A DNA stretch of 56,569 bases, from assembly GCA_039961635.1 (NCBI GenBank), contig JABRWB010000021.1, positions 1-56,569 on the forward strand, read 5' to 3'. Below, piece after piece: positions 1 to 56,569 of the stretch. Made by a program: the position numbers and the translations under genes. This DNA is from a bacterium. GTDB taxonomy: Bacteria; 4484-113; JAGGVC01. Position 1 is the first letter of the stretch; every line of letters starts with the position of its first letter. The notes beneath the pieces were generated by a model. That model worked only from the letters and a program-made list of their open reading frames with translations. It did no database searches and was not told where the DNA came from.

Positions 1-2
1 CG

Positions 3-1511
3 GATCCGTTCGATTTCGAAGAAACGACGGTTGACGGCGACCCCCGCGATGCGGACGTGGCCGCCGTGATGGTCGGAATCAACAACGTATATCCGGTGGA
101 AGTCGAGGATTGGGGCCCAACGGTATTCGGAGGCCCATTTGTTCCCCCGACCGACATTTGGTTCCAGTACTTAATCGGACCGGGAACACCTCCAAAAGCC
201 GGTATTCCACCGTACACGGTGCAATTCGACCGCAACTACAACGGCTTGAATTTCGATGCAGATGTCCAGGCAACAATCACCAACACCGAGAAGTGGAACG
301 GCTCGGCGTGGGTGCCTACGGTGGCTGGCGATTGGAACGCGGGCAAGCTGGTGACCGCCGGCATTTACCGCACAAAGGTAACTTACTCGCAACAGCACGG
401 CGGCGCGAATCTCGATCCCGCGATCAAGGTTATCGACACCAACGGCCCGCAGCCCGGCTACGACATTTACTGGTGGCAAAACGCATTCACAGTAATCGTG
501 GACTGGACCGAAAACTGGGATACCGTCGGGATGACCCGCTGGACCCAGGCCGGAAACGGCACGGTCAACTGGCACCTGGACAGCACTTACAAGTGGAGCA
601 ACCCGTACGGCATGACCTGCAACAACGGCGTTGACTTCGCCGGAAACTGGAGCGTCAGCCTTACGCTCAACGCTTCCGAAGCAATCGATGCGACGACCTA
701 CGACAAGATACAATTCCGTCACAGGTCGATCACCGAAGGCGGCGGCGACGGAGCTTACTACGACAGGTGCGAAGTTCAACTTTCGATCAACAACTTCTCC
801 AGCTACACCAACATCGTTTCTCTCGGCTCAACCGGCGGCTCATGGGTGCAAAGAACGTTTGACATTCCAACCGCCTTGCGTCAGCCCAATCTGCGGATCA
901 GGCTGTACTTCATCACGGGCGACTCGCTGTTCAACAATTACTACGGCCACACTTTCGACGACATCAGGCTGTTCCAATTCGTTCTGAATCCCGCAGTCTG
1001 GACTGAAAACTTCGAAAGCGGCATCGGCAGCTGGACGCTTGTCAGCCAGGGCGGCTCCACCTCGTGGCAGAACCGCAACGTCAACCACTACTACGGCCAA
1101 GGCGCGCATGGCGGAAGCTGGTATCTCGCTACCGTGCCCCAGCCGTACACGAACAGCTCGTACCACTGGCTGCAGCGCGGCCCGATATCCGGATTCAGCA
1201 CGAACACAAACTACACTTTGGACTTCTGGGCGTCCGGCTATACCGAGAACAACTATGACGGCACAATCTTCCAGATAAGCACCAACGGCACAACTTGGAC
1301 GAACCTTGGAACCCAGTACATTTACGGTCACGGCGGCGGCCCGTACTACGGATTCTGGATCAACCAAAACAACGTATGGGTCCAGAAATTCGGCAACTCG
1401 TTCAACACCGGCTCCAGCACTCAAGTGTGGATCAGACTCGGATGGGAAGCCGATTCAAGTGTGACTTACGGCGGCCCGGCGATTGACGATATCGCCATCC
1501 GGCCTTCGTAA
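3..1511 (+). CDS. Secreted beta-sandwich repeat protein, C-terminal part (5' end outside window)
   Basis: The reading frame is open from base 3 and runs to TAA at 1509-1511, so about 502 C-terminal residues are visible and the true start lies to the left. Two tandem units begin with similar motifs, WTENWDTVG (near visible residue 167) and WTENFESGIGSW (near 333). Each is rich in aromatic, Asn, Gly and Thr residues and ends in an acidic 'FDDIRLF' or 'IDDIAIRP' motif. This pattern is typical of MAM/concanavalin-like jelly-roll domains found in secreted proteases and adhesins. No catalytic motif is seen in the visible part. It is probably the surface or secreted C-terminal region of a larger protein, with function unknown. 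A strong terminator follows directly. Confidence 0.75.
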   Translation, partial: DPFDFEETTVDGDPRDADVAAVMVGINNVYPVEVEDWGPTVFGGPFVPPTDIWFQYLIGPGTPPKAGIPPYTVQFDRNYNGLNFDADVQATITNTEKWNGSAWVPTVAGDWNAGKLVTAGIYRTKVTYSQQHGGANLDPAIKVIDTNGPQPGYDIYWWQNAFTVIVDWTENWDTVGMTRWTQAGNGTVNWHLDSTYKWSNPYGMTCNNGVDFAGNWSVSLTLNASEAIDATTYDKIQFRHRSITEGGGDGAYYDRCEVQLSINNFSSYTNIVSLGSTGGSWVQRTFDIPTALRQPNLRIRLYFITGDSLFNNYYGHTFDDIRLFQFVLNPAVWTENFESGIGSWTLVSQGGSTSWQNRNVNHYYGQGAHGGSWYLATVPQPYTNSSYHWLQRGPISGFSTNTNYTLDFWASGYTENNYDGTIFQISTNGTTWTNLGTQYIYGHGGGPYYGFWINQNNVWVQKFGNSFNTGSSTQVWIRLGWEADSSVTYGGPAIDDIAIRPS

Positions 1512-1551
1512 AACCGATTAAACCGATTCAGTTCCGTCTTAGGCGGAATGG

Positions 1552-1583
1552 CCCCCGGAGCTCCGGCTCCGGGGGTTTTTTTT
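1552..1583 (+). terminator. Rho-independent terminator of the left-edge gene
   Basis: A perfect 10-bp stem (1552-1561 with 1566-1575) with a TCCG tetraloop is followed by eight T residues (1576-1583). It lies 40 bases after the TAA at 1511. Confidence 0.93.
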
Positions 1584-1630
1584 ACCTGACTCCACCGCGG
1601 TTATCGATTGACCGAGTTCAGCCATTCTGA

Positions 1631-1636
1631 TAAACT
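1631..1636 (+). promoter_or_regulatory. -10 element next to start codon (leaderless type)
   Basis: TAAACT ends 9 bases before the ATG at 1646, and no Shine-Dalgarno is present. Confidence 0.5.
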
Positions 1637-1645
1637 CGCCCCGCC

Positions 1646-2140
1646 ATGGTTGAGCCTCCAGTACCGCAAAGCTTCATTGAAGGCCGCTCGAAGGATCTGT
1701 TCCTGTTCACCTACGACGTTTATATGGACATAGTCCGCCTGCACCGCTACATCCCCAGCGCGCGCCTGCCGAAACCGGCTAGACTGGTCAACCACAAACT
1801 TTGGTTTCCCTATTACTTCAATCCGGCGAAAAGCGGTTTGCCGTCGATCACCCGTTCGGAAGGGGACGAGGTGTGGGGGCTGCTTTGGCGGTGCAACAAA
1901 AACGAACTTCCCAAGTTCGAACGCAAGCTCGAGGCCCCGAACAGGTATCACATTATGGAAGTGCGAATCGTTGATCGTGCGGGCGACAGGATGAACGCCA
2001 CGACGTACGCGATCACCCAGCCGAACGTGCCTCCCTCCAAGCCGTCGAAAGCGAAGCTTTCAGAAATAATCGAACTTGGAAAAGCGGCGGACCTGCCAAA
2101 CGATTACCTGACCTGGCTCGCGGCGATTGAGACGCTCTAG
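1646..2140 (+). CDS. Gamma-glutamylcyclotransferase (AIG2/GGCT)-fold protein
   Basis: This 164-residue protein starts 'LFLFTYDVYMDIVRLHRYIP', the family equivalent of the 'YGxL' phosphate-loop entry of GGCT/AIG2 proteins. It continues with LWFPYYFNPAKSGLPSI and then GDEVWGLLWRCNKNELPKFERKLE, where the family has its 'V.G.ly.l....l..LD..E' segment and acidic catalytic residue. The GGCT fold cleaves gamma-glutamyl or related amide substrates to cyclic products, but the actual substrate here is unknown. It is cytoplasmic with no signal peptide. The ATG has a -10-like hexamer 9 bases upstream instead of a ribosome binding site. The gene overlaps the convergent lipoprotein gene by 4 bases at its 3' end. 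Confidence 0.72.
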   Translation: MVEPPVPQSFIEGRSKDLFLFTYDVYMDIVRLHRYIPSARLPKPARLVNHKLWFPYYFNPAKSGLPSITRSEGDEVWGLLWRCNKNELPKFERKLEAPNRYHIMEVRIVDRAGDRMNATTYAITQPNVPPSKPSKAKLSEIIELGKAADLPNDYLTWLAAIETL

Positions 2141-3195
2141 CCGTTTTCGCTCACTGCGGCGGAAACCACAGTCGGCCTAGCCGGACGATCGAGCGGAATT
2201 TCACCGGACATAAGCTGGCTTTCGATATCTTCAAGTTCGCCCATCAGTTCTTCGTCCACCCTGCGATATCGCTTGTATTCATCGAAGCCGGTGTTTTTAA
2301 GCACCCCGGCCTTCAATCCGAGAACGACGCCCTCCGGAGGAGATTCCCCGGAGTCAACAATCCGCCCGATCTCGGCAAGCGCGGCCCGGTAATCCCAGAC
2401 GTAGCTGGTAATGCAGGCGCCCGCGCCGGCGGCGTTCTCGTCCCTGCCGATGGCGACCGCGAGTCCCGCCTTGCCCGTTATCGCCGCGACGGGATAGTCG
2501 CCGAAAACGGTTGCGTCAAATACGAGAAACTCGCCTCCGCCGAGAAAAAACTGAATCGCGGAGTTCGCGATCGCGACTGGTTCGCGCGATGCCGGCGCGG
2601 CGTCGACCGCTCTCGCCCCGCCGCGCACCCATTTGGAACCCTGCTCAACTCCGGATGCAAGCGCTCTGCCCCGGTACTCGTTTCGGTCCATCATCAACCC
2701 GATAGTTCCCGTCTTCGACATCCCAGCAACGAGAGCGCCCGCGAGGAATCCCGCCTCAACGTAATCGAATGAGACCGGAATTACCCCCGATCCATCCGGC
2801 CATTCCGAATCCGAAAAAACAAAGACGCGCTTCCCTTCGGGAAACGACTTGACAAAGGCCGAAATTTCCTCCTCGCCGAATCCTGGAGCGACAATCGCGT
2901 GGCCTTTGATTTCGACAACGGAACCGGAATCCGCCAAGGATGCGTGCTGAACGGTTTTACCGGCGAACGCGCCGGAAGCGACAAGCTCGGCGAACGCCGC
3001 GGACAGCTCGGACGCGGCGTGCTGAATTGGCAGGGATTCGCCGGGTTTGAGCTCGGCCGTTTCGGGCAGAACCAGCGTTGCCTGAATCGGCTCCACCTTT
3101 TGCACGGCATCGCCGTCAGATTTCCGGCCGCTCGGACAGGATGCCAGGAAAATCATGAATATCAACAGAATCGCTATTCGAGGTACTCTCAACAC
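2137..3195 (-). CDS. BMP/PnrA-type substrate-binding lipoprotein
   Basis: This 352-residue protein has a signal peptide and lipobox (FLASC near residue 20), so it is expected to be a membrane-anchored extracytoplasmic lipoprotein. The segment 'YVEAGFLAGALVAGMSKTGT' and the following IGLMMDRNEYRGRALASGVEQG match the basic-membrane-protein/PnrA family, which binds nucleosides or similar ligands for ABC import. No permease or ATPase gene is adjacent, so it may act as a sensor or lend its ligand to a distant transporter. It is the last gene of an apparent operon after a K+ channel and a cyclic-nucleotide-binding protein (9-base gap). The start is a GTG at 3195 with a weak AGGCGG upstream. Confidence 0.78.
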   Translation of the reverse strand: MLRVPRIAILLIFMIFLASCPSGRKSDGDAVQKVEPIQATLVLPETAELKPGESLPIQHAASELSAAFAELVASGAFAGKTVQHASLADSGSVVEIKGHAIVAPGFGEEEISAFVKSFPEGKRVFVFSDSEWPDGSGVIPVSFDYVEAGFLAGALVAGMSKTGTIGLMMDRNEYRGRALASGVEQGSKWVRGGARAVDAAPASREPVAIANSAIQFFLGGGEFLVFDATVFGDYPVAAITGKAGLAVAIGRDENAAGAGACITSYVWDYRAALAEIGRIVDSGESPPEGVVLGLKAGVLKNTGFDEYKRYRRVDEELMGELEDIESQLMSGEIPLDRPARPTVVSAAVSENG

Positions 3196-3204
3196 AATCG
3201 CCGC

Positions 3205-3720
3205 CTATGTAGATTCAAGCGCCAAACAAAGCGCCGTCGTGAGCTTAAGGACATCTTTGTTGGTCTGTCTAATCCGCTCGCTTACAATTTGCACTATTCG
3301 TTTCGTGACCAGGTAGCCCAGCCTGCAGTCTTTCTCGCAAATGGCCAGAAAATCCTTGCCTCGGATTTCCAGCAGCGTGCATGTCGTGACCGCGGTTACG
3401 GTGGCGCTGCGCTCATCAGGGGCGAAAAGCCCCATTTCGCCGAACACGGGATACGATTCCGAGTCCGGGCCTGCCTTGAGCACCGTGAGTTTTTTGTCGC
3501 GCAGGTCGGCCTCGCCGCGCTGAAGCAAGGTGAGCTTCTTGGATATTTCGACAGCGCCATCCACGAGCAAGAACATGCTCTCTCCGTGCTCGCCCTCGCT
3601 GATTATCCGCTCGCCCTCCAACGCCTTTCGCTCGATGCAGTGCGGGGCGATCAGGTCCGCCTGAACCTGATTCAAGTCGCGGAACACGTCAACTTTTTTC
3701 AGCACTTCCCTGCAGTTCAT
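3205..3720 (-). CDS. Cyclic nucleotide-binding domain protein
   Basis: This 171-residue cytoplasmic protein is almost entirely one cNMP-binding (CRP/CAP effector) domain. The N-terminal part 'VFRDLNQVQADLIAPHCIER' and 'IISEGEHGESMFLLVDGAVEI' form the beta-barrel. The phosphate-binding cassette is FGEMGLFAPDERSATVTAV (around residues 93-111), with the expected Glu and Arg. There is no helix-turn-helix DNA-binding domain, so it is not a CRP-type transcription factor. Its stop lies 3 bases from the end of the upstream K+ channel gene, which places them in one operon. A GGGGAGG ribosome binding site precedes ATG 3720. A plausible reading is a stand-alone regulatory subunit for the channel. Confidence 0.87.
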   Translation of the reverse strand: MNCREVLKKVDVFRDLNQVQADLIAPHCIERKALEGERIISEGEHGESMFLLVDGAVEISKKLTLLQRGEADLRDKKLTVLKAGPDSESYPVFGEMGLFAPDERSATVTAVTTCTLLEIRGKDFLAICEKDCRLGYLVTKRIVQIVSERIRQTNKDVLKLTTALCLALEST

Positions 3721-3723
3721 CCC

Positions 3724-4929
3724 CTACTGCCTCCCCGCCGAAGCTTCGATTACGATGGCCGCGTCCAGCTCTTTGATCGTGTAATCTGGTCCAGGGTTGA
3801 CTTTAACGTCGAGATTTTCCACGCCATAGGTCAGCTCCTTTTTCCCGGCCGCCTCGAACTGCTGCTTGATAAACGCATCGATCGAGGTCGGATCGGCGCC
3901 GAGTACATCCTCCAGCGCCATGCCGCGCTCCCGGCCGATCACCCCAATCAGAATATCTCCGCGGGTCTCCATCAAGTGCTTCGCCAGTTCGGAAAACGGC
4001 CTGCCGACAAACTCCCGGGGGATTTTTTTCTGCCAAAGAGCATGGCCAAACTCCGGCGACAGAAGCTCGCGGACGAGCGAGGGCATCCCCGGAAAAAGCG
4101 CTCCGGCCGTCAACAGATATCCCGAATGCTTGCCGATAAGGACTATCTCTTCCGCGTTGGCTGCCCTCAGCGAACTCATATTCTCTTCGGAATGAAGCTC
4201 CGCGGAAATTCGCATCTTTCGGTTCTGCCTTTTGAGGGCGAGCGTCGCGCGAAGCACGCGCTGGTCCGATTGGGATGCGCCTTCCGCACTATAGTCCGCC
4301 AGGATCAACGCGTAGCTGGCCTTGGCAGCGTTCGCGCGCGTAAGCACGCTTTCCGAGCAAAAGTCGCCGCGGACGAACTTCATGTTCAGATCGGGAAAGC
4401 TGTAAAAGTGCTCGTTCGCCAACTCCTCCTCGATATCCGCAATGAGCACGACCTGAAGCTGAGAGGATGTTTTGGCTTTTCGAAGGTTCTCCAGTACGTT
4501 GTCGATGTGGGGATTCCACCCGCATACAATCAAATGATCGGTCAAGGTAATCTCCTCCAGCCCTTTGGCTTCCTTTATGCGCTTTGAGACGAACGCCGTG
4601 GTTACCGTGGCTCCCAGAAGCGGGCCGACGAGAATCATGAATACGAGCATTTCGGCCATAGCGACAATACGCCCGCCTACGGTCAGAGGGTACTTGTCCC
4701 CGTAGCCCACGGTACAGGCCGTGACTATGGCCCACCAGACGCCGTCCCACAGACTTGCGTACTGCTCAGGATTCTCCCGATATTCGAAAGCGAAGACCAG
4801 CGCCGCGGCGGCGAAAAGAATGACAAAAATAACAAGTATGAATCGGTGAAGGCCTTCCTCCACGGCAAGCCGGAGGAAGTTGCGCGCGGATCTCAAAATG
4901 CTGCCGTTCAGGCGTTGCCAGTGCTGCAT
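3724..4929 (-). CDS. Two-TM potassium channel with RCK/TrkA-N domain
   Basis: This 401-residue membrane protein has a first transmembrane helix near residues 28-50, a pore helix, and the K+ selectivity filter TVGYGD in 'TACTVGYGDKYPL' (near 73-85). A second helix follows (IVAMAEMLVFMILVGPLLGA), then a cytoplasmic RCK/TrkA-N Rossmann domain starting 'HLIVCGWNPHIDNVLENL'. The C-terminal third contains a TrkA-C-like region. The architecture matches MthK-type ligand-gated K+ channels. It heads an operon with a separate cyclic-nucleotide-binding protein and a BMP-family lipoprotein. The ATG at 4929 lacks a Shine-Dalgarno but has TAAACT 9 bases upstream. Confidence 0.93.
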   Translation of the reverse strand: MQHWQRLNGSILRSARNFLRLAVEEGLHRFILVIFVILFAAAALVFAFEYRENPEQYASLWDGVWWAIVTACTVGYGDKYPLTVGGRIVAMAEMLVFMILVGPLLGATVTTAFVSKRIKEAKGLEEITLTDHLIVCGWNPHIDNVLENLRKAKTSSQLQVVLIADIEEELANEHFYSFPDLNMKFVRGDFCSESVLTRANAAKASYALILADYSAEGASQSDQRVLRATLALKRQNRKMRISAELHSEENMSSLRAANAEEIVLIGKHSGYLLTAGALFPGMPSLVRELLSPEFGHALWQKKIPREFVGRPFSELAKHLMETRGDILIGVIGRERGMALEDVLGADPTSIDAFIKQQFEAAGKKELTYGVENLDVKVNPGPDYTIKELDAAIVIEASAGRQ

Positions 4930-4938
4930 GGCCGTATG

Positions 4939-4944
4939 AGTTTA
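4939..4944 (-). promoter_or_regulatory. -10 element next to start codon (leaderless type)
   Basis: On the minus strand, TAAACT ends 9 bases before the ATG at 4929 of the K+ channel gene. Hexamer and spacing are the same as for the gene at 1646. Confidence 0.5.
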
Positions 4945-5047
4945 GATTGGCGGGGTGCCAAAGTCAACGAGGGGCAAACCTTAAACCGCCTCGTCGCAAA
5001 GGCCTGTGGCAGAAATGCGCCATCGTGCCAAAAGATACGTTTTAGGG

Positions 5048-5053
5048 TAAAAT
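5048..5053 (+). promoter_or_regulatory. -10 element next to start codon (leaderless type)
   Basis: TAAAAT ends 8 bases before ATG 5062, with no ribosome binding site between them. This supports 5062 over the upstream in-frame start at 4846. Confidence 0.55.
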
Positions 5054-5061
5054 ACGGCGTC

Positions 5062-5865
5062 ATGAAAAATATCCTTGTTTCAATCGCGCTCATTTCGGTT
5101 ATTGCGCTCGCCGCGTGCAACGGCGGCGGAAAAGACGGCACGCCCCCGCCGGACAACAACGGGGTTGTGACAATCAATGACCTGATCGTGAATCCCGCCC
5201 AGCCGGGCGCGACATCGCTCGTCGAAATCACGCTCGACGCGGCGGCCACAGTAACACCCATCGAGCAGAGGACGAAAACCTACACCGCGACGGGCGGCAC
5301 GCTGTACGCCGAGCAGCCGGATTTCACGCTGGTGCTCCGCAACTCCGCACAGGCCGGCCCGGCCACGCTTTCCACGAAGCAAAACAAAATCTACTGGATC
5401 ACTCCCGCGACGCCGGTACAGGTGACGCTTACGGTTGAAGTGGGGGGCAAAACGCACTCCAAGGTCGTTTCGATCGGCAATTCGCTTGCGACCATGAGCA
5501 TCGAGGAGCAGGGATCGAACAAGGTCGTCACGGTTTCGGTGAACGGCGTCAGCGACCTGTTTCAGGCCGCGTTCCGAGTGAATTACCAGACGAGCAAGTA
5601 CACGGCCGTTTCGGTTGAGAAGGGCGACTTTCTCGGCTCCGGGGCGCTATTTATCGGCCTGCCCGACAAACTGGTCGGCTCGGTGCCGGTGTCGATTTCG
5701 CGCAAACGAGGCGAAGGCGGCTCGAACGGCAACGGCGTATTGGCAAGAATCATCTTCGCACCCAAGACCACATCTGGAGTGAGGGATACTTCGGCGTCGG
5801 CCGCGTTCGATTTTGAATACGTCGAGCTGAGGGATTCAAGCGGGGATCTAATCGGCCTTGATTAA
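5062..5865 (+). CDS. Cohesin-like domain lipoprotein
   Basis: This 267-residue protein begins with a signal peptide MKNILVSIALISVIALAAC, ending in a lipobox (LAAC, Cys about 19), so it is anchored outside the cytoplasm. An N-terminal beta-rich, Ig-like region ('TINDLIVNPAQPGATSLVEI') precedes a cohesin-like C-terminal domain. That domain contains 'VTVSVNGVSDLFQAAFRVNY', then a 'VSVEKGDFLG' element and a 'GNGVLARIIFAP' strand, which resemble the strand order of type I cohesins. Other proteins in this window carry dockerin-type modules, so a cohesin-dockerin partnership is possible but unproven. The start is ATG 5062 because the signal peptide begins there. The longer frame from 4846 would run through the divergent channel promoter. 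Confidence 0.72.
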   Translation: MKNILVSIALISVIALAACNGGGKDGTPPPDNNGVVTINDLIVNPAQPGATSLVEITLDAAATVTPIEQRTKTYTATGGTLYAEQPDFTLVLRNSAQAGPATLSTKQNKIYWITPATPVQVTLTVEVGGKTHSKVVSIGNSLATMSIEEQGSNKVVTVSVNGVSDLFQAAFRVNYQTSKYTAVSVEKGDFLGSGALFIGLPDKLVGSVPVSISRKRGEGGSNGNGVLARIIFAPKTTSGVRDTSASAAFDFEYVELRDSSGDLIGLD

Positions 5866-5879
5866 AATGGTTTTATCGG

Positions 5880-7103
5880 CTATCTGAACGAGAGAAACGC
5901 AATGCCTATGGCGAGCGTTACAAGGCTCACCGGCAGGCCGACTTTAAGAAATTCCAGGTAGCCTATCTGCTCGCCCCTTTCCCTGCTCGTTTCCACGACG
6001 GTCAGATTGGACAATGAGCCATACAGCGACAGGTTCCCCGCAAACGAGGTGGTAAGCGCGAGCGCAAACCAGAGAATTTTCGGATTCTCCATCTCGGACA
6101 ATACGGCCTGGAAAAACGCGGCGCTCGAAACGTCCGAAAACACGAAGGACATAAAGCCGCCGGCCGCAACTACCGCCGCGATATGCGCGATCTCGTTTTC
6201 AATTTCCGGAATCAAATTCGTCGCCGCCCATAACGCGATCCCGCTGTGAACCGCGCCGCCTACGACGACGAAAAGCGCTCCGATAGTTGCGATAAGCGGC
6301 CAGTTTACGCAGGAAAGGACGTCTTTCGGAGGCTGAGGATTGACCGCGAGCAGCAATGCCGCGCCTCCGATCGCGGCGACGGGCATCGAAACGCCCGCCA
6401 TAAGCGCCGCTATCACGCAGATAAGCACTATTATCGAGCTCCAACCCGTGAAATTCAGCCTCTGCGGAACGATATCCGCAAGCGCCGGACCGAACGATAT
6501 CGAAGGAAGCTTTACACGAAAATGCATGTAAAGCCAGATGGATGCGACAACCGCTCCCGCCAGACATATTTCCGCCATTTTCGCGGCATATTCCAAAAAT
6601 CCGATTCCCGCGAGCGAGACAACCAGCATCGTCTGCGGGCTGCCGACCGCGGTTGCCGCGCCGCCGAGATTCGCGCCGAGAATCACCGCGACCAGGTAAG
6701 GTGCGGGTGGGATTCCAACTTTCCGACATATGGCGATTACCAGCGGCGAAATTACGATCGCCGCGGTAAGGTTAAGCGCAAGCGCGGAAAAAACCGCGGA
6801 TAAAACGAGTACGGCAATGAGCAGCCTGCGCGGGTTGCCCGCGTATCTAAGGACGCGTTCCGCGAAAAACGAAATCACGTTACCTGCCTGCAGGTATTCG
6901 GCTATCACCAGCATCCCGGTCAGAAACAAAAGCAATGAGGCGGGAATGTAGGAAATTGCATCGGCGGCGGATACTACGCCGAGAGACACCATAAGGACTG
7001 CACCAAGAAGCGCGCCTGCGGGTGCCTTGATGCGGGATTTCGGCAGACGCTGCAGCGCTACTAGAAAATACGTCAGTAACAGCACCAATACGGCCGCAGG
7101 CAC
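5880..7103 (-). CDS. ArsB/NhaD-superfamily ion permease
   Basis: This 407-residue integral membrane protein has about ten hydrophobic segments spread over its full length. The motif region 'LNLTAAIVISPLVIAICRKV' followed by 'VILGANLGGAATAVGSPQTM' is typical of the ArsB/NhaD/CitMHS ion-transporter superfamily, whose repeat contains Asn-Gly-Gly and Gly-Ser-Pro re-entrant loops. A second such loop is 'TTSFAGNLSLYGSLSNLTVV' near the C terminus. It could move Na+/H+, arsenite, citrate or another anion, and the sequence does not settle which. The GTG start at 7103 follows TAGAAT by 6 bases without a ribosome binding site. It converges with the cohesin-like lipoprotein gene. Confidence 0.85.
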   Translation of the reverse strand: MPAAVLVLLLTYFLVALQRLPKSRIKAPAGALLGAVLMVSLGVVSAADAISYIPASLLLFLTGMLVIAEYLQAGNVISFFAERVLRYAGNPRRLLIAVLVLSAVFSALALNLTAAIVISPLVIAICRKVGIPPAPYLVAVILGANLGGAATAVGSPQTMLVVSLAGIGFLEYAAKMAEICLAGAVVASIWLYMHFRVKLPSISFGPALADIVPQRLNFTGWSSIIVLICVIAALMAGVSMPVAAIGGAALLLAVNPQPPKDVLSCVNWPLIATIGALFVVVGGAVHSGIALWAATNLIPEIENEIAHIAAVVAAGGFMSFVFSDVSSAAFFQAVLSEMENPKILWFALALTTSFAGNLSLYGSLSNLTVVETSRERGEQIGYLEFLKVGLPVSLVTLAIGIAFLSFR

Positions 7104-7109
7104 GAGCTG

Positions 7110-7115
7110 ATTCTA
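7110..7115 (-). promoter_or_regulatory. -10 element next to start codon (leaderless type)
   Basis: On the minus strand, TAGAAT ends 6 bases before the GTG at 7103. Confidence 0.5.
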
Positions 7116-7170
7116 TCACGGGTGAACTTGCGCGCCGGGTCATTCCAGCCGGGAATTTCCCATCCGAAAA

Positions 7171-9291
7171 TCAGGATTTTGGTTTTAATCTCGACAAAAT
7201 TTTCAGGTAAGTCCACCACGCAAAATACGCCGCGCTTCCTGTCAGCAGACCCAGCGCGATGCCAAGCAACGACCGCACGACGCTGATAGCAATGGGAGTA
7301 TGTAAATGGCAAAACGTGTTGACCGCGCTTGTCAGCGCAACCGCGCCGAGCAGCAAAAGCACGATGGACGGAGGCTTGCGGCGGAAGAAATAAGCGATGA
7401 AGAAAAACAGCGCGGGATAGCCCACGATTTCCTTCGTGCGTGGGCGTACGGCGAGCAAATCCTCCAGCCTGTTGCGGAACAGCTGCTCGAAAGTCGCCAC
7501 GCCGATTGGCGCTTCGTTGCCGCTGCGAAGCAATATGAGCGCCAGAGCCGCAAGGCCGAGGAAAACTACAAGCATGTCCACGAATTCGATTTTGCGGTCA
7601 AGAAGCGCGTTCAAACGTGAAATGAAACTTGGAAGCTTTCCGTCGCCGTCCCTAACAAACGTGCGAATGTCCCAAAAGTGAATCGCCGCAAGCAAAACCG
7701 GCAGCGCAAGCGAAACGTACACACCATGGAAAGTCTCCACCTTCACCATTGCTGCAGGCGAGGACAGCAGCGCGTAAACCATTGCGCCACCGAACGACGC
7801 CGAGACGGTCGCGGCAAAATACGCGATTACCGTACGAAGGTAAGGTACCGGGACATTCAGCTCGCCGCGGAATAAAACGGCTGTCGAAATCGCAAGCGCA
7901 ACAACGGGCGCAACGAGCGCCGCAACCAACGCCCAGCCCGCGAACAGCTTGGTGGGCGATAGGACAAGCAAGCCGATGCTGCCGACTATCGCGAATATCC
8001 AGTACGCTATTACAATCCAATCGGGCGGACGGATGAACAACTTTAAAGTCAGCCCCGCTAGGGCAATTACACCGGCGACAACAAAGAGCTTGAGCGGCGT
8101 CGGATCGGACCGCGGCGGAACCGCCGGCTCTCTTGCCACGGTAAATCCCTGCTGCTTTACGGCCTCCATCAGCTCCGACAAATACGCGCGGTTGAATTCG
8201 ACGGCGTCAACTGCTGTCGCGGCTCCCCCATTTCCGGAAGAGAACAATCCAACGAAATGCGGGCGGACGTAAATCAGCCTGACGTCCCGTTCCTTGAGCG
8301 CCCTGATGAAGCGCGACTTGGCGATAGGCGCGGTCTGTTTTATCATTTCCTCCGCGCTTATGGAATGAGTAACGACGATGTTCGGGGAAAGCAGCGAGGC
8401 GAGCGCGCCTGCGCCTTCCTGGATTTCAAATTCGATCCAGGCCCAAATCCAGTTGCGTTTCGATATTTCCGAAGCCGTCGCCTTGAGGTTGTCCGGGAAT
8501 CCGAGAACCGCATCGCCTTCAAACAGAAGGCACCGGATATCCACGGGAGCGCCCGGAACTGCGGTTAAATCCGACACTTTTTCCAAATCCTCGAAAACCG
8601 CCGCAAGATCGGCCGAGTCGTACTTGTAATTGTTCACCAGCCTCGGGACAACGTCGAATCCAGCAGCGCGTACGCGCCGCCATTCGGAAGGATCGAATCC
8701 AAGATTAACCTTGTTGAAATCGAATTCGGCCTCCCGCGGAATGCTGAATAAAAACCACTCATCAGCCGAGTCGCCAAAATCTGCGGAGAGACCTTCGGGC
8801 GCCTGGAGCCTTCCAGGGCTGACCTCGGCGACAAACAGGTTTTCGCCGTATTGCAGCTCGAGCCTTGCTTTGGCCGCGTCCGACCGCTCCCTGCCAAGCA
8901 TGCAAAAGTTTCGTCGCGGCAAAAGATGGCCAAGAATGTCTTTCAGCTTCGGATTTTGTGCGGCCCAGGATATCAGCATGTCGTCGGTGGCTTCGAAAAG
9001 GTATCCCTTGTCCCCTGCGGACAGCACGGTCATCTCGGCGACGGCGATGCTTGAGTAGCCGATGCCCGCAAGTTCAGCGAGAATCGAATCCAAATCCTTG
9101 CCTGAAACCTCCGAAAGCTGGAAAATTGCATTGTAATCCAGGCAGACTACCGCGTCCCGGTAGGCCAAATCCTGTCTGTGCCTGTACGAGAGCAAAAGGA
9201 CGGTTGAAATCGCCCCTGCAAGCAAGGCCGCGAAAGCGAGCACCAAGCCTGGCGGTTGTCCGAAAATCCTTGGAAAGCCGCTAGCCGCCAT
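7171..9291 (-). CDS. DUF5693-family polytopic membrane protein
   Basis: This 706-residue protein has an N-terminal membrane anchor (LVLAFAALLAGAISTVLLLS, near 15-34). A large extracytoplasmic part of about 360 residues follows, starting 'VCLDYNAIFQLSEVSGKDLD' and containing 'LAGIGYSSIAVAEMTVL'. From about residue 400 onward there are eight or so transmembrane segments. The extracytoplasmic opening, a conserved 'vDy....l....g....l...L...G..svav.E.tl' pattern, is that of DUF5693. No enzymatic function is known for the family. The start ATG 9291 overlaps the upstream gene's stop by 11 bases, so the two are likely translationally coupled. Confidence 0.75.
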   Translation of the reverse strand: MAASGFPRIFGQPPGLVLAFAALLAGAISTVLLLSYRHRQDLAYRDAVVCLDYNAIFQLSEVSGKDLDSILAELAGIGYSSIAVAEMTVLSAGDKGYLFEATDDMLISWAAQNPKLKDILGHLLPRRNFCMLGRERSDAAKARLELQYGENLFVAEVSPGRLQAPEGLSADFGDSADEWFLFSIPREAEFDFNKVNLGFDPSEWRRVRAAGFDVVPRLVNNYKYDSADLAAVFEDLEKVSDLTAVPGAPVDIRCLLFEGDAVLGFPDNLKATASEISKRNWIWAWIEFEIQEGAGALASLLSPNIVVTHSISAEEMIKQTAPIAKSRFIRALKERDVRLIYVRPHFVGLFSSGNGGAATAVDAVEFNRAYLSELMEAVKQQGFTVAREPAVPPRSDPTPLKLFVVAGVIALAGLTLKLFIRPPDWIVIAYWIFAIVGSIGLLVLSPTKLFAGWALVAALVAPVVALAISTAVLFRGELNVPVPYLRTVIAYFAATVSASFGGAMVYALLSSPAAMVKVETFHGVYVSLALPVLLAAIHFWDIRTFVRDGDGKLPSFISRLNALLDRKIEFVDMLVVFLGLAALALILLRSGNEAPIGVATFEQLFRNRLEDLLAVRPRTKEIVGYPALFFFIAYFFRRKPPSIVLLLLGAVALTSAVNTFCHLHTPIAISVVRSLLGIALGLLTGSAAYFAWWTYLKILSRLKPKS

Positions 9292-9691
9292 TCCTCACCA
9301 TCAACTGCGATTCGGAGCCGAGCTTCATAGTGAAAGGCGAGCTTGCCGCCACAAGGTAATGGTGCCCCAAATCCAGGGGCGCGCCGCCGAGAACAGAGCC
9401 GGATGTAAGATCGAACACTTTTTCCAGCTTCGCAGGGTCGGCCTCGACCGGCACCGCCGTACCACTTTGCGAAAAGACAAGCACAAATTCGGTGCCCTCC
9501 GTCACATTCAACACTCCGCCCGCGGCGACCTGGAGCCTCGACCATCTGGCAAGGGAATCCACATAGCCCTTTGTGACGATCGGGTCTTCCTTGCTCCCGG
9601 GAGCCGGTTCCTTTTGTGCGAACACCGCGCCCGCAAAGACAAGCGCGGTTAGGGCGAACGCGACGGCTGACGACACGCTTCTACGGCTCAT
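9281..9691 (-). CDS. Exported hypothetical protein, partner of DUF5693 gene
   Basis: This 136-residue protein has a classical cleavable signal peptide (about 25 residues, ending VFAGAVFAQ). The mature part reads 'SKEDPIVTKGYVDSLA', then a region with 'GTEFVLVFSQSGTAV' and 'LDLGHHYLVAASSPFTM'. I recognise this as a conserved hypothetical pattern of small exported proteins but know no function. ATG 9691 was chosen because TTGGAGGTCGCT provides a strong ribosome binding site directly upstream and the signal peptide starts there. The stop overlaps the start of the DUF5693 gene, suggesting the two products work together at the cell surface. Confidence 0.72.
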   Translation of the reverse strand: MSRRSVSSAVAFALTALVFAGAVFAQKEPAPGSKEDPIVTKGYVDSLARWSRLQVAAGGVLNVTEGTEFVLVFSQSGTAVPVEADPAKLEKVFDLTSGSVLGGAPLDLGHHYLVAASSPFTMKLGSESQLMVRNGG

Positions 9692-9709
9692 AGCGACCTC
9701 CAAGAGGCG

Positions 9710-9715
9710 ATTATA
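9710..9715 (-). promoter_or_regulatory. -10 element of the exported protein/DUF5693 operon
   Basis: A perfect TATAAT on the minus strand lies 18 bases before ATG 9691. It leaves a short leader that holds the GGAGG ribosome binding site. Confidence 0.65.
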
Positions 9716-9759
9716 TCAAAGCAGCCAATGAAGGCCTGAATATAGATGCAGCATTTAAT

Positions 9760-10053
9760 TCACTTGTCATGTGCATGTGCGTCGGACAACACCGAAAGAG
9801 CGAAGTAAATAATCAACACAAGCAGAAAGCCCACAATGTACAAACCCAGTTGATTGAGCGCGTTGTTCATAAATCTGAAAACGTCTATTTTAAGCGCGAT
9901 CAAATAGGTCGTGAACATAGCGATGCCGAGACCTAGAAGCTTTTTTAATACAGCTGCACGCCGCGGCAAAAGCCAAATCGCCGCGCACCCGATGACCCAC
10001 GTCACCGCGATGATAAGCCAAAAATTCTGCAGCAGCACGCTGGAACCGTTCAT
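9760..10053 (-). CDS. Small hypothetical membrane protein
   Basis: This 97-residue protein has three hydrophobic helices: NFWLIIAVTWVIGCAAIWLL, LLGLGIAMFTTYLIALKI and LGLYIVGFLLVLIIYFALSV. Basic residues between the first two (PRRAAVLKK) suggest a cytoplasmic loop. It ends in DAHAHDK. An AAGGGGACGGCC element precedes ATG 10053. I do not recognise a family. It lies 68 bases upstream of the exported protein/DUF5693 pair on the same strand, but the TATAAT at 9710-9715 suggests those two have their own promoter. Confidence 0.65.
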   Translation of the reverse strand: MNGSSVLLQNFWLIIAVTWVIGCAAIWLLPRRAAVLKKLLGLGIAMFTTYLIALKIDVFRFMNNALNQLGLYIVGFLLVLIIYFALSVLSDAHAHDK

Positions 10054-10256
10054 GGCCGTCCCCTTCTACGAGATTATCCATGCTTCGCAACCGCCCCGAC
10101 CGTGCGAAATTCCGGACGCTGGGCACGCGACCGAATTATAGCAGGACGCGCAAAGGCAAAGGCAGCGTTGTATCAGGTCAAATAAGCCAAAATTTAATTT
10201 AGAAGGGTATACTCTTTCGAGCATTCCGCCGGCTGTGCCGGCACAGCGAGGTTTCT

Positions 10257-10784
10257 TTGACGGTACTGAAGATTGTTGAATTTCCTCATCCCATCCTCAA
10301 GAAAGTGGCGAGGAAGGTCGGTCGCGCGGCAATGCGGGATATGCCAAAACTTGCATCGGACATGCTCGAAACTATGATCGAGGCCAACGGAATCGGCCTT
10401 GCGGCACCGCAAATTGGCAAGTCGCTGCGCATGTTCATAGCGACGATCGGCGACGAGCCGCGAGTGTTCGTCAATCCGCAGATCTTGGAACGCGAAGGTT
10501 TCGACGTGGGCGAAGAAGGATGCCTTTCGTTTCCAGGGTTGTACGGGATGGTTGAACGCCCGACATACATCAAAGTTCGCTATCAGGATGCGGAGGGCAG
10601 AGAACATATTGACGAATTCGAAGGATTTCCGGCGCGGGTTATCCTGCACGAAAACGACCATCTGGACGGAATATTGATCAACGATCGCGCAACGGAGCTG
10701 TACCGGCCGGCTGACGATGACGAAGAATCCGCCGATACGGAAATAAATATGGAGACCGAAGAAGAAAAGGTCGAAGCTCTATAG
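10257..10784 (+). CDS. def: Peptide deformylase
   Basis: This cytoplasmic metallo-enzyme removes the formyl group from the N-terminal Met of new proteins. All three family motifs are visible: GIGLAAPQIG (near residue 45), EGCLSFPG (Cys metal ligand, near 90) and HENDHLDGIL (HExxH metal site, near 132). The common form of the last motif is HEIDH, so the Asn is slightly unusual but does not affect a ligand. At 175 residues it is a normal length with an acidic, low-complexity C-terminal tail (DDDEESADTEINMETEEE). The start is TTG 10257, preceded by GCGAGG. Confidence 0.96.
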   Translation: MTVLKIVEFPHPILKKVARKVGRAAMRDMPKLASDMLETMIEANGIGLAAPQIGKSLRMFIATIGDEPRVFVNPQILEREGFDVGEEGCLSFPGLYGMVERPTYIKVRYQDAEGREHIDEFEGFPARVILHENDHLDGILINDRATELYRPADDDEESADTEINMETEEEKVEAL

Positions 10785-10823
10785 CGGTTTTCGCACGATT
10801 TTCGTGTGCGGTCCCGTTATTGA

Positions 10824-10829
10824 TAAAAT
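10824..10829 (+). promoter_or_regulatory. -10 element next to start codon (leaderless type)
   Basis: TAAAAT ends 6 bases before ATG 10836. Confidence 0.55.
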
Positions 10830-10835
10830 TCGAGC

Positions 10836-12032
10836 ATGCGTTTGGCCGCGCAACTTGCGCTCTCGATTCTGCTTTCGGTGGCCGCTTCCGCGGCGAATCC
10901 CGCGAACGGCGTTTCCCGTTTGTTGCACGTCGGCCCCGGATTTGAATTCGCGCGCATAGAAGATGCCGTTTCGGCGGCGAAAAGCGGGGATATGGTCGTC
11001 GTGCATTCGTTACCCGGCGGCGACGCATACGAACAAACTGCGGTGCTCGTGCGCAAACCAGGCATTACCATTATCGGCGATCCCGATGGCGGCGGGCGCG
11101 TCCGGATATCCGGCAAGGGATTCAATTACTCCGGCGAAGGATCGGTTCCGCGGGCGGTGTTTCAGTTCGATCCGGAAGCCGACGGCTGCACGCTTTCAGG
11201 ATTCGAAATCTTTGACGCGCGGAATGAGTCGCACAACGGCGCGGGAGTGAGAATCAACCAAGCGGACAATGTAACGGTGCGGAATTGCGAAATCCACCGG
11301 TGCGATATGGGGGTGATGAGCAACGGCGCGCCATCAACCCGCGCCGCGAAAAACCAGTTGTTCGAGAAGTGCAATATTCATCATAACGGCAGCGCGGACG
11401 AGCCCGGATTCAGCCATAACATGTATCTTGGCGGATGGAACGCTACTGTGAAACTGTGCGAAGTTCACCACAGCACTTGCGGCCACAACATCAAAAGCAG
11501 AACGGGAATAATACTCATCGAGGATTCATATATTCACGATTCGGCGAACCGGGAGCTTGATATCGTGGATGCCGACGAAACGAATGCTTGGAAAAGCGAC
11601 GCTTACATCAACAGGTGCTTGATAATCAAGGCCAAGAACTGCAAAGGCAACCGCGCCGTGATCCATTACGGCCAGGACATGGGCGGAGTGCGAAACGGGA
11701 CGATGTATATAGACGAAACCACGATTGTGACTCCGTTCAATTCACCTGTCGTACAAATGTCCTCGCCGAATGTGCACGCGGCGTTGTCGAAAACGACGGT
11801 TTGGGACGGCGGCGCAGGACGGAATAATATGACGCTGATATCGGTGAGCAACGGGGCGTCACTGGATCACACGCTCGGTTACAAACTTTCGCTTGCGCAT
11901 GGTTTCGAAAAGGGACTGCCCGCGCATATCGCGTACACGTCTCCGGGACAACGGACAAGATACATCGATCCGGGCGAAAGGCTGGAACTGGAAAATCCGA
12001 TTAGCGGCGAAATTGTTTTCACCGGGTACTAG
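10836..12032 (+). CDS. Exported right-handed beta-helix (pectate-lyase-like) protein
   Basis: This 398-residue protein has a signal peptide (MRLAAQLALSILLSVAASA) and then 'LHVGPGFEFARIEDAVSAAK', the usual entry of parallel beta-helix proteins. Repeating coils follow ('GAGVRINQADNVTVRNCEIH', 'NQLFEKCNIHHNGSADEPG', 'GIILIEDSYIHDSANRELDI'), each turn about 22-25 residues with Asn ladders. Such folds occur in polysaccharide lyases, hydrolases and adhesins. I see no unambiguous catalytic triad and no partner carbohydrate genes, so the substrate is unknown. The protein ends without a C-terminal anchor. Confidence 0.8.
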   Translation: MRLAAQLALSILLSVAASAANPANGVSRLLHVGPGFEFARIEDAVSAAKSGDMVVVHSLPGGDAYEQTAVLVRKPGITIIGDPDGGGRVRISGKGFNYSGEGSVPRAVFQFDPEADGCTLSGFEIFDARNESHNGAGVRINQADNVTVRNCEIHRCDMGVMSNGAPSTRAAKNQLFEKCNIHHNGSADEPGFSHNMYLGGWNATVKLCEVHHSTCGHNIKSRTGIILIEDSYIHDSANRELDIVDADETNAWKSDAYINRCLIIKAKNCKGNRAVIHYGQDMGGVRNGTMYIDETTIVTPFNSPVVQMSSPNVHAALSKTTVWDGGAGRNNMTLISVSNGASLDHTLGYKLSLAHGFEKGLPAHIAYTSPGQRTRYIDPGERLELENPISGEIVFTGY

Positions 12033-12044
12033 TTCGCTCAATTA

Positions 12045-12116
12045 CGCGGGCTTAAGCCCGCGCTTTATGTTATTGTCATATGAAAACAAATCATGAACCG
12101 CGGCATTTGTGCCGCG
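12045..12116. repeat. Two palindromic hairpins between convergent genes
   Basis: An 18-bp perfect palindrome (12045-12062, CGCGGGCTTAAGCCCGCG) and a 7-bp stem with TTTG loop (12099-12116) fill the 86-base gap between the beta-helix gene and glyQS. Neither has a strong T-tract, so they may be factor-dependent terminators or copies of a genomic palindromic element like those at the right edge of the window. Confidence 0.5.
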
Positions 12117-12118
12117 CA

Positions 12119-13666
12119 CTACCCCAACTTGTCCTTCAGCCACGCCGCGAGCGAATCCACGTGCACACGAGATTGCCTAAGCGTGTCACGGTCTCGGATT
12201 GTCACGGTGTCTTTCAAGTCGCCCTCGAAGTCATAAGTTCCTTCGCCAATCGTGCCTTTTGCGCGCAGATCCGCCGCGTCTCCGCCTTCCAGCGTCTGGA
12301 AATCCACCGTCACGCAGTACGGGGTGCCGATCTCGTCCTGCCTTCTGTACCGCTTGCCGATCGATCCGGTCACGTCGAATTCCGTCGCGAAGTGCTTCGA
12401 AAGGTCTCGCTCCAGTTTGTCCGCGTACTCGTTCAGCTTCTTCGATAGCGGAAGCACACCAACCTGCACCGGCGCCACGCACGCCGGCAGCCGCAGGACG
12501 ACGCGCACGTCCTCGTCCTTGCCCTCCTTCTTGGTTTCCGCGGTGTCCTCGTCGTACGCCGCGCACAGAAGCGCGAGCACGGTGCGGTCGAGGCCGACCG
12601 ATGTTTCGATGCACACGGGCAAATAATTCGCCTTGCGCTCGTCGTCGAAATATTCGAGCTTCTTGCCGCTGTGCGACTGGTGCTGACGCAGGTCGTAGTC
12701 GCCGCGGTGGTGCACGCCTTCAAGCTCCGCCCAGCCGAACGGGAACGCGAATTCGAAATCGCACGCGGCCTTTGCGTAGTGCGCAAGCTCGTCGGGCCGG
12801 TGGTCTCGCAGCCGCATCAAATCCGGCTTCCAGAGTCCCAGCCGCTCGTAATACTTGCGCCGCTCTTCCTTCCAGTACTCGAACCACTCCATTTCTGTTC
12901 TGTCGTCCGGGAATTTGGATTTATCCACAAGCGCATCCGGCGGGATGAAAAACTCCATTTCCATCTGGCTGAACTCGCGGCTGCGGAACGTGAAGTTGCG
13001 CGGGTTTATCTCGTTTCGGAAAGCCTTGCCCACCTGCGCCACGCCGAAGGGGACTTTCTGACGGGCGCTGACGCGGATCTGGTCGAAATCCACGAATATC
13101 GGCTGGCAGGTCTCCGCGCGCAGGTACGCCGTACTGGACTTGTCGGACTTCGCTCCGATATTGGTCGCGAGCATCAGGTTGAACTGCGACGGCTCTGTGA
13201 ACCGGCTGTCCTTGTGCGTATTCGGATTTTTGGGGAAGTAGCCGATCAAGTTGTTAAGCTCATCCCAGTAAGAACCTGTTTGCTCACCTACTATCCGACC
13301 TTTCGCCAGCTCCTCCGCCTTCTTCGCGTCTTCGTCGGACTTGTATTCAAGCTGGTCTATCCTGAACCGCTCTTTCGTATTCTTGTCGTCCACGAGGATG
13401 TCGTTGAAGTGGCCAACATGGCCGCTCGCCACCCACACTTCGGGATTGCTGATTATAGAGCTGTCCAGGCCGACGATGTCACGGCGCTCCCGCACCATCG
13501 AGCGCCACCAGAACGCGCGCACGTTGGCCATAAGCTCGCATCCGAGCGGGCCGTAATCCCAGAAACCGCCGAACCCGCCGTAAATCTCGCTCGACTGGAA
13601 GATGAACCCGCGCCGCTTGGCGAGGCTCGCAAGCTTGTCCATCACATCGGTTGGTGAAACAGCCAT
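12119..13666 (-). CDS. glyQS: Glycyl-tRNA synthetase, dimeric (alpha2) type
   Basis: This 515-residue class II synthetase charges tRNA-Gly. The N-terminal 'LAKRRGFIFQSSEIYGGFGG' and 'WDYGPLGCELMANVRAFWW' are hallmark motifs of the single-chain GlyRS. They are followed by GLDSSIISNPEVWVASGH, motif 2 ('GKAFRNEINPRNFTFRSREFSQMEMEFF' region) and motif 3 (ETSVGLDRTVLALL). The C terminus is an anticodon-binding domain (VAPVQVGVLPLSKK). ATG 13666 is favoured over TTG 13699, because the TTG overlaps a TATAAT element and the family N terminus begins about here. The tetrameric GlyQ/GlyS form is therefore not what this locus encodes. Confidence 0.95.
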   Translation of the reverse strand: MAVSPTDVMDKLASLAKRRGFIFQSSEIYGGFGGFWDYGPLGCELMANVRAFWWRSMVRERRDIVGLDSSIISNPEVWVASGHVGHFNDILVDDKNTKERFRIDQLEYKSDEDAKKAEELAKGRIVGEQTGSYWDELNNLIGYFPKNPNTHKDSRFTEPSQFNLMLATNIGAKSDKSSTAYLRAETCQPIFVDFDQIRVSARQKVPFGVAQVGKAFRNEINPRNFTFRSREFSQMEMEFFIPPDALVDKSKFPDDRTEMEWFEYWKEERRKYYERLGLWKPDLMRLRDHRPDELAHYAKAACDFEFAFPFGWAELEGVHHRGDYDLRQHQSHSGKKLEYFDDERKANYLPVCIETSVGLDRTVLALLCAAYDEDTAETKKEGKDEDVRVVLRLPACVAPVQVGVLPLSKKLNEYADKLERDLSKHFATEFDVTGSIGKRYRRQDEIGTPYCVTVDFQTLEGGDAADLRAKGTIGEGTYDFEGDLKDTVTIRDRDTLRQSRVHVDSLAAWLKDKLG

Positions 13667-13698
13667 CAAAACCGTCCGGATTGCCGATTTGGCGGGCA

Positions 13699-13704
13699 AT
13701 TATA
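13699..13704 (-). promoter_or_regulatory. -10 element of glyQS
   Basis: A perfect TATAAT on the minus strand would start transcription near 13692, giving a leader of roughly 26 bases before ATG 13666. Confidence 0.6.
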
Positions 13705-13783
13705 GCAAGCGGCGCCCCGTTATTTCTTCTAATCGTCTACTGTCCTCTCTGCCGCACCCACACACTCCCTTAACATTCTCTGT

Positions 13784-13789
13784 TAGAAT
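13784..13789 (+). promoter_or_regulatory. -10 element next to start codon (leaderless type)
   Basis: TAGAAT ends 7 bases before GTG 13797, where a signal peptide begins. Confidence 0.5.
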
Positions 13790-13796
13790 TCCGTTC

Positions 13797-15074
13797 GTGA
13801 TCGAGAGACGCTTTGCCTTGGTTTTCCTTATCGCCCTTGCGCTTTCCGCGCCGGGCGCGATTCAATCCCGTTTGCTTGCGCAATCCGGAAACGGCGCGCT
13901 TCCGCAGGCGTCGGACGGCGCTTCGCAGTCCGCATCATCCGCATCCCAGCCCGAATCCGGCGGCGCGCCCGCGGCTTCCGCTTTCACCGATCCCGCGTCG
14001 GTGGACTGGGGCGCGCGCTACGAGGGCGCCAAGGCCGCGCGCGACCCCGCACAGGCCGCGCAGATAATCGAGCTTGCCCCCCTGCCCCAGTGGACGAAGG
14101 TCGTGGACAACGCCATCGCGCTTTTGCTTTCGCTTTGCGAGGCGCCCAACTTGGACAAGCCCAAGGCGTCGCTGTCGTTTCTGCCCGCAACCGCCGTCGA
14201 AGCCGCGGCCGCGGCCGCGATTCCACAATCGGCGGAGAACGCCGCGCTCGAAGCGGACGCGCATGCCGGAAATGATTCCCCAGCCGACGAGGATGCATCC
14301 GCACCGATTGCACTCTTATACCGGCCCGACGGCGCGGTTTCGTCCGGCACGATTATCTGGCTGTCGTTCGGCCATAGCTTTCCCGCAAGCACCGCGTCGA
14401 TGGAATTCGCGCTTCGCCCGCCCGCTGAAAACGTATCCGCGGAGCTAGCATGGATGACGCTTGTAAAAGAAGAAAAGGCGAAATACGTCACTTCAGGAAT
14501 GGCGCTGCTCGTCGGTCCCGCGCGCGCGCCGGGCGTGCTGGAACTCACGGGAAGCGTGACCGCGAAGGACGCGCGCGGCAACGCGATTGAAGAAGTGCCG
14601 CTCGAAATCGCGATCGACGTCGCGCCCGGCGACGCGTCGCCGCAGCGGCTGATGGCGTGGGCGTACGCGGGCCTGGCGCACCGGTTCCGCGCCCAACAGG
14701 TGCTGCTTGGATTCGAAAAGAAGGACTGGCTGGACGACCTGATGGGCGGGTTCCTGGGCGGCGGGGAGCAGCCCGACAACCGCGGCCCCGACTCGCGCAA
14801 GCACGACCTCGTTGCGTACTTGTACGGAGAAATGCTGCGGCAGGTCGCGCTTGGAAACGGCTCGGATCCGGCGCTGGCGGACGCGGCGGTTTCGCTGTTG
14901 CAGATGTTGGAAAAAATGGAGCTTCGCCGGGCGCAGTACGAGGCGGCGAAGCTCGGCAAGCCGCTGCCGCAGAAAATCGAGGGCGGGTACTGGTGGAAGG
15001 GCGGCGCGACGCGGCAGTCTTTCGAGGAGGTTGGAAAAACCGATGCGACTAAACTTCCGCCGAGGTATCAGTAG
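13797..15074 (+). CDS. Exported hypothetical protein, Ala-rich
   Basis: This 425-residue protein starts at GTG 13797 with a signal peptide (IERRFALVFLIALALSAPGA). A Ser/Ala/Pro-rich linker of about 40 residues follows. The middle region contains a beta-rich stretch ('DGAVSSGTIIWLSFGHSFPA', 'ASMEFALRPPAENVSAELAW'), and the C-terminal part is helical ('AWAYAGLAHRFRAQQVLLGF', 'MLEKMELRRAQYEAAKLGKP'). It ends in TKLPPRYQ. I recognise no family. The longer frame that opens at 13602 would overlap the glyQS coding region and lacks a signal sequence at its start, so it was rejected. Confidence 0.68.
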   Translation: MIERRFALVFLIALALSAPGAIQSRLLAQSGNGALPQASDGASQSASSASQPESGGAPAASAFTDPASVDWGARYEGAKAARDPAQAAQIIELAPLPQWTKVVDNAIALLLSLCEAPNLDKPKASLSFLPATAVEAAAAAAIPQSAENAALEADAHAGNDSPADEDASAPIALLYRPDGAVSSGTIIWLSFGHSFPASTASMEFALRPPAENVSAELAWMTLVKEEKAKYVTSGMALLVGPARAPGVLELTGSVTAKDARGNAIEEVPLEIAIDVAPGDASPQRLMAWAYAGLAHRFRAQQVLLGFEKKDWLDDLMGGFLGGGEQPDNRGPDSRKHDLVAYLYGEMLRQVALGNGSDPALADAAVSLLQMLEKMELRRAQYEAAKLGKPLPQKIEGGYWWKGGATRQSFEEVGKTDATKLPPRYQ

Positions 15075-15247
15075 CCAACCTGCATAGTTACTTCACGCAA
15101 ATACACAAAAACGTGGTTATATACCGCCGTTCTCCGGAACCGTGCAATTGGTTATCCAAAAACGCCGACCCGTAGTCCGGCGGCAGATTTTTTATGGTAT
15201 TTCGCCAATCCGGAGATTGGCGCCATATTTCGCTTTGACCTTGCCGC

Positions 15248-15253
15248 TATACT
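15248..15253 (+). promoter_or_regulatory. -10 element next to start codon (leaderless type)
   Basis: TATACT ends 6 bases before GTG 15260. Confidence 0.5.
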
Positions 15254-15259
15254 TCCTTC

Positions 15260-15658
15260 GTGTTTTGCGCGACCGAAGGATTCCTGATTCGCGTTGCCGA
15301 CCTCGCACCGGCGCGCGATTTCTACGGTCGAATCCTGCAGCTTCCCCTGCTCGTGGACACGCCCGAGCGCCTCGTTTTTCACATCCCCGACGGGCGCATT
15401 TACGTGGAGTACGATCCCGATGCAACCGCCCCCGCCGGAAGCGGCGCCCGCCCGATTCTTATGGTCGAGGACATAGACTCCGCGGTGTTTCACTTCAGCC
15501 GGTGCGGAGTGCGTTTCCTTTCCGGCATCGAGAGCCGCGGCGGGCTGTGGATCTGCGAAATCGCGGATCCGTACGGAAACGCGCTTGCCGTCGCGCAGTC
15601 GAACGAGGTGAGAGAAAAAAAAAGCCCCGGATTTCTCCGGGGCCTAAAGTCATCCTAG
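15260..15658 (+). CDS. VOC (glyoxalase/bleomycin-resistance fold) protein
   Basis: This 132-residue cytoplasmic protein has the VOC pattern: 'FLIRVADLAPARDFYGRILQ' opens the first beta-alpha-beta-beta-beta module with a conserved 'FY...L'. The second half contains 'SAVFHFSRCGVRFL' and ends 'GGLWICEIADPYGNALAVAQ', the typical 'f.DPdGn.le..q' strand with its metal-ligand position replaced or shifted. VOC proteins include glyoxalases, dioxygenases and antibiotic-binding proteins, and the substrate cannot be deduced. The last 15 or so codons (EKKSPGFLRGL) are formed by the terminator of the convergent downstream gene. Confidence 0.78.
   Translation: MFCATEGFLIRVADLAPARDFYGRILQLPLLVDTPERLVFHIPDGRIYVEYDPDATAPAGSGARPILMVEDIDSAVFHFSRCGVRFLSGIESRGGLWICEIADPYGNALAVAQSNEVREKKSPGFLRGLKSS
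15615..15643 (-). terminator. Rho-independent terminator of the Cys-type dockerin/TlpA lipoprotein gene
   Basis: On the minus strand an 8-bp stem (15624-15631 with 15636-15643) with a 4-base loop is followed by nine T residues. It lies 33 bases after the stop at 15676, inside the 3' coding end of the convergent VOC gene. Confidence 0.9.
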
Positions 15659-15675
15659 CCTGTAAACGGTCAAGA

Positions 15676-17853
15676 CTAGTTTAGTAAATCCTCAATCCGC
15701 GGTCCCCACTCCTCTAATGCGACTTCCGGCGGATCACTTGCTCCGAGAATTGAGCCCGGAACGAACCACCGCGGAATCCCGTCGCGGTCAATCAGGTAGG
15801 ATTGAGGCAGAAAGTTGCCTGTTCCCTGATTGGCAAACAGCTCCTTGATCTTGTAGAAGGTTCCAGAGCTTGCGGCGTAGTTGTCGTCGTCCCACCAGTT
15901 CTCCTCGAACTTCTCTTCGGGATGGCCGTCGAGCCATGCCTTTGCCGAATTGTAACCGCCTGGATTGAACAACCCGTTAGGCACGAAGCCAAGGCCCTGA
16001 TATCCCTGAGACTGGTAAGTATCGTGCAACAAAATTAAGCCCGGCATTTCAACGTGGCACCACCCGCAGGTGTCACCCCAGAAATTGAACCATGTAACCT
16101 TGCCCTGCCTCCACGGCTCGTAAGGCGTATCGTTGCCACTCAAAAGCGACTTCTCCACAAACGCGGGGAAGTAGCCTACGCGGCCGTTCTTGTCAAGCAA
16201 CGCCTTTGTGGTGGTAACAATTATTTCGAATGTCGCGACCTGCTGATCCGATGTTGCGGGAACATCGACCGTACAGGTTGCGGTTATGTGGTTTGCTGCA
16301 CTGGGAGTTAGCGTCACAGCCGAGGAAGCGGTATTACCACCGAATGTGCCGGAGCCCGCAGTGATCGCCCATGTATAAGCCAACTCGCTTGGGTATTCCG
16401 CGTCGAGATTGGTTTTAACCGAGAGGTTAATCGTGTCGCTGGGCGAACCGTAATAAAGCGTCGTTGCCGGATTGAGCGTGATTGTCTGCGCAGAACCGGC
16501 GTCGTTTGTAATCGTGATATCTCTTGTCTGAAGCTTATCCGTAATCTCCAGAGCCGGAATCGGCGGCACGTCGTACCACGCCTGTGCGTTCACGATGTCG
16601 GACAGCGGGCCGTGCTGCTCCATCTGCGTCGCCGAATAGTTGATCGCCCAGATGGCGAAGTGGTGCGTCACGCCTTTCGCGCAATCCCCGATGTCCACGC
16701 TGGTCACATCGTTCGCGATGTTCTCGAAGCCCGGACATGCGACGAGGTTGCTTCCGTCGCCGCCGACCTGCCACCACAGCTTGTAGTGGTCAACCGTCGA
16801 GGGGTCGAGGCCTGTCCAGCTCACGCGGATGACGCCCTCGCCGAAGCTCTGGTCGCCCTGCGCGGTGAGGCCGGTAACCTTCGCGGGCGGATCCACGGGA
16901 ACCGGGCCGCCGCCGGTGCCGGCGATGTTGCTGATGATGCCCACGCTGCCGTCCGGGCCGACGGGCGCCGTGCTGAACGATTCTTCGTCTTCCGGAGCAA
17001 GCGTGTAGTTCACGGTGTAAGTCACCGGCCTGTCGCCGGGCACGACAGCCGGGCGGTCGACCGTGTAAGGCGAGCCGGGGTTCGACTCGTTCGGTATCAT
17101 CGCCCAGGAAGTGCCGCGCAGGACGTTCACCTTGTAGCCCGCGATAGCGTTCTGGAAGTTCAGCGCGATCTGGGTTATGTCGGAGACGCCGATTTCGCCG
17201 TTCTTGTCGCCGTCCACAAGCGAGAGGATCTGGCCGCTGGCCACTCCGAAGTTGAGCGCGATCGGGGTGATGTCCGCCACGCCTACTTCGCCGTTGTTGT
17301 CGTAGTCGCCGACATTTCGTTCGGTCCACGTCAACGTCGCCTGGCCGTCGACAATTATCGCGGCGAGATTGGTCACCTTGTTGTCGGGACTCGTCGGCGC
17401 GAGCCCGCTGACGCTGCGTCCCGCGTAGGCGCGGCCCTCGAAGTGCGCCCTGGCGACGACTCCACTGGCGGTTCCCACGGGATCGCCCGCGTTGCGAATG
17501 CGGCTGGTGCCGATATCGACGCGGCCCGGCCGGTCGGTGACCGCCAGGTCCACGCTCTCGCCCAGCGCGCCGGCGAACGTCACGGCGCCCGGCGTGTAGC
17601 GCGTCGCGTCGTAGACGATGCCGAACAGGAACTCGTCCGCCCGGACTTCGCCCCGCGTGGATACGGTCAAGTCAACGCCGCCCGCGGAGGGAGACGCCGC
17701 TAGATCGAGGGGCAGCGCCGAGCCGTCCCTTAGGTTGACGAGAGAAAAGCCGCCGTCCGCCTCGGGCGAAGGAGCCTGCATAGAGCCGCCCCTGCTGCAG
17801 GCGAACGCAGCGGCAAGCGATAGGATAAGTACGACCAACAATGCGTTTCTCAC
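15676..17853 (-). CDS. Lipoprotein with cohesin-like, dockerin, FN3/Ig-like and TlpA-like thioredoxin domains (Cys form)
   Basis: This 725-residue surface lipoprotein has a signal peptide with lipobox AFAC (Cys19). Residues about 45-160 form a cohesin-like beta-sandwich ('EFLFGIVYDATRYTPGAVTF'). Residues about 178-235 hold two dockerin-type calcium loops, DYDNNGEVGVAD and DGDKNGEIGVSD, each followed by 'ITxIALNF'. FN3-like ('VIRVSWTGLDPSTVDHYKLW') and Ig-like segments follow. The last 150 residues are a TlpA/ResA-like thioredoxin domain: 'VTWFNFWGDTCGWCHVEMPG' with C596/C599, and 'LPQSYLIDRDG' carrying the expected cis-Pro loop. The start is GTG 17853, because AAGGAG lies 7 bases upstream and the signal peptide begins there. 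It is a tandem paralog of the selenoprotein at 18215-20275. A role in extracytoplasmic thiol redox chemistry on a scaffold is inferred. Confidence 0.82.
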   Translation of the reverse strand: MRNALLVVLILSLAAAFACSRGGSMQAPSPEADGGFSLVNLRDGSALPLDLAASPSAGGVDLTVSTRGEVRADEFLFGIVYDATRYTPGAVTFAGALGESVDLAVTDRPGRVDIGTSRIRNAGDPVGTASGVVARAHFEGRAYAGRSVSGLAPTSPDNKVTNLAAIIVDGQATLTWTERNVGDYDNNGEVGVADITPIALNFGVASGQILSLVDGDKNGEIGVSDITQIALNFQNAIAGYKVNVLRGTSWAMIPNESNPGSPYTVDRPAVVPGDRPVTYTVNYTLAPEDEESFSTAPVGPDGSVGIISNIAGTGGGPVPVDPPAKVTGLTAQGDQSFGEGVIRVSWTGLDPSTVDHYKLWWQVGGDGSNLVACPGFENIANDVTSVDIGDCAKGVTHHFAIWAINYSATQMEQHGPLSDIVNAQAWYDVPPIPALEITDKLQTRDITITNDAGSAQTITLNPATTLYYGSPSDTINLSVKTNLDAEYPSELAYTWAITAGSGTFGGNTASSAVTLTPSAANHITATCTVDVPATSDQQVATFEIIVTTTKALLDKNGRVGYFPAFVEKSLLSGNDTPYEPWRQGKVTWFNFWGDTCGWCHVEMPGLILLHDTYQSQGYQGLGFVPNGLFNPGGYNSAKAWLDGHPEEKFEENWWDDDNYAASSGTFYKIKELFANQGTGNFLPQSYLIDRDGIPRWFVPGSILGASDPPEVALEEWGPRIEDLLN

Positions 17854-18161
17854 TGCTTCACTCCTTGGTTTTGATTGCCAAGGGGCCCGCCCCCGGGGCA
17901 CCCGATAAAGGTACACATTAAAGTAAGGCATATACAGAATACCAGTTTTCCGAATGCAATGCAAGAGATCAGGTCGAAAAACGGCTTGAAATCAGAAAAA
18001 GTGCCTATGGAAGTGACCGGCAGGTCAGCGGACGGCATGCGGGTATTGCGGGGGGGGCGGATTGCCATAAACCGGGGCAAAGCGCGCGTTGCGAACGGCC
18101 ATCCACTCCTGCGGATCAACGTTTACTAATCATTTCCCCGATAAATTACTTAAATAATTCC
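17854..18161. other. Intergenic region between the two paralogous lipoprotein genes
   Basis: This region of about 300 bases must contain the promoter of the Cys-type paralog and its AAGGAG ribosome binding site (17860-17865). It also holds a GC-rich run near 17881-17900 and a G-run (18051-18057). I see no coding potential, no clear -10/-35 pair and no RNA family that I recognise. Confidence 0.5.
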
Positions 18162-18190
18162 AAAAAAAAGGACGCCCCGAAGGGCGTCCT
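18162..18190 (-). terminator. Rho-independent terminator of the selenoprotein gene
   Basis: On the minus strand a perfect 9-bp stem (18169-18177 with 18182-18190) with a TTCG loop is followed by a T run ending at 18162. It starts 25 bases after the TAA at 18215-18217. No comparable terminator follows the internal TGA at 18542-18544, which supports translation through that TGA. Confidence 0.93.
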
Positions 18191-18214
18191 TAGATTTGCT
18201 TGACGAATCTGGTT

Positions 18215-20275
18215 TTACTGGAAATTCTCGCCTAGCAATTCCTCGATTGCGGCGCGGAATTCCGCGTCGGGAGGATTGCCGCCGAGTCTTGCCTTGCGGC
18301 AAGTGCCATCGCGATCTAGCAAGTAGGTCTGCGGAATTCCGGTGGAACCGCCCACCCAATCGTTGTATGCATTCAGCACACCCGACGCGAAATACAAATC
18401 CGTCCATGTGTACGAATTCGTTTCGTAGAAATTCCAGTTCTGGTCCTTGCTGTCCTCGCAAACTTCGATCTGGTAGTAGCCCTGCGCGTTGTAATCGTCA
18501 TACCAAGCTTGAAAAGTGGGGAACTCCCCGACGCAGTAACCTCACCAGTAGCTCCAGAAGTTGAGCAGGATTACCTTTTGATCGTCCGCCCATTCCGCGA
18601 ACTGGTGGTTGGGTCCATGCACGTAGCTTTCGCCGGTGAACAACCAGTTGGGGCCGAGGACGAAAACATTGCTGTTGTTAAAGTTGCCGCCTACAGGCGC
18701 CATCGTCGTTCCGATTATAGATGCGCTTGCAGTATGCTGGTGCAACGTATCGTCAACCGTCACCTCGAATGTGGCGGTTGTTTTGCCCGTCACACCGGCG
18801 CTTATCGAGCGCGAAGTGGAAGAGCCGATAATCGAGCCGTTGCCCGACTTGACCGTCCACGTGAAGGTCAGGTACTGCTCGAATTCGGTTCCGTCATGCG
18901 AAGTTTGCACCGAGATGTTCGCTGTTTCGGACGGCATAATCGTTGTCCTGTCGCGCGTGAATCCCGTAATCGTGAAATCCGGAATCGGCGGGACGTCATA
19001 CCATGCCTGCGCGCTTACGATGTCGGACAGCGGGCCGTGCTGCTCAATCTGGTTTTCGTTGAAGTTGCAAGCCCATATTGCGAACCAGTATGTCACTCCG
19101 CGTTCGCAGTCCGGAATATCCACCGTCGTCGTGCTTGCGGAAATGTTGTCAAATCCCGGGCAAGCCACCAACTGGGTGCCGTCGCCGCCTTCCTGCCACC
19201 ACAGCTTGTAGTGGTCGAGGTAAGGATCGGTGCTTGCATCCCAGTTGAGGCGGATGACGCCCTCGCCGTACGATTCATCGCCGGCCGCGCTCATTCCTGT
19301 GACCTTTGGAGGAATCGGGATCGGCTCCGGGCCGCCGCCTGTAGTGTTTGATGCAACGCCGACAGTGCCGTTCGGACAAATCGGCATGGTGTTGAAGCTT
19401 TCCTCATCCGTGGGTTCCAAAGTGTAATTGAACGTGTAAGTAACCGGCCGGTCATTGGGAACAATTGTAGGACGATCCACCGTCCACTGCGAGCCGGGAT
19501 TGACAGGATTAGGAATTGCGACAAAAGATGCGCCGCGCTTGACGTTTACCCGGTATCCGGCGATCGCGTTTTGATAATGCGTGGCAATCGGCGTGATATC
19601 CGATACGCCGATTTCGCCGTTTTTGTCACCGTCAACAAGCGATAGAATTTGGCCAGATGCCACGCCGTAGTTGATCGCGATTGGCGTGATATCCGAGACG
19701 CCGACTTCGCCGTTGTTGTCGTAGTCACCGCAGTTCTTTTCGGTCCATGACAATGTTGCTTGACCGTCCACGACAACCGCAGCAAGATTAACTTTGTTTT
19801 CCGGCCCAAGCGGAGCTTGGCTTGCACGTCTGCGGACGCAGGATTCGCGCGCGAAGTGGATACGAACGATGTCGCCGCGAACGCTGATTCCTGCATCTTC
19901 TCTGTTCCGAATACGGCTTGTGCCCACGTCAACGCATCCGGGCACGTCGGTGATCGCGATATCCACGCTCTTGCCCATTGCGCCAGTGAATTCGACGTTC
20001 TTCGGGTTGAACCTCGAGGCGTCGTAATTCAACTTGAAGAAGATTTCATTTGTCGTCACCTCCGATGTGGAAACGGTGACAACGACTCCCGACGACGATT
20101 CCTCCACGCCCGCGGCAAGCGGCAGCTTGGACGGCGATCCGCTTTGATCAATTAAGAACGCAAGCGAGCCTCCGCCGTAACTCATATTGACGTTACGTTC
20201 GGAGCCGCCGCAGGCCGTGAGTGCAAGGAAAAGCACTATAAAGACCCACAATGCAACGATACGCAATTCCTTCAC
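18215..20275 (-). CDS. Selenoprotein: cohesin-like/dockerin/TlpA-like thioredoxin lipoprotein with Sec at the redox centre
   Basis: Read with the TGA at 18544-18542 as selenocysteine, this is a 686-residue lipoprotein (lipobox LTAC, Cys22). It has the same domain order as its neighbour: cohesin-like region, dockerin loops DYDNNGEVGVSD and DGDKNGEIGVSD (near 181-230), FN3-like ('VIRLNWDASTDPYLDHYKLW') and Ig-like domains. The C-terminal thioredoxin domain reads 'VILLNFWSYW-U-GYCVGEFP', so Sec578 and Cys581 align exactly with C596/C599 (CGWC) of the paralog. The frame stays open for 108 codons after the TGA with clear TlpA features ('STGIPQTYLLDRDG'). It stops at TAA 18215, 25 bases before a terminator. 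A SECIS-like hairpin follows the TGA. Conventional gene calling would truncate it at 18542 and miss the active domain. The start GTG 20275 has AAGGA upstream. The alternative explanation is a Cys-to-stop mutation or sequencing error. Confidence 0.85.
18516..18544 (-). promoter_or_regulatory. Candidate bacterial SECIS element with its UGA codon
   Basis: The UGA occupies 18544-18542. On the minus strand a GGGG/CCCC stem (18529-18526 with 18521-18518) carries the tetraloop AGUU. It is extended below by a GU/AC pair (18532-18531 with 18517-18516) across one bulged C. The loop begins 17 nt after the UGA and has G as its second base. This fits the published bacterial SECIS pattern (loop 16-37 nt downstream, G among its first two bases). 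Binding by SelB is inferred. Confidence 0.72.
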
Positions 20276-20349
20276 TCTCCTTTCCTTGAAAAAGGCATGC
20301 AAAAATACGCGCCCGACCGGACGCACAGCTCATCTTAATATTATCGAAT

Positions 20350-20363
20350 ACTGACCGGTCAGT
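20350..20363. promoter_or_regulatory. 14-bp palindromic operator candidate
   Basis: ACTGACCGGTCAGT is a perfect palindrome in the divergent region between the selenoprotein gene (start 20275) and the deacetylase gene (start 20402). On the minus strand it sits just upstream of an AT-rich GATAATATT stretch that could be the -10 box. The GACCGGTC core resembles operators of TetR-family repressors. The regulator is not encoded in this window. Confidence 0.5.
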
Positions 20364-20401
20364 CAAGCGAAAGCGGCCCGTTTTGGTAAATTCCGCCGGG
20401 C

Positions 20402-21493
20402 TTGCGCATGGCACGCAATTCCGAAGTTGTTCCACTGCCTTTCGGGTACACGCGCGAAGCCTATTGCGCGGCGCGGATTCGGATGCTAGAATCCGGCCGT
20501 CTTTATCTTTTTCGAGATCGACCGGGGTTCAAGTTGAGGAAACTGGCTATTCCTGCATGCGTCAGAGCCGTTTTCGCGGCCGCTTTCGGCGCGTTGATGC
20601 TGATTGTGGCCACGGGAAGCCACGTGACCGACGAGGAAACGGGAGCTTCGTATTACGTTTTCGACGGCGACACGTCGTCATACGGAGTGGGCGCGGAGGT
20701 GCAGTCCGGCCCGGGCGGCGGGTATTTCAAGTTCGAGTCGGCCAGGGAAGACAGCAGGGACGACATCCTGCTGGACGAGACGATCGCGCAGCAGATCAAC
20801 CGGGATTCCAAGGGCAACCCCATCGCGTTCCGAGTATTGCGGGGCGATCCCGCGAGGAAGGAAGTCGCGCTCACATTCGACGACGGGCCGCATCCCGAAT
20901 ACTACGCACAGATATTGGCGATACTCCAGCACTACCGCGTTCACGCGACGTTTTTTATGGTCGGATTTCAGGCCACCCGCCATCCCCAGTGGGTAAAGCA
21001 GGTATGGCAGGCGGGCAACGAAATCGGCAACCACACATACGACCATTTCAGATTGACCAAACTTCCACCGGACGAGGTGGATTACCAGATCAACCAGACG
21101 CAGGACGCGATTTATCAAATTACGGGCAGCTATCCGCGGTTCATCCGCCCGCCGGGAGGCAGATACGACGCTGACACGCTGGCGCGCATCGCGGACAAAA
21201 AACTTGCGGTCGCGCTGTGGAGCTACAACACAAAGGACGTGGACGTCTCCGACACCGACCAGATTTACAAAGGCGTGATGTCGAACCTGCAGAACGGATC
21301 GATTCTGTTGATGCACAGCGGCTCGGACGCGACCGTGAAGGCGCTCCCGAAAATAATCGAATCAATCAAAGCAAGGGGCTATAAAATCGTGACGCTCGGC
21401 CAGATGGTCGAGCACATGAGCCAAAGCGCGCTAAACCAGCAATCCGCGGAAAAGAACTTCGAATACGAGGATTGGCGCATAAAAAGCGGTTAA
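20402..21493 (+). CDS. Polysaccharide deacetylase (NodB domain), membrane-anchored
   Basis: The C-terminal 220 residues are a carbohydrate esterase 4 domain. Motif 1 is VALTFDDGPHPEYY (catalytic/metal Asp pair), motif 2 is GNHTYDH (the His-x3-His metal site) and motif 3 is RPPGGRYD. Later motifs include ALWSYNTKDVDVSD and SILLMHSG. It probably removes acetyl groups from peptidoglycan or another beta-1,4 glycan outside the membrane. One hydrophobic segment (VRAVFAAAFGALMLIVATG, near residues 55-73) would anchor it. The start is uncertain. TTG 20402 has a TAAATT hexamer 9 bases upstream, ATG 20408 is in the same frame, and a downstream TTG near 20534 would give a shorter N terminus. Confidence 0.9.
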   Translation: MRMARNSEVVPLPFGYTREAYCAARIRMLESGRLYLFRDRPGFKLRKLAIPACVRAVFAAAFGALMLIVATGSHVTDEETGASYYVFDGDTSSYGVGAEVQSGPGGGYFKFESAREDSRDDILLDETIAQQINRDSKGNPIAFRVLRGDPARKEVALTFDDGPHPEYYAQILAILQHYRVHATFFMVGFQATRHPQWVKQVWQAGNEIGNHTYDHFRLTKLPPDEVDYQINQTQDAIYQITGSYPRFIRPPGGRYDADTLARIADKKLAVALWSYNTKDVDVSDTDQIYKGVMSNLQNGSILLMHSGSDATVKALPKIIESIKARGYKIVTLGQMVEHMSQSALNQQSAEKNFEYEDWRIKSG

Positions 21494-21528
21494 CCGTCCG
21501 TTCCGCCGACGCCAAGATTCCACACTGA

Positions 21529-21534
21529 TATAAT
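21529..21534 (+). promoter_or_regulatory. -10 element next to ffh start (leaderless type)
   Basis: A perfect TATAAT ends 8 bases before the GTG at 21543, with no ribosome binding site between them. Confidence 0.65.
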
Positions 21535-21542
21535 CCGCAGCC

Positions 21543-23036
21543 GTGTCGATTTTCACCGGACTAACCGATCGCCTGGGCGAGGTCTTCCGCAAATGGAGCG
21601 GAGCCGGCAAGCTCAATTCCGCGCAGATAGACGAAGGGCTGCGCGAAATCCGCATCGCGCTTTTGGAAGCAGACGTCAATCTCAAAGTTGCAACCTCGTT
21701 CCTTGAGCGCGTTCGAGAAAAGGCGCAGGGCGTTCATATCATCCACAGCCTGAATCCTGCTGAAATGCTGGTAAAGGTCGTGCGCGACGAGCTTGTCGAG
21801 CTGCTCGGCGGAAAGGAGCTCGAACCTCCCGACAAGCTGAAAAGCGGATTGAACGTAATCCTGATGCTGGGGCTTCAGGGTTCGGGTAAAACAACTTCCG
21901 CCGCCAAACTTGCGCTGCGCTTCAAGCGAAACGGAATAAAAACGATGCTTGCCGCGCTGGACCTGTCCAGGCCGGCCGCGGTGGACCAATTGGAAGTGCT
22001 CGGAGAGCAAATCGGCGTGCCGGTATTCTCGGACCGGGTGAAGTCGCCAATCGACGGCGCAGCCGACGCGCTGGAAAAAGCGAAGCGCGAAGGATTCCGC
22101 GCCCTATTGATGGACACGGCGGGCCGCCTGCATATTGACGCGGAGCTGGTCGAAGAAGTGCGCCGGATAAAGGAGCTTTCGTCCCCGTCCGAAACTTACC
22201 TTGTGGTGGACGCGATGACCGGCCAGGAGGCGGTGAACGTCGCCGAGACATTCGACAGAGAAGTCGGCATAACCGGATTGGTCGTAACCAAGTTCGACGG
22301 CGACGCGCGCGCGGGCGCTGCGCTTTCCGTCAAATCGGTAACGGGCAAGCCGATCCGGTGGGTGGGCACCGGCGAGAAGGTGGAAATGCTTGAGCCGTTC
22401 CTCCCGGAACGGATGGCCAGCCGAATTCTTGGAATGGGCGATGTGCTGTCGCTTATCGAAAAAGCGGAGCGGGAGATCGAGGAAGAGGACGCGCTGCGCG
22501 TATCCGAAAGCTTCGCCAAAGGCAAATTCGACGTGTCCGATTTTCTCGCGGCGATGGACCAGATGAAAAAGCTGGGGCCGATCAAGCAAGTACTTGGAAT
22601 GCTGCCGGGAGTAAATATCTCCGACGAAATGGTGGATGTCGGAGAAGAAAGGCTGAAGGTGACGCGGGCGATCGCGCTGAGCATGACCGCAAAGGAGCGC
22701 AGAGCGCCGGGAATTCTGGATGCTTCCCGCAAAAGAAGGATCGCCGCCGGAAGCGGCACTCAGCCTGCGGACGTGGACCAGTTTTTGTCCCAATTCGCCC
22801 AGATGCAACAGATGATGAAGATGTTCGCGGGCGGGCGAGGCCTGGCAAACATTTTCGGCGGCGGAGCGCCGGCCGGTCCCGCGGCGCCGATTGGAAAATA
22901 TCTTGGCGGAAACGGCATCTCTCAAGGGTACATTGCCTATAAAGCCACGGGGAAATCGAGGGAGCAAAAGGCCAAGGCCAAGGCGGAGCGCCAAGCGCGA
23001 ATGAAACAGCGGAAGATGCAAAAAAAGCGCAAGTAG
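21543..23036 (+). CDS. ffh: Signal recognition particle GTPase Ffh
   Basis: This 497-residue protein targets ribosome-nascent chain complexes to the membrane together with SRP RNA and FtsY. The N domain is followed by the G domain with P-loop LGLQGSGKTTSAAKLA (near 102-117), 'ALLMDTAGRLHIDAELVEEV' (G3) and 'VTKFDGDARAGAALS' (G4). The C-terminal M domain is methionine-rich ('FLSQFAQMQQMMKMFAGG') and binds SRP RNA. The extreme C terminus is a basic tail (KAKAERQARMKQRKMQKKRK), longer than in many orthologs. No SRP RNA gene was found nearby. Confidence 0.97.
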   Translation: MSIFTGLTDRLGEVFRKWSGAGKLNSAQIDEGLREIRIALLEADVNLKVATSFLERVREKAQGVHIIHSLNPAEMLVKVVRDELVELLGGKELEPPDKLKSGLNVILMLGLQGSGKTTSAAKLALRFKRNGIKTMLAALDLSRPAAVDQLEVLGEQIGVPVFSDRVKSPIDGAADALEKAKREGFRALLMDTAGRLHIDAELVEEVRRIKELSSPSETYLVVDAMTGQEAVNVAETFDREVGITGLVVTKFDGDARAGAALSVKSVTGKPIRWVGTGEKVEMLEPFLPERMASRILGMGDVLSLIEKAEREIEEEDALRVSESFAKGKFDVSDFLAAMDQMKKLGPIKQVLGMLPGVNISDEMVDVGEERLKVTRAIALSMTAKERRAPGILDASRKRRIAAGSGTQPADVDQFLSQFAQMQQMMKMFAGGRGLANIFGGGAPAGPAAPIGKYLGGNGISQGYIAYKATGKSREQKAKAKAERQARMKQRKMQKKRK

Positions 23037-23080
23037 GACTTACTTCTTGGGCAGCGTAAACTTTGCATTGTCCGATTTGC

Positions 23081-23086
23081 TATAAT
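23081..23086 (+). promoter_or_regulatory. -10 element
   Basis: TATAAT is followed by a short leader with CAGGAGAA and ATG 23108. This favours 23108 over the TTG at 23063 as start. Confidence 0.6.
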
Positions 23087-23107
23087 GAATCAGGAGAACT
23101 CCTGCGA

Positions 23108-23968
23108 ATGGCAAAGATTCCGATTCCGGCAAATCTATCAGTTCTAACTCGAAGACGGGACGCGGCAGGCGCGCTTGCGAAGCTCCTTCGCGACGCGGTT
23201 GTAAGCGACGCGACCGGCCCTTACGTTGTAGGGGCTTTCGGCCTTGCAGGGATAATCACTCTCGCTAAGTTTTCTTGGCTTCTTACACTTCCGATGGATT
23301 TGGAGGCGGCCGAAGCGGGCTGGGGTATGGTCACCAGTTCGCAGTTCGAGCTTGCAGCGATTGTAATGATCGCGGTCGGCATCGTGCTGCTGATTGTTGG
23401 GATGATGTTAAATTCGAAGCTCGGCGAAGAACTTTGGGACCGCATCGCACACCACCAGGAACTGGAAACCAAAGAGAAATTGGTACAGGGTTTTCTTGCG
23501 GCGCAGGAAGGCGGATGGCTGGGATACAAACCAAACAGCAAAAGCAACTCGGTTGAGCGTAAAACCGCATATTGGAAAGCTTGGGCGGCGTATGAGCTTG
23601 GCGGTGCCTATCAAAAGCTAGTCGGCAACGTCCCGCTGGCGGGCAGAACCAATAAATTTTTCGTCTCGGAAGTTTCGGGGCTGTTCGGCGTTCCAACAAT
23701 CATTGCATTGGCTGGAGCGATCGTATTTTCGATGTATCCGCATCCGGCGCTGGGTATGATCCTGCCTTTTGTATTCATTGCGGCAGGTGCTCTGGTTTTC
23801 TGCGCTCCTTTGTTTTTCGGCTCCAACGCCTTGGTCCACGCCTTCGCCTTTCAAAAATACAGACGCAAAACAGTAAGCGAAGCGCTGTTCAAACTCATAT
23901 CGAGCGGACAACCGAAGAAGAAACAGTTTTCGACAAAGCCCGCCGACAAATTCTCCGCAAAGCGCTAA
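23108..23968 (+). CDS. Hypothetical membrane protein
   Basis: This 286-residue protein has four or five predicted membrane segments: VVGAFGLAGIITLAKFSWLL, 'LAAIVMIAVGIVLLIVGMML', 'IIALAGAIVFSMYPHPALGM' and ILPFVFIAAGALVFCAPLFF. A basic C terminus (KKKQFSTKPADKFSAKR) is probably cytoplasmic. The loop between helices two and three is hydrophilic and about 100 residues long ('WDRIAHHQELETKEKLVQGF'). No family was recognised. AGGAG lies 12 bases before the ATG. The 3' end overlaps the convergent folK by 4 bases. Confidence 0.68.
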   Translation: MAKIPIPANLSVLTRRRDAAGALAKLLRDAVVSDATGPYVVGAFGLAGIITLAKFSWLLTLPMDLEAAEAGWGMVTSSQFELAAIVMIAVGIVLLIVGMMLNSKLGEELWDRIAHHQELETKEKLVQGFLAAQEGGWLGYKPNSKSNSVERKTAYWKAWAAYELGGAYQKLVGNVPLAGRTNKFFVSEVSGLFGVPTIIALAGAIVFSMYPHPALGMILPFVFIAAGALVFCAPLFFGSNALVHAFAFQKYRRKTVSEALFKLISSGQPKKKQFSTKPADKFSAKR

Positions 23969-24522
23969 CGATTAAGCTTGTCGTAGTCAGGAATTGGCCC
24001 TGCACAAGCGCAATCTACCCTTTCTGGTTCCGGAATCATGGAAAGCCACTCCTCCAGTGTCGCGCCGTACAGCGTAAATCCCGGCGCGATTTCAATCCAT
24101 GGATTGAGAACGAAGGTGCGGGTGTGCGCACGCGGGTGGGGAACGATCAAGTCCGGTTCGCGTATCTCCAACCCGTCGAAATAAAGCAAATCCAAATCAA
24201 TCGGACGGTCGGATATTACCCAGCTTCGATCGCGCCCCATCAGCCGCTCTGTGCCGAGACATGTCGAAAGGAGATCTCTGGGCGAGAGTACGGTTTTTAA
24301 CGCTATTACGGCGTTGAGAAACTCACGCGTGCCGGGTGGCATTCCAACCGGGTCGCTGCGCCAGGCGGACGATACGTTCGCGACCTGGATTTCGCGAATC
24401 CCCGAAAGAATGTAAATCGCTTCAGAAAGATTCGCCAGCCTGTCGCCCTGGTTGGAGCCTATCCCGATATATGAAAGTGCAAACTCCGCGCCACGCAATT
24501 CCATTGGGCTGCGCCACATCAA
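23965..24522 (-). CDS. folK: 6-hydroxymethyl-7,8-dihydropterin pyrophosphokinase
   Basis: FolK transfers pyrophosphate from ATP to 6-hydroxymethyl-7,8-dihydropterin in folate synthesis. Family motifs are clear: 'LSYIGIGSNQGDRLANLSEA', 'AWRSDPVGMPPGTREFLNAV', and the signature 'WVISDRPIDLDLLYFDGLEI' followed by VPHPRAHTRTFVLNPWIEIAP. The length, 185 residues, is slightly longer than typical (about 160) because of an N-terminal extension before LSYIGIG. An internal ATG at residue 7 is a possible alternative start. The ATG overlaps the stop of the upstream gene as ATGA, implying translational coupling with a monoheme membrane protein, an unexpected partner. Confidence 0.95.
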   Translation of the reverse strand: MMWRSPMELRGAEFALSYIGIGSNQGDRLANLSEAIYILSGIREIQVANVSSAWRSDPVGMPPGTREFLNAVIALKTVLSPRDLLSTCLGTERLMGRDRSWVISDRPIDLDLLYFDGLEIREPDLIVPHPRAHTRTFVLNPWIEIAPGFTLYGATLEEWLSMIPEPERVDCACAGPIPDYDKLNR

Positions 24523-25043
24523 GCGCCATCTTCCTTTTTATCGCCGCCGCCCGGCGAGTGCCCGTTGGTTTCCGCGACGTCCGAGTCAATATCGGAAACA
24601 GCGCCCGGATCTATTCCTGCTGCGGCATCGCTTGCAGATACTTCCTTGACCGGCGCCTTGAATATGGAAACGACGATCATCCCGATCATCACGACGAAAA
24701 ATCCCATCCCGATAATCACGCCTACCGGCGGGCCTTTGGGCTTCGGCTCTTCCTCCGGAACGGGCTCGGGCGGGCCGGGGATAAGCTCCGCGGGCATCCC
24801 TTCGAAAGTCAGGTCGTGATCCGCATACCACTTCCCCTGCTCGGTAAGGATTTTGGGCGCGTTCTTCCAGTCCGCATGGCAGTAGTAGCACTTTTTGTCT
24901 TCCTTGCGGCTGTATGGAAGGCGCGCTTGTGCGGGACCAGATTGCGCAAGAATCTGCGCGGCAGCTATTAGAAACAACGGAACTATCTGCGCAAGCAGCT
25001 TTTTGAATTTTAGGTCACGAAAACAGTATTTCATTTCATGCAT
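24519..25043 (-). CDS. Membrane-anchored monoheme c-type protein
   Basis: This 174-residue protein has an N-terminal signal peptide (LLAQIVPLFLIAAAQILAQ), one c-type heme attachment motif CYYCH (near residue 52), and a second transmembrane helix (VGVIIGMGFFVVMIGMIVVS, near 106-125). A Pro/Glu-rich linker (PGPPEPVPEEEPKPKGPP) separates heme and membrane helix. The tail is acidic and rich in Asp, Ser and Gly, ending GGGDKKEDGA. The heme domain is expected outside the cytoplasm. No known family is recognised. It overlaps folK by 4 bases. The second ATG (residue 4) is an equally possible start. Confidence 0.72.
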   Translation of the reverse strand: MHEMKYCFRDLKFKKLLAQIVPLFLIAAAQILAQSGPAQARLPYSRKEDKKCYYCHADWKNAPKILTEQGKWYADHDLTFEGMPAELIPGPPEPVPEEEPKPKGPPVGVIIGMGFFVVMIGMIVVSIFKAPVKEVSASDAAAGIDPGAVSDIDSDVAETNGHSPGGGDKKEDGA

Positions 25044-25062
25044 CTACTTGTAAGTTTCCGCG

Positions 25063-26253
25063 CTAAAATGATTTTAACGCCCTATCCAAGTCCTCCTTCA
25101 AATCGTCCACGTGCTCCAAACCCACGGACAGCCTTATGTAATCCGGCAAGATGCCCAACTTGAGCTTCACGTCCTCCGGCACCGGAAAATGCGTCGAGCT
25201 TGCGGGATGCAGAATAATCGTCTTCACGTCGCCAAGGCTCGTCTGGTGCTTGATCAGCTTCAAGCTGTCAAGGGTTTTGACCGCGTGCTCGTAACCGCCC
25301 GCCGCGCCGAATCCGACCATCCCGCCGAACATCTTCATTTGTTTCTTCGCGATTTCGTGGCCGGGAAAATCGGGCAGCCCCGGATAATATACGTAGCTAA
25401 CCTTCGGATGAACGCGCAGCCACTTCGCAAGCTCCATCGCGTTCTCGCTGTGGCGCTCCATCCTAATTGAAAGTGTGTCAAGCCCCATCAGTACAAGCCA
25501 CGCGTTGAATGGCGAAAACGTCGGCCCCAAGTTTGCGTGCGGCCCCCAGCGCACCGGATTCATCAGCTCCTTGCGGCCGATCGTCGCTCCTCCGATTACC
25601 GTTCCGTGGCCGACGATGTATTTCGTAAGCGAGTGAACCACCACATCCACTCCCAGATGCGCGACCGGCTGAAGATAAGGCGTGGCGAACGTGTTGTCCA
25701 GAACAGAAATCAAACCGTACTCGCGGCATATCGCTACTGCTTGTTCGATATCCACGATGTTCAACAAAGGATTTCCCGGCGTTTCGAACAGGAGCATCTT
25801 GGTTTTCGGAGTGATCGCCTTTCTCCAGCCGGCCCAGTCGGATGCGTCGTCCACCCATCGCGTTTCGATTCCCAGCGCGGCTATTTCCCGGTTGAGCATC
25901 CCATAGGTGCCGCCGTAAATTTTTGTTGCACTGACAAGGTTTTCCCCCGGCTTCACGTGAGCGAACACGAGTTGGGCGATTGCTGCAAGGCCGCTGGACG
26001 CGCTGACGCATTCGTCATAACCTTCGAGGGCCGCCAGCCGCTTTTCCATCACGGCGACCGTAGGATTGGAAAACCTGCTGTAAATGTGCCCTTTTTCCTT
26101 GTGGGCCATGAAATCCTGCGCGGTTTCGGTGTCGGTGCAGTAAAAGCTGGACGCCATGTACAGCGGCGGAAAGCCCGCGTGCATCGGGTCGCCGTCTTCG
26201 CCGGCATGTAGCTGAAGAGTTTCAAATCGTGCGCCGCCGCGCAAATCCGCCAT
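25063..26253 (-). CDS. Cys/Met metabolism PLP-dependent enzyme (O-acetylhomoserine sulfhydrylase-like)
   Basis: This 396-residue cytoplasmic enzyme belongs to the gamma-elimination/replacement PLP family. 'FETLQLHAGEDGDPMHAGFP' at the N terminus is typical of O-acetylhomoserine sulfhydrylases and methionine gamma-lyases. The Tyr/Arg-containing 'GHIYSRFSNPTVAVMEKRLA' and 'SASSGLAAIAQL' segments bind PLP phosphate. 'VLDNTFATPYLQPVAHLGVD' contains the PLP-ring Asp, and the Schiff-base Lys lies in VVHSLTKYIVGHG (near 212). It most likely makes homocysteine from an acylated homoserine and sulfide, but cystathionine synthase or lyase activity is not excluded. A strong GGAGG precedes ATG 26253. Confidence 0.87.
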   Translation of the reverse strand: MADLRGGARFETLQLHAGEDGDPMHAGFPPLYMASSFYCTDTETAQDFMAHKEKGHIYSRFSNPTVAVMEKRLAALEGYDECVSASSGLAAIAQLVFAHVKPGENLVSATKIYGGTYGMLNREIAALGIETRWVDDASDWAGWRKAITPKTKMLLFETPGNPLLNIVDIEQAVAICREYGLISVLDNTFATPYLQPVAHLGVDVVVHSLTKYIVGHGTVIGGATIGRKELMNPVRWGPHANLGPTFSPFNAWLVLMGLDTLSIRMERHSENAMELAKWLRVHPKVSYVYYPGLPDFPGHEIAKKQMKMFGGMVGFGAAGGYEHAVKTLDSLKLIKHQTSLGDVKTIILHPASSTHFPVPEDVKLKLGILPDYIRLSVGLEHVDDLKEDLDRALKSF

Positions 26254-26330
26254 AGTTTCCTCCGGGAAAACCGCCGGATGATATCACAGGCAAATCGGCA
26301 ACCGGCGGGGCGCTTGCCCGGCCAAAATTG

Positions 26331-26582
26331 TCAGTTGAGCGCAAGCTCCTTTATTTTGCCGATGGTGGATTTCGGGCACAGCCCGGCGGATTCTATAATC
26401 CCGGCAAGCTCGCTTTCCCGGTTGATAATCACGGCCGATTTCGCGGAGACCACCACGCCGTCGCCGCTAGCCAGCAGCTTTCTTCCGCCGGACAATTCCA
26501 AATCCGGAAGAGTAATTTCGTACTGAAAAACCGAGTTGTTCCCTGTTTCCGCAAGCCTTTTGACGATGATTTCACATCCCAT
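26331..26582 (-). CDS. Small hypothetical protein
   Basis: This 83-residue protein has no signal peptide or membrane segment. The N-terminal half looks beta-rich (CEIIVKRLAETGNNSVFQYE, 'ITLPDLELSGGRKLLASG'), and the C-terminal half ends in a helix (STIGKIKELALN). AAGGAG lies 7 bases before ATG 26582, strong evidence that it is translated. It is followed downstream by the separately transcribed PLP enzyme gene and preceded by another small hypothetical gene on the same strand. I know of no family. Confidence 0.62.
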   Translation of the reverse strand: MGCEIIVKRLAETGNNSVFQYEITLPDLELSGGRKLLASGDGVVVSAKSAVIINRESELAGIIESAGLCPKSTIGKIKELALN

Positions 26583-26614
26583 TTGCCAACTCCTTGCGCC
26601 TTAATTCGGTGACG

Positions 26615-26905
26615 CTATGCAATCGCAAGTGCAGGCGCACGGAAATAATCCAAGTGCCAGCCCAGCATCCTGCGAAGCCACTCCAACGTTTCCGATGCGT
26701 TGTCGCTGTAAGCCGAAAGAAACGAAAGAAGTCTGTCTTCGTGCAAAATGTTGATTTCGCCGTCGGCGCCTTCGACCGCCCGCGCGGAAATACGATTGCC
26801 GGGGGACTCTTCGGCGCAACCGGCGACGACGGAAAAATCGAGGATACCCCGATATCCGTTTTCAAAACTCCACACGTTTTCCAGCGAGATCACAGCCTGC
26901 TCCAT
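26615..26905 (-). CDS. Small hypothetical protein
   Basis: This 96-residue protein counts from ATG 26905 (a TTG at 26926 would add seven residues). It reads 'MEQAVISLENVWSFENGYRG', then a beta-rich middle, and ends 'LEWLRRMLGWHLDYFRAPAL'. It has no signal peptide or transmembrane helix. Its stop lies 32 bases before the next start, so the two small genes probably form one transcript. Function unknown. Confidence 0.5.
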   Translation of the reverse strand: MEQAVISLENVWSFENGYRGILDFSVVAGCAEESPGNRISARAVEGADGEINILHEDRLLSFLSAYSDNASETLEWLRRMLGWHLDYFRAPALAIA

Positions 26906-27058
26906 TAATCGAAAGTCCGCAGCCAACCACTGCGGTCAGTCCTATTGATTGCGGATTGGATTAAAAAGTTCGATTCCTCGTGCTCCTTTTACGACTTTTA
27001 ACAAATCCGCTCCGCGAGCGTCGGATTCCGCTTCCTGCAGTCCGCGGCCTGTTAGAAT

Positions 27059-28357
27059 GTGCCTTGCTTGCGTGCGTTTTGGATTATTATCGTGTTGGCG
27101 TTGATTTCAGCCACGGTCGCGTACTTGGGCGACGTGGTTGGACGCCAGGTAGCGAAAAAACGAATTTCTGTAGCCGGAATTAGACCCAGGCGGGTAGGAT
27201 CGTATGTTGCAGTTATTACCGGTATCTTCATCGCCCTCGCAACGTTCTTGCTGCTGACACTGCTTTCCCGTGATGTGCGCACGTGGGTATTCGAATACGA
27301 CCGGCTGAAAGGACAGACGGCGGAGCTTCAGGCAGAGATCGCGGCCGCCACCCAAGCCTATGATGCTGCCCAAGCAAGGACTGCAAAGCTTGCCGAGGAA
27401 TTGCAGTCAAAGGAAGCAGAGCGATCCGAAATCGAAGGCGAACTTGCAAAATCCCAAACGGCCCTCGATTCAATTCAAAGCGAACTCCTTGACAAAGAAT
27501 CCAAACTCCGCGAACTTCAAGATCGGCTGGACAAAAATCAGAAAATAATTCAGGACACCGCTGAAAAGCTCGAAACCCTGCAGAAGGAAATCGCGAAATT
27601 AAGCGGGGAAAACGAATCGCTATCCGCAAGCAAGCGCGAGCTGTCCGGGGAAATTGCCGCTTTGGAAACAACGGGAAAAGAGCTTGAAGCCGCGAACGAG
27701 AATCTACGAAAACAGGCAGCGCAAATCGAATCGAGAATCCGCACGCTGGAAGAAGTGCTGGGCAGCCTCCGCACACAGAATATATTAATCGGCGCACATC
27801 AACCGCTGGCGTATATATCGATTCAAAAAGACTGGACAGGAGCCCAGGTCAGGGAGGCGATAATGGCTACGTTGGGTCTGCTGAAGCAGAAGCTCGCATC
27901 CAAGGGATACAGCTTGGGCAACATTCCTTCCAGCCGCCTGGAAGAATTAATGAGCGGGCTGGCGAACGCAACAAAAGACAAAGCGATAGTCGTTTCGGCA
28001 TCGCAAAACGTTCTTCCCGACGACGCGGTCGGCCTGGACTTCGTAGTAATAGACAACTCCCTTTGCTTCAGAAAAGACGAAGTGATAACGAGGATCGAAA
28101 TTCCGGCGGGGGCAAGCAGAGAAAAGGTGGAAGAGCTGTTCGCCACAGCGATCAGAAACGTGAGGGCGGAAGCGGACAAACGAAATCTGCTTCCGAACAT
28201 AGACACGGGCAATGTCGGCAGTCTAAACTACGACTACATCAGAAATTTGATAAGCCGCATTGCCAAGGATGGCTCCGCGGTGACAGTAGAGTTCGTATCA
28301 ACCGAAGATGTCTACACGCTCGGAAATCTGGACAATCTGAAAATCAGATATAGATAG
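27059..28357 (+). CDS. DUF3084-family membrane protein with coiled coil
   Basis: This 432-residue protein opens with 'IIVLALISATVAYLGDVVGR' and the hallmark 'QVAKKRISVAGIRPRRVGSY', then a second membrane helix (VITGIFIALATFLLLTLLSR). This is the characteristic start of DUF3084 proteins. A long coiled coil follows (about residues 80-240, heptads rich in Glu, Lys, Leu and Ala), then a C-terminal globular alpha/beta region ('DFVVIDNSLCFRKDEVITRI'). The family role is unknown; envelope or chromosome-linked structural functions are only guesses. The GTG 27059 start lacks a good ribosome binding site, so the exact N terminus is uncertain by a few codons. Confidence 0.82.
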   Translation: MPCLRAFWIIIVLALISATVAYLGDVVGRQVAKKRISVAGIRPRRVGSYVAVITGIFIALATFLLLTLLSRDVRTWVFEYDRLKGQTAELQAEIAAATQAYDAAQARTAKLAEELQSKEAERSEIEGELAKSQTALDSIQSELLDKESKLRELQDRLDKNQKIIQDTAEKLETLQKEIAKLSGENESLSASKRELSGEIAALETTGKELEAANENLRKQAAQIESRIRTLEEVLGSLRTQNILIGAHQPLAYISIQKDWTGAQVREAIMATLGLLKQKLASKGYSLGNIPSSRLEELMSGLANATKDKAIVVSASQNVLPDDAVGLDFVVIDNSLCFRKDEVITRIEIPAGASREKVEELFATAIRNVRAEADKRNLLPNIDTGNVGSLNYDYIRNLISRIAKDGSAVTVEFVSTEDVYTLGNLDNLKIRYR

Positions 28358-28371
28358 CGACATATGTCGCT
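28356..28371. repeat. 16-bp perfect palindrome at the DUF3084 gene stop
   Basis: AGCGACATATGTCGCT is a perfect inverted repeat that includes the last two bases of the TAG stop. It has no T-tract, so it may be a protein-binding site or a factor-dependent terminator hairpin. Confidence 0.45.
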
Positions 28372-28462
28372 GCTAGCATATATACCCCAAAGTCTGCATT
28401 TCTGGGCTTTTTCAATACTGAACAGCCTTTGTCGGCAAAAGAGCTTTGCTATTGGATTGTGA

Positions 28463-28468
28463 TATAAT
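28463..28468 (+). promoter_or_regulatory. -10 element of the SIR2-TPR gene
   Basis: TATAAT in GTGATATAATGG would start a transcript with a leader of about 165 bases before ATG 28641. No convincing -35 at the usual distance is seen. Confidence 0.55.
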
Positions 28469-28508
28469 GGCCGCGACCGGCGGAATCGCGAAAGGAAGGT
28501 TCCGTCTC

Positions 28509-28571
28509 ATGTTTGCAAACGCATCCGGAAAGGCCGCGACGGCGGATTCCTTCACGCGTTTTGCCTCATGA
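28509..28571 (+). CDS. Possible 20-codon leader ORF upstream of SIR2-TPR
   Basis: ATG 28509 is preceded by AAAGGAAGG about 12 bases upstream. The frame reads MFANASGKAATADSFTRFAS and stops at TGA 28569-28571. It lies in the predicted leader between the TATAAT and the SIR2-TPR start. The leader also contains a near-repeat of GGCCGCGAC...GGCGGA (around 28469 and 28531). Whether it is translated is unknown. It may be an attenuation device or chance. Confidence 0.3.
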   Translation: MFANASGKAATADSFTRFAS

Positions 28572-28640
28572 TTCGCGCTCCGCGGCTGCGAAATCGCCGG
28601 TAATGAGCATCGATTACTGTGGTTCGGCACGGAGGGCCAA

Positions 28641-31577
28641 ATGATCGAGATTCGCCGCCAGAAGGTCGAAGAAGTTGAAGAGCTCGACCCCAAGCAGGTT
28701 TTTGAGGAATCGTTTATCAGCCAGGACGAGGCTATTGAGCGCATAGCCGCAAACGGTACCGCTTGGCAGTTTTTTGTGGGAGCGGGCGTAAGCCAGAGCG
28801 CCGCGATGCCTACCAGTCAGGAGATTGTGGACGAAATCAGCGTAAGGCAGTACGAGCGCACCCATCCCGCGCAACGCGGTTTGGTTAAAGCAGCGGACAT
28901 CGTCGACTGGCTTTACAAGGAAAAGTGGTTCAACAAGGACTACCAGTACATTTCCTGCTTGGAAAAGGAATATCCGGCCAACACGCTGCGCAAGGAATAC
29001 TTCAGCAAGCTGATGGAAGGAAAAGATCCTTCCCCGAGCCACTTCACGCTTGCGCTTTTGGTCAAGTTCGGCAAGATTAATCCGTTGCTTTACACGACGA
29101 ACTGGGACACTTTGCTTGAAGACGCATTTTACCTGCTTCGTGGAGTCACCTGCATAACGATAAAGGATATAGACTCGCTGCCGGAGCTGAAGCGCGACCA
29201 AAGGCACTACGTCTGGAAAATCCACGGCTCGATTGAAAATTACAACGTCACTTATCTCCGCGAGGGGATGGGCAAGCTTCACGACGATACGAAGGCCAAG
29301 CTGATAGAAGGATTAACCGACCACGGCCTGGCGGTTGTAGGTTACGCGGGGCTTGAGTACGGCGTGATGAACACCTTGATGGATATCACAACCGAATATC
29401 CGCAAGTGCTCAACAAGGGGCTGATCTGGGCTTTCAAGGACAACGTAAAGCGCCCGCCGGTCCAGTTGATGCAACTGATGGTCAAGGCCAAAAAAGCGGG
29501 CAAGGATTTCAAGATTTTCGAAATTGAGAACTCCGACGCCTTCTTCGAAGACCTGGGCAAGCGTATGGGTATTCCAACGATTGAAGAGGAAATGAAATAT
29601 ACCTTCAGCTTCTTCAACCACAGCCCATACACCGACCTGAAACCACGCGCCGGATTTTCACTTCCCAAGATTACCGATTTCGTAGATCGCGACCTTATAG
29701 ACGAAGGCTTCCTGATCAGCGATTTCAACGAAATCCTCGAGATGAACAAGGGCAATTTCCGAGACATTTTCAAAAAAAGAGTGGACCGGGAACGCGAGCA
29801 GAAGGACTTCGAGCAGCGAATGCTGGTGAATGCGTTCAACGAATTAAAGCGCGGCAACTATCAGCCTGCGCTGGGCAAACTGGATGAAGTTCTTAAACGA
29901 TTCCCGCGCTCGGAGAACGCCTATTTCGGCAAGGGCTGGGGGTACTTTGGCTTGGGCAACTACGCGGAGAGCATCAAATGGTTCAAGCAGGCCCTGGAGC
30001 TCAACGAGTCTAACAGGTCAACCTGGCTGGCGCTCGCGCTGGCCTACAATATGTCGGAGGACAGGGTCGAGGAAATCAAATGCTGGACAAAGGTGGCCAC
30101 CTTCAAAGGAGAAGAGGACTACATGTTTTACAACAAGGCCCTGGCCTACCATTTCCTGGGGGACCGGGAATCGGAACGCGCGGGGTACCGTGAATGCTTG
30201 CAGCGGTACAAGCGTCACGCGGACAGCTGGTACAACTTGGGCATTATCTACTACGAGGACGATTTCATTCTGGATGCGCTGGCATGCTTCCAAAACGCTT
30301 ACGAAGCTTCCGTCAAACATTCGTATGCGTGGTACAACTCCGGAATCATCCTCGGCAAGGTGGGCCAGAACAACCGCGCCCTTGAATACATCGAAAAGGC
30401 GTACGAACTGCGCCCGGACGTGGATATCCTTTACAACCGGGGCTGCGCGCTGGTGAACACCAAGCGCTGGGAGCCGGCGATCGAGAATTACGAGTATTAC
30501 CTGGAGCATTATCCGGACGACCATTACGCGGAAAACAATCTCGGCCTGTGCTATTTCTTCACGAACGAAATCGAGAAGGGCAAAGCGCTTTTCGACAAGT
30601 TCATCTCGCACAAGCCGGACGAAGCAAAGGCATATTTCAACCGCGCGAGATGCCTCTGGAGACTTCGCAAGCTGGAGGAAGCACTTGTGGATTTCAACAA
30701 GTGCATCGAGCTGGAAGCGGAATACGACATGGCCTTCTATATGAAGAGCCGGCTGCTTCACGAGATGGGCCGTTACGACGAGGAAATCGAAGCGCTGTCA
30801 TACTTCCTCTCGAAAAACCAGGACGACCATCGTGCATGGTACGAGCTGGGTCATGCATATCGAGCGCTTGCGGACACCAAGGCGGCCAAGGAAGAGCGCA
30901 AGCCGCTTTGGGAAAAGGAAGCGGAATCGTATAACCGCAGCCTTTTGATCGCGCCATTGGCGAATGAAATCTGGCTGGATCTGGGAATATCCTACAACAA
31001 TCTGGGCAAGTACGAAGACGCGATCGCGTGCTTTGAGCGCATCATCCGCACCGAGCTTCGGAATCCGGAAGTTTACTTCAACTGGGGATTGAGCCTGGAT
31101 AACCTTGAGGACTTCCTGAAGGCGATAGAGAAATACGACCGGGCGATTAAGCTTCAGCCCGACCATGTCCGCTCTTGGCTTAACAAAGGTACGATCCTCG
31201 CCAAGCTGGAACAGTACGCCAAGGCGATCGACTGCTACGACGAGGTCATCAAAGTTGATCCCGACAACCAAGCCGCTTGGCAGAACAAAGCGCTTGCACT
31301 TATCCCGCTCAAGGAATGGAACAAGGCGAAGGCGGTGATTTCGGAGGGAATGAAGAAATTCCCCGACGACCATATGTTTCCGCTCAACTACGCGTACCTG
31401 ACCACGTTCACGCACGAGAAGGAAGTGGGCCAAATCATGCTTTGGAAGGCAGGCGCCATCAACCCTGACGTGCTCAAAAAGGCGGAGAAAAATCCGGAAT
31501 TAAGCAGCCTGTTCCCGTTGTCGCAGGACGTCGAGCAAAAGGCCAAGGAATACTTTTCGAGAATGGGCGGTTCTTAG
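28641..31577 (+). CDS. SIR2-like NAD-binding domain fused to long TPR array
   Basis: This 978-residue cytoplasmic protein has an N-terminal SIR2-like Rossmann domain. The dinucleotide motif is FFVGAGVSQSAAMPTSQEI (near 44-62), followed by 'NPLLYTTNWDTLLEDAFYLL' (near 148-167), the catalytic-His segment YVWKIHGSIENY (near 190-201) and 'HGLAVVGYAGLEYGV' (near 230-244). From about 395 to 965 it consists of at least a dozen TPR units ('AYFGKGWGYFGLGNYAESIK', 'AWYNSGIILGKVGQNNRALE', 'VYFNWGLSLDNLEDFLKAIE'). SIR2-family NADases joined to sensor repeats are known from bacterial anti-phage systems (Thoeris ThsA, DSR, SIR2-pAgo), where NAD+ depletion aborts infection. No standard defence partner is adjacent. 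A GGAGGG precedes ATG 28641. A protein deacylase or assembly role is the alternative. Confidence 0.85.
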   Translation: MIEIRRQKVEEVEELDPKQVFEESFISQDEAIERIAANGTAWQFFVGAGVSQSAAMPTSQEIVDEISVRQYERTHPAQRGLVKAADIVDWLYKEKWFNKDYQYISCLEKEYPANTLRKEYFSKLMEGKDPSPSHFTLALLVKFGKINPLLYTTNWDTLLEDAFYLLRGVTCITIKDIDSLPELKRDQRHYVWKIHGSIENYNVTYLREGMGKLHDDTKAKLIEGLTDHGLAVVGYAGLEYGVMNTLMDITTEYPQVLNKGLIWAFKDNVKRPPVQLMQLMVKAKKAGKDFKIFEIENSDAFFEDLGKRMGIPTIEEEMKYTFSFFNHSPYTDLKPRAGFSLPKITDFVDRDLIDEGFLISDFNEILEMNKGNFRDIFKKRVDREREQKDFEQRMLVNAFNELKRGNYQPALGKLDEVLKRFPRSENAYFGKGWGYFGLGNYAESIKWFKQALELNESNRSTWLALALAYNMSEDRVEEIKCWTKVATFKGEEDYMFYNKALAYHFLGDRESERAGYRECLQRYKRHADSWYNLGIIYYEDDFILDALACFQNAYEASVKHSYAWYNSGIILGKVGQNNRALEYIEKAYELRPDVDILYNRGCALVNTKRWEPAIENYEYYLEHYPDDHYAENNLGLCYFFTNEIEKGKALFDKFISHKPDEAKAYFNRARCLWRLRKLEEALVDFNKCIELEAEYDMAFYMKSRLLHEMGRYDEEIEALSYFLSKNQDDHRAWYELGHAYRALADTKAAKEERKPLWEKEAESYNRSLLIAPLANEIWLDLGISYNNLGKYEDAIACFERIIRTELRNPEVYFNWGLSLDNLEDFLKAIEKYDRAIKLQPDHVRSWLNKGTILAKLEQYAKAIDCYDEVIKVDPDNQAAWQNKALALIPLKEWNKAKAVISEGMKKFPDDHMFPLNYAYLTTFTHEKEVGQIMLWKAGAINPDVLKKAEKNPELSSLFPLSQDVEQKAKEYFSRMGGS

Positions 31578-31605
31578 CGCTTCGAAATTCAGGACGCGGT
31601 GTAGT

Positions 31606-32019
31606 TCATTCCTGCGGGTAATACCGGGCGGAGACGCTCGGTGTTTCGTACACCTCGACGAGCGTTACCTTTGGCAGAGGCCGAGTTTCTTCCGCGTAAT
31701 CTTTCAAACCAGCTTCAATCAGCCTGGCGATCTCGACTGCCAGATTCTCCGACGTGGGATTGATTTTGTCGAACGGCGGAATTTCGTTTAGGTTGCGGTG
31801 ATCGAAAACCGATTTTACTGATTCTAGAATTCCCTGAAACTCAACAAAGTCGAATCCTATCCCATCGGAATCCAGTCCGGAAACCGCCAAAACCACCCTT
31901 GCGCGGAAGTTGTGTCCGTGCAAAGACTCCGCCGAGCCGCGATAGCTTCGAAGCGCGTGCGCGGCCGCGAATTCGAACTCGCCCGCTATTTCAAATTTTC
32001 CCGTCGGGGTCATGCGCAA
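31606..32019 (-). CDS. queD: 6-carboxy-tetrahydropterin synthase (QueD/PTPS family)
   Basis: This 137-residue enzyme of the tunnelling-fold PTPS family makes 6-carboxy-5,6,7,8-tetrahydropterin in queuosine/preQ1 synthesis. Zinc ligands are seen as His in 'FEFAAAHALRSY' and the pair in SLHGHNFRARV. The catalytic Asp-His segment is SVFDHRNLNEIPPF, and the pterin-anchoring Glu lies in VTLVEVYETPS. There is no neighbouring QueC or QueE, so the pathway is completed elsewhere. The start is TTG 32019 (GGGAG 7 bases upstream) or ATG 32013. Confidence 0.9.
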   Translation of the reverse strand: MRMTPTGKFEIAGEFEFAAAHALRSYRGSAESLHGHNFRARVVLAVSGLDSDGIGFDFVEFQGILESVKSVFDHRNLNEIPPFDKINPTSENLAVEIARLIEAGLKDYAEETRPLPKVTLVEVYETPSVSARYYPQE

Positions 32020-32059
32020 AACGAAACTCCCGCAAAACTTTGAAACGAGCTCGCAGATA

Positions 32060-33016
32060 TCACTCGTTCAAATCCTCAAGAAACTGCCTAGCCGTTATTG
32101 CCGCTATGCATCCCATGCCCGCACTTACCACGGCCTGCTTTTCCGCATCTTCGACAACGTCCCCCGCCGCGTAGACACCGGGCTTGTTTGTACGCATACG
32201 GTGGTCCACGGGAATCTCCCCCTTGTCGTTGAGAGTCAGGTAACCTTTGACCCAATCCGTCACGGGAGTGTGCCCTATAAATACAAATACACCGTCGCAA
32301 TTGATTACGAATTCATTGCCGGTTTGCAGGTTGCGGCACTTAGCTCCGACAACCGAATTCTCCCCGAGGATTTCCTCGATTACCGTGTCCAGCACAAATT
32401 CGAATTTGGGATGTTTTCTGGCTTTTTCAACCGCACGCGGAGTCGCGCGGAATCCTTGCCGGCGGTGGACGAGAGTGATCTTGCTGCAGAAGCCCGTAAG
32501 GTAGAAGCCCTCTTCAAGCGCAGCGTCGCCGCCGCCGACCACAATACAATGCTTGTCCACGAAAAAGTTCGCGTCGCAAGTGGCGCAATAGCTGACCCCT
32601 CTTCCGAAAAATTCCTCGGCGCGCGCCGCTGGCAGCCGGTTCGGCTGGCTGCCGGTTGCGACGACAACGGTTTTGGCGAAATACTCGTTCCCCATCCAGT
32701 CGGTGATCTTCTTTGCAACCGGATGCACTTCGGGCGCATCCGCAATGGACTGGATTTCCGCAAACTCAAACTCCGCGCCCATTCGCTTGGCTTGTTCCTC
32801 GAAGCGCTTCATCAGGTCCGGCCCGTGCATAACTTCCACGAATCCCGGATAGTTTTCAATTTCATCCGTGAGCGATACCAAGCCTCCGGTCATGGCCTTT
32901 TCGAAAACAAGCGTGGACAGATTCGCCCGCGCGGCGTAAATCGCAGCGGTGAGCCCCGCTGGGCCTCCGCCCACCACGATGCAATCCCAAAGTTTCCCGT
33001 CTCCGTTGATTCCCAC
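32060..33016 (-). CDS. trxB: Thioredoxin reductase
   Basis: This 318-residue flavoprotein transfers electrons from NADPH to thioredoxin. The N-terminal FAD motif is CIVVGGGPAGLTAAIYAARA. The active-site dithiol is in SYCATCDANFF (CATC, near 142-145), followed by the NADPH-binding GGGDAALEEG. The C-terminal FAD motif is 'GVYAAGDVVEDAEKQAV'. In this family the usual GDxR FAD residue follows 'AAGDV', here replaced by Val-Glu. GTG 33016 has a GGAGG ribosome binding site and a TAAAAT further upstream. The matching thioredoxin gene lies 2.1 kb away on the other strand. Confidence 0.93.
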   Translation of the reverse strand: MGINGDGKLWDCIVVGGGPAGLTAAIYAARANLSTLVFEKAMTGGLVSLTDEIENYPGFVEVMHGPDLMKRFEEQAKRMGAEFEFAEIQSIADAPEVHPVAKKITDWMGNEYFAKTVVVATGSQPNRLPAARAEEFFGRGVSYCATCDANFFVDKHCIVVGGGDAALEEGFYLTGFCSKITLVHRRQGFRATPRAVEKARKHPKFEFVLDTVIEEILGENSVVGAKCRNLQTGNEFVINCDGVFVFIGHTPVTDWVKGYLTLNDKGEIPVDHRMRTNKPGVYAAGDVVEDAEKQAVVSAGMGCIAAITARQFLEDLNE

Positions 33017-33173
33017 AACCGGCCTCCTTTAAAAGCACGAGATTTTAACATGCTTAATTTGTCTTCACTGTACGCTATATGCGACTCGCGATACGCTTAT
33101 GAACTCATTTGTGGATCGGCGGTTTCCCCGTTTCCATGCCGCATCGGACGGAAGGCGACCAAGTGCTTTGTGT

Positions 33174-33179
33174 TAAAAT
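33174..33179 (+). promoter_or_regulatory. -10 element next to start codon (leaderless type)
   Basis: TAAAAT ends 7 bases before TTG 33187, the codon that begins an MKKL-type signal peptide. GTG 33184, one codon earlier, is the alternative. Confidence 0.5.
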
Positions 33180-33186
33180 CGGCGTG

Positions 33187-35043
33187 TTGAAAAAGCTGCA
33201 CAAGCTGTTTTTGTGCCTTATTGCTGCACTTGCAGCGGCAACCGCATCGCGGGAGCCGCTATTCGCAGCGCTCGAAACACACATATCGGAGGATTTTTCA
33301 AGTAAGGGGCTTTTTTTCAGCGGTTCCGACGGTGGCGTGAACTACGCATACACCGGTTCCGGCACTTACAAGGTCGATGCCACAGGCTCTGCGGGCGTCG
33401 GGCGGTCAATGATTATTGACGTACTGTCCGACTTCACGCTGGAAGTCAAAGTCAGGATACTCGAAGTATCCGACGATGCCACATCAGGCGGCGCGGGGGT
33501 GGTGTTCCGCGTTGCCAAAGAGGGCAGCTCCTCGTACAAGTATCATACGTTCAGCATCGAACCGCCGTCCAAATTCCGGGCGGGAAAGTTTACAGGCGGC
33601 CGGCTGGTTCAATATTATCCGCCGCAAAATACGGACGCGATAGTTGACGGCTGGAATTTGCTCAAGGTCGTATGCAACGGGGATCAGCTTTCGCTGTCGG
33701 TCAACGGAAAGCAGGTGAGCCTGGTAAAGGACGGAGCGATTCCGAGCGGGGGATACGGGCTCTACGTGATGCCGGGCACATCCGCTGAATTCGACGATTT
33801 CAAAGTTTTCACCGAATCTAAAGCGAACGTGGAGCCGGCGGAGGAAGGTCCGCCCGAAGTACCGCGGTTCCGTTATGAAACGGTCAAATCCGACGATTTC
33901 AGCGGCAACGCGCCGATTTTCTATGAAGGCGGGGACGAGTACGGCAAGTTTGAATACACGGGGCATAACAGCTACAGAATAGATTTGACCGGAAGCGACA
34001 AAACTTGGTCAATTCCTTCGACTGTAAAGGATTCGATCGCCGACGGGATGGTCGGTGTTGACGCGTTCTTGCTCAAAGCGCCTTCGCCCGATTTCAACAA
34101 AATCGGAGTTGTATTTCGTGAAAAACCGCGGCCCGACGGCTGGTCGGATTACTTTGCGTTCTACATTTTGCCTTCCGGGTTTTACGGTCTGCTGCAAGTG
34201 TCGGGAGACGTGGCGAAGGACTTGATTCCACCGACCAAATCTGCCGCAATAGTTCCCGGCGCGGTTAACCGGCTAGAAGCGGTATACGTCGGCACAAGCA
34301 TCTATTTGGTAATAAATGATTCCTGCATCCGCAGGTACGAAACATCGGACACATTTCCGGGCGGATACGGAGTCTATATGACTGGCGGCGCTGTCGGAGA
34401 GTTTCAGCATTTCTCCGCCTCACGCGCTTCGTTGCCGCCGGAAGAACAGCCTCTTGTGCTGGAACCGAAGCCCGACAATTACATAGACTTGACTGTTAGG
34501 CTGAATGGATATTTTTCGGAGACATTCGACGAATCGGACAAGCCAGGTTTGTTCCCGGTCGGCAAAGCGGATGATTATTCAATCCGCGTCGAGTCCGGCG
34601 AGTATTTAATTGACGGCTCTAATGCCGCGGAGGACGTTTTTTCGTTCGTGCCGGGAAGGTTCAACAAGTACGACGTTTCGGTTGCCGCCCGAAAGCTGGG
34701 CGGCTCGGCCAAGCTTGGCTTCGGCCTCGTGCTGCAAAATACGCCCAGCTTCAAGACATACGTTGCCTTTGTAATCACTGACGACGGCTGGTTTTCGGTT
34801 CAAAAGTCAACCGACGGCCAAACCGAGCAGCTCGTTCCCTGGACGAAATCTGATTTGATTTTGCCGGGGCAATCCAACCGGATAGGAGCCGTTCACAAAG
34901 GCGACGATTTTCAGTTTTTCATCAACGGCCAGATGGCGGCGATGCTGCCTATTCCCGGACTGCAGGCCGGTGGAATGGGGTTGGTCGCGGCGAAGGGATT
35001 GACTGTCGCATTCGACGCTTTTGAAGCCAAAGCGCCTGATTAG
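33187..35043 (+). CDS. Secreted triple-repeat concanavalin-like protein
   Basis: This roughly 618-residue exported protein has a signal peptide reading KKLHKLFLCLIAALAAATAS. Three homologous units of about 180-190 residues follow. Each starts with a Phe-Ser-rich element ('EDFSSKGLFFSGSDG', 'DDFSGNAPIFYEGGDEYG', 'ETFDESDKPGLFPVGKADDY'). Each contains 'GGAGVVFR', 'KIGVVFRE' or 'LGFGLVLQ' and ends in a 'GGYGLYVMPGTSAEFDDFKV'-like strand. This is the concanavalin/LamG or DUF1080-type beta-sandwich pattern, so a carbohydrate-binding surface role is likely. No catalytic residues are recognisable. The upstream frame to 33109 has no signal peptide at its start. Confidence 0.78.
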   Translation: MKKLHKLFLCLIAALAAATASREPLFAALETHISEDFSSKGLFFSGSDGGVNYAYTGSGTYKVDATGSAGVGRSMIIDVLSDFTLEVKVRILEVSDDATSGGAGVVFRVAKEGSSSYKYHTFSIEPPSKFRAGKFTGGRLVQYYPPQNTDAIVDGWNLLKVVCNGDQLSLSVNGKQVSLVKDGAIPSGGYGLYVMPGTSAEFDDFKVFTESKANVEPAEEGPPEVPRFRYETVKSDDFSGNAPIFYEGGDEYGKFEYTGHNSYRIDLTGSDKTWSIPSTVKDSIADGMVGVDAFLLKAPSPDFNKIGVVFREKPRPDGWSDYFAFYILPSGFYGLLQVSGDVAKDLIPPTKSAAIVPGAVNRLEAVYVGTSIYLVINDSCIRRYETSDTFPGGYGVYMTGGAVGEFQHFSASRASLPPEEQPLVLEPKPDNYIDLTVRLNGYFSETFDESDKPGLFPVGKADDYSIRVESGEYLIDGSNAAEDVFSFVPGRFNKYDVSVAARKLGGSAKLGFGLVLQNTPSFKTYVAFVITDDGWFSVQKSTDGQTEQLVPWTKSDLILPGQSNRIGAVHKGDDFQFFINGQMAAMLPIPGLQAGGMGLVAAKGLTVAFDAFEAKAPD

Positions 35044-35060
35044 CACAAGCGGCATGATTG

Positions 35061-35089
35061 TTGCCCGATCCCCGCGTTTCGGATAGAAT
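35061..35089 (+). promoter_or_regulatory. Sigma-70-type promoter of trxA
   Basis: TTGCCC (35061-35066), a 17-base spacer and TAGAAT (35084-35089) form a conventional promoter. The leader is about 25 bases and contains AAGGAG before ATG 35121. Confidence 0.7.
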
Positions 35090-35120
35090 TGCATCGATTC
35101 AAACCAAGGAGTCTGAACGT

Positions 35121-35438
35121 ATGACGCACGAAATTACGAGCGAGCAGTTTGAAGGCGAGGTTATCAAGAGCACGTTGCCCGTGCTCGTTGATTTTTCGGC
35201 CACTTGGTGCCCGCCGTGCAAGATGCTCGAACCGGTAATCGAGAGGCTTAGCAAAGAATACGAAGGTAAGCTGAAGGTTATCAAAATCAACACTGACAAT
35301 TCCCCCGACCTGGCGACGAGATACCAAATCCGCGGCGTGCCCACCATGATGTTTTTTAAAAACGGTTTGAACGAGCGCACAATCGTGGGCTACCGTGATT
35401 ACGACCGCCTCAAGGAAGAACTTGAGCTCATCCTCTAA
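35121..35438 (+). CDS. trxA: Thioredoxin
   Basis: This 105-residue cytoplasmic thioredoxin has the active site ATWCPPCKMLEPV (WCPPC near residue 28) and the cis-Pro loop IRGVPTMMFFKNG. WCPPC differs from the common WCGPC and is usually associated with a shifted redox potential. ATG 35121 has AAGGAG upstream. The longer in-frame extension to 35058 overlaps the promoter. Its 3' end overlaps the next gene by up to 44 bases in another frame. It presumably pairs with the TrxB encoded at 32060-33016. Confidence 0.95.
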   Translation: MTHEITSEQFEGEVIKSTLPVLVDFSATWCPPCKMLEPVIERLSKEYEGKLKVIKINTDNSPDLATRYQIRGVPTMMFFKNGLNERTIVGYRDYDRLKEELELIL

Positions 35439-36858
35439 AGGCTCTCAATCTAACTCCGTCATCAAGTTCGGCTCGGATGGCTATCGCGGCATAATCGGCG
35501 ATGGCTTCACATTCGACATACTAACAAGGCTTTGCAGGGCACTTGCAAAGTTCCTTTTGGAGCGAGGCTCACCACTGGAAATCATCTTGGGTTATGACCG
35601 TCGTTTCATGGCCGACAGCTTCGCCCATTACGCAGCGGGCTACTGGGAATCCCTGGGGGGAATTGCGCGGGTGTCGGAACACCCTCTTTCTTCCCCTACC
35701 CTGGCATGGCAAACAAATCATCTTGGCGTCTCGATGGGCGTGATGATTACGGCCTCACACAATCCGCCCGAATACCTCGGATTCAAGCTCAAGGAGCCGT
35801 TCGGCGGCAGTGCATTGCCGGATGTACAGGCGCGGATGTCCGAACTCGCAAGCGCGGAGCCGCCGGCGTATGCTTCCTTCCCGCCCGGCTACGTACATGC
35901 GAAACGGTTCGATCCGCTTGAAGGCTATTTGCAGGCGATACAAGCGGAATTTGGCGCGCTGGGCAACGCGTTCGGCAGTCCCGGATTGCTGTTCGATTTT
36001 ATGAACGGCTCTGCAGCCGACATTGCGCCGCCTGCGCTTAAAAAAATGCGCATAGCCGCTGACTTCATCCGGGACAATCGCGATCCCCTTTTTGGCGGAC
36101 AATCTCCGGAGCCGATTCCGGGTAAGTTGACCGCTCTTCGAAAGTCGGTAATTTCGCGCGGATATCAAGCCGGTTTTGCATTCGACGGCGACGGGGACAG
36201 GCTTGCCGTATTTGACGAGCTGGGCAATCCAATCGGCAGCCACGAGCTGTTTTCGCTTTTTTTGCTTCACTTGGCGAACTTCCGCAAGGAGTCAGGTCGG
36301 GCCGTCGGCACAATAAGCTTTTCAAGAATCGTTGATCGGGTGGCATCCTCGGTTGGAATGCCGCTTTTGAAAGTGCCGGTCGGATTCAAGCACTTGAGCG
36401 CGGAATTCGCCTCCGGCGGGGTAGCGATCGGCGGAGAAGAAAGCGGAGGATGCGGGTTTGGATTCTGGCTTCCCGAGCGCGATGCGCTAGTAATGGCGCT
36501 TCTTTTGCTTGAAATTATGAAAGAGACGGGCAAGCCGCTTTCTGCATTAAGAAGTGACCTGCAAACCGAATTTGGTCCGCTCCATTTTCGAAGAAGCGAT
36601 GTTCCATTTGGCGAGGTCGGGGGATATGACCGGCTGGCTTCAAACTTGCGTGGCCGAAATTCCTTCGGCGGTCTCGAGATTGAAAATTTGCAAATTCAAG
36701 ATGGTTTGATGTTCAATTTGGCGAACGATTCGTGGATTTTGTTCAGGCTGAGCGGAACGGAACCGGTCGCAAGAGTTTACGCGGAAAGCCCGGATGAAAG
36801 CGCGGCAGAAGCACTGATTGCGGACGCTGCATCGCTTTTGGCCGCAATGCAATATTGA
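35395..36858 (+). CDS. Phosphoglucomutase/phosphomannomutase family enzyme
   Basis: This enzyme, about 487 residues from GTG 35395, interconverts hexose 1- and 6-phosphates. All four active-site loops are present: the phosphoserine loop 'GVMITASHNPPEYLGFK' (near 115-131), the metal loop 'AGFAFDGDGDRLAVFD', the sugar-recognition loop 'GGVAIGGEESGGCGFG', and the phosphate-binding loop FRLSGTEPVARVY. N-terminal 'KFGSDGYRGIIGDGF' is characteristic. The exact start is uncertain: TTG 35422, with AAGGAAG upstream, is an alternative. It overlaps trxA. It may supply sugar phosphate for the dTDP-sugar route (rfbB lies just downstream). Confidence 0.92.
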   Translation: MITTASRKNLSSSSKGSQSNSVIKFGSDGYRGIIGDGFTFDILTRLCRALAKFLLERGSPLEIILGYDRRFMADSFAHYAAGYWESLGGIARVSEHPLSSPTLAWQTNHLGVSMGVMITASHNPPEYLGFKLKEPFGGSALPDVQARMSELASAEPPAYASFPPGYVHAKRFDPLEGYLQAIQAEFGALGNAFGSPGLLFDFMNGSAADIAPPALKKMRIAADFIRDNRDPLFGGQSPEPIPGKLTALRKSVISRGYQAGFAFDGDGDRLAVFDELGNPIGSHELFSLFLLHLANFRKESGRAVGTISFSRIVDRVASSVGMPLLKVPVGFKHLSAEFASGGVAIGGEESGGCGFGFWLPERDALVMALLLLEIMKETGKPLSALRSDLQTEFGPLHFRRSDVPFGEVGGYDRLASNLRGRNSFGGLEIENLQIQDGLMFNLANDSWILFRLSGTEPVARVYAESPDESAAEALIADAASLLAAMQY

Positions 36859-36905
36859 CAACGTTCGATGGTGATATCATTGACATTCCAAGGCAGGTGC
36901 CGCAG

Positions 36906-37673
36906 ATGCCAAAAACAGTCGCGCCGTTGATGCTTGTCCTTTTAATCGCCGTTTCGGCATTTCCGCTCCTCGCGCAGGAAGATCCGGCGCAGCAGGGCGC
37001 GCGTACTTCAACACGATACACGGTGGACGATTTCGGCGTCGTGTCCGTGGTGGACAGCTGGAGCGGACTCGCGCAGGAGACGGGGACGTTCGTGTATATA
37101 AGCGCGTCACGCGAACTCGGCAGAATCCCCGTGCGCGTACGGGATCACAAATTCACGGTCAATTTCATGACCAAAAGCTACATATTAGAAGATCAGGACG
37201 ATCCGACGATTCTGTACTTCCGATCCCCGACTTTCTTTTACGAAGACAGCCCTCTATCGGTGAGCGTAACTCTGACCCTGCCCCAGCGCCTTTCGTTTGT
37301 CGAAACCGTCGGAAGCACGCCGGAGCCGACGTCAATCGACGGCCAGACCATCAGGTGGGAAGTGCCGGAAGGCAACGGTCTGACGCTTATGTGCATGCTC
37401 AAGCGCAATTCGCCGTTTTTGGTGCCGGGGCAGGACGGCCTGCAATTTGATCCTTCCAAACTGCCCAAGCTAAGTTCCGATGAAATTCCGGCGAATGCGG
37501 ACCAAGTATTAAGAGAGCTGGAAACGATAATCATGGTCGCGGAGATCGACGGTAAAACAGATCCGGATTTTATAAAGCTGCTTAAAAAACAACTGGCCAA
37601 GCTTTATTATCTTTATTACGTTTACGGACTTGTTACGGACTATGTGCTTCCGGAAATGTCCGAGGGCGGCTAA
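36906..37673 (+). CDS. Exported hypothetical protein
   Basis: This 255-residue protein has a signal peptide (MPKTVAPLMLVLLIAVSAFPLLAQ, cleavage near 24). The mature part is beta-rich ('SVVDSWSGLAQETGTFVYIS', then a region with PLSVSVTLTLPQRLSFVE), with a C-terminal helical stretch rich in Leu and Tyr (LLKKQLAKLYYLYYVYGLV). No family is recognised. ATG 36906 has AGGTG upstream. A TTGACA at 36855-36860 overlaps the stop of the mutase gene. It ends exactly where rfbB begins (37673/37674), so translational coupling is likely. Confidence 0.68.
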   Translation: MPKTVAPLMLVLLIAVSAFPLLAQEDPAQQGARTSTRYTVDDFGVVSVVDSWSGLAQETGTFVYISASRELGRIPVRVRDHKFTVNFMTKSYILEDQDDPTILYFRSPTFFYEDSPLSVSVTLTLPQRLSFVETVGSTPEPTSIDGQTIRWEVPEGNGLTLMCMLKRNSPFLVPGQDGLQFDPSKLPKLSSDEIPANADQVLRELETIIMVAEIDGKTDPDFIKLLKKQLAKLYYLYYVYGLVTDYVLPEMSEGG

Positions 37674-38696
37674 ATGCACATATTTGTGACAGGCGGAGCA
37701 GGATTCATCGGCTCGAATTTTGTCCGGATGCTCGCCGCATCCAGACCGGAATGCAGAATCACGAATTTCGACCTGCTCACGTACGCGGGAAATCTGGCGA
37801 ACCTGGAGGGAATTGCGGAGTCCAAGTCGTATAGATTCGTGAAGGGCGACGTCGCCGAAAGAGAGTCGCTCGCCGCGGCGCTTGGCGCAGACCTTCCCGA
37901 TGCAATCGTTCATTTTGCGGCGGAAAGCCACGTTGACCGCTCGCTCCTCGATTCCGGAATTTTCGTACGGACAAATGTTCTGGGAACGCTCAACATTCTC
38001 GAATGCGCAAGGCATTACGGAATCTCCAAAATCGTGCACGTTTCGACCGACGAAGTCTACGGCTCGCTGTCCGACATGGATGCGCCGCCATTCTCGGAAT
38101 CTTCGCCGCTCAACCCCCGCAACCCGTATTCCGCGTCGAAGGCCGGCGCAGACCATCTTGCCAAGGCTTTTTTCGTTTCGCATGGCACTCCCGTCGTTGT
38201 AACCCGAAGCGGCAACAATTACGGCCCATATCAATTTCCTGAAAAACTGATTCCCTTGTTCATAACCAATCTGTTCGAAGGCAAAAATGTTCCGCTTTAT
38301 GGGGACGGCAAAAACGTTCGAGACTGGATTCACGTATCGGATCACTGCCGCGCGCTACTTGCCGTGCTGGATTCGGGCAGGCCCGGCGAGGTGTACAACA
38401 TCGGCCCCGGCGCGGGCGGCCAGGTTTCCAATCTGGAAATCGCAAGGAAAATTCTTGCCGCACTTGGATACAGCGAAGAAATGATCAAATTCGTGCCCGA
38501 CCGCCCGGGACACGATTTCAGGTACGCGCTGGATACATCCAAAATTTATTCGGAACTCGGATTCGCCCCGTCAATAGGTCTTGACGAAGGCATTGCGGAT
38601 ACCGTCGAGTGGTATCGGAAAAACGAAGCATGGTGGAAGGCCGTCCGCTCCGGCGAGTACCGGGAATATTACGCAAAAATGTACCCCGCGTTGTGA
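37674..38696 (+). CDS. rfbB: dTDP-glucose 4,6-dehydratase
   Basis: This 340-residue extended short-chain dehydrogenase converts dTDP-glucose to dTDP-4-keto-6-deoxyglucose, the first committed step to rhamnose and other deoxysugars. The NAD motif is MHIFVTGGAGFIGSNFVRML. 'HFAAESHVDRSLLDSGIFVR' is diagnostic of RfbB, and the catalytic Thr-Asp-Glu is in VHVSTDEVYGSL. The Tyr-Lys pair is in NPYSASKAGADHLAKAF, and 'VTRSGNNYGPYQFPEKLIPL' is also conserved. The start directly abuts the preceding gene. The other dTDP-rhamnose genes (rfbA, C, D) are not in the window. Confidence 0.95.
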   Translation: MHIFVTGGAGFIGSNFVRMLAASRPECRITNFDLLTYAGNLANLEGIAESKSYRFVKGDVAERESLAAALGADLPDAIVHFAAESHVDRSLLDSGIFVRTNVLGTLNILECARHYGISKIVHVSTDEVYGSLSDMDAPPFSESSPLNPRNPYSASKAGADHLAKAFFVSHGTPVVVTRSGNNYGPYQFPEKLIPLFITNLFEGKNVPLYGDGKNVRDWIHVSDHCRALLAVLDSGRPGEVYNIGPGAGGQVSNLEIARKILAALGYSEEMIKFVPDRPGHDFRYALDTSKIYSELGFAPSIGLDEGIADTVEWYRKNEAWWKAVRSGEYREYYAKMYPAL

Positions 38697-38731
38697 CCCG
38701 CGTATCAGCCCATCAATTTCCGGAAAGCCAT

Positions 38732-41700
38732 TTACGGCTTGGGTCCGCCCCAGACGAAAATAAGGTTCGCTTCGCTTTCGTCGAATGCCGAAATGCCGGA
38801 ATAGCCGCCGGGATCAATATCTAGCGAATTGTACATTCCAACATAGTGCAGCCCCAGCACCGTGGATTTGAGCCATTCGGTTCCGTCAAATTCCACAAAA
38901 TCCAAGTCGTGATCCGCAATTTCGTAATACGCAATGCGGGGCAAGCCTGCTTGGTCAAAGGCAAGGGAAACATACGCCGTTACGTCGGATGTATCCGGGA
39001 CCGACGAAACCGACCATTCGCTTCCATCAAACGTCGCCAATGAAATAAGCGGAATAGAAGCAGTCACGTAGGCTATTGCCGGGAATCCGTTTCCGTCCAG
39101 CGCGATGCTTGAGTACATTCCGGTTTCGGGAGTAATGTCCACCTCGCTGAACTCCCATCCCGAACCGGGATTCGTGGCGATTTTCTGGATTTGATCGATT
39201 GGCGCGCGGTATGCAATCCATGGTTGATCGTTTGCGTCGATGATCAAGTCGGTATGGTCAGCCGAGCCGAGGCCGGACAACAACGGATCGGTGTTCCAGC
39301 TCGCGCCGTCGAAATACGAGTAATACAAAGCAGAACCTATTGTATTGCAGTGCGCGATCGCCGGATAATCGTTCGAGTCGAGCGCAATCGAAGCGTAATC
39401 GCCCCCATTGTCCGTCACCTCTGTGACTTCCCAATCAGTACCGTTATAAGATGCAACTTCCAGACCGGAAGGCGCAAACTTGTAGGCGATGACGGGATTG
39501 CCGTTTCGATCGAGCGCAAGCGTGGTGAACGTGCCGGCATTGGATTTTGCAGTAGGTATATTTTCCACCGTCCAAACCCCGCCGTCGTAACGCGCAAATT
39601 GAGGCCTGGTATGAGTTTGCGAATAATACGCAATCGAAGGCCTGCCCGCGGAATCAAACTTCATCGAAGAATAACGGCCGACCTCAAGATTATCCGGCTC
39701 GTTGCCATCGACGTATTGCTGTCTCCATAACAGCGAGCCATCCACGGGAGGACTCAAAGCACCCACGCCGATCGCGTTTTGATTTGCAACGGCGTATTGA
39801 TAATCCACCCGAACTTCGGCGGAATTGTCCGTAAAATTGTTTCCGAAAATCGGGCTTCCAGGCACCGGGGCGAAGTTGCCAGTCGTTCCGGTTCTTCTGA
39901 AAATGTGCACTACCATTCCGCTTGAGTCCCAACTCAACTTCAAATTGTCGGTGCCCTTGAAAGTGGCCGTAAGATTCGTCGGTGGTGCAAGATAAGCGTA
40001 ACCCGAATCGATGTTCGAGTACTCACCTTCCCCCTCCGTACTCACGGCGCAAACCTTGTACCAATATGTCCCGAAATCCGGAATAGTGGTGTCGTCGAAC
40101 GAAGTATCGAACAGATTCCCGCCGACCCTTTGATATGTACCGTCGATCGCGTCGGCTCTGTACAGGTGGTAATTCAGCGCGCCGGGAATATCGTTCCAAC
40201 CAACCGAAACCTTGTCCTGATAAAGCCCGTCGGTCGCGGCGATGCTTGGCGCGGGCAGACCGACAAACCCCCTGTCGGAATCCGATGGAACCGCCTGTCC
40301 CTTGGCATACAGCGCGATCACCCTGTACCACCAAAATTCTCCGGCGGCAGCGGAAGTGTCGTCGAAATATGGCTCTGAAGTGGGACTTCCCGCAACCTGC
40401 GAGAATGGCCCGTTTGAATTGTCGGCGCGTTCCACGCGGTATCCCGCAGCCTCCGGAATGCCCGTCCAGGTAATCCGGATCCAGCCCGAAAAAGACCCGT
40501 CGCTTGCCGTCACGGTCTCAACTCTCGGAAAACTGATATAGCCGCTTTCCGCCGGGGAAGGATCGCTGGTTCCGTACTGGTTGTACGCCGTGACCTTGTA
40601 CCAGTGGACGTCTCCGTCCGGGATGGAAGTATCCTCCAATTGAAGCTGATCCGTAGGGCTGCCGGGAATTGGAACGAACGTCCCCGCGGCGTTCTTGCTT
40701 CTCGTTACGATATAACCGTCCGCTCGTGCCGCGGCATCCCAGGTCAGAACTACCTTGTCCGTATATGTACCCTTGGAGGCCGTCAAATTCTGGGGAATAT
40801 CCGGCGGCTGAAGCGAACCCTGGGGAAACACGTCCAAAGTAAAATCCCTGGAAACAACGGTGTCTCCGCGACTGACGGTCAAATTGCAGTCATATGAGCC
40901 CACAGAACCGATTGTCGCTTCCGGGCTTGCTTCTTCCGATGTGTTCGGGTCCGCTCCTCCTCCAAAGTTCCACGAATACGTCAGAGGATCCGCTCCGAAT
41001 ACATTGGCCGCGAAGGTGACCAAGTCGCCCTCTTCCACGGTGCGTGGGCTGATTACCCCGATGTTGATATCGAGGCATTGCACTCCGTTGCTAGCAGTTC
41101 CCTCCGCGGAATCCGAATCAAGCGGCACGACAAAGTAGAAGCTGTTTTCGTCGGGCTGATCCACCACCGCGGAATACTGGACGTAAGGCTGCGTTTTGTC
41201 GTCGAATTCGGTTGTATCTCTAGGGGCGGTCAAGTAAAGCGACGCCTCCGCGACATCGGAAGAAAGGCCTACCATCACATTGTAGCCCGAAAGTGTTTCG
41301 AGAAAATGAATTGCTATTGGAGTAATGTCCGATACGCCGATCTCGCCGTTTCCGTCCGCGTCGATCCGGCGCAGGAATTCCGCCTCGGTTACCGACCGGT
41401 TGAAATTCAGTGCGATCGGAGTAATGTCCGCCACTCCGACTTCGCCGTCGGCGTTGGTATCCCCGACGAGCTTTTCAGACCAAGTCAGCTCGACCGCTCC
41501 GGAGACGTAACTGGCACTTAGATCGGTCACCTTTGCGCTGTCTCCCGTCGGTGCTTTGTTAACCAACCTCTCCAAGCCTCGCGCCCTAAGTTTGGACATA
41601 AGTTCGTTCTTCAGCATTTCGAATACGGCAGGATCAGCGCCCGCGGGAGCGGAATATGCCTCGATGTCATTCAATACAGCTTCAATTTCCATTTCGGCCG

Positions 41701-41830
41701 GCGTGTAGGAACCGGCAACGGGACGGCCTCCCGAAAATGACTTTCCAGAGCCGCCAGAGCATCCCGCAAGCCATAATGCGGCCAGCAAGCAGCATGGAAT
41801 CACGGCAAATAAGGTGCCAAATGAGCGCAT
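38732..41830 (-). CDS. Dockerin/PKD/FN3/beta-propeller surface lipoprotein
   Basis: This 1032-residue lipoprotein has a lipobox WLAGC (Cys24). Residues about 122-185 carry two dockerin-type calcium loops, DTNADGEVGVAD and DADGNGEIGVSD, each followed by 'ITPIAxxF' as in the two TlpA-type lipoproteins. A PKD-like domain follows ('SPRTVEEGDLVTFAANVFGA', 'PLTYSWNFGGGADPNTSEEA'), then four or five FN3 domains ('YTDKVVLTWDAAARADGYIV', 'FSGWIRITWTGIPEAAGYRV', 'YQDKVSVGWNDIPGALNYHL'). The last 290 residues contain seven repeats of about 45 residues built on 'S(I/L)ALDxxGxPxIAY', suggesting a seven-bladed propeller. ATG 41830 is preferred over TTG 41857. Likely function: adhesion or scaffold binding outside the cell. 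Confidence 0.82.
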   Translation of the reverse strand: MRSFGTLFAVIPCCLLAALWLAGCSGGSGKSFSGGRPVAGSYTPAEMEIEAVLNDIEAYSAPAGADPAVFEMLKNELMSKLRARGLERLVNKAPTGDSAKVTDLSASYVSGAVELTWSEKLVGDTNADGEVGVADITPIALNFNRSVTEAEFLRRIDADGNGEIGVSDITPIAIHFLETLSGYNVMVGLSSDVAEASLYLTAPRDTTEFDDKTQPYVQYSAVVDQPDENSFYFVVPLDSDSAEGTASNGVQCLDINIGVISPRTVEEGDLVTFAANVFGADPLTYSWNFGGGADPNTSEEASPEATIGSVGSYDCNLTVSRGDTVVSRDFTLDVFPQGSLQPPDIPQNLTASKGTYTDKVVLTWDAAARADGYIVTRSKNAAGTFVPIPGSPTDQLQLEDTSIPDGDVHWYKVTAYNQYGTSDPSPAESGYISFPRVETVTASDGSFSGWIRITWTGIPEAAGYRVERADNSNGPFSQVAGSPTSEPYFDDTSAAAGEFWWYRVIALYAKGQAVPSDSDRGFVGLPAPSIAATDGLYQDKVSVGWNDIPGALNYHLYRADAIDGTYQRVGGNLFDTSFDDTTIPDFGTYWYKVCAVSTEGEGEYSNIDSGYAYLAPPTNLTATFKGTDNLKLSWDSSGMVVHIFRRTGTTGNFAPVPGSPIFGNNFTDNSAEVRVDYQYAVANQNAIGVGALSPPVDGSLLWRQQYVDGNEPDNLEVGRYSSMKFDSAGRPSIAYYSQTHTRPQFARYDGGVWTVENIPTAKSNAGTFTTLALDRNGNPVIAYKFAPSGLEVASYNGTDWEVTEVTDNGGDYASIALDSNDYPAIAHCNTIGSALYYSYFDGASWNTDPLLSGLGSADHTDLIIDANDQPWIAYRAPIDQIQKIATNPGSGWEFSEVDITPETGMYSSIALDGNGFPAIAYVTASIPLISLATFDGSEWSVSSVPDTSDVTAYVSLAFDQAGLPRIAYYEIADHDLDFVEFDGTEWLKSTVLGLHYVGMYNSLDIDPGGYSGISAFDESEANLIFVWGGPKP

Positions 41831-41893
41831 GTTTATCACCGCCTTTATTTTATCCAATTTCCGGCGAACATGGAAACGCCCTGCGTCTACAAG

Positions 41894-42805
41894 CTACAGT
41901 CGCTGAAAGTATCCATTGACCAAGCCCATTCTGCGGCAGGCGGCCTCCGCCGCCCGGTATTCCTCCTTCGTCACTCTCGCGTCCATACCGGGCGTCGCTT
42001 GAGCCTTGTACGCAGGAAAATACTGTGTCATCAGACTTACCGGTATTTCGGGGCTTATCGCGGCTATATCTTCCAAACAGGCGATTGTGTTATCAAGCTG
42101 ACCGGGAATCATCAGGTGCCGGACAAGCATTCCCCTCACTCCCACTCCGATGTCGTCCGTTTCAAGCGGCCCAACCTGCCGATACATCTCCCGGAGCGCC
42201 GCCGCGTTTACTTCGGGATAGTCCTTCGCCTCCGACAACTTCTCCGCAAGCGCCCGATCCCTGTATTTCGCGTCAGGCATGTAGATGTCAATTACACCTT
42301 CGAACACCTTCAAGACTTCGACCCGATCGTACCCGCCGCAGTTGTATACAATAGGCAGCCGAAGTCCTCTCTTCGCGGCAATATACAATGCCTCGAACCA
42401 CTGAAGATTGACGTGCGATGGCGTCACCAGATTGATGTTATGCGCTCCGCGCTCCTGCAGTTCCAAGTAATACCCGGCAATTTCCTCCGCGGCTGCAAAG
42501 TTTCCATGGGCCATCTGGCTGATGGGGTAATTCTGACAGAACAAACAGCGCAGGTTGCAACCCGAAAAAAACACGGTGCCGCTGCCCGCATATCCCGAAA
42601 TCGGCGGCTCCTCGCCGAAATGCAGGTTGTAACTTCCCACCTTGGCAAGTCTTGCGGACTTGCACTCCCCGGCCTCGTCCTCTTCCCGGCGAGCGCCGCA
42701 CGTCCGCGGGCAGAGCATACACGGGCTGAAAATCTCCCTCAACATTTCCAGCCGGCATTGCCAGTCCGCTTCCGAAAGATTCGTGTATGACGGGTAAAAT
42801 GCCAC
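41894..42805 (-). CDS. PflX-like radical SAM protein
   Basis: This 303-residue protein counts from GTG 42805 (a longer frame reaches 42925). The [4Fe-4S]/SAM motif is FFSGCNLRCLFCQNYPIS (Cys-x3-Cys-x2-Cys). An additional Cys pair, FSPCMLCPRTCGARREE, sits near the N terminus, as in the PflX/COG1313 group of pyruvate-formate-lyase-activase homologs. The middle contains 'HNINLVTPSHVNLQWFEALY', and the C-terminal part 'VRHLMIPGQLDNTIACLEDI' completes the barrel. The substrate protein or molecule is unknown. It is divergently transcribed from the degenerate subtilase gene, with a shared promoter region at 42806-42936. Confidence 0.88.
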   Translation of the reverse strand: MAFYPSYTNLSEADWQCRLEMLREIFSPCMLCPRTCGARREEDEAGECKSARLAKVGSYNLHFGEEPPISGYAGSGTVFFSGCNLRCLFCQNYPISQMAHGNFAAAEEIAGYYLELQERGAHNINLVTPSHVNLQWFEALYIAAKRGLRLPIVYNCGGYDRVEVLKVFEGVIDIYMPDAKYRDRALAEKLSEAKDYPEVNAAALREMYRQVGPLETDDIGVGVRGMLVRHLMIPGQLDNTIACLEDIAAISPEIPVSLMTQYFPAYKAQATPGMDARVTKEEYRAAEAACRRMGLVNGYFQRL

Positions 42806-42884
42806 CGGCCGATTATATCCGCATCGGATTGGTGGATTCCGTAACGGTTGAACCGCAAATCCAACCCTTGCTACCGGCGGGGGG

Positions 42885-42890
42885 TATAAT
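42885..42890 (+). promoter_or_regulatory. -10 element of the degenerate subtilase gene
   Basis: TATAAT in GGGGTATAATCG would give a leader of about 40 bases before ATG 42937, which has AAAAGG 8 bases upstream. Confidence 0.55.
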
Positions 42891-42936
42891 CGCTTGTCGG
42901 CGCGCAGCCGCAATCCGCGCCGCAAAAGGCTTGCCG

Positions 42937-44994
42937 ATGGCGGGGAGCAAAAACGAAACCGGCAAAATTATGGCGAACGCGCTCATCACGGCCGCGGTTT
43001 CCGCGTTGCTCGTTTCATGCGGAGGTGGAAATTCGCGGGGCGTTCCCGGAGGCGACCCCGCCGCACCGGGCCTCAAGCCCCCGGAAAGACCCGGGATTAC
43101 CACTTCCCCCCCCGCGGTCATAGACGGCGAATTCGCGGCGCTCACCGCCGATTCCGCATCGCTTATCGAATATTTGAATGCAAAAGGAGTCGCCGCGTCA
43201 GAAGTGAAACTGCTGGACGGCGGAAAGTCCGCATCGACGAGTGAAGAAGAGCAATCCGAATCGCAAATCGGCCTGGTAGTTTTCGGCGGCGGAGACCGGG
43301 CGATTCTGGCCGAGATATCCACGCTTCCGGGCGTGTTCGCGACGTCGGCCCGAAAAAGGTATCCAACTGCACCAATCGGAATCTCGCCGATCAGGGAGCC
43401 GAGTTACCTCCCGAACGATCCGCTTTTCGTGGATGCGGAAGTGGACGACACTACGACTCCGCCGACGCTCATCCCGTATCAAAAAACGACGCTCGAACAT
43501 ATCAGCATCGAGGGAGCGTGGGACTTCGCACGCGGCGCGGGCGTGAAAATCGCGATAATCGGCAGCGGCTGCTATTCGGAGCATCCGGACCTTGCAGGCA
43601 GAATAAGCCCGCTTTCGCGTAGCTTCCTCGAAACCGGCGGAAACGTGACGGTCGGCACCGAAATCGGCGACGAGCCGCCGTCCGTGGAAGGCGCAACCGG
43701 CACATACCTCGCGGGAATCGCAGCCGCCGATCTCAACAACTCCGTCGGAATGGCCGGCGTCGCGCCCGAAGCCGAGCTGTTGATCCTCAAAACCGGACGC
43801 GTGTCTAGCGAGCCGACAGACCATTGGGAGATGACCGATCTCGAAATCTCGGCTGCGCTGAAGTACGCAGCGGACAACGGCGCTTCTGTGGTGCTGCTGC
43901 CGCTTGCCGTCGTTTCGCAGCCCGAAGCTGAAAGCGTAATCGAGGACGCACTCGCTTACTGCGCGGCCAAAAACACCACAATAGTTGTGCCCGCTGGAGA
44001 TTCGGACCCGCCCATCGAGGCATCATCCGTTTATCCCGCCAACAGCCCGAAGGAAAACGTGATTGCTGCAGGCGCGCTCTACCTGCCGCCCCTTCTGCCG
44101 CTCAACACTTCAAACATAGACACGGCCGGCGGAGCCATCGACCTGGCGGCACCAGGATTCGCCGTAATCGCTACCGACATGCGCCCGGAGGATCCGTTCG
44201 CCAACCCGCCGATAACCGGATACGTCTATGTCGAAGGCACCGTCCCCGCCGCGGCGCTAGTAGCCGGCACTCTAGCACTCGCGGACGACGCGCTCGGTAC
44301 AGCAACTTCCTCACCTGAGCTGCTTAAGGCGATTCTTTTTTCCGGCATCGACGACTGGAGTTCGCTCGGCGTCCCGGACTGGCCGCTCGGTGCAGGAAGA
44401 TTGAACGCCAACCGCTCTGTCGCCGGCGCGAAGGCGCAAATTTCCCGCCCCGTCCCGCTTGTAATCGTCTCGGTCGAGCCCAATCCTCCGCCGGGAAAGA
44501 ATGCGACTGCGACCGTTCATGCCTATGTAAGAATCATTCTCGGCGGCGGCTTGAAGCCTTACAGCATCAACGTGAACTGGGGCGACGGCACAAGCTACCC
44601 GCCCGGCACGGCGATGGCACCCTACAATGGGGACACCTATTCCCACGCCTATTCCGATGCGGGATCCTATCCGGTGACCATCCGCGTCAGGGACTCGGCC
44701 GGCCAGGAGCGCGTCGCAAGCCACGTATTCAACGTTTTCCGCCCGCTCACCGCCCAGATAAGCGCCCGACAGGAAGGCCCAGGCTCGTTTAAGTATCTTT
44801 TCAAGGCCGTAGTGGCCAATTCCGACACGACCCAGCCGACTTACCGCTGGGACTTCAACGGCGACGGAGTTTACGACTCGCAGCTTCAGAATCCTGTGCA
44901 CGAGTTTCCCTCGCCCGGAACCTACCGGGTGAAATTTTACGTACAGGACGGCCGGTTCCCGGTATTCAGGGAGCTTGATTTGACGGTGCCGTAG
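42937..44994 (+). CDS. Subtilase-fold lipoprotein with lost catalytic residues, plus PKD domains
   Basis: This roughly 685-residue lipoprotein (LLVSC lipobox) has a peptidase S8 fold in which every catalytic position is replaced. The Asp motif (normally VAVIDTG) reads KIAIIGSGCYSEHPDL. The His motif (GHGTHVAG) reads ATGTYLAGIAAADLNNSVG, followed by the intact family hallmark GMAGVAPEAELLILK. The oxyanion Asn motif (AAGN) reads VVPAGDSD, and the Ser motif (GTSMA.P.VAG) reads EGTVPAAALVAG. An N-terminal inhibitor-like prodomain-type region is present (residues about 50-150). Two PKD-like domains follow: 'PYSINVNWGDGTSYPPG' and 'PTYRWDFNGDGVYDSQL'. It cannot be a serine protease. A binding or structural role is inferred. 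Confidence 0.85.
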   Translation: MAGSKNETGKIMANALITAAVSALLVSCGGGNSRGVPGGDPAAPGLKPPERPGITTSPPAVIDGEFAALTADSASLIEYLNAKGVAASEVKLLDGGKSASTSEEEQSESQIGLVVFGGGDRAILAEISTLPGVFATSARKRYPTAPIGISPIREPSYLPNDPLFVDAEVDDTTTPPTLIPYQKTTLEHISIEGAWDFARGAGVKIAIIGSGCYSEHPDLAGRISPLSRSFLETGGNVTVGTEIGDEPPSVEGATGTYLAGIAAADLNNSVGMAGVAPEAELLILKTGRVSSEPTDHWEMTDLEISAALKYAADNGASVVLLPLAVVSQPEAESVIEDALAYCAAKNTTIVVPAGDSDPPIEASSVYPANSPKENVIAAGALYLPPLLPLNTSNIDTAGGAIDLAAPGFAVIATDMRPEDPFANPPITGYVYVEGTVPAAALVAGTLALADDALGTATSSPELLKAILFSGIDDWSSLGVPDWPLGAGRLNANRSVAGAKAQISRPVPLVIVSVEPNPPPGKNATATVHAYVRIILGGGLKPYSINVNWGDGTSYPPGTAMAPYNGDTYSHAYSDAGSYPVTIRVRDSAGQERVASHVFNVFRPLTAQISARQEGPGSFKYLFKAVVANSDTTQPTYRWDFNGDGVYDSQLQNPVHEFPSPGTYRVKFYVQDGRFPVFRELDLTVP

Positions 44995-45225
44995 GGCCGC
45001 GGCCGGGCAAAAATCGCCGATTGCTTCTCCAATATCCGCAGACGCGCCTATGCCGCGATAACGCCGCGATTAAAGACCTTCTTGTAAACTGCCAAATCCT
45101 GCTTGCACGCTGGCGGAGAACTTCATCGGCAGGTTGCGCGATGATCGCCCGAATCAGCAACGGTGGATTTAACACATTCGCCCCGGTAGTAATAGCGGGG
45201 GAGGGTCAGGTGTTTGACAAAAAAG

Positions 45226-45298
<73 letters not shown>

Positions 45299-45378
45299 AC
45301 GGGGCGCAGAATATACCAGATGCGCCGCGCCTTGTGAAGCGAACGCCTCGCCACGGGAGCGGCACCGAACCGAGGAAC

Positions 45379-46203
45379 TCACTGTGACAGCAGTACCGGA
45401 TCGCTTCCGTATTTCGTTTGAATGTGTGGCGTGGAGTGGCAGTTCACGCTGCAGGTTCCCCATCCCTCCCCGCCGACGTGGACCAGCGGCGAGCCGTCCG
45501 GCAGCGCGCTCCTGACAAGCTTTTGCGAGGATGATCCGTGCGGCTCGTGGCACTCGATGCACGCGGTCAGCGCGCGCTCCAGGTGCAGCTCGTGCAGGTT
45601 GAACGTGTTGGCGAGGACGAATCCGCTGCGGGAGAGACCGGTTAATTCGAAGTACGGGTGGCACCGAAGGCATTCCGCGTTTTGCTCCATCGAATCGTAG
45701 AGTGGAACGGCCGCGTCGCCCCAGAACTGGACCTGCTCCAAAAGGATGGGCGCATCATAATCCCCGTGCGCGGGATGGCAGCGCAGGCAGGTTACATTGC
45801 CTTCGAAGTAAGGATGGCTGGAAAAGCCCCGGAACTCGTCGCGCGCGTCCGCATGGCAGGACAGGCAAAGAGCGTCGCCTTTCGCCTTGAGCGCAACACC
45901 GCCTCCGTCCGAAATCGCGTGGCAGTCGAGGCAGGCTTTTCCGGAAAGCGCCGCGGGGCGCGTTTTATGCGTCCAGCGCGTGAAATTGGAGCGTATGTAC
46001 GTATCCGAATGGCAGACGCCGCAGTCCTTGCCGCGGAACTCCGCGAGCGAAGGCCAGGGCGATCCGGCATCGGTATGGCAGGACGCGCAGTCGGCGTCGG
46101 CGGAATGCGTGAAAGGCGGCGAATCCCCAGTGTCTTGAAGCGCTGCGCCAAGCGCAAGCAGCAGCGCCGCGGCCGCAATTAGGATTAGCTCTGAACGGAA
46201 CAC
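45379..46203 (-). CDS. Multiheme c-type cytochrome (seven CxxCH plus one CxxxCH)
   Basis: This 274-residue exported protein starts with a hydrophobic signal segment (LILIAAAALLLALGAALQ). Seven CxxCH heme motifs are visible in order: CASCH, CGVCH, CLDCH, CLSCH, CLRCH, CLRCH and CIECH. An eighth, CSVNCH, has one extra residue (CxxxCH). Many additional His residues (e.g. 'FTHSADADC', FSSHPYF, NLHELHLERA) could be distal ligands. It resembles doubled-CxxCH/NrfB-like electron-transfer cytochromes. Without a recognisable catalytic heme it is more likely an electron carrier than an enzyme. GTG 46203 lies 6 bases after TACACT. Confidence 0.9.
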   Translation of the reverse strand: MFRSELILIAAAALLLALGAALQDTGDSPPFTHSADADCASCHTDAGSPWPSLAEFRGKDCGVCHSDTYIRSNFTRWTHKTRPAALSGKACLDCHAISDGGGVALKAKGDALCLSCHADARDEFRGFSSHPYFEGNVTCLRCHPAHGDYDAPILLEQVQFWGDAAVPLYDSMEQNAECLRCHPYFELTGLSRSGFVLANTFNLHELHLERALTACIECHEPHGSSSQKLVRSALPDGSPLVHVGGEGWGTCSVNCHSTPHIQTKYGSDPVLLSQ

Positions 46204-46209
46204 GGCCGG

Positions 46210-46215
46210 AGTGTA
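46210..46215 (-). promoter_or_regulatory. -10 element next to start codon (leaderless type)
   Basis: On the minus strand, TACACT ends 6 bases before GTG 46203 of the cytochrome gene. Confidence 0.42.
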
Positions 46216-46223
46216 TCACGGGG

Positions 46224-46775
46224 CTAAACGCGCGGCGGCGTCACTCCGGACTGGCCCTGGTACTTGCCCAGCTTGTCCCGGTAGCTCGTTTCGCAAGCTT
46301 CTTCGCTTTCGAAAAACAGCACCTGCGCAAGCCCCTCACCCGCGTAAATCTTGGCGGGAAGCGGAGTCGTATTGGAGATTTCGAGCGTCACGTGGCCTTC
46401 CCACTCCGGCTCGAGCGGCGTCACGTTCGTGATGATCCCGCAGCGGGCGTACGTGCTTTTGCCGACGCAGACGACCATGACGTTGCGCGGGATGCGCATA
46501 TACTCTATTGTGCGGGCGAGCGCGAAGCTGTTGGGCGGGATGATGCAAACATCGCCGCGGAAATCGATGAATGCGCGCTCGTCGAAATTCTTCGGGTCAA
46601 CGACGGTTCCCCAGACGTTGGTGAAAATCTTGAATTCGTCCGCGACGCGCACGTCGTATCCGAAGCTCGAAAGACCGTAGCTGATTACGCCGGGAGCGAC
46701 GCGTCCTTCTTCGAAAGGTTCGATCATCGCGTGCTCGCGCGCCATCCGCCGTATCCATGCATCGCATTTGATCAT
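46224..46775 (-). CDS. dcd: dCTP deaminase
   Basis: This 183-residue enzyme deaminates dCTP to dUTP for thymidylate synthesis. Characteristic segments are [20 protein letters not shown], '[20 protein letters not shown]', the catalytic region '[20 protein letters not shown]' with '[20 protein letters not shown]' (catalytic Glu), and C-terminal '[18 protein letters not shown]'. ATG 46775 matches the usual family N terminus better than GTG 46784. It lies 20 bases upstream of the cytochrome gene on the same strand. Confidence 0.95.
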
Positions 46776-46820
46776 TGGAAGCACCCTGCTGCGGCCGGGG
46801 AAACGCTCGGGAAATCCGGC

Positions 46821-47609
46821 CTAATACCTGTCTTCTTCGTCTTCCAGGTCTTCCTCGTCGTCGTCCACAAAGGAATCTTCCTCCTCGGAAACGAGGGATT
46901 CCTCTTCCTCGTCGTCGTCGTCCCAATCTCCGCCGCGTTCGAAACCCTCATACTCGTCGGCGTCCTCCGGATAGATGTGGACCGCCCCGCACACCGGACA
47001 GTACGGTGCATCCACCGGCAACCTGGCCTTGCACTCCAAGCACATCGAAGTGAGGCTTTCCATGTCGATGTTCATGTCCGCCATGAACCCGCCGCGGTCG
47101 CCCGCCGCAAGGTGCGCGTTCACCTTCTGAAGGATCTCCTCCATCTCTTCGCGCTCGGCCGGATCCTCTTCCTGCTCAAGGTGACGCTCGGCGAAGTGCT
47201 TCGCCATCTCATAATCGCCCACGTCGGCCAGAAAGTCGGCGACATAGAACAGCGTGTACTTGTCGTTCTCCTGCGTGCGAAGCGCGTGCTTGAAACTGCG
47301 CCAAGCCTCCCGCGGCATGTCCAGCGCGGCGAAGGTGAGGCCGAGCATGTTGTACGCCTCGTGATGATCCTTCTCGGCGCGGATCACGTCGTTGAACAGT
47401 TCGAGCGCGTCCTCGAACTCGTCCTCCTCATAGGCGGCCATCCCGCTCGCGAACGCCTCTTCCGCGTCTATATCGCCGGCGGCGATGCCGCTTTCGTCGG
47501 GGTCGGTTTCATAGGCTTCGTCCTGGGTGTCGACTAGCAGGCTGCTGCAGTCCACACAGGTGGTGAAGCCCTCACGATATTCTGTTTTGCACTTGGGGCA
47601 CCAGGGCAC
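46821..47609 (-). CDS. Zinc-ribbon/TPR protein with acidic tail
   Basis: This 262-residue soluble protein begins with a zinc ribbon (WCPKCKTEYREGFTTCVDCS). TPR-like helical repeats follow (residues about 45-150: 'SGMAAYEEDEFEDALELFND', 'EAYNMLGLTFAALDMPREAW'), then a second zinc ribbon (MCLECKARLPVDAPYCPVCG, near 190-209). The tail is extremely acidic (WDDDDEEEESLVSEEEDSF, ending DEEDRY). This looks like a protein-protein interaction adaptor, with no known specific function. GTG 47609 follows TATAAT by 8 bases. Confidence 0.8.
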   Translation of the reverse strand: MPWCPKCKTEYREGFTTCVDCSSLLVDTQDEAYETDPDESGIAAGDIDAEEAFASGMAAYEEDEFEDALELFNDVIRAEKDHHEAYNMLGLTFAALDMPREAWRSFKHALRTQENDKYTLFYVADFLADVGDYEMAKHFAERHLEQEEDPAEREEMEEILQKVNAHLAAGDRGGFMADMNIDMESLTSMCLECKARLPVDAPYCPVCGAVHIYPEDADEYEGFERGGDWDDDDEEEESLVSEEEDSFVDDDEEDLEDEEDRY

Positions 47610-47617
47610 GGCGCGGA

Positions 47618-47623
47618 ATTATA
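47618..47623 (-). promoter_or_regulatory. -10 element next to start codon (leaderless type)
   Basis: On the minus strand, a perfect TATAAT ends 8 bases before GTG 47609. Confidence 0.65.
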
Positions 47624-47686
47624 GCGTTGCCTTTGTGCGTGTCAATAAATTTTCGGCGCCGCGGAAAAATGTATGCGCGGCGCTTT

Positions 47687-48007
47687 TCACGACACAATCG
47701 CATCCTCGATGGCTTCCACTATTTCGCTCTCTGGCGCAAGCCCGAACACGCGCGCCAGCACCCGCCCGCTGCGGTAAATGATCACGGTCGGGATCACAAG
47801 AACGCCGGCGCGATCGCTAAGACGAGGGTTCGCTTCTAGGTTGATGGAGAAAAACGATGCGCTGTCCGAGTATTTCTTTTCGATCGTGGACAGCATCACC
47901 GACATCTGGCGGCTGGGACGGCAGAAAGAGCTCCAAAAGAAGCATATTGCCGGCTTCCTGGCCGATTTGATTTCGTCGTCGAAACTGGATTCAGAAAGCT
48001 CCTGCAT
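47687..48007 (-). CDS. Thioredoxin-like protein with CxxS active site
   Basis: This 106-residue protein from ATG 48007 has a thioredoxin fold. It reads 'PAICFFWSSFCRPSRQMSVM' where thioredoxins have WCGPC. The first Cys is kept (FCRPS) and the second is Ser. The cis-Pro loop 'LVIPTVIIYRSGRVLARVFG' and final helix are normal. A CxxS site cannot form the usual disulfide but can trap mixed disulfides, so this may be a monothiol, chaperone-like or atypical oxidoreductase protein. TATAAT lies 7 bases before the ATG. The longer frame from 48067 has no promoter-proximal support. Confidence 0.8.
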   Translation of the reverse strand: MQELSESSFDDEIKSARKPAICFFWSSFCRPSRQMSVMLSTIEKKYSDSASFFSINLEANPRLSDRAGVLVIPTVIIYRSGRVLARVFGLAPESEIVEAIEDAIVS

Positions 48008-48014
48008 CGGCGGG

Positions 48015-48020
48015 ATTATA
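48015..48020 (-). promoter_or_regulatory. -10 element next to start codon (leaderless type)
   Basis: On the minus strand, a perfect TATAAT ends 7 bases before ATG 48007. Confidence 0.6.
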
Positions 48021-48075
48021 CACGCGGCGGTGGCTTCAAGCGGAGGCCGGGGAAATCGAAAAAGCAACGCCCTCC

Positions 48076-48190
48076 AGATAGGGGGCTGTCAGGTTGGTAG
48101 AGCCGGGTCTACCAGGTGGGCGCTTCATCACGTACCCTTGGGCACGGGAGTCTCCGGCGCCCCGTTTTAAGTTGTTGACTCTCTTGACGC
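48076..48190. other. Structured intergenic segment upstream of ppa
   Basis: The 245-base gap before ppa contains a perfect GGTAGA/TCTACC stem (48096-48101 with 48108-48113) and further GC-rich potential stems around 48135-48170. It does not match any riboswitch I recognise. It may be an interspersed repeat or the ppa leader. Confidence 0.35.
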
Positions 48191-48312
48191 TGACGCCCAT
48201 CCGATCCGGCGGGCATGATTATTATATCGCGTTTTCTCGAAATCGCGCGCATGCTGATATCATGCGGCGGATTTCCGCGGACTTTGAGCCGGAAATCGCA
48301 AAAGGAACCGAA

Positions 48313-48870
48313 ATGAGCCATCCCTGGCACGACGTGCCCATCGGGGCTGAAGCTCCGAACGAGTTCAACTGTGTTATTGAGATACCGAAGGGCAGCAAGG
48401 TCAAATACGAGCTGCACAAGGAGACCGGCCTGCTCAAGGTGGACCGCGTACTCTACTCCGCCGTCATCTATCCGGCGAACTACGGGTTCATTCCGCAGAC
48501 GCTTGGCGACGACCGCGACCCGCTGGACGCGATGGTGCTTATGCAGGAGCCGGTCTACCCGCTTTCAATCCTGCGGGCGAAGCCCATCGGGATGATGACT
48601 ATGATCGACCAGGGCGAGCAGGACGAGAAGATAATCTGCGTCCATCTGGACGACCCGGAGTACCGTCACTACAACCACATCAAGGAGATGCCCAGCCACC
48701 GGCTGGACGAGCTGCGCAATTTCTTCGAAGATTACAAGAAGCTGGAGCTAAAAGACGTGCTGGTGCACGACTTCCTGGGTCCGTACGAAGCGATGAAAGC
48801 CGTCGAAAGCGCAATGGCGCTGTATAAAAAGATGCGCCGGAAAAAAGCGGGGGGGGCCAAGTTGGGATGA
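48313..48870 (+). CDS. ppa: Inorganic pyrophosphatase
   Basis: This 185-residue family I soluble pyrophosphatase hydrolyses PPi, pulling biosynthetic reactions forward. Diagnostic segments are '[20 protein letters not shown]', '[20 protein letters not shown]' and the catalytic Asp signature [12 protein letters not shown] (D-x-D-P-x-D). C-terminal '[17 protein letters not shown]' completes the fold. ATG 48313 was chosen because AAAGGA lies just upstream and family members start close to here. The frame is open further upstream to 48094 but without family similarity. Confidence 0.96.
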
Positions 48871-49087
48871 GCGAGGCCTCGCCCGGTTTGTAGCGGCGAA
48901 CTGCTTGCGCCTGTTCAAAGTGCAACCGGCAAAGGGCAAAGGTGGCCTGGCTCACCGTCAGGCTAGCATCCGGCAAGTCGAAAAACCGCCGCGCGTTCCG
49001 CCAGCGATTGCTCGGCCATCGGCAAGCGGATTGTATCCGACTGCTGCGGATTCGGCCACTGAAAACCGCCGGTAAATCGAATTCGGT

Positions 49088-50551
49088 TTACCAGTCGAGC
49101 AGCCTGCGCTCTCCCGCAAGCGCCCTGATCGGCGTTACGTCTTGTACGACTTCGAGCGAGCCGCGGTATTTGCCCTGCGCGTCCCTTACCGCAAAATAGC
49201 GGATATGCACGAATTTGTTCTGGAACGGAATCCAGAACTCGGCCACGTCCTTTGAGCCGCTTCTGAATTCGTCCAAAATCCGGTTTACGATGTGGATGCT
49301 TTCCGGGGGATGGCAGTTCTGCACCTTGCGGCCGATCGCGCCGGGGCTTCGCGGGAAAATCTTGTCGCCCAAATTCTCGGTGTAATAGCGCACCGTGTCG
49401 TTTTCGTCCACGTAGGATAGCTCTACAGGCAGGTGGCGCATTATCAGGTTGACCTGCTCTAGCGTCAAAAGCCCCGTGTCGAGCGGCAGTCCGCGCGCCA
49501 GGCCGGCCACTCCGCCCGTCTCGTCGAAAAGCTCTTCCGCGATTTCCGCCTTCCACTCGTCGCCCGGCTGGGCCAGTGCGTAACCGATGGTGTCCTCGCC
49601 GCGGCGCGCCTCCGCCCACTCGGCGTCGGTCAGGATTTCGAGCGCCATCGGGAAAAGGATGTTGTCCTCCTTGTAGGCCATGTCTATGACAGCGGTCGCG
49701 AGAACCTGCCCTTTCTTGACCAGCGTCTCGGTGTCGCCGGACGCGAACGCGGCGCGGGCGTCCTTGAGCAATGCGCGGATGTCGTCATGCACAGCCCACA
49801 TCACATGCGGCGGGCCGGTGATTCCATGGCGTTCCAAATATGGGAAGAGCTCGTTTTCCTTGCGGATGTAGTGGTTTTCCAGCTTGCCAATCGTGTCGAG
49901 CAGCGACGAGAGGCGGCCGTATTCCGCCGCGAACCGCGATTCATCAGGCGGCAAACCGATCGCGGAAAGAATTTCGCGGATTTCCTGCGCCGCGGCTTCG
50001 AGCAGCCGGTTGTCCGCCATATAGGTATTCACCGGGTGGCCGGGAGGCGTGTCGGGCGCGTGCTTTTTGTCCAGCGCATCGCGGAATATCTCGACATGGA
50101 CATCGCACAGGCGCTTGATTTCCTCGCGGGGCATGCCCTCCTTTACAAGCTCCTCCTCCATTTCCGCGATTTCGGATGCATCCACATCCTCCACCAGGTC
50201 GCGAAAGCGTTTTTTCAGCTCGCCGAAATCAACACCTGCATGCAGGTCGCGGATGATTCCCTTCAAAATTTCCTTGCGCGCTCCCTCGTCACTGCCGGGG
50301 ACGTCGATTTCGACCGGAAGCGATTGGCCTGTCTTTTCCTTTATCTTTGCGGCGATGGCCGCGGCCAGCTCGGATAGGTCGTTTCCGCCCATCGTACAGA
50401 TCTTGCTCAAATTCGCCGTGCGGCCCAGCGTGTTTCGAAGAACCGGATTGCGCAGAAGCGAGAACTTTGGATTGTACGCGGCCAGAAAGTCCGCCAGGAA
50501 CGGATACAAGGACAGAAGATCGAACAGCCGAGTTTTCGGTGTGATTTTCAT
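49088..50551 (-). CDS. DUF1858-DUF438-hemerythrin-PAS protein
   Basis: This 487-residue cytoplasmic protein starts with a DUF1858-like domain ('TRLFDLLSLYPFLADFLAAY', with the family's CTMGGND near residue 52). DUF438 follows (about 85-160), then a hemerythrin HHE-type four-helix domain with candidate di-iron ligands (ELFPYLERHGITGPPHVMWA, 'MAYKEDNILFPMALE', 'TADAVH-like' helix around 'VHDDIRALL'). The C-terminal PAS-like domain includes VQNCHPPESIHIVNRILDEF. Such proteins are linked to O2/NO sensing or repair of nitrosatively damaged iron centres. It is the third member of an apparent operon with a YgbA-like protein and an Rrf2 regulator. Confidence 0.85.
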   Translation of the reverse strand: MKITPKTRLFDLLSLYPFLADFLAAYNPKFSLLRNPVLRNTLGRTANLSKICTMGGNDLSELAAAIAAKIKEKTGQSLPVEIDVPGSDEGARKEILKGIIRDLHAGVDFGELKKRFRDLVEDVDASEIAEMEEELVKEGMPREEIKRLCDVHVEIFRDALDKKHAPDTPPGHPVNTYMADNRLLEAAAQEIREILSAIGLPPDESRFAAEYGRLSSLLDTIGKLENHYIRKENELFPYLERHGITGPPHVMWAVHDDIRALLKDARAAFASGDTETLVKKGQVLATAVIDMAYKEDNILFPMALEILTDAEWAEARRGEDTIGYALAQPGDEWKAEIAEELFDETGGVAGLARGLPLDTGLLTLEQVNLIMRHLPVELSYVDENDTVRYYTENLGDKIFPRSPGAIGRKVQNCHPPESIHIVNRILDEFRSGSKDVAEFWIPFQNKFVHIRYFAVRDAQGKYRGSLEVVQDVTPIRALAGERRLLDW

Positions 50552-50560
50552 TTGACGCCT

Positions 50561-50902
50561 CTAAAAGAAATACTTTATAAGCCAGTCCACTCGTCCGCGC
50601 TTGACGAAGTAAATGCCGGAAAACCGCATCACTTCCTTGATGCGCTTTCGCATTGCGGGCTTGTAGCAGTGCGCCGGGCAGTCCTTGCATTTCGGCTTCG
50701 GATTGAAAGGACAGCATTCCCTGCGCCGCCGCGCGTAATCGTACAACGCCGCGCACTCATCGCAAAGCTCGCGGGGCTCGGTGCCATGATTTTTCCGGCA
50801 GTAAACCCCGACAAACCTGTGCAAAATCACAAGGTCGCGGTCCAACGCCTCGCGCGGAGGTTTGATGCGCGTGCGCCAAGATGAAGCGAATCGAAATTGC
50901 AT
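50561..50902 (-). CDS. ygbA: YgbA-like (nitrous-oxide-stimulated-promoter family) protein
   Basis: This 113-residue protein is rich in Cys. The family core 'VGVYCRKNHGTEPRELCDEC' is followed by 'CCPFNPKPKCKDCPAHCYKP' and MRKRIKEVMRFSG, matching the YgbA family by Cys spacing and the conserved CPAHCYKP-MRKRI sequence. In E. coli ygbA is under NsrR control and is induced by nitric oxide. Here it sits 9 bases upstream of the DUF438/hemerythrin gene and 70 bases downstream of an Rrf2-family regulator. The biochemical function is not established; metal binding by the Cys clusters is inferred. Confidence 0.85.
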   Translation of the reverse strand: MQFRFASSWRTRIKPPREALDRDLVILHRFVGVYCRKNHGTEPRELCDECAALYDYARRRRECCPFNPKPKCKDCPAHCYKPAMRKRIKEVMRFSGIYFVKRGRVDWLIKYFF

Positions 50903-50972
50903 GGCCGGTACCGCCGCGCCGGACGCGGCGGTGCGACTTTATACCCCGTCTTTCCACGCCTGGCGCTTTGAG

Positions 50973-51404
50973 CTACTTCTTGCGAAGAAGTTTTTTTAGC
51001 GAGCCAGCCGCTTCCGAAAGCCGCGATTTGGCAAGTTCCTCGCGGATGAGCGCGTCCGCGCGCGACATCAAGTTGCCCAGCACGCACTGTTTGCCGTCGC
51101 ACAATTGGACTCCCAGCAGACAACGCTTGGATTCTAGCGGTCCTTCAACCGCTTCGTATACCTCAAGCAGCGTGATATCCTCGGCCGGATAGCCAAGCGA
51201 AAATCCGCCGTTCGGTCCGCGCACCGAGTTGACGAATCCTTCCTTTGCGAGCCTCTGCATAACTTTGGAAAGGTGCGCTTCAGAGACGTGCATCAATTGG
51301 GCCATTTCGCGCGTGGATACTGCCTTGCCGTCGCGCGCAGCGAGAAGCACCATCCCGTGCATAGCGAGGTTTGCAGCTTCGGAAATTTTAAGCATTTCAG
51401 ACAT
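50973..51404 (-). CDS. Rrf2-family transcriptional regulator (NsrR-like)
   Basis: This 143-residue winged-helix regulator has the family N terminus ('ISEAANLAMHGMVLLAARDG') and recognition region ('MAQLMHVSEAHLSKVMQRLA', 'GFVNSVRGPNGGFSLGYPAE'). A three-Cys cluster (CLLGVQLCDGKQC, near 95-107) would bind an Fe-S cluster as in NsrR and IscR. The downstream genes ygbA-like and DUF438/hemerythrin suggest it senses nitric oxide or redox stress and represses this operon, possibly including itself. GGGGG lies about 8 bases before ATG 51404. The gene ends in KKLLRKK. Confidence 0.9.
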   Translation of the reverse strand: MSEMLKISEAANLAMHGMVLLAARDGKAVSTREMAQLMHVSEAHLSKVMQRLAKEGFVNSVRGPNGGFSLGYPAEDITLLEVYEAVEGPLESKRCLLGVQLCDGKQCVLGNLMSRADALIREELAKSRLSEAAGSLKKLLRKK

Positions 51405-51605
51405 GACAATGCCCCCTGAAAACTACCGCAAATCCGCCGATACAGGTAATACGGTACTATTTAACCACAGTTTCGGCAACCGGTCAATTGTGATTGTTGT
51501 TGTGCGCAGTATCACGATGGTACGAAATTACGGGGTAAAATGGCGCAACAACGCACCGAAGTTCACAAGCGGCATACGGCGTCGAACTTCACGCTGCGCA
51601 TCCAG

Positions 51606-52649
51606 TCAGCAAATACGCGGCAGCAAATCGCCCGTTAGAACATCCACAATGCGGCTTCCGCCGATTTCGGTTTCAAGTAAGACCCGCGGCGTTTGCGACG
51701 CATCCGTTTTCCGGACGACCTCACCGATTATCGCCGCCTCCCTGCCCTGCCTGTGGCTTTTCAGCGCATCGAGCGCACTTGCTACGGAATCCGCGTCGTC
51801 TTCGACGAAGAACACGCACTTGCCCTCGTTCGCAAGGTGGAGCACATCGTATCCGAGCAGATCGCACGCGCCGCGGACTTTGTCCAAAACCGGTATTGCG
51901 GATTCCGAAATCCGGATATCAACTTGGCTGGCTGCGGCGATTTCGTTAAGTACGCTTGCAAGCCCGCCGCGCGTCGGATCGCGCATTGCTTTCACCTTGC
52001 GGGGCGCGGCCGCGAGTACCGCGCCGATCATCTCCGCCAGCGGCGCGCAATCGGATTCGACCTGCCCGGCGAATGACAGCCCCTCGCGCACCGCCGCAAT
52101 CGCTATCGAATGTTCGCCCAGCGTTCCGCTTAGAATTATCTTTTGACCGGGCGCCGCCAGGTGCGGGCCGACTTCGACGCCTTCGGGAACCGCGCCGATC
52201 CCGCTCGTGTTGATGAATATTCCGTCGGCCGCGCCGCGGTCCACCACTTTCGTGTCGCCCGTGACGATTCGCACTCCGGCTTCGCGCGCGACCGCCGCCG
52301 CGCCGTCCAAATATTCGCCCAGTTCCGCGGTCGGCAACCCTTCTTCGATCACGAGTGCGAGCGATATGACGGCGGGGCGCGCCCCCATCACGGCGAGATC
52401 GTTCACCGTGCCGCAAACCGCGAGCTTGCCGATGTCCCCGCCGGGAAACCGCCGCGGTGAAACGACATAGCTGTCCGTCGTGAAAACAATACGCCCGCCC
52501 GCCGCAAGCCCGATGTCGTCGGGCGAAAGCACCGCGCCGTCCGCGAGCATCGCCGGATCCTGACCGCCCAGCCGCGAGATGATGAACGCGTGCAGCCTGT
52601 GGGAGAGCAACCCTCCCGCTCCGTGCGCAAGCCTTATCCGGTCTTCCAT
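51606..52649 (-). CDS. hypE: Hydrogenase maturation factor HypE
   Basis: This 347-residue PurM-like ATPase makes the cyanide ligand of NiFe-hydrogenase from carbamoyl phosphate with HypF. Typical segments are IRLAHGAGGLLSHRLHAFII, 'VFTTDSYVVSPRRFPGGDIG', 'AVCGTVNDLAVMGARPAVIS' and 'VRIVTGDTKVVDRGAADGIF'. The C terminus ends in PRIC, whose terminal Cys carries the thiocarbamate in HypE. That ending also separates it from the related SelD. No other hyp or hydrogenase genes are nearby. ATG 52649 lies 7 bases after TAAAAT with no ribosome binding site. Confidence 0.95.
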   Translation of the reverse strand: MEDRIRLAHGAGGLLSHRLHAFIISRLGGQDPAMLADGAVLSPDDIGLAAGGRIVFTTDSYVVSPRRFPGGDIGKLAVCGTVNDLAVMGARPAVISLALVIEEGLPTAELGEYLDGAAAVAREAGVRIVTGDTKVVDRGAADGIFINTSGIGAVPEGVEVGPHLAAPGQKIILSGTLGEHSIAIAAVREGLSFAGQVESDCAPLAEMIGAVLAAAPRKVKAMRDPTRGGLASVLNEIAAASQVDIRISESAIPVLDKVRGACDLLGYDVLHLANEGKCVFFVEDDADSVASALDALKSHRQGREAAIIGEVVRKTDASQTPRVLLETEIGGSRIVDVLTGDLLPRIC

Positions 52650-52656
52650 CGTGGAG

Positions 52657-52662
52657 ATTTTA
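52657..52662 (-). promoter_or_regulatory. -10 element next to hypE start (leaderless type)
   Basis: On the minus strand, TAAAAT ends 7 bases before ATG 52649. Confidence 0.55.
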
Positions 52663-52677
52663 TGCCATCGGGCAATG

Positions 52678-52702
52678 CGCGGGCAACGGCGCAGTGCCCG
52701 CG
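52678..52702. repeat. 8-bp-stem hairpin between hypE and kinase genes
   Basis: CGCGGGCA (52678-52685) pairs with TGCCCGCG (52695-52702) across a 9-base loop. It has no T-tract on either strand. It lies between the kinase stop and the hypE start and may be a member of the genomic palindrome family. Confidence 0.4.
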
Positions 52703-52842
52703 ATCATAGCCCAGAGTACGCTTTGGCCGATTGAGTTATTCAACCGCTGGAACCGACGTATTCCGAAATCACAACGGCGCTGCCAGACGGCAGGGGTGAG
52801 CTGGAATTGAGCGAAACGCTTTTATCCATTGCCGGATGGCTG

Positions 52843-54084
52843 CTACCCCGACTTAAGAAGAAGCCATACCAGTAGCACCAGCACGCCCACCGCCAGCGCG
52901 TTCACGATTATGTAGTAAAGCGGAATAAGCGGATGCGGCGCGATCCGTCCCGCGCGCTTGAGCTCGTCCACGAACTCGGTGCGCTTGAGAAGCCTCATCC
53001 CGCAGCGGACGCAATAGGTCTCCTCGGCCGCGTTTTCCATTCCGCAGTCCGCGCAGTAAACCGGCCGGCCGGGATCGATGGCCGCCCTGGTGCGCGGATA
53101 ACCCGTCAGCTGCGCGACGCCCTGCTCCCGCTTCAGGTAAAGCGGCATGTCGTCCGCGCCGACGGCAGCGGTCTTTCCCGCGACGGACGCCGGCCTGCGC
53201 GCCTGCGCGCCGCCGAACGTCACGTTCTTCAGGTGCTCCTCCTGCTCGACGCGGGCAAGCTCCACGGCGAAATCCTTCGCCCGCTGGAAGCGGTCGTCCG
53301 CGTTCTTTGCGAGCGCGCGGAAAAGAACGTTCTCCAGCCGTTGCGGAAGCTCCGGGTTGTATATAAGCGGGCTGGCCGGATGAACGTGCGTGATGTTGTA
53401 CATCGTCTGGGTGATGTCTTTGCCCTCGAACGGCTTGCGGCGTGTCAAAAGCTCGTAACACACGACGCCGAGCGAGAAAATGTCGCTGCGGTGGTCAACC
53501 TTCGCCTTGTGGCTGCCCTGGATCTGCTCGGGCGACATGTAATTGGGAGTGCCGACTATAGAGCCTTCCTGCGAAAACGTCGCATCCTCGGAAAGCTTGA
53601 CGATGCCGAAGTCGGTGATGAATATGCGGCCCTCGGCGGTTCGCACGATGTTCGCCGGCTTGATGTCGCGGTGGACGATGCCCAGCCGGTGGATGGCGTC
53701 GAGGCCGTCCGCGACCTGAAGAGCGATGTCGCTCACGTCGGAAAGCGAAAAACTCGTGCCGAGCTCCAAAAGCTCCTTGAGGTTCGAGCCCTCGATGAAC
53801 TCCATCGCGATAAAGTGCCTGTCGCCATCGCGGCCCGCCTCGTAAATTTCAATCACATGCCTGTTGGCGATGCTCTTTGCCGCAGACGCTTCCGCCTCGA
53901 ACCGGGCGAGCAGCTCGTTCACCTGCGACTCGGTCAGGTCTGCTTCGGGGCGGAAAACCTTGACGGCCGCGCGCCGGTTATTGTCCGGGTCGTACGCGTC
54001 GTACACGACGGCCATCGCGCCGCGGCCCGCGATTCCGCGGATTTCGTAGCGCCCGATGCGCGAAGGAAGCTGGATCGAATTCAC
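52843..54084 (-). CDS. Membrane-anchored Ser/Thr protein kinase with zinc ribbon
   Basis: This 413-residue PknB-type kinase has the Gly-loop GIAGRGAMAVVYDAYD, catalytic Lys in RRAAVKVFR, 'IVHRDIKPANIV' (catalytic loop), 'IFITDFGIVKLSEDATFSQE' (DFG) and GTPNYMSPEQIQG (activation/P+1 loop). After the kinase domain (to about residue 270) comes a zinc ribbon, YCADCGMENAAEETYCVRCG (near 343-362). A single C-terminal transmembrane helix follows (YYIIVNALAVGVLVLLVWLL). It thus carries no large extracellular sensor domain. GTG 54084 follows GATAAT by 8 bases. Its substrate is unknown. Confidence 0.93.
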   Translation of the reverse strand: MNSIQLPSRIGRYEIRGIAGRGAMAVVYDAYDPDNNRRAAVKVFRPEADLTESQVNELLARFEAEASAAKSIANRHVIEIYEAGRDGDRHFIAMEFIEGSNLKELLELGTSFSLSDVSDIALQVADGLDAIHRLGIVHRDIKPANIVRTAEGRIFITDFGIVKLSEDATFSQEGSIVGTPNYMSPEQIQGSHKAKVDHRSDIFSLGVVCYELLTRRKPFEGKDITQTMYNITHVHPASPLIYNPELPQRLENVLFRALAKNADDRFQRAKDFAVELARVEQEEHLKNVTFGGAQARRPASVAGKTAAVGADDMPLYLKREQGVAQLTGYPRTRAAIDPGRPVYCADCGMENAAEETYCVRCGMRLLKRTEFVDELKRAGRIAPHPLIPLYYIIVNALAVGVLVLLVWLLLKSG

Positions 54085-54092
54085 CGGCGGGG

Positions 54093-54098
54093 ATTATC
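54093..54098 (-). promoter_or_regulatory. -10 element next to kinase start (leaderless type)
   Basis: On the minus strand, GATAAT ends 8 bases before GTG 54084. Confidence 0.5.
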
Positions 54099-54125
54099 GC
54101 GCAGCGCGGCATCGCGTTCTGGAAC

Positions 54126-54428
54126 TCAGTCCCACATTACAAGGTATTCCTCGTTTCGCTCCATGTCGCCGCCGCACTTGGGGCAGGGGGAGGGATGGTT
54201 CCACGGCGTGATTCTGTGCTTTGCGGAGTTCGGGCAACGCGGCCGCCGTTTTTTCAACTGCGGATTCTCGCCGTCCACCAGAATAGTCCCGACGCAGCCG
54301 TCGAAAAGCTCAAGGCACTCCTCGCATTTAAACGTCTGCGTGACGGCCAGGAAGCCTCTATCTTTTCCGCCGCCGACTTCGCAGCCGTAACCGCAGGATT
54401 TGCATTCGAACAAATTGACGGAGCCCAT
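54126..54428 (-). CDS. Small multi-zinc-ribbon protein
   Basis: This 100-residue protein from ATG 54428 has repeated Cys pairs: 'LFECKSCGYGCEVGG', 'TFKCEECLELFDGCV', 'RRPRCPNSAKHRITPW' and PSPCPKCGGDMERNEEY. These look like two zinc ribbons, possibly of rubredoxin type. AAGGGGAAC lies about 10 bases upstream. An open frame extends upstream to 54677 only because it is antisense-free shadow of the cold-shock gene, so it was trimmed. Function unknown; it follows a cold-shock gene on the same strand. Confidence 0.68.
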   Translation of the reverse strand: MGSVNLFECKSCGYGCEVGGGKDRGFLAVTQTFKCEECLELFDGCVGTILVDGENPQLKKRRPRCPNSAKHRITPWNHPSPCPKCGGDMERNEEYLVMWD

Positions 54429-54487
54429 GGCGCAAGTTCCCCTTTTCGGCGGCGAAATTCCAGCCGAAAGATCGTTTCCCGGCAGCG

Positions 54488-54706
54488 CTAGCCTTTGGTA
54501 ATCCGCACGACCTGGATGGCCTGCGGCCCCTTCGGCGTATCCTTGACGGAGAATTCCACAAGCTCGTTTTCGTCGAGCTCTCGGTATCCACCGCCCATAA
54601 TTTCCGAAAAGTGCACGTAAACGTCCGGTGCTCCCTCGCGGGAAATGAATCCGAAGCCCTTCGCTGCGTTGAACCACTTGACGTGGCCTTTCTCACGTTC
54701 CGACAT
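54488..54706 (-). CDS. Cold-shock domain protein (copy 1)
   Basis: This 72-residue CspA-type nucleic-acid chaperone has RNP1 KGFGFI in '[20 protein letters not shown]' and RNP2 [16 protein letters not shown]. It ends [22 protein letters not shown] precedes ATG 54706. It is one of two tandem paralogs in the same orientation, sharing the unusual MGGGYREL insert after RNP2. Confidence 0.95.
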
Positions 54707-54839
54707 ATCACTCTCCAAAGTTTGATGCGGCGCGCGGGTCGAACCCGCACGTCCCGATTATGCATTTTCCCTCCCCCAAATGTCAACGGGATGAAACGGC
54801 AAACGAAGTTCCCCCTTGCCGATTGCGGTTTCACGCGCG

Positions 54840-54872
54840 AAAAACCGGCGCGGGCGGATTCGCCCCCGCCGG
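54840..54872 (-). terminator. Rho-independent terminator of cold-shock copy 2
   Basis: On the minus strand, a CCGGCG/CGCCGG outer stem (54845-54850 with 54867-54872) with a GC-rich inner stem is followed by five T residues. It lies 35 bases after the stop of copy 2. Confidence 0.8.
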
Positions 54873-54907
54873 AATGGTCTGATTTTGCCGGTAGCCCGGC
54901 GCGGCCT

Positions 54908-55126
54908 TTACATATGGCCGAGGCGCTGAACCTGGGTGGCCTGCGGGCCTTTGGGCGTGTCGGCCACGATAAACTCGACCGTCTCACCCTCGTGAAGCTC
55001 GCGGTATCCGCCGCCCATTATCTCGGAGAAGTGGACGTACACGTCCGACTGCCCCTCACGCTCGATGAATCCAAAGCCCTTTGCGGCGTTGAACCACTTC
55101 ACGCGTCCTCTGCTGCGTTCTGCCAT
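54908..55126 (-). CDS. Cold-shock domain protein (copy 2)
   Basis: This 72-residue CspA-type protein has '[20 protein letters not shown]' (RNP1) and [20 protein letters not shown] (RNP2), and ends [19 protein letters not shown] precedes ATG 55126. It is about 75 percent identical to copy 1 by eye, with differences concentrated in the acidic loop and C terminus. Its own terminator separates it from copy 1, so the two can be expressed independently. Confidence 0.95.
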
Positions 55127-55285
55127 TTAATTCCTCCATGCACGATACGGTACAGTATTGCTAAGGGGTCTTGCTGCGTCATACATGAAGATCTGGCAAA
55201 CCGGACGATCAAGCTGATGCAACTTACAACCTTCCCAGCGGTCAAATGATATCCGCATCTTATGTGAATTGTCAAGGGGAAGCTG

Positions 55286-56233
55286 TTATCTGTTCTTCAT
55301 CCGCGGGTCGAGGATGTCCCGCAGGCCGTCGCCGAAAAGGTTGAATCCCAGAACCGTAATCGCTATGGCCAATCCCGGAAACACCGCCAGCCACGGCTTG
55401 GTCGTCATATAGTTGCGCCCGTCGGCCAGCATCTGGCCCCAGCTGGGCGCGGGAGGCGCGATGCCCAGCCCGAGGAACGACAGCCCCGCCTCCGAAAGAA
55501 TGTTCGTCGCCACGCCGAGCGTGCCGAGCACGATGATCGGCGCAAGGCAGTTGGGCACGATGTGGCGGAAGATAATCCGGAAATGGCTCGCTCCCACGGC
55601 CCGGGCCGCCTCGATGAACTCCTGCTCGCGCAGCGAGAGCACCTGTCCGCGGATGACGCGCGCTATCCCTGTCCATCCCGTTATTCCCAGCGCGACGAAC
55701 AGCCCCCACAACCCCGGCTTCTCGAATATCGCCAGTATTCCGATCGCCAGCAAAATGCCGGGGAACGCGTAGAACGTGTCGGTGATTCGCATTAAAAGCG
55801 AGTCCAGGAATCCGCCGAAATAACCGGACAGCGCGCCGATGAAAATCCCGATTGCCACACTTATGAGTACGCTCACGATGCCGACCAAAAGCGAGATGCG
55901 TGTGCCGAAGATTATGCGGGAGAGGATGTCCCGGCCGTGGATGTCCGTGCCGAGGTAAAACTCGCTTACGATTTTTGAATCCGGCATCGCCATCGTTTCC
56001 GCGACCATCTCCCGGTACGTCTTTTCGCCGTATTTCTCGCGTTCGCGATCGTACAACGGACGAAGCGAATAGGGCGCGACGCCGGACACTCCCTTTATCT
56101 GCTCGATTGGATCGTACGGCGCGATGAAGTTCGCCAAAAGCGCGGTGAACACTACGACGAGCACGATGGCGAGCCCGATGACGCTCGTCTTGTTGCGCGC
56201 AAGCCGCCTTAACGTGAGTATGAATCCGGCCAT
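55286..56233 (-). CDS. Dipeptide/oligopeptide ABC transporter permease (DppC/OppC type)
   Basis: This 315-residue inner-membrane permease has the N-terminal OppC-type segment 'RLARNKTSVIGLAIVLVVVF' and 'YLGTDIHGRDILSRIIFGTR'. The cytoplasmic EAA loop is FIEAARAVGASHFRIIFRHI (near 205-224), which contacts the ATPase. Later segments are 'EAGLSFLGLGIAPPAPSWGQ' and 'FNLFGDGLRDILDPRMKNR'. About six transmembrane helices are seen. A partner DppB permease would normally precede it, but the 336 bases upstream hold repeats and an opposite-strand ORF, so the gene is isolated or starts its own operon. ATPases and binding protein are not in the window. Confidence 0.93.
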   Translation of the reverse strand: MAGFILTLRRLARNKTSVIGLAIVLVVVFTALLANFIAPYDPIEQIKGVSGVAPYSLRPLYDREREKYGEKTYREMVAETMAMPDSKIVSEFYLGTDIHGRDILSRIIFGTRISLLVGIVSVLISVAIGIFIGALSGYFGGFLDSLLMRITDTFYAFPGILLAIGILAIFEKPGLWGLFVALGITGWTGIARVIRGQVLSLREQEFIEAARAVGASHFRIIFRHIVPNCLAPIIVLGTLGVATNILSEAGLSFLGLGIAPPAPSWGQMLADGRNYMTTKPWLAVFPGLAIAITVLGFNLFGDGLRDILDPRMKNR

Positions 56234-56235
56234 AT

Positions 56236-56252
56236 CCGGCTAGAAGCCGGGG
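56236..56252. repeat. Degenerate copy of the right-edge palindromic element
   Basis: CCGGCT-AGA-AGCCGG (56236-56250) matches the second hairpin of the two full copies at 56391-56527, with TAGAAG in place of TGGAAG. Confidence 0.5.
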
Positions 56253-56294
56253 TATTGTAGCGCGCGGGGAGTTGCGGGATGTGAATAAGAACTG

Positions 56295-56300
56295 TATAAT
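56295..56300 (+). promoter_or_regulatory. -10-like element before right-edge ORF
   Basis: TATAAT lies 4 bases before ATG 56305 and 13 bases before the in-frame ATG 56314. This may be a promoter or chance. Confidence 0.4.
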
Positions 56301-56304
56301 TGAA

Positions 56305-56569
56305 ATGCCGCAGATGCGCGGCAGGTGGCCGCTCTTGGCTTTCGAAAAAACTACCAATTTCGGGGCGGCCCGGTGCGCCGGGCGGGTGATGTACCCGAGG
56401 CTTTCAGCCTCGGAAATCGCAGGCTGGAAGCCTGCGCTACCATACGCATACGATCCAACCGGGGCCAATCGCGAGGTACCCGAGGCTTTCAGCCTCGGAA
56501 AATTCCCCGGCTGGAAGCCGGGGCCACATTACGAATACGACGCCAACTCCAACGTCTCCAAGATCACCT
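56305..56569 (+). CDS. Possible YD/RHS-repeat protein, 5' part only
   Basis: An open frame begins at ATG 56305 (or 56314 or 56389) and runs off the right edge. The translation includes ALPYAYDPTGANREV and later HYEYDANSNVSKIT. The second is a good match to YD/RHS repeats ('Y.YDanGnvt.it'). The stretch between them is encoded by the palindromic repeat element, so the repeats are in frame with, or inserted into, the coding region. It may be a genuine RHS toxin or surface protein start, or a fragment of one. The rest lies outside the window. Confidence 0.42.
   Translation, partial: MPQMRGRWPLLAFEKTTNFGAARCAGRVMYPRLSASEIAGWKPALPYAYDPTGANREVPEAFSLGKFPGWKPGPHYEYDANSNVSKIT
56391..56441. repeat. Double-hairpin palindromic repeat, copy 1
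   Basis: Hairpin a is CCGAGGCT-TTC-AGCCTCGG (56395-56413). Hairpin b is GCAGGCT-GGA-AGCCTGC (56419-56435). The copy is followed by GCTACCA. Confidence 0.75.
56476..56527. repeat. Double-hairpin palindromic repeat, copy 2
   Basis: Hairpin a is identical to copy 1 (56480-56498). Hairpin b is CCCCGGCT-GGA-AGCCGGGG (56505-56523), changed on both arms relative to copy 1 so pairing is kept. Confidence 0.75.

Follow-up and report, generated by a model that had tools for sequence, protein, structure and literature searches.

Two adjacent genes in the window (the whole stretch of 56,569 nucleotides analysed here) encode what we regard, with a probability of roughly 0.6, as duplicated, lipid-anchored thiol(selenol)-disulfide oxidoreductases held on a calcium-stabilised stalk, which would be re-reduced via a CcdA/DsbD-type transporter and would have envelope lipoproteins as their likely substrates. 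The sequence-only reading had described the pair as tandem Cys/Sec paralogs with lipoboxes, and both points were confirmed: the two open reading frames were found on the minus strand, the Sec gene with an in-frame TGA (18215-20275) being followed after 361 bases by the Cys gene (15676-17853), and each product carries a lipobox, relaxed in the Cys protein. The two proteins share 52% identity. The features of the gene pair are:

18215..20275, minus strand: Sec protein, a lipoprotein of 686 aa, with GTG start, TAA stop and one TGA read through
20210..20275, minus strand: signal peptide and lipobox of the Sec protein (LTAC, Cys22), from the sequence
18168..18191, minus strand: terminator of the Sec gene, just past the TAA stop
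15676..17853, minus strand: Cys protein, a lipoprotein of 725 aa, with GTG start
17797..17853, minus strand: signal peptide and relaxed lipobox of the Cys protein (AFAC, Cys19), from the sequence
15622..15645, minus strand: terminator of the Cys gene

Since an intrinsic terminator-like site lies behind each gene (18191-18168 for Sec and 15645-15622 for Cys), the two genes are probably separate transcription units, and a tight operon is unlikely. The flanking genes, among them those for a glyoxalase-type protein and a polysaccharide deacetylase, are unremarkable, and none of them points to disulfide or cytochrome work, which counts against the reading given above.

Two features of the Sec gene bear on the reading of its TGA:

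18542..18544, minus strand: in-frame TGA, very probably selenocysteine, residue 578, from the frame and related genes
18513..18532, minus strand: candidate SECIS hairpin downstream of the TGA, with its loop over GAG-TTC codons

The TGA very probably specifies selenocysteine, because selA, selB, selD and tRNA-Sec are present in the genome (451, 249, 340 and 66.3 bits, respectively), the frame ends just before a terminator, U and C share the position among relatives, and an over-stable hairpin follows it in Sec genes but not in Cys genes. The TGA takes the place of the first Cys of a thioredoxin-type motif (WUGYC) and aligns with Cys homologues; at the active site, same-class relatives have either U (TUPYC, WUTYC, TUGSC, SUGTC and TUGGC) or C (GCQGC, WCGPC and WCYYC), and the window Cys protein has TCGWC. 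For the hairpin, the folding stability of the RNA 10-29 bases past the TGA was compared with synonymous recodings in 16 Cys genes and in 11 Sec genes, three of the latter encoding short TlpA-type lipoproteins. The Sec genes were over-stable (mean z -2.0, Fisher 1.5e-8), and no over-stability was seen at the same place in the Cys genes (mean z -0.46, Fisher 0.12). The window Sec gene by itself is not individually significant (P=0.145), the signal lying in the family of 11, and the hairpin has no Rfam match. Plain translation with table 11 ends at 18542-18544, as expected if the TGA were a true stop and the Sec gene either a broken copy or the source of a 577-residue headless stalk. Such a reading is highly improbable, given that the frame continues, open and conserved, through 108 further codons and closes with a TAA about 23 bases ahead of the terminator, that several genomes have TGA at the same site and that the whole Sec machinery is present. 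The genome's own selD (L114, G000:C47:1308-2291) also contains one TGA that is read through, as does selD in seven related genomes.

With selenocysteine at residue 578, the C-terminal part of the Sec protein is a redox head that the Cys protein shares:

18218..18604, minus strand: TlpA/ResA-type (AhpC-TSA) domain with WUGYC, Sec protein, from Pfam and PDB relatives
15679..16131, minus strand: TlpA-type domain, Cys protein, with the CGWC codons at 16057-16068

The TlpA-like redox domain expected at the C-terminus was recovered, as PF00578 matched all 11 family members (4.7e-9 in the Sec protein; 0.0013 in the Cys protein, at 19.1 bits, under the Pfam cut-off) and the solved structures in the PDB that come closest to the Sec head are those of DsbE, ResA and StoA-type proteins. 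In the head alignment, the first C/U is invariant and the second C nearly so, and E-x-P, Pro and D-x-D-G are conserved; judged from this alignment, the conserved residues are those of the TlpA/ResA group. PF00578 takes in peroxiredoxins too, and selenium-dependent peroxiredoxins (TxxU) are known, so that the head might be a peroxidase- or peroxiredoxin-like detoxifying enzyme instead of a disulfide reductase or isomerase; we consider this improbable, as its CxxC/UxxC and E-x-P motifs are unlike the peroxiredoxin TxxC and its closest relatives of solved structure belong to the TlpA/ResA/DsbE group.

A head of this sort is a known kind of selenoprotein. UxxC selenoproteins of PF00578 and cd02966 have already been listed (PMC13188914, PMC9312934), and the Prx-like or thiol-disulfide isomerase-like members resemble the present head in their TlpA-like fold, in having Sec first in UxxC and in their common Cys homologues. 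The passages of these reviews that were consulted mention no fusion to cohesin, dockerin or FN3 domains, whereas the head described here is the tip of a lipoprotein of 700-800 aa. With ResA, TlpA, StoA and DsbE (CcmG) the head has in common the fold, the CxxC..E-x-P arrangement, a predicted place on the exported side of the membrane and the expected CcdA/DsbD electron supply. The known proteins, however, are short, single-domain and Cys-based, whereas the window proteins are long and multidomain, and their role in cytochrome maturation is only putative. Related heads also occur in other forms: one family copy (L070, 2809-4644, minus strand; copy G004b) has an unusual active site, CUSFPHS, which is one residue longer and lacks the second Cys, and in related genomes short TlpA-type lipoproteins (L073, L076 and L078) stand in tandem, one Sec copy beside Cys copies, the Sec motifs of these arrays being WUGAC, WUGYC and WUGPC.

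The remainder of each protein forms a stalk composed of the following parts:

19829..20131, minus strand: cohesin-fold domain, Sec protein, from the AF2 model and PDB matches, with PF00963 in relatives
19337..19822, minus strand: FN3 domain split by a dockerin-like insert, Sec protein, from structural alignment across the insert and a spliced profile
19571..19738, minus strand: dockerin-like calcium-loop pair (56 aa) in the FN3 B-C loop, Sec protein, from loop motifs and PDB dockerin profile matches
18986..19318, minus strand: second FN3 domain, Sec protein, from AF2 (pLDDT 85-91) and FN3 fold matches
18701..18976, minus strand: Ig-like domain, Sec protein, from AF2 strands, at lower confidence
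16918..17757, minus strand: cohesin-fold and FN3-dockerin module, Cys protein, from 63% identity to the modelled module
17152..17319, minus strand: dockerin-like insert, Cys protein

When Pfam was run on the two window proteins alone, no cohesin, dockerin or fn3 domain was found, and the head was the sole convincing match. Among the 11 family members, Pfam found fn3 in 7 (best 6.4e-10), cohesin PF00963 in 4 (best 1.9e-7, and 3.5e-8 in a further search) and Dockerin_1 in 3 (best 0.0038, and 0.001 in a further search). The full-length AF2 model of the Sec protein had a poor N-terminus (mean pLDDT 55), and the N-terminal module (residues 35-313) was therefore folded apart, which gave a model with a pLDDT of 83.6; FN3 tandems topped the fold matches of the full-length model and, together with fn3 in family members, uphold the FN3 and Ig-like domains first read from the sequence. 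The top Foldseek match of the module model was the cohesin-FN3 module 2w1n (1.1e-4), and residues 15-115 of this model aligned to cohesins (Z 9.4, rmsd 2.6 over 98 residues, 24% identity to 6kgc), which, with PF00963 in relatives, agrees with the cohesin-like sandwich proposed earlier.

The two dockerin calcium loops were likewise supported, with a corrected location. Both DYDNNGEVGVSD and DGDKNGEIGVSD fit DxDxNGxVxxxD and are followed by helices, in keeping with the DxNxDGxxxxxD-type loops of type I dockerins, and a family profile with the dockerin segment kept found cellulosomal dockerins as its best PDB matches (4fl4, 1.7e-4). Residues 117-279 of the module model aligned as a single FN3 domain with the dockerin pair mid-way (Z 9.7, rmsd 2.6 over 92 residues). 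A 16-protein profile without the dockerin segment, run with no permuted-sequence control, returned FN3 domains in the top eight PDB places (best 8.7e-8), with a match that spans the junction; single spliced sequences, with the insert removed, had no clear Pfam fn3 match (best 0.046-0.069). Because the FN3 alignment spans the insert and the spliced profile matches FN3 across the junction, the B-C loop of the first FN3 domain is the most likely site of the dockerin pair, as judged from one model and one profile. Structure prediction for the Sec protein hence agreed with the sequence-only reading on the cohesin and FN3 folds and departed from it on the domain layout, placing the dockerin inside FN3 instead. 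The module of Clostridium perfringens GH84C (2w1n) has a cohesin followed by FN3, as in the window stalk, but carries no redox head, unlike the window proteins, and we know of no nested dockerin in it. Noncellulosomal cohesin and dockerin modules also occur in ANME archaea (PMC9012536), where, as here, both are found without sign of a cellulosome; in the present proteins, by contrast, cohesin and dockerin belong to a single lipoprotein chain, with the dockerin FN3-nested.

The stalk is widely used in the host genome. The Sec protein matches 75 places there. Nearly all of these matches involve parts of residues 16-450 and share the dockerin region as their core, and among them stalk and redox head are joined only in the window pair. 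Most of the 21 stalk-bearing proteins inspected in this genome have a lipobox, and the C-termini of ten that were scanned include multihaem cytochrome c7/c3, PQQ-like propeller, PKD, Ig-like and fn3 domains. Since about 70 places match, on lipoproteins with unrelated C-termini, the cohesin/FN3-dockerin module looks like a generic stalk. Two lipoproteins of the same genome (L130, 1033-4179, minus strand; L135, 925-3288, plus strand) combine the dockerin module with multihaem cytochrome c7/c3, and a lipoprotein of 1041 aa in the window (38735-41893, minus strand) combines the FN3-nested dockerin module with PKD and fn3 domains. In a search of genome contigs, the Sec protein alone matched nothing, and an alignment-based search found the family. 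Across 192 genomes (E <= 1e-25), the full architecture was confined to its own class, in the GTDB 4484-113 lineage, and outside this class four genomes matched the Sec family, in the FN3 stretch only. The host is an uncultured, deep-branching bacterium, and, to our knowledge, its phylum-level lineage has no cultured member.

The pair had been taken from the sequence for redox enzymes displayed on, or part of, an extracellular scaffold. The exported lipoprotein with a redox head and the cohesin- and dockerin-type parts stood; scaffold membership gained no support beyond the presence of cohesin and dockerin domains, the stalk being generic and the insensitive PF00963 search having found single-cohesin proteins only. 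In such a scaffold, dockerins would dock proteins onto a cohesin-bearing scaffold, uniting redox heads and other enzymes in one extracellular complex. Dockerin-like loops, cohesin folds and single-cohesin proteins do exist, one of the latter being encoded in the window itself, and in relatives two dockerin-bearing proteins (L101, 5956-7632, plus strand; L104, 5578-7092, plus strand) end in an apparent second, more classical cohesin-like domain. We nevertheless hold such a complex to be unlikely, because the dockerin lies inside FN3, each protein already has its own cohesin and lipid anchor, and the PF00963 search, which is insensitive and misses the window proteins' own cohesin, found single-cohesin proteins and no multi-cohesin scaffoldin. 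The single-cohesin protein of the window (4846-5862, plus strand) is lipoprotein-like and without dockerin, its one C-terminal cohesin (5506-5802) scores 26.2 bits with PF00963, above the cut-off, and it is a candidate partner for dockerins. A further, distinctly speculative and unlikely picture is that FN3-nested dockerins would bind cohesins in trans and thereby polymerise dozens of this lineage's lipoproteins into a calcium-dependent surface layer with Sec redox heads and multihaem cytochromes as built-in parts for electron transfer or redox control.

For the stalked oxidoreductases that we favour, the calcium-stabilised N-terminal part would be a general stalk that sets the head at a distance from the membrane. 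Within the cell envelope, the head may use its Sec or Cys to attack disulfides in exported proteins; the mixed bond would be resolved by the second Cys, and the CcdA/DsbD-type transporter of this genome could then re-reduce the head. The stalk-bearing envelope lipoproteins would be the likely substrates, among them c-type cytochromes with the same stalk. The genome encodes a DsbD_TM protein (one 432-aa open reading frame, with a Trx-type match in the same frame), a CcsA/ResC-type cytochrome assembly protein (PF01578) and an Omp85 outer-membrane protein; it also holds other TlpA-type proteins able to serve cytochrome maturation, which counts against the proposed role.

The sequence-only reading had proposed that the Cys and Sec variants would serve different potentials or substrates. 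The history of the pair was followed in a family tree built from the C-terminal 320 residues of 13 members, TGA being treated as C. On this tree the window Sec and Cys proteins group as sisters (100/97), and 5 changes of Sec/Cys state are needed, of which supported branches force at least 4. One genome (G005) has three full-length copies in tandem, two with Sec and one with Cys, together with another Sec-bearing fragment. Because Sec and Cys interchange at least 4 times, two long-separated roles are disfavoured, and local duplication with repeated Sec/Cys exchange appears to fit the sequences better than two ancient isoforms with distinct roles.

No relevant account of a dockerin-thioredoxin lipoprotein or of a cohesin/dockerin selenoprotein was found in the open-access papers searched, and the search for the domain order, which returned the full architecture from its own class only, accords with its having first been called unusual. 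Both ingredients are known; their fusion and the FN3-nested dockerin appear undescribed. The pair thus presents a selenoprotein architecture for which no earlier description was found in those papers, and suggests that dockerins are carried in a new way, within an FN3 loop, throughout a phylum-level lineage. In addition, a family with several Sec/Cys swaps in tandem copies provides a natural set of comparisons for learning what an exported redox enzyme gains from Sec.

Follow-up and report, generated by a model that had tools for sequence, protein, structure and literature searches.

Selenocysteine (Sec)-containing TlpA-like proteins are already known, since the inventory of prokaryotic selenoproteins includes cd02966 UxxC, cd02966 UGC and PF08534 UxxC proteins (PMC13188914). 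One of them is a thiol-disulfide isomerase-like selenoprotein of the Sargasso Sea set (cd02966, PMC13188914 Table 1), and another is the Redoxin family selenoprotein (PF08534, UxxC, the same table). The Cys-type TlpA proteins ResA, StoA and CcmG (DsbE) work in an extracytoplasmic setting with a cysteine at the first active-site position.

Here we analysed a 56,569-nt stretch of bacterial DNA, hereafter the window. The product of its minus-strand gene at 18215–20275 is very probably a redox protein of the cell envelope, with an active-site selenocysteine at a codon annotated as a stop. The preliminary description called it a new selenoprotein, which is too strong given the inventoried TlpA-like (cd02966) UxxC proteins (PMC13188914). 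The protein shares with the cd02966 example a TlpA-like fold assignment and the Sec placed first in UxxC. With the Redoxin example it shares the clan and the motif, and it and several homologues match PF08534 weakly, although it scores better on AhpC-TSA (PF00578).

The reading frame and its internal TGA

The gene (18215–20275, minus strand) encodes 686 residues, numbered here from the GTG at 20275 that was proposed in the preliminary description, with TTG 20263 as an alternative start. The TGA at 18544–18542 is codon 578 and the first residue of a U-G-Y-C motif (WUGYC; U578-G-Y-C581), that is, a UxxC with Sec first. As described earlier, the same minus-strand frame continues for 108 sense codons from this TGA to the TAA at 18217–18215.

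Such an open run has a chance probability of about 0.009 given the base composition and is not decisive alone. The stretch downstream of the TGA follows the codon usage of the window genes only in the Sec frame (+0.205 log-units per codon), the five other frames all scoring negative. Used as the sole query, this stretch retrieves TlpA homologues (L052, E=2.7e-14). A strong intrinsic terminator with a 10-bp stem and a T-run is located at 18168–18191 on the minus strand, just beyond the distal TAA, where the earlier reader had also placed it.

These observations bear on the possibility that the TGA is a true stop, so that the protein ends before its active site and the sequence beyond, inherited from a Cys ancestor, is decaying. 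The change from TGC or TGT to TGA needs just one base, and the truncated scaffold would resemble many dockerin-like scaffold proteins of the host genome. However, coding statistics and homology persist downstream, the terminator sits past the distal stop, the host has Sec machinery and many independent homologues carry TGA at the same codon. A true stop is thus very improbable.

TGA otherwise serves as an ordinary stop, in agreement with the preliminary description: it ends 10 other long ORFs in a set of 31 from the window, not counting the truncated ORF of the selenoprotein gene. Among the 75 matches to its protein in the host genome, only this gene contains an internal TGA. Therefore, a global code change is excluded. 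Local readthrough of UGA as Trp, Gly or a near-cognate amino acid has a negligible probability, as TGA terminates those other ORFs and the internal TGAs occur at the catalytic Cys/Sec positions of Sec-type enzymes. With Sec at this codon, the standard annotation ends the protein just upstream of the active site, and its activity would go unnoticed.

Selenocysteine machinery and homologues

The earlier proposal of a selenocysteine protein is supported by the Sec machinery, further selenoprotein genes and homologues with TGA or Cys. The host genome contains all four components: SelA (450.9 bits), SelD (350.6 bits) and SelB (249.3 bits) all score above the curated cut-offs, SelB only narrowly (against 242.25), and tRNA-Sec with the anticodon UCA scores 66.3 bits. 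In-frame TGAs are found also in the SelD gene (L018, G000:C47:1308-2291; SCAGUAGK) and in a formate-dehydrogenase-like (Fdh-alpha-like) gene (L231, G000:C1:41057-41800; ARIUHSP). Both are canonical Sec sites, so the case for Sec use by the host has more behind it than the TlpA gene.

A SelD-like match inside the window at 51867–52436 was rejected, being HypE and not SelD. This HypE (51609–52703, minus strand, 398.9 bits) is a sign of hydrogenase maturation in the host genome.

Homologues were surveyed in nine further class genomes, and independent ones carry TGA or Cys at the codon of residue 578. The TGA is present in long-type homologues of five genomes (G009, G006, G005, G002 and G004), with contig ends removing the upstream part in G006 and G004, and in short TlpAs of G007, G008 and G002. 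SelA was found in all seven class genomes with a U-TlpA, and tRNA-Sec in five of the seven. In the sister genus (G001), SelA and tRNA-Sec are present and the homologue ends at a contig end before the site, while neither SelA nor a match was found in G003.

A whole-protein search of the GTDB contigs found no relative, but a scan with the motif pattern FWxxWUxxCxxE(hydrophobic)P gave at least 120 matches. Among the matches listed, 82 U-TlpA motif matches at 80 loci, the frame stays open for 93 codons or more beyond the TGA in 77. Five matches were not counted, two in which the frame closes after 24 and 23 codons (L117 and L160) and three with the frame running off the locus (L129, L133 and L154).

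The genome that holds one U-TlpA with the motif WUPSC (L086, G039:C245) is 86% complete, and the searches there gave no SelA and no strong tRNA-Sec match. This case may reflect contigs absent from the assembly, a binning error or a real stop.

The active site also varies. A G004 locus (L091, G004:C14, minus strand, about base 363) has the motif DYCUSFPHSKEFP with an adjacent Cys-Sec pair, in which Sec is kept next to a Cys but no resolving Cys follows three residues later. A tree of 28 class TlpA domains requires 7 changes between Sec and Cys, and supported branches force at least 5 of them. Close neighbours within the class carry Sec, Cys or Cys-Sec at the same site, which makes them good material for studying the retention and loss of Sec.

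In a tandem cluster of scaffold-TlpA genes in G005 (L081, G005:C112:25000-38500), the Sec and Cys forms are intermixed. One of the three U sites of this genome lies 4 codons past a stop in its frame, so this copy is broken or mis-assembled.

The window gene has its own tandem Cys paralogue (15676–17964, minus strand), and the alignment confirms that its CGWC, with the first Cys codon at 16068–16066, takes the position of the TGA as described earlier. The paralogue does serve as a Cys counterpart at the aligned site but is not a simple Cys twin. The two scaffolds are 63% identical over residues 23–430 and 85% over residues 161–240, compared with 35% in the C-terminal catalytic half. On the tree, the TlpA domain of the paralogue has a long branch and groups with one G004 domain, apart from the Sec domain. 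Either the pair has undergone domain exchange or the catalytic half has changed much faster than the scaffold.

The Sec protein has five scaffold cysteines (residues 114, 146, 182, 300 and 403), none of which has a Cys at the aligned position of the paralogue. They could possibly form internal disulfides.

The hairpin downstream of the UGA

The bacterial SECIS model requires a loop of 3–9 nt, a stem of 4–16 bp, a G in the first two loop positions, a distance of 16–37 nt from the UGA and a minimum free energy of at most −7.5 kcal/mol (PMC13188914). A candidate hairpin at 18516–18532 on the minus strand (4+2 bp with a bulged C, −7.7 kcal/mol) has the loop AGUU at 18525–18522, starting 16 nt past the UGA. 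It falls within the model of PMC13188914 but is marginal on its own.

Indeed, the hairpin is weak in isolation, as 20% of synonymous shuffles of the window gene reach −7.5 kcal/mol at that spacing, and just 3 of its pairs fit the family register. The thermodynamic z-scores of the 31–55 nt after the UGA range from −0.86 to 0.57 and give no signal, so only the position-specific model and the homologue comparison carry weight.

Of 14 Sec genes taken from the class and from four other genomes, 12 carry a SECIS-like hairpin at 16–17 nt. The rate is 17.5% among 40 Cys homologues, and synonymous shuffles of those 14 genes yield such a hairpin in 29% of cases. The tandem Cys paralogue has no SECIS-like element at this model spacing. 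Pairing in the hairpin register of 93 Sec genes is 64.5%, against 42% in column shuffles with none of 500 as high, a contrast that sequence relatedness inflates. Fairer controls are the set of Cys homologues and the slid registers, and pairing is not raised in the adjoining registers of the same genes. The AGUU-loop hairpin 16 nt past the UGA is conserved with compensatory changes across the Sec genes.

The same comparison bears on an assembly or base-calling error, with a real TGC or TGT codon making an ordinary Cys TlpA. The source is a single draft genome of 100 contigs, in which such an error could arise. However, it would not recur at the same codon in independent class genomes and across phyla, nor would it place a SECIS-like hairpin at the distance set by the model. 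We consider this explanation extremely improbable.

Domain architecture, proposed function and known systems

The C-terminal domain (residues 540–686, 18218–18658, minus strand) is predicted to have a TlpA/ResA-like thioredoxin fold. The Pfam AhpC-TSA match spans residues 558–660 across the TGA (E 4.5e-9), and the AlphaFold2 model of the domain (pLDDT 83.6) finds ResA and relatives in Foldseek (TM 0.72–0.78). Hence, residue 578 is the first active-site position.

The upstream part, also on the minus strand, is modular. A signal peptide with the lipobox L-T-A-C22 following a hydrophobic stretch (20210–20275) is suggested by eye from the sequence. A cohesin-like module (19841–20098), a dockerin-like pair of DxDNNGxxxxxDxxxx repeats (19556–19738) and an Fn3/Ig-like segment (19001–19312) come next.

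These scaffold modules were assigned by homology to the class homologues, the Pfam search of the window protein itself giving no Cohesin or dockerin match. In the class homologues, Cohesin and fn3 score above the cut-off, Cohesin in L083 and L081, whereas PKD and Dockerin_1 score below it, the latter in an L081 homologue. The scaffold recurs at about 75 places in the host genome, with the dockerin-like repeats the most copied.

Taking the frame, the machinery and the U-homologues read in the sequence together with the predicted fold, we conclude with high confidence that the protein is a putatively exported scaffold lipoprotein with a C-terminal Sec-TlpA/ResA-like oxidoreductase, its UGA 578 decoded as Sec. 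We infer the actual Sec insertion, the location, the reaction direction and the substrate. The host SelA, SelB, SelD and tRNA-Sec would decode codon 578, as directed by the hairpin 16 nt downstream. The cohesin-like, dockerin-like and Fn3/Ig-like scaffold would then carry the thiol-disulfide oxidoreductase domain on the exported lipoprotein.

Sec would be the nucleophile of U-G-Y-C and Cys581 the resolving residue. The most likely role of the domain is to reduce disulfide bonds or oxidised thiols in proteins of the envelope or surface, a CcdA/DsbD-type membrane carrier presumably supplying the electrons. This substrate and donor are suggested by the fold and by the two DsbD/CcdA-family loci of the host genome.

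If this is true, Sec is used in large multidomain envelope proteins of a lineage that is represented here solely by draft genomes. The evidence is about evenly balanced on a wider reading, that of a lineage-specific modular family of cell-surface selenoproteins (lipobox, cohesin-like, dockerin-like, Fn3/Ig and Sec-TlpA). Its catalytic domain would have repeatedly switched between Sec and Cys, sometimes in tandem pairs and once to an adjacent Cys-Sec without the usual resolving Cys, and Sec chemistry would be displayed outside the cell on a cohesin/dockerin-type scaffold.

The window protein resembles ResA, StoA and CcmG in the predicted fold (TM 0.69–0.78), the active-site position and the proposed extracytoplasmic setting, but has Sec for the first Cys and a large scaffold in addition. 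The surface-exposed lipoprotein thioredoxins Etrx1 and Etrx2 of Streptococcus pneumoniae (4hqs and 4hqz) have the lipid-anchored extracellular TlpA-like fold that is proposed for it. Unlike it, they have a Cys-type active site and are not known to carry a cohesin/dockerin scaffold.

In contrast to the cd02966 selenoprotein, the window protein carries its domain on a putative lipoprotein scaffold of cohesin/dockerin-like and Fn3 modules, and the text of the inventory makes no mention of dockerin (PMC13188914). Our literature search on selenoprotein, dockerin and cohesin, which covered mainly openly accessible papers, found no report of Sec-TlpA on such a scaffold. A Sec-TlpA joined to a large surface protein of cohesin/dockerin-like type, an arrangement that recurs within an uncultivated lineage, is apparently undescribed so far. 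Compared with the known systems, what is new may be the architecture from the lipobox through the cohesin-like, dockerin-like and Fn3/Ig modules to Sec-TlpA, with the repeated Sec/Cys exchanges and one C-U variant.
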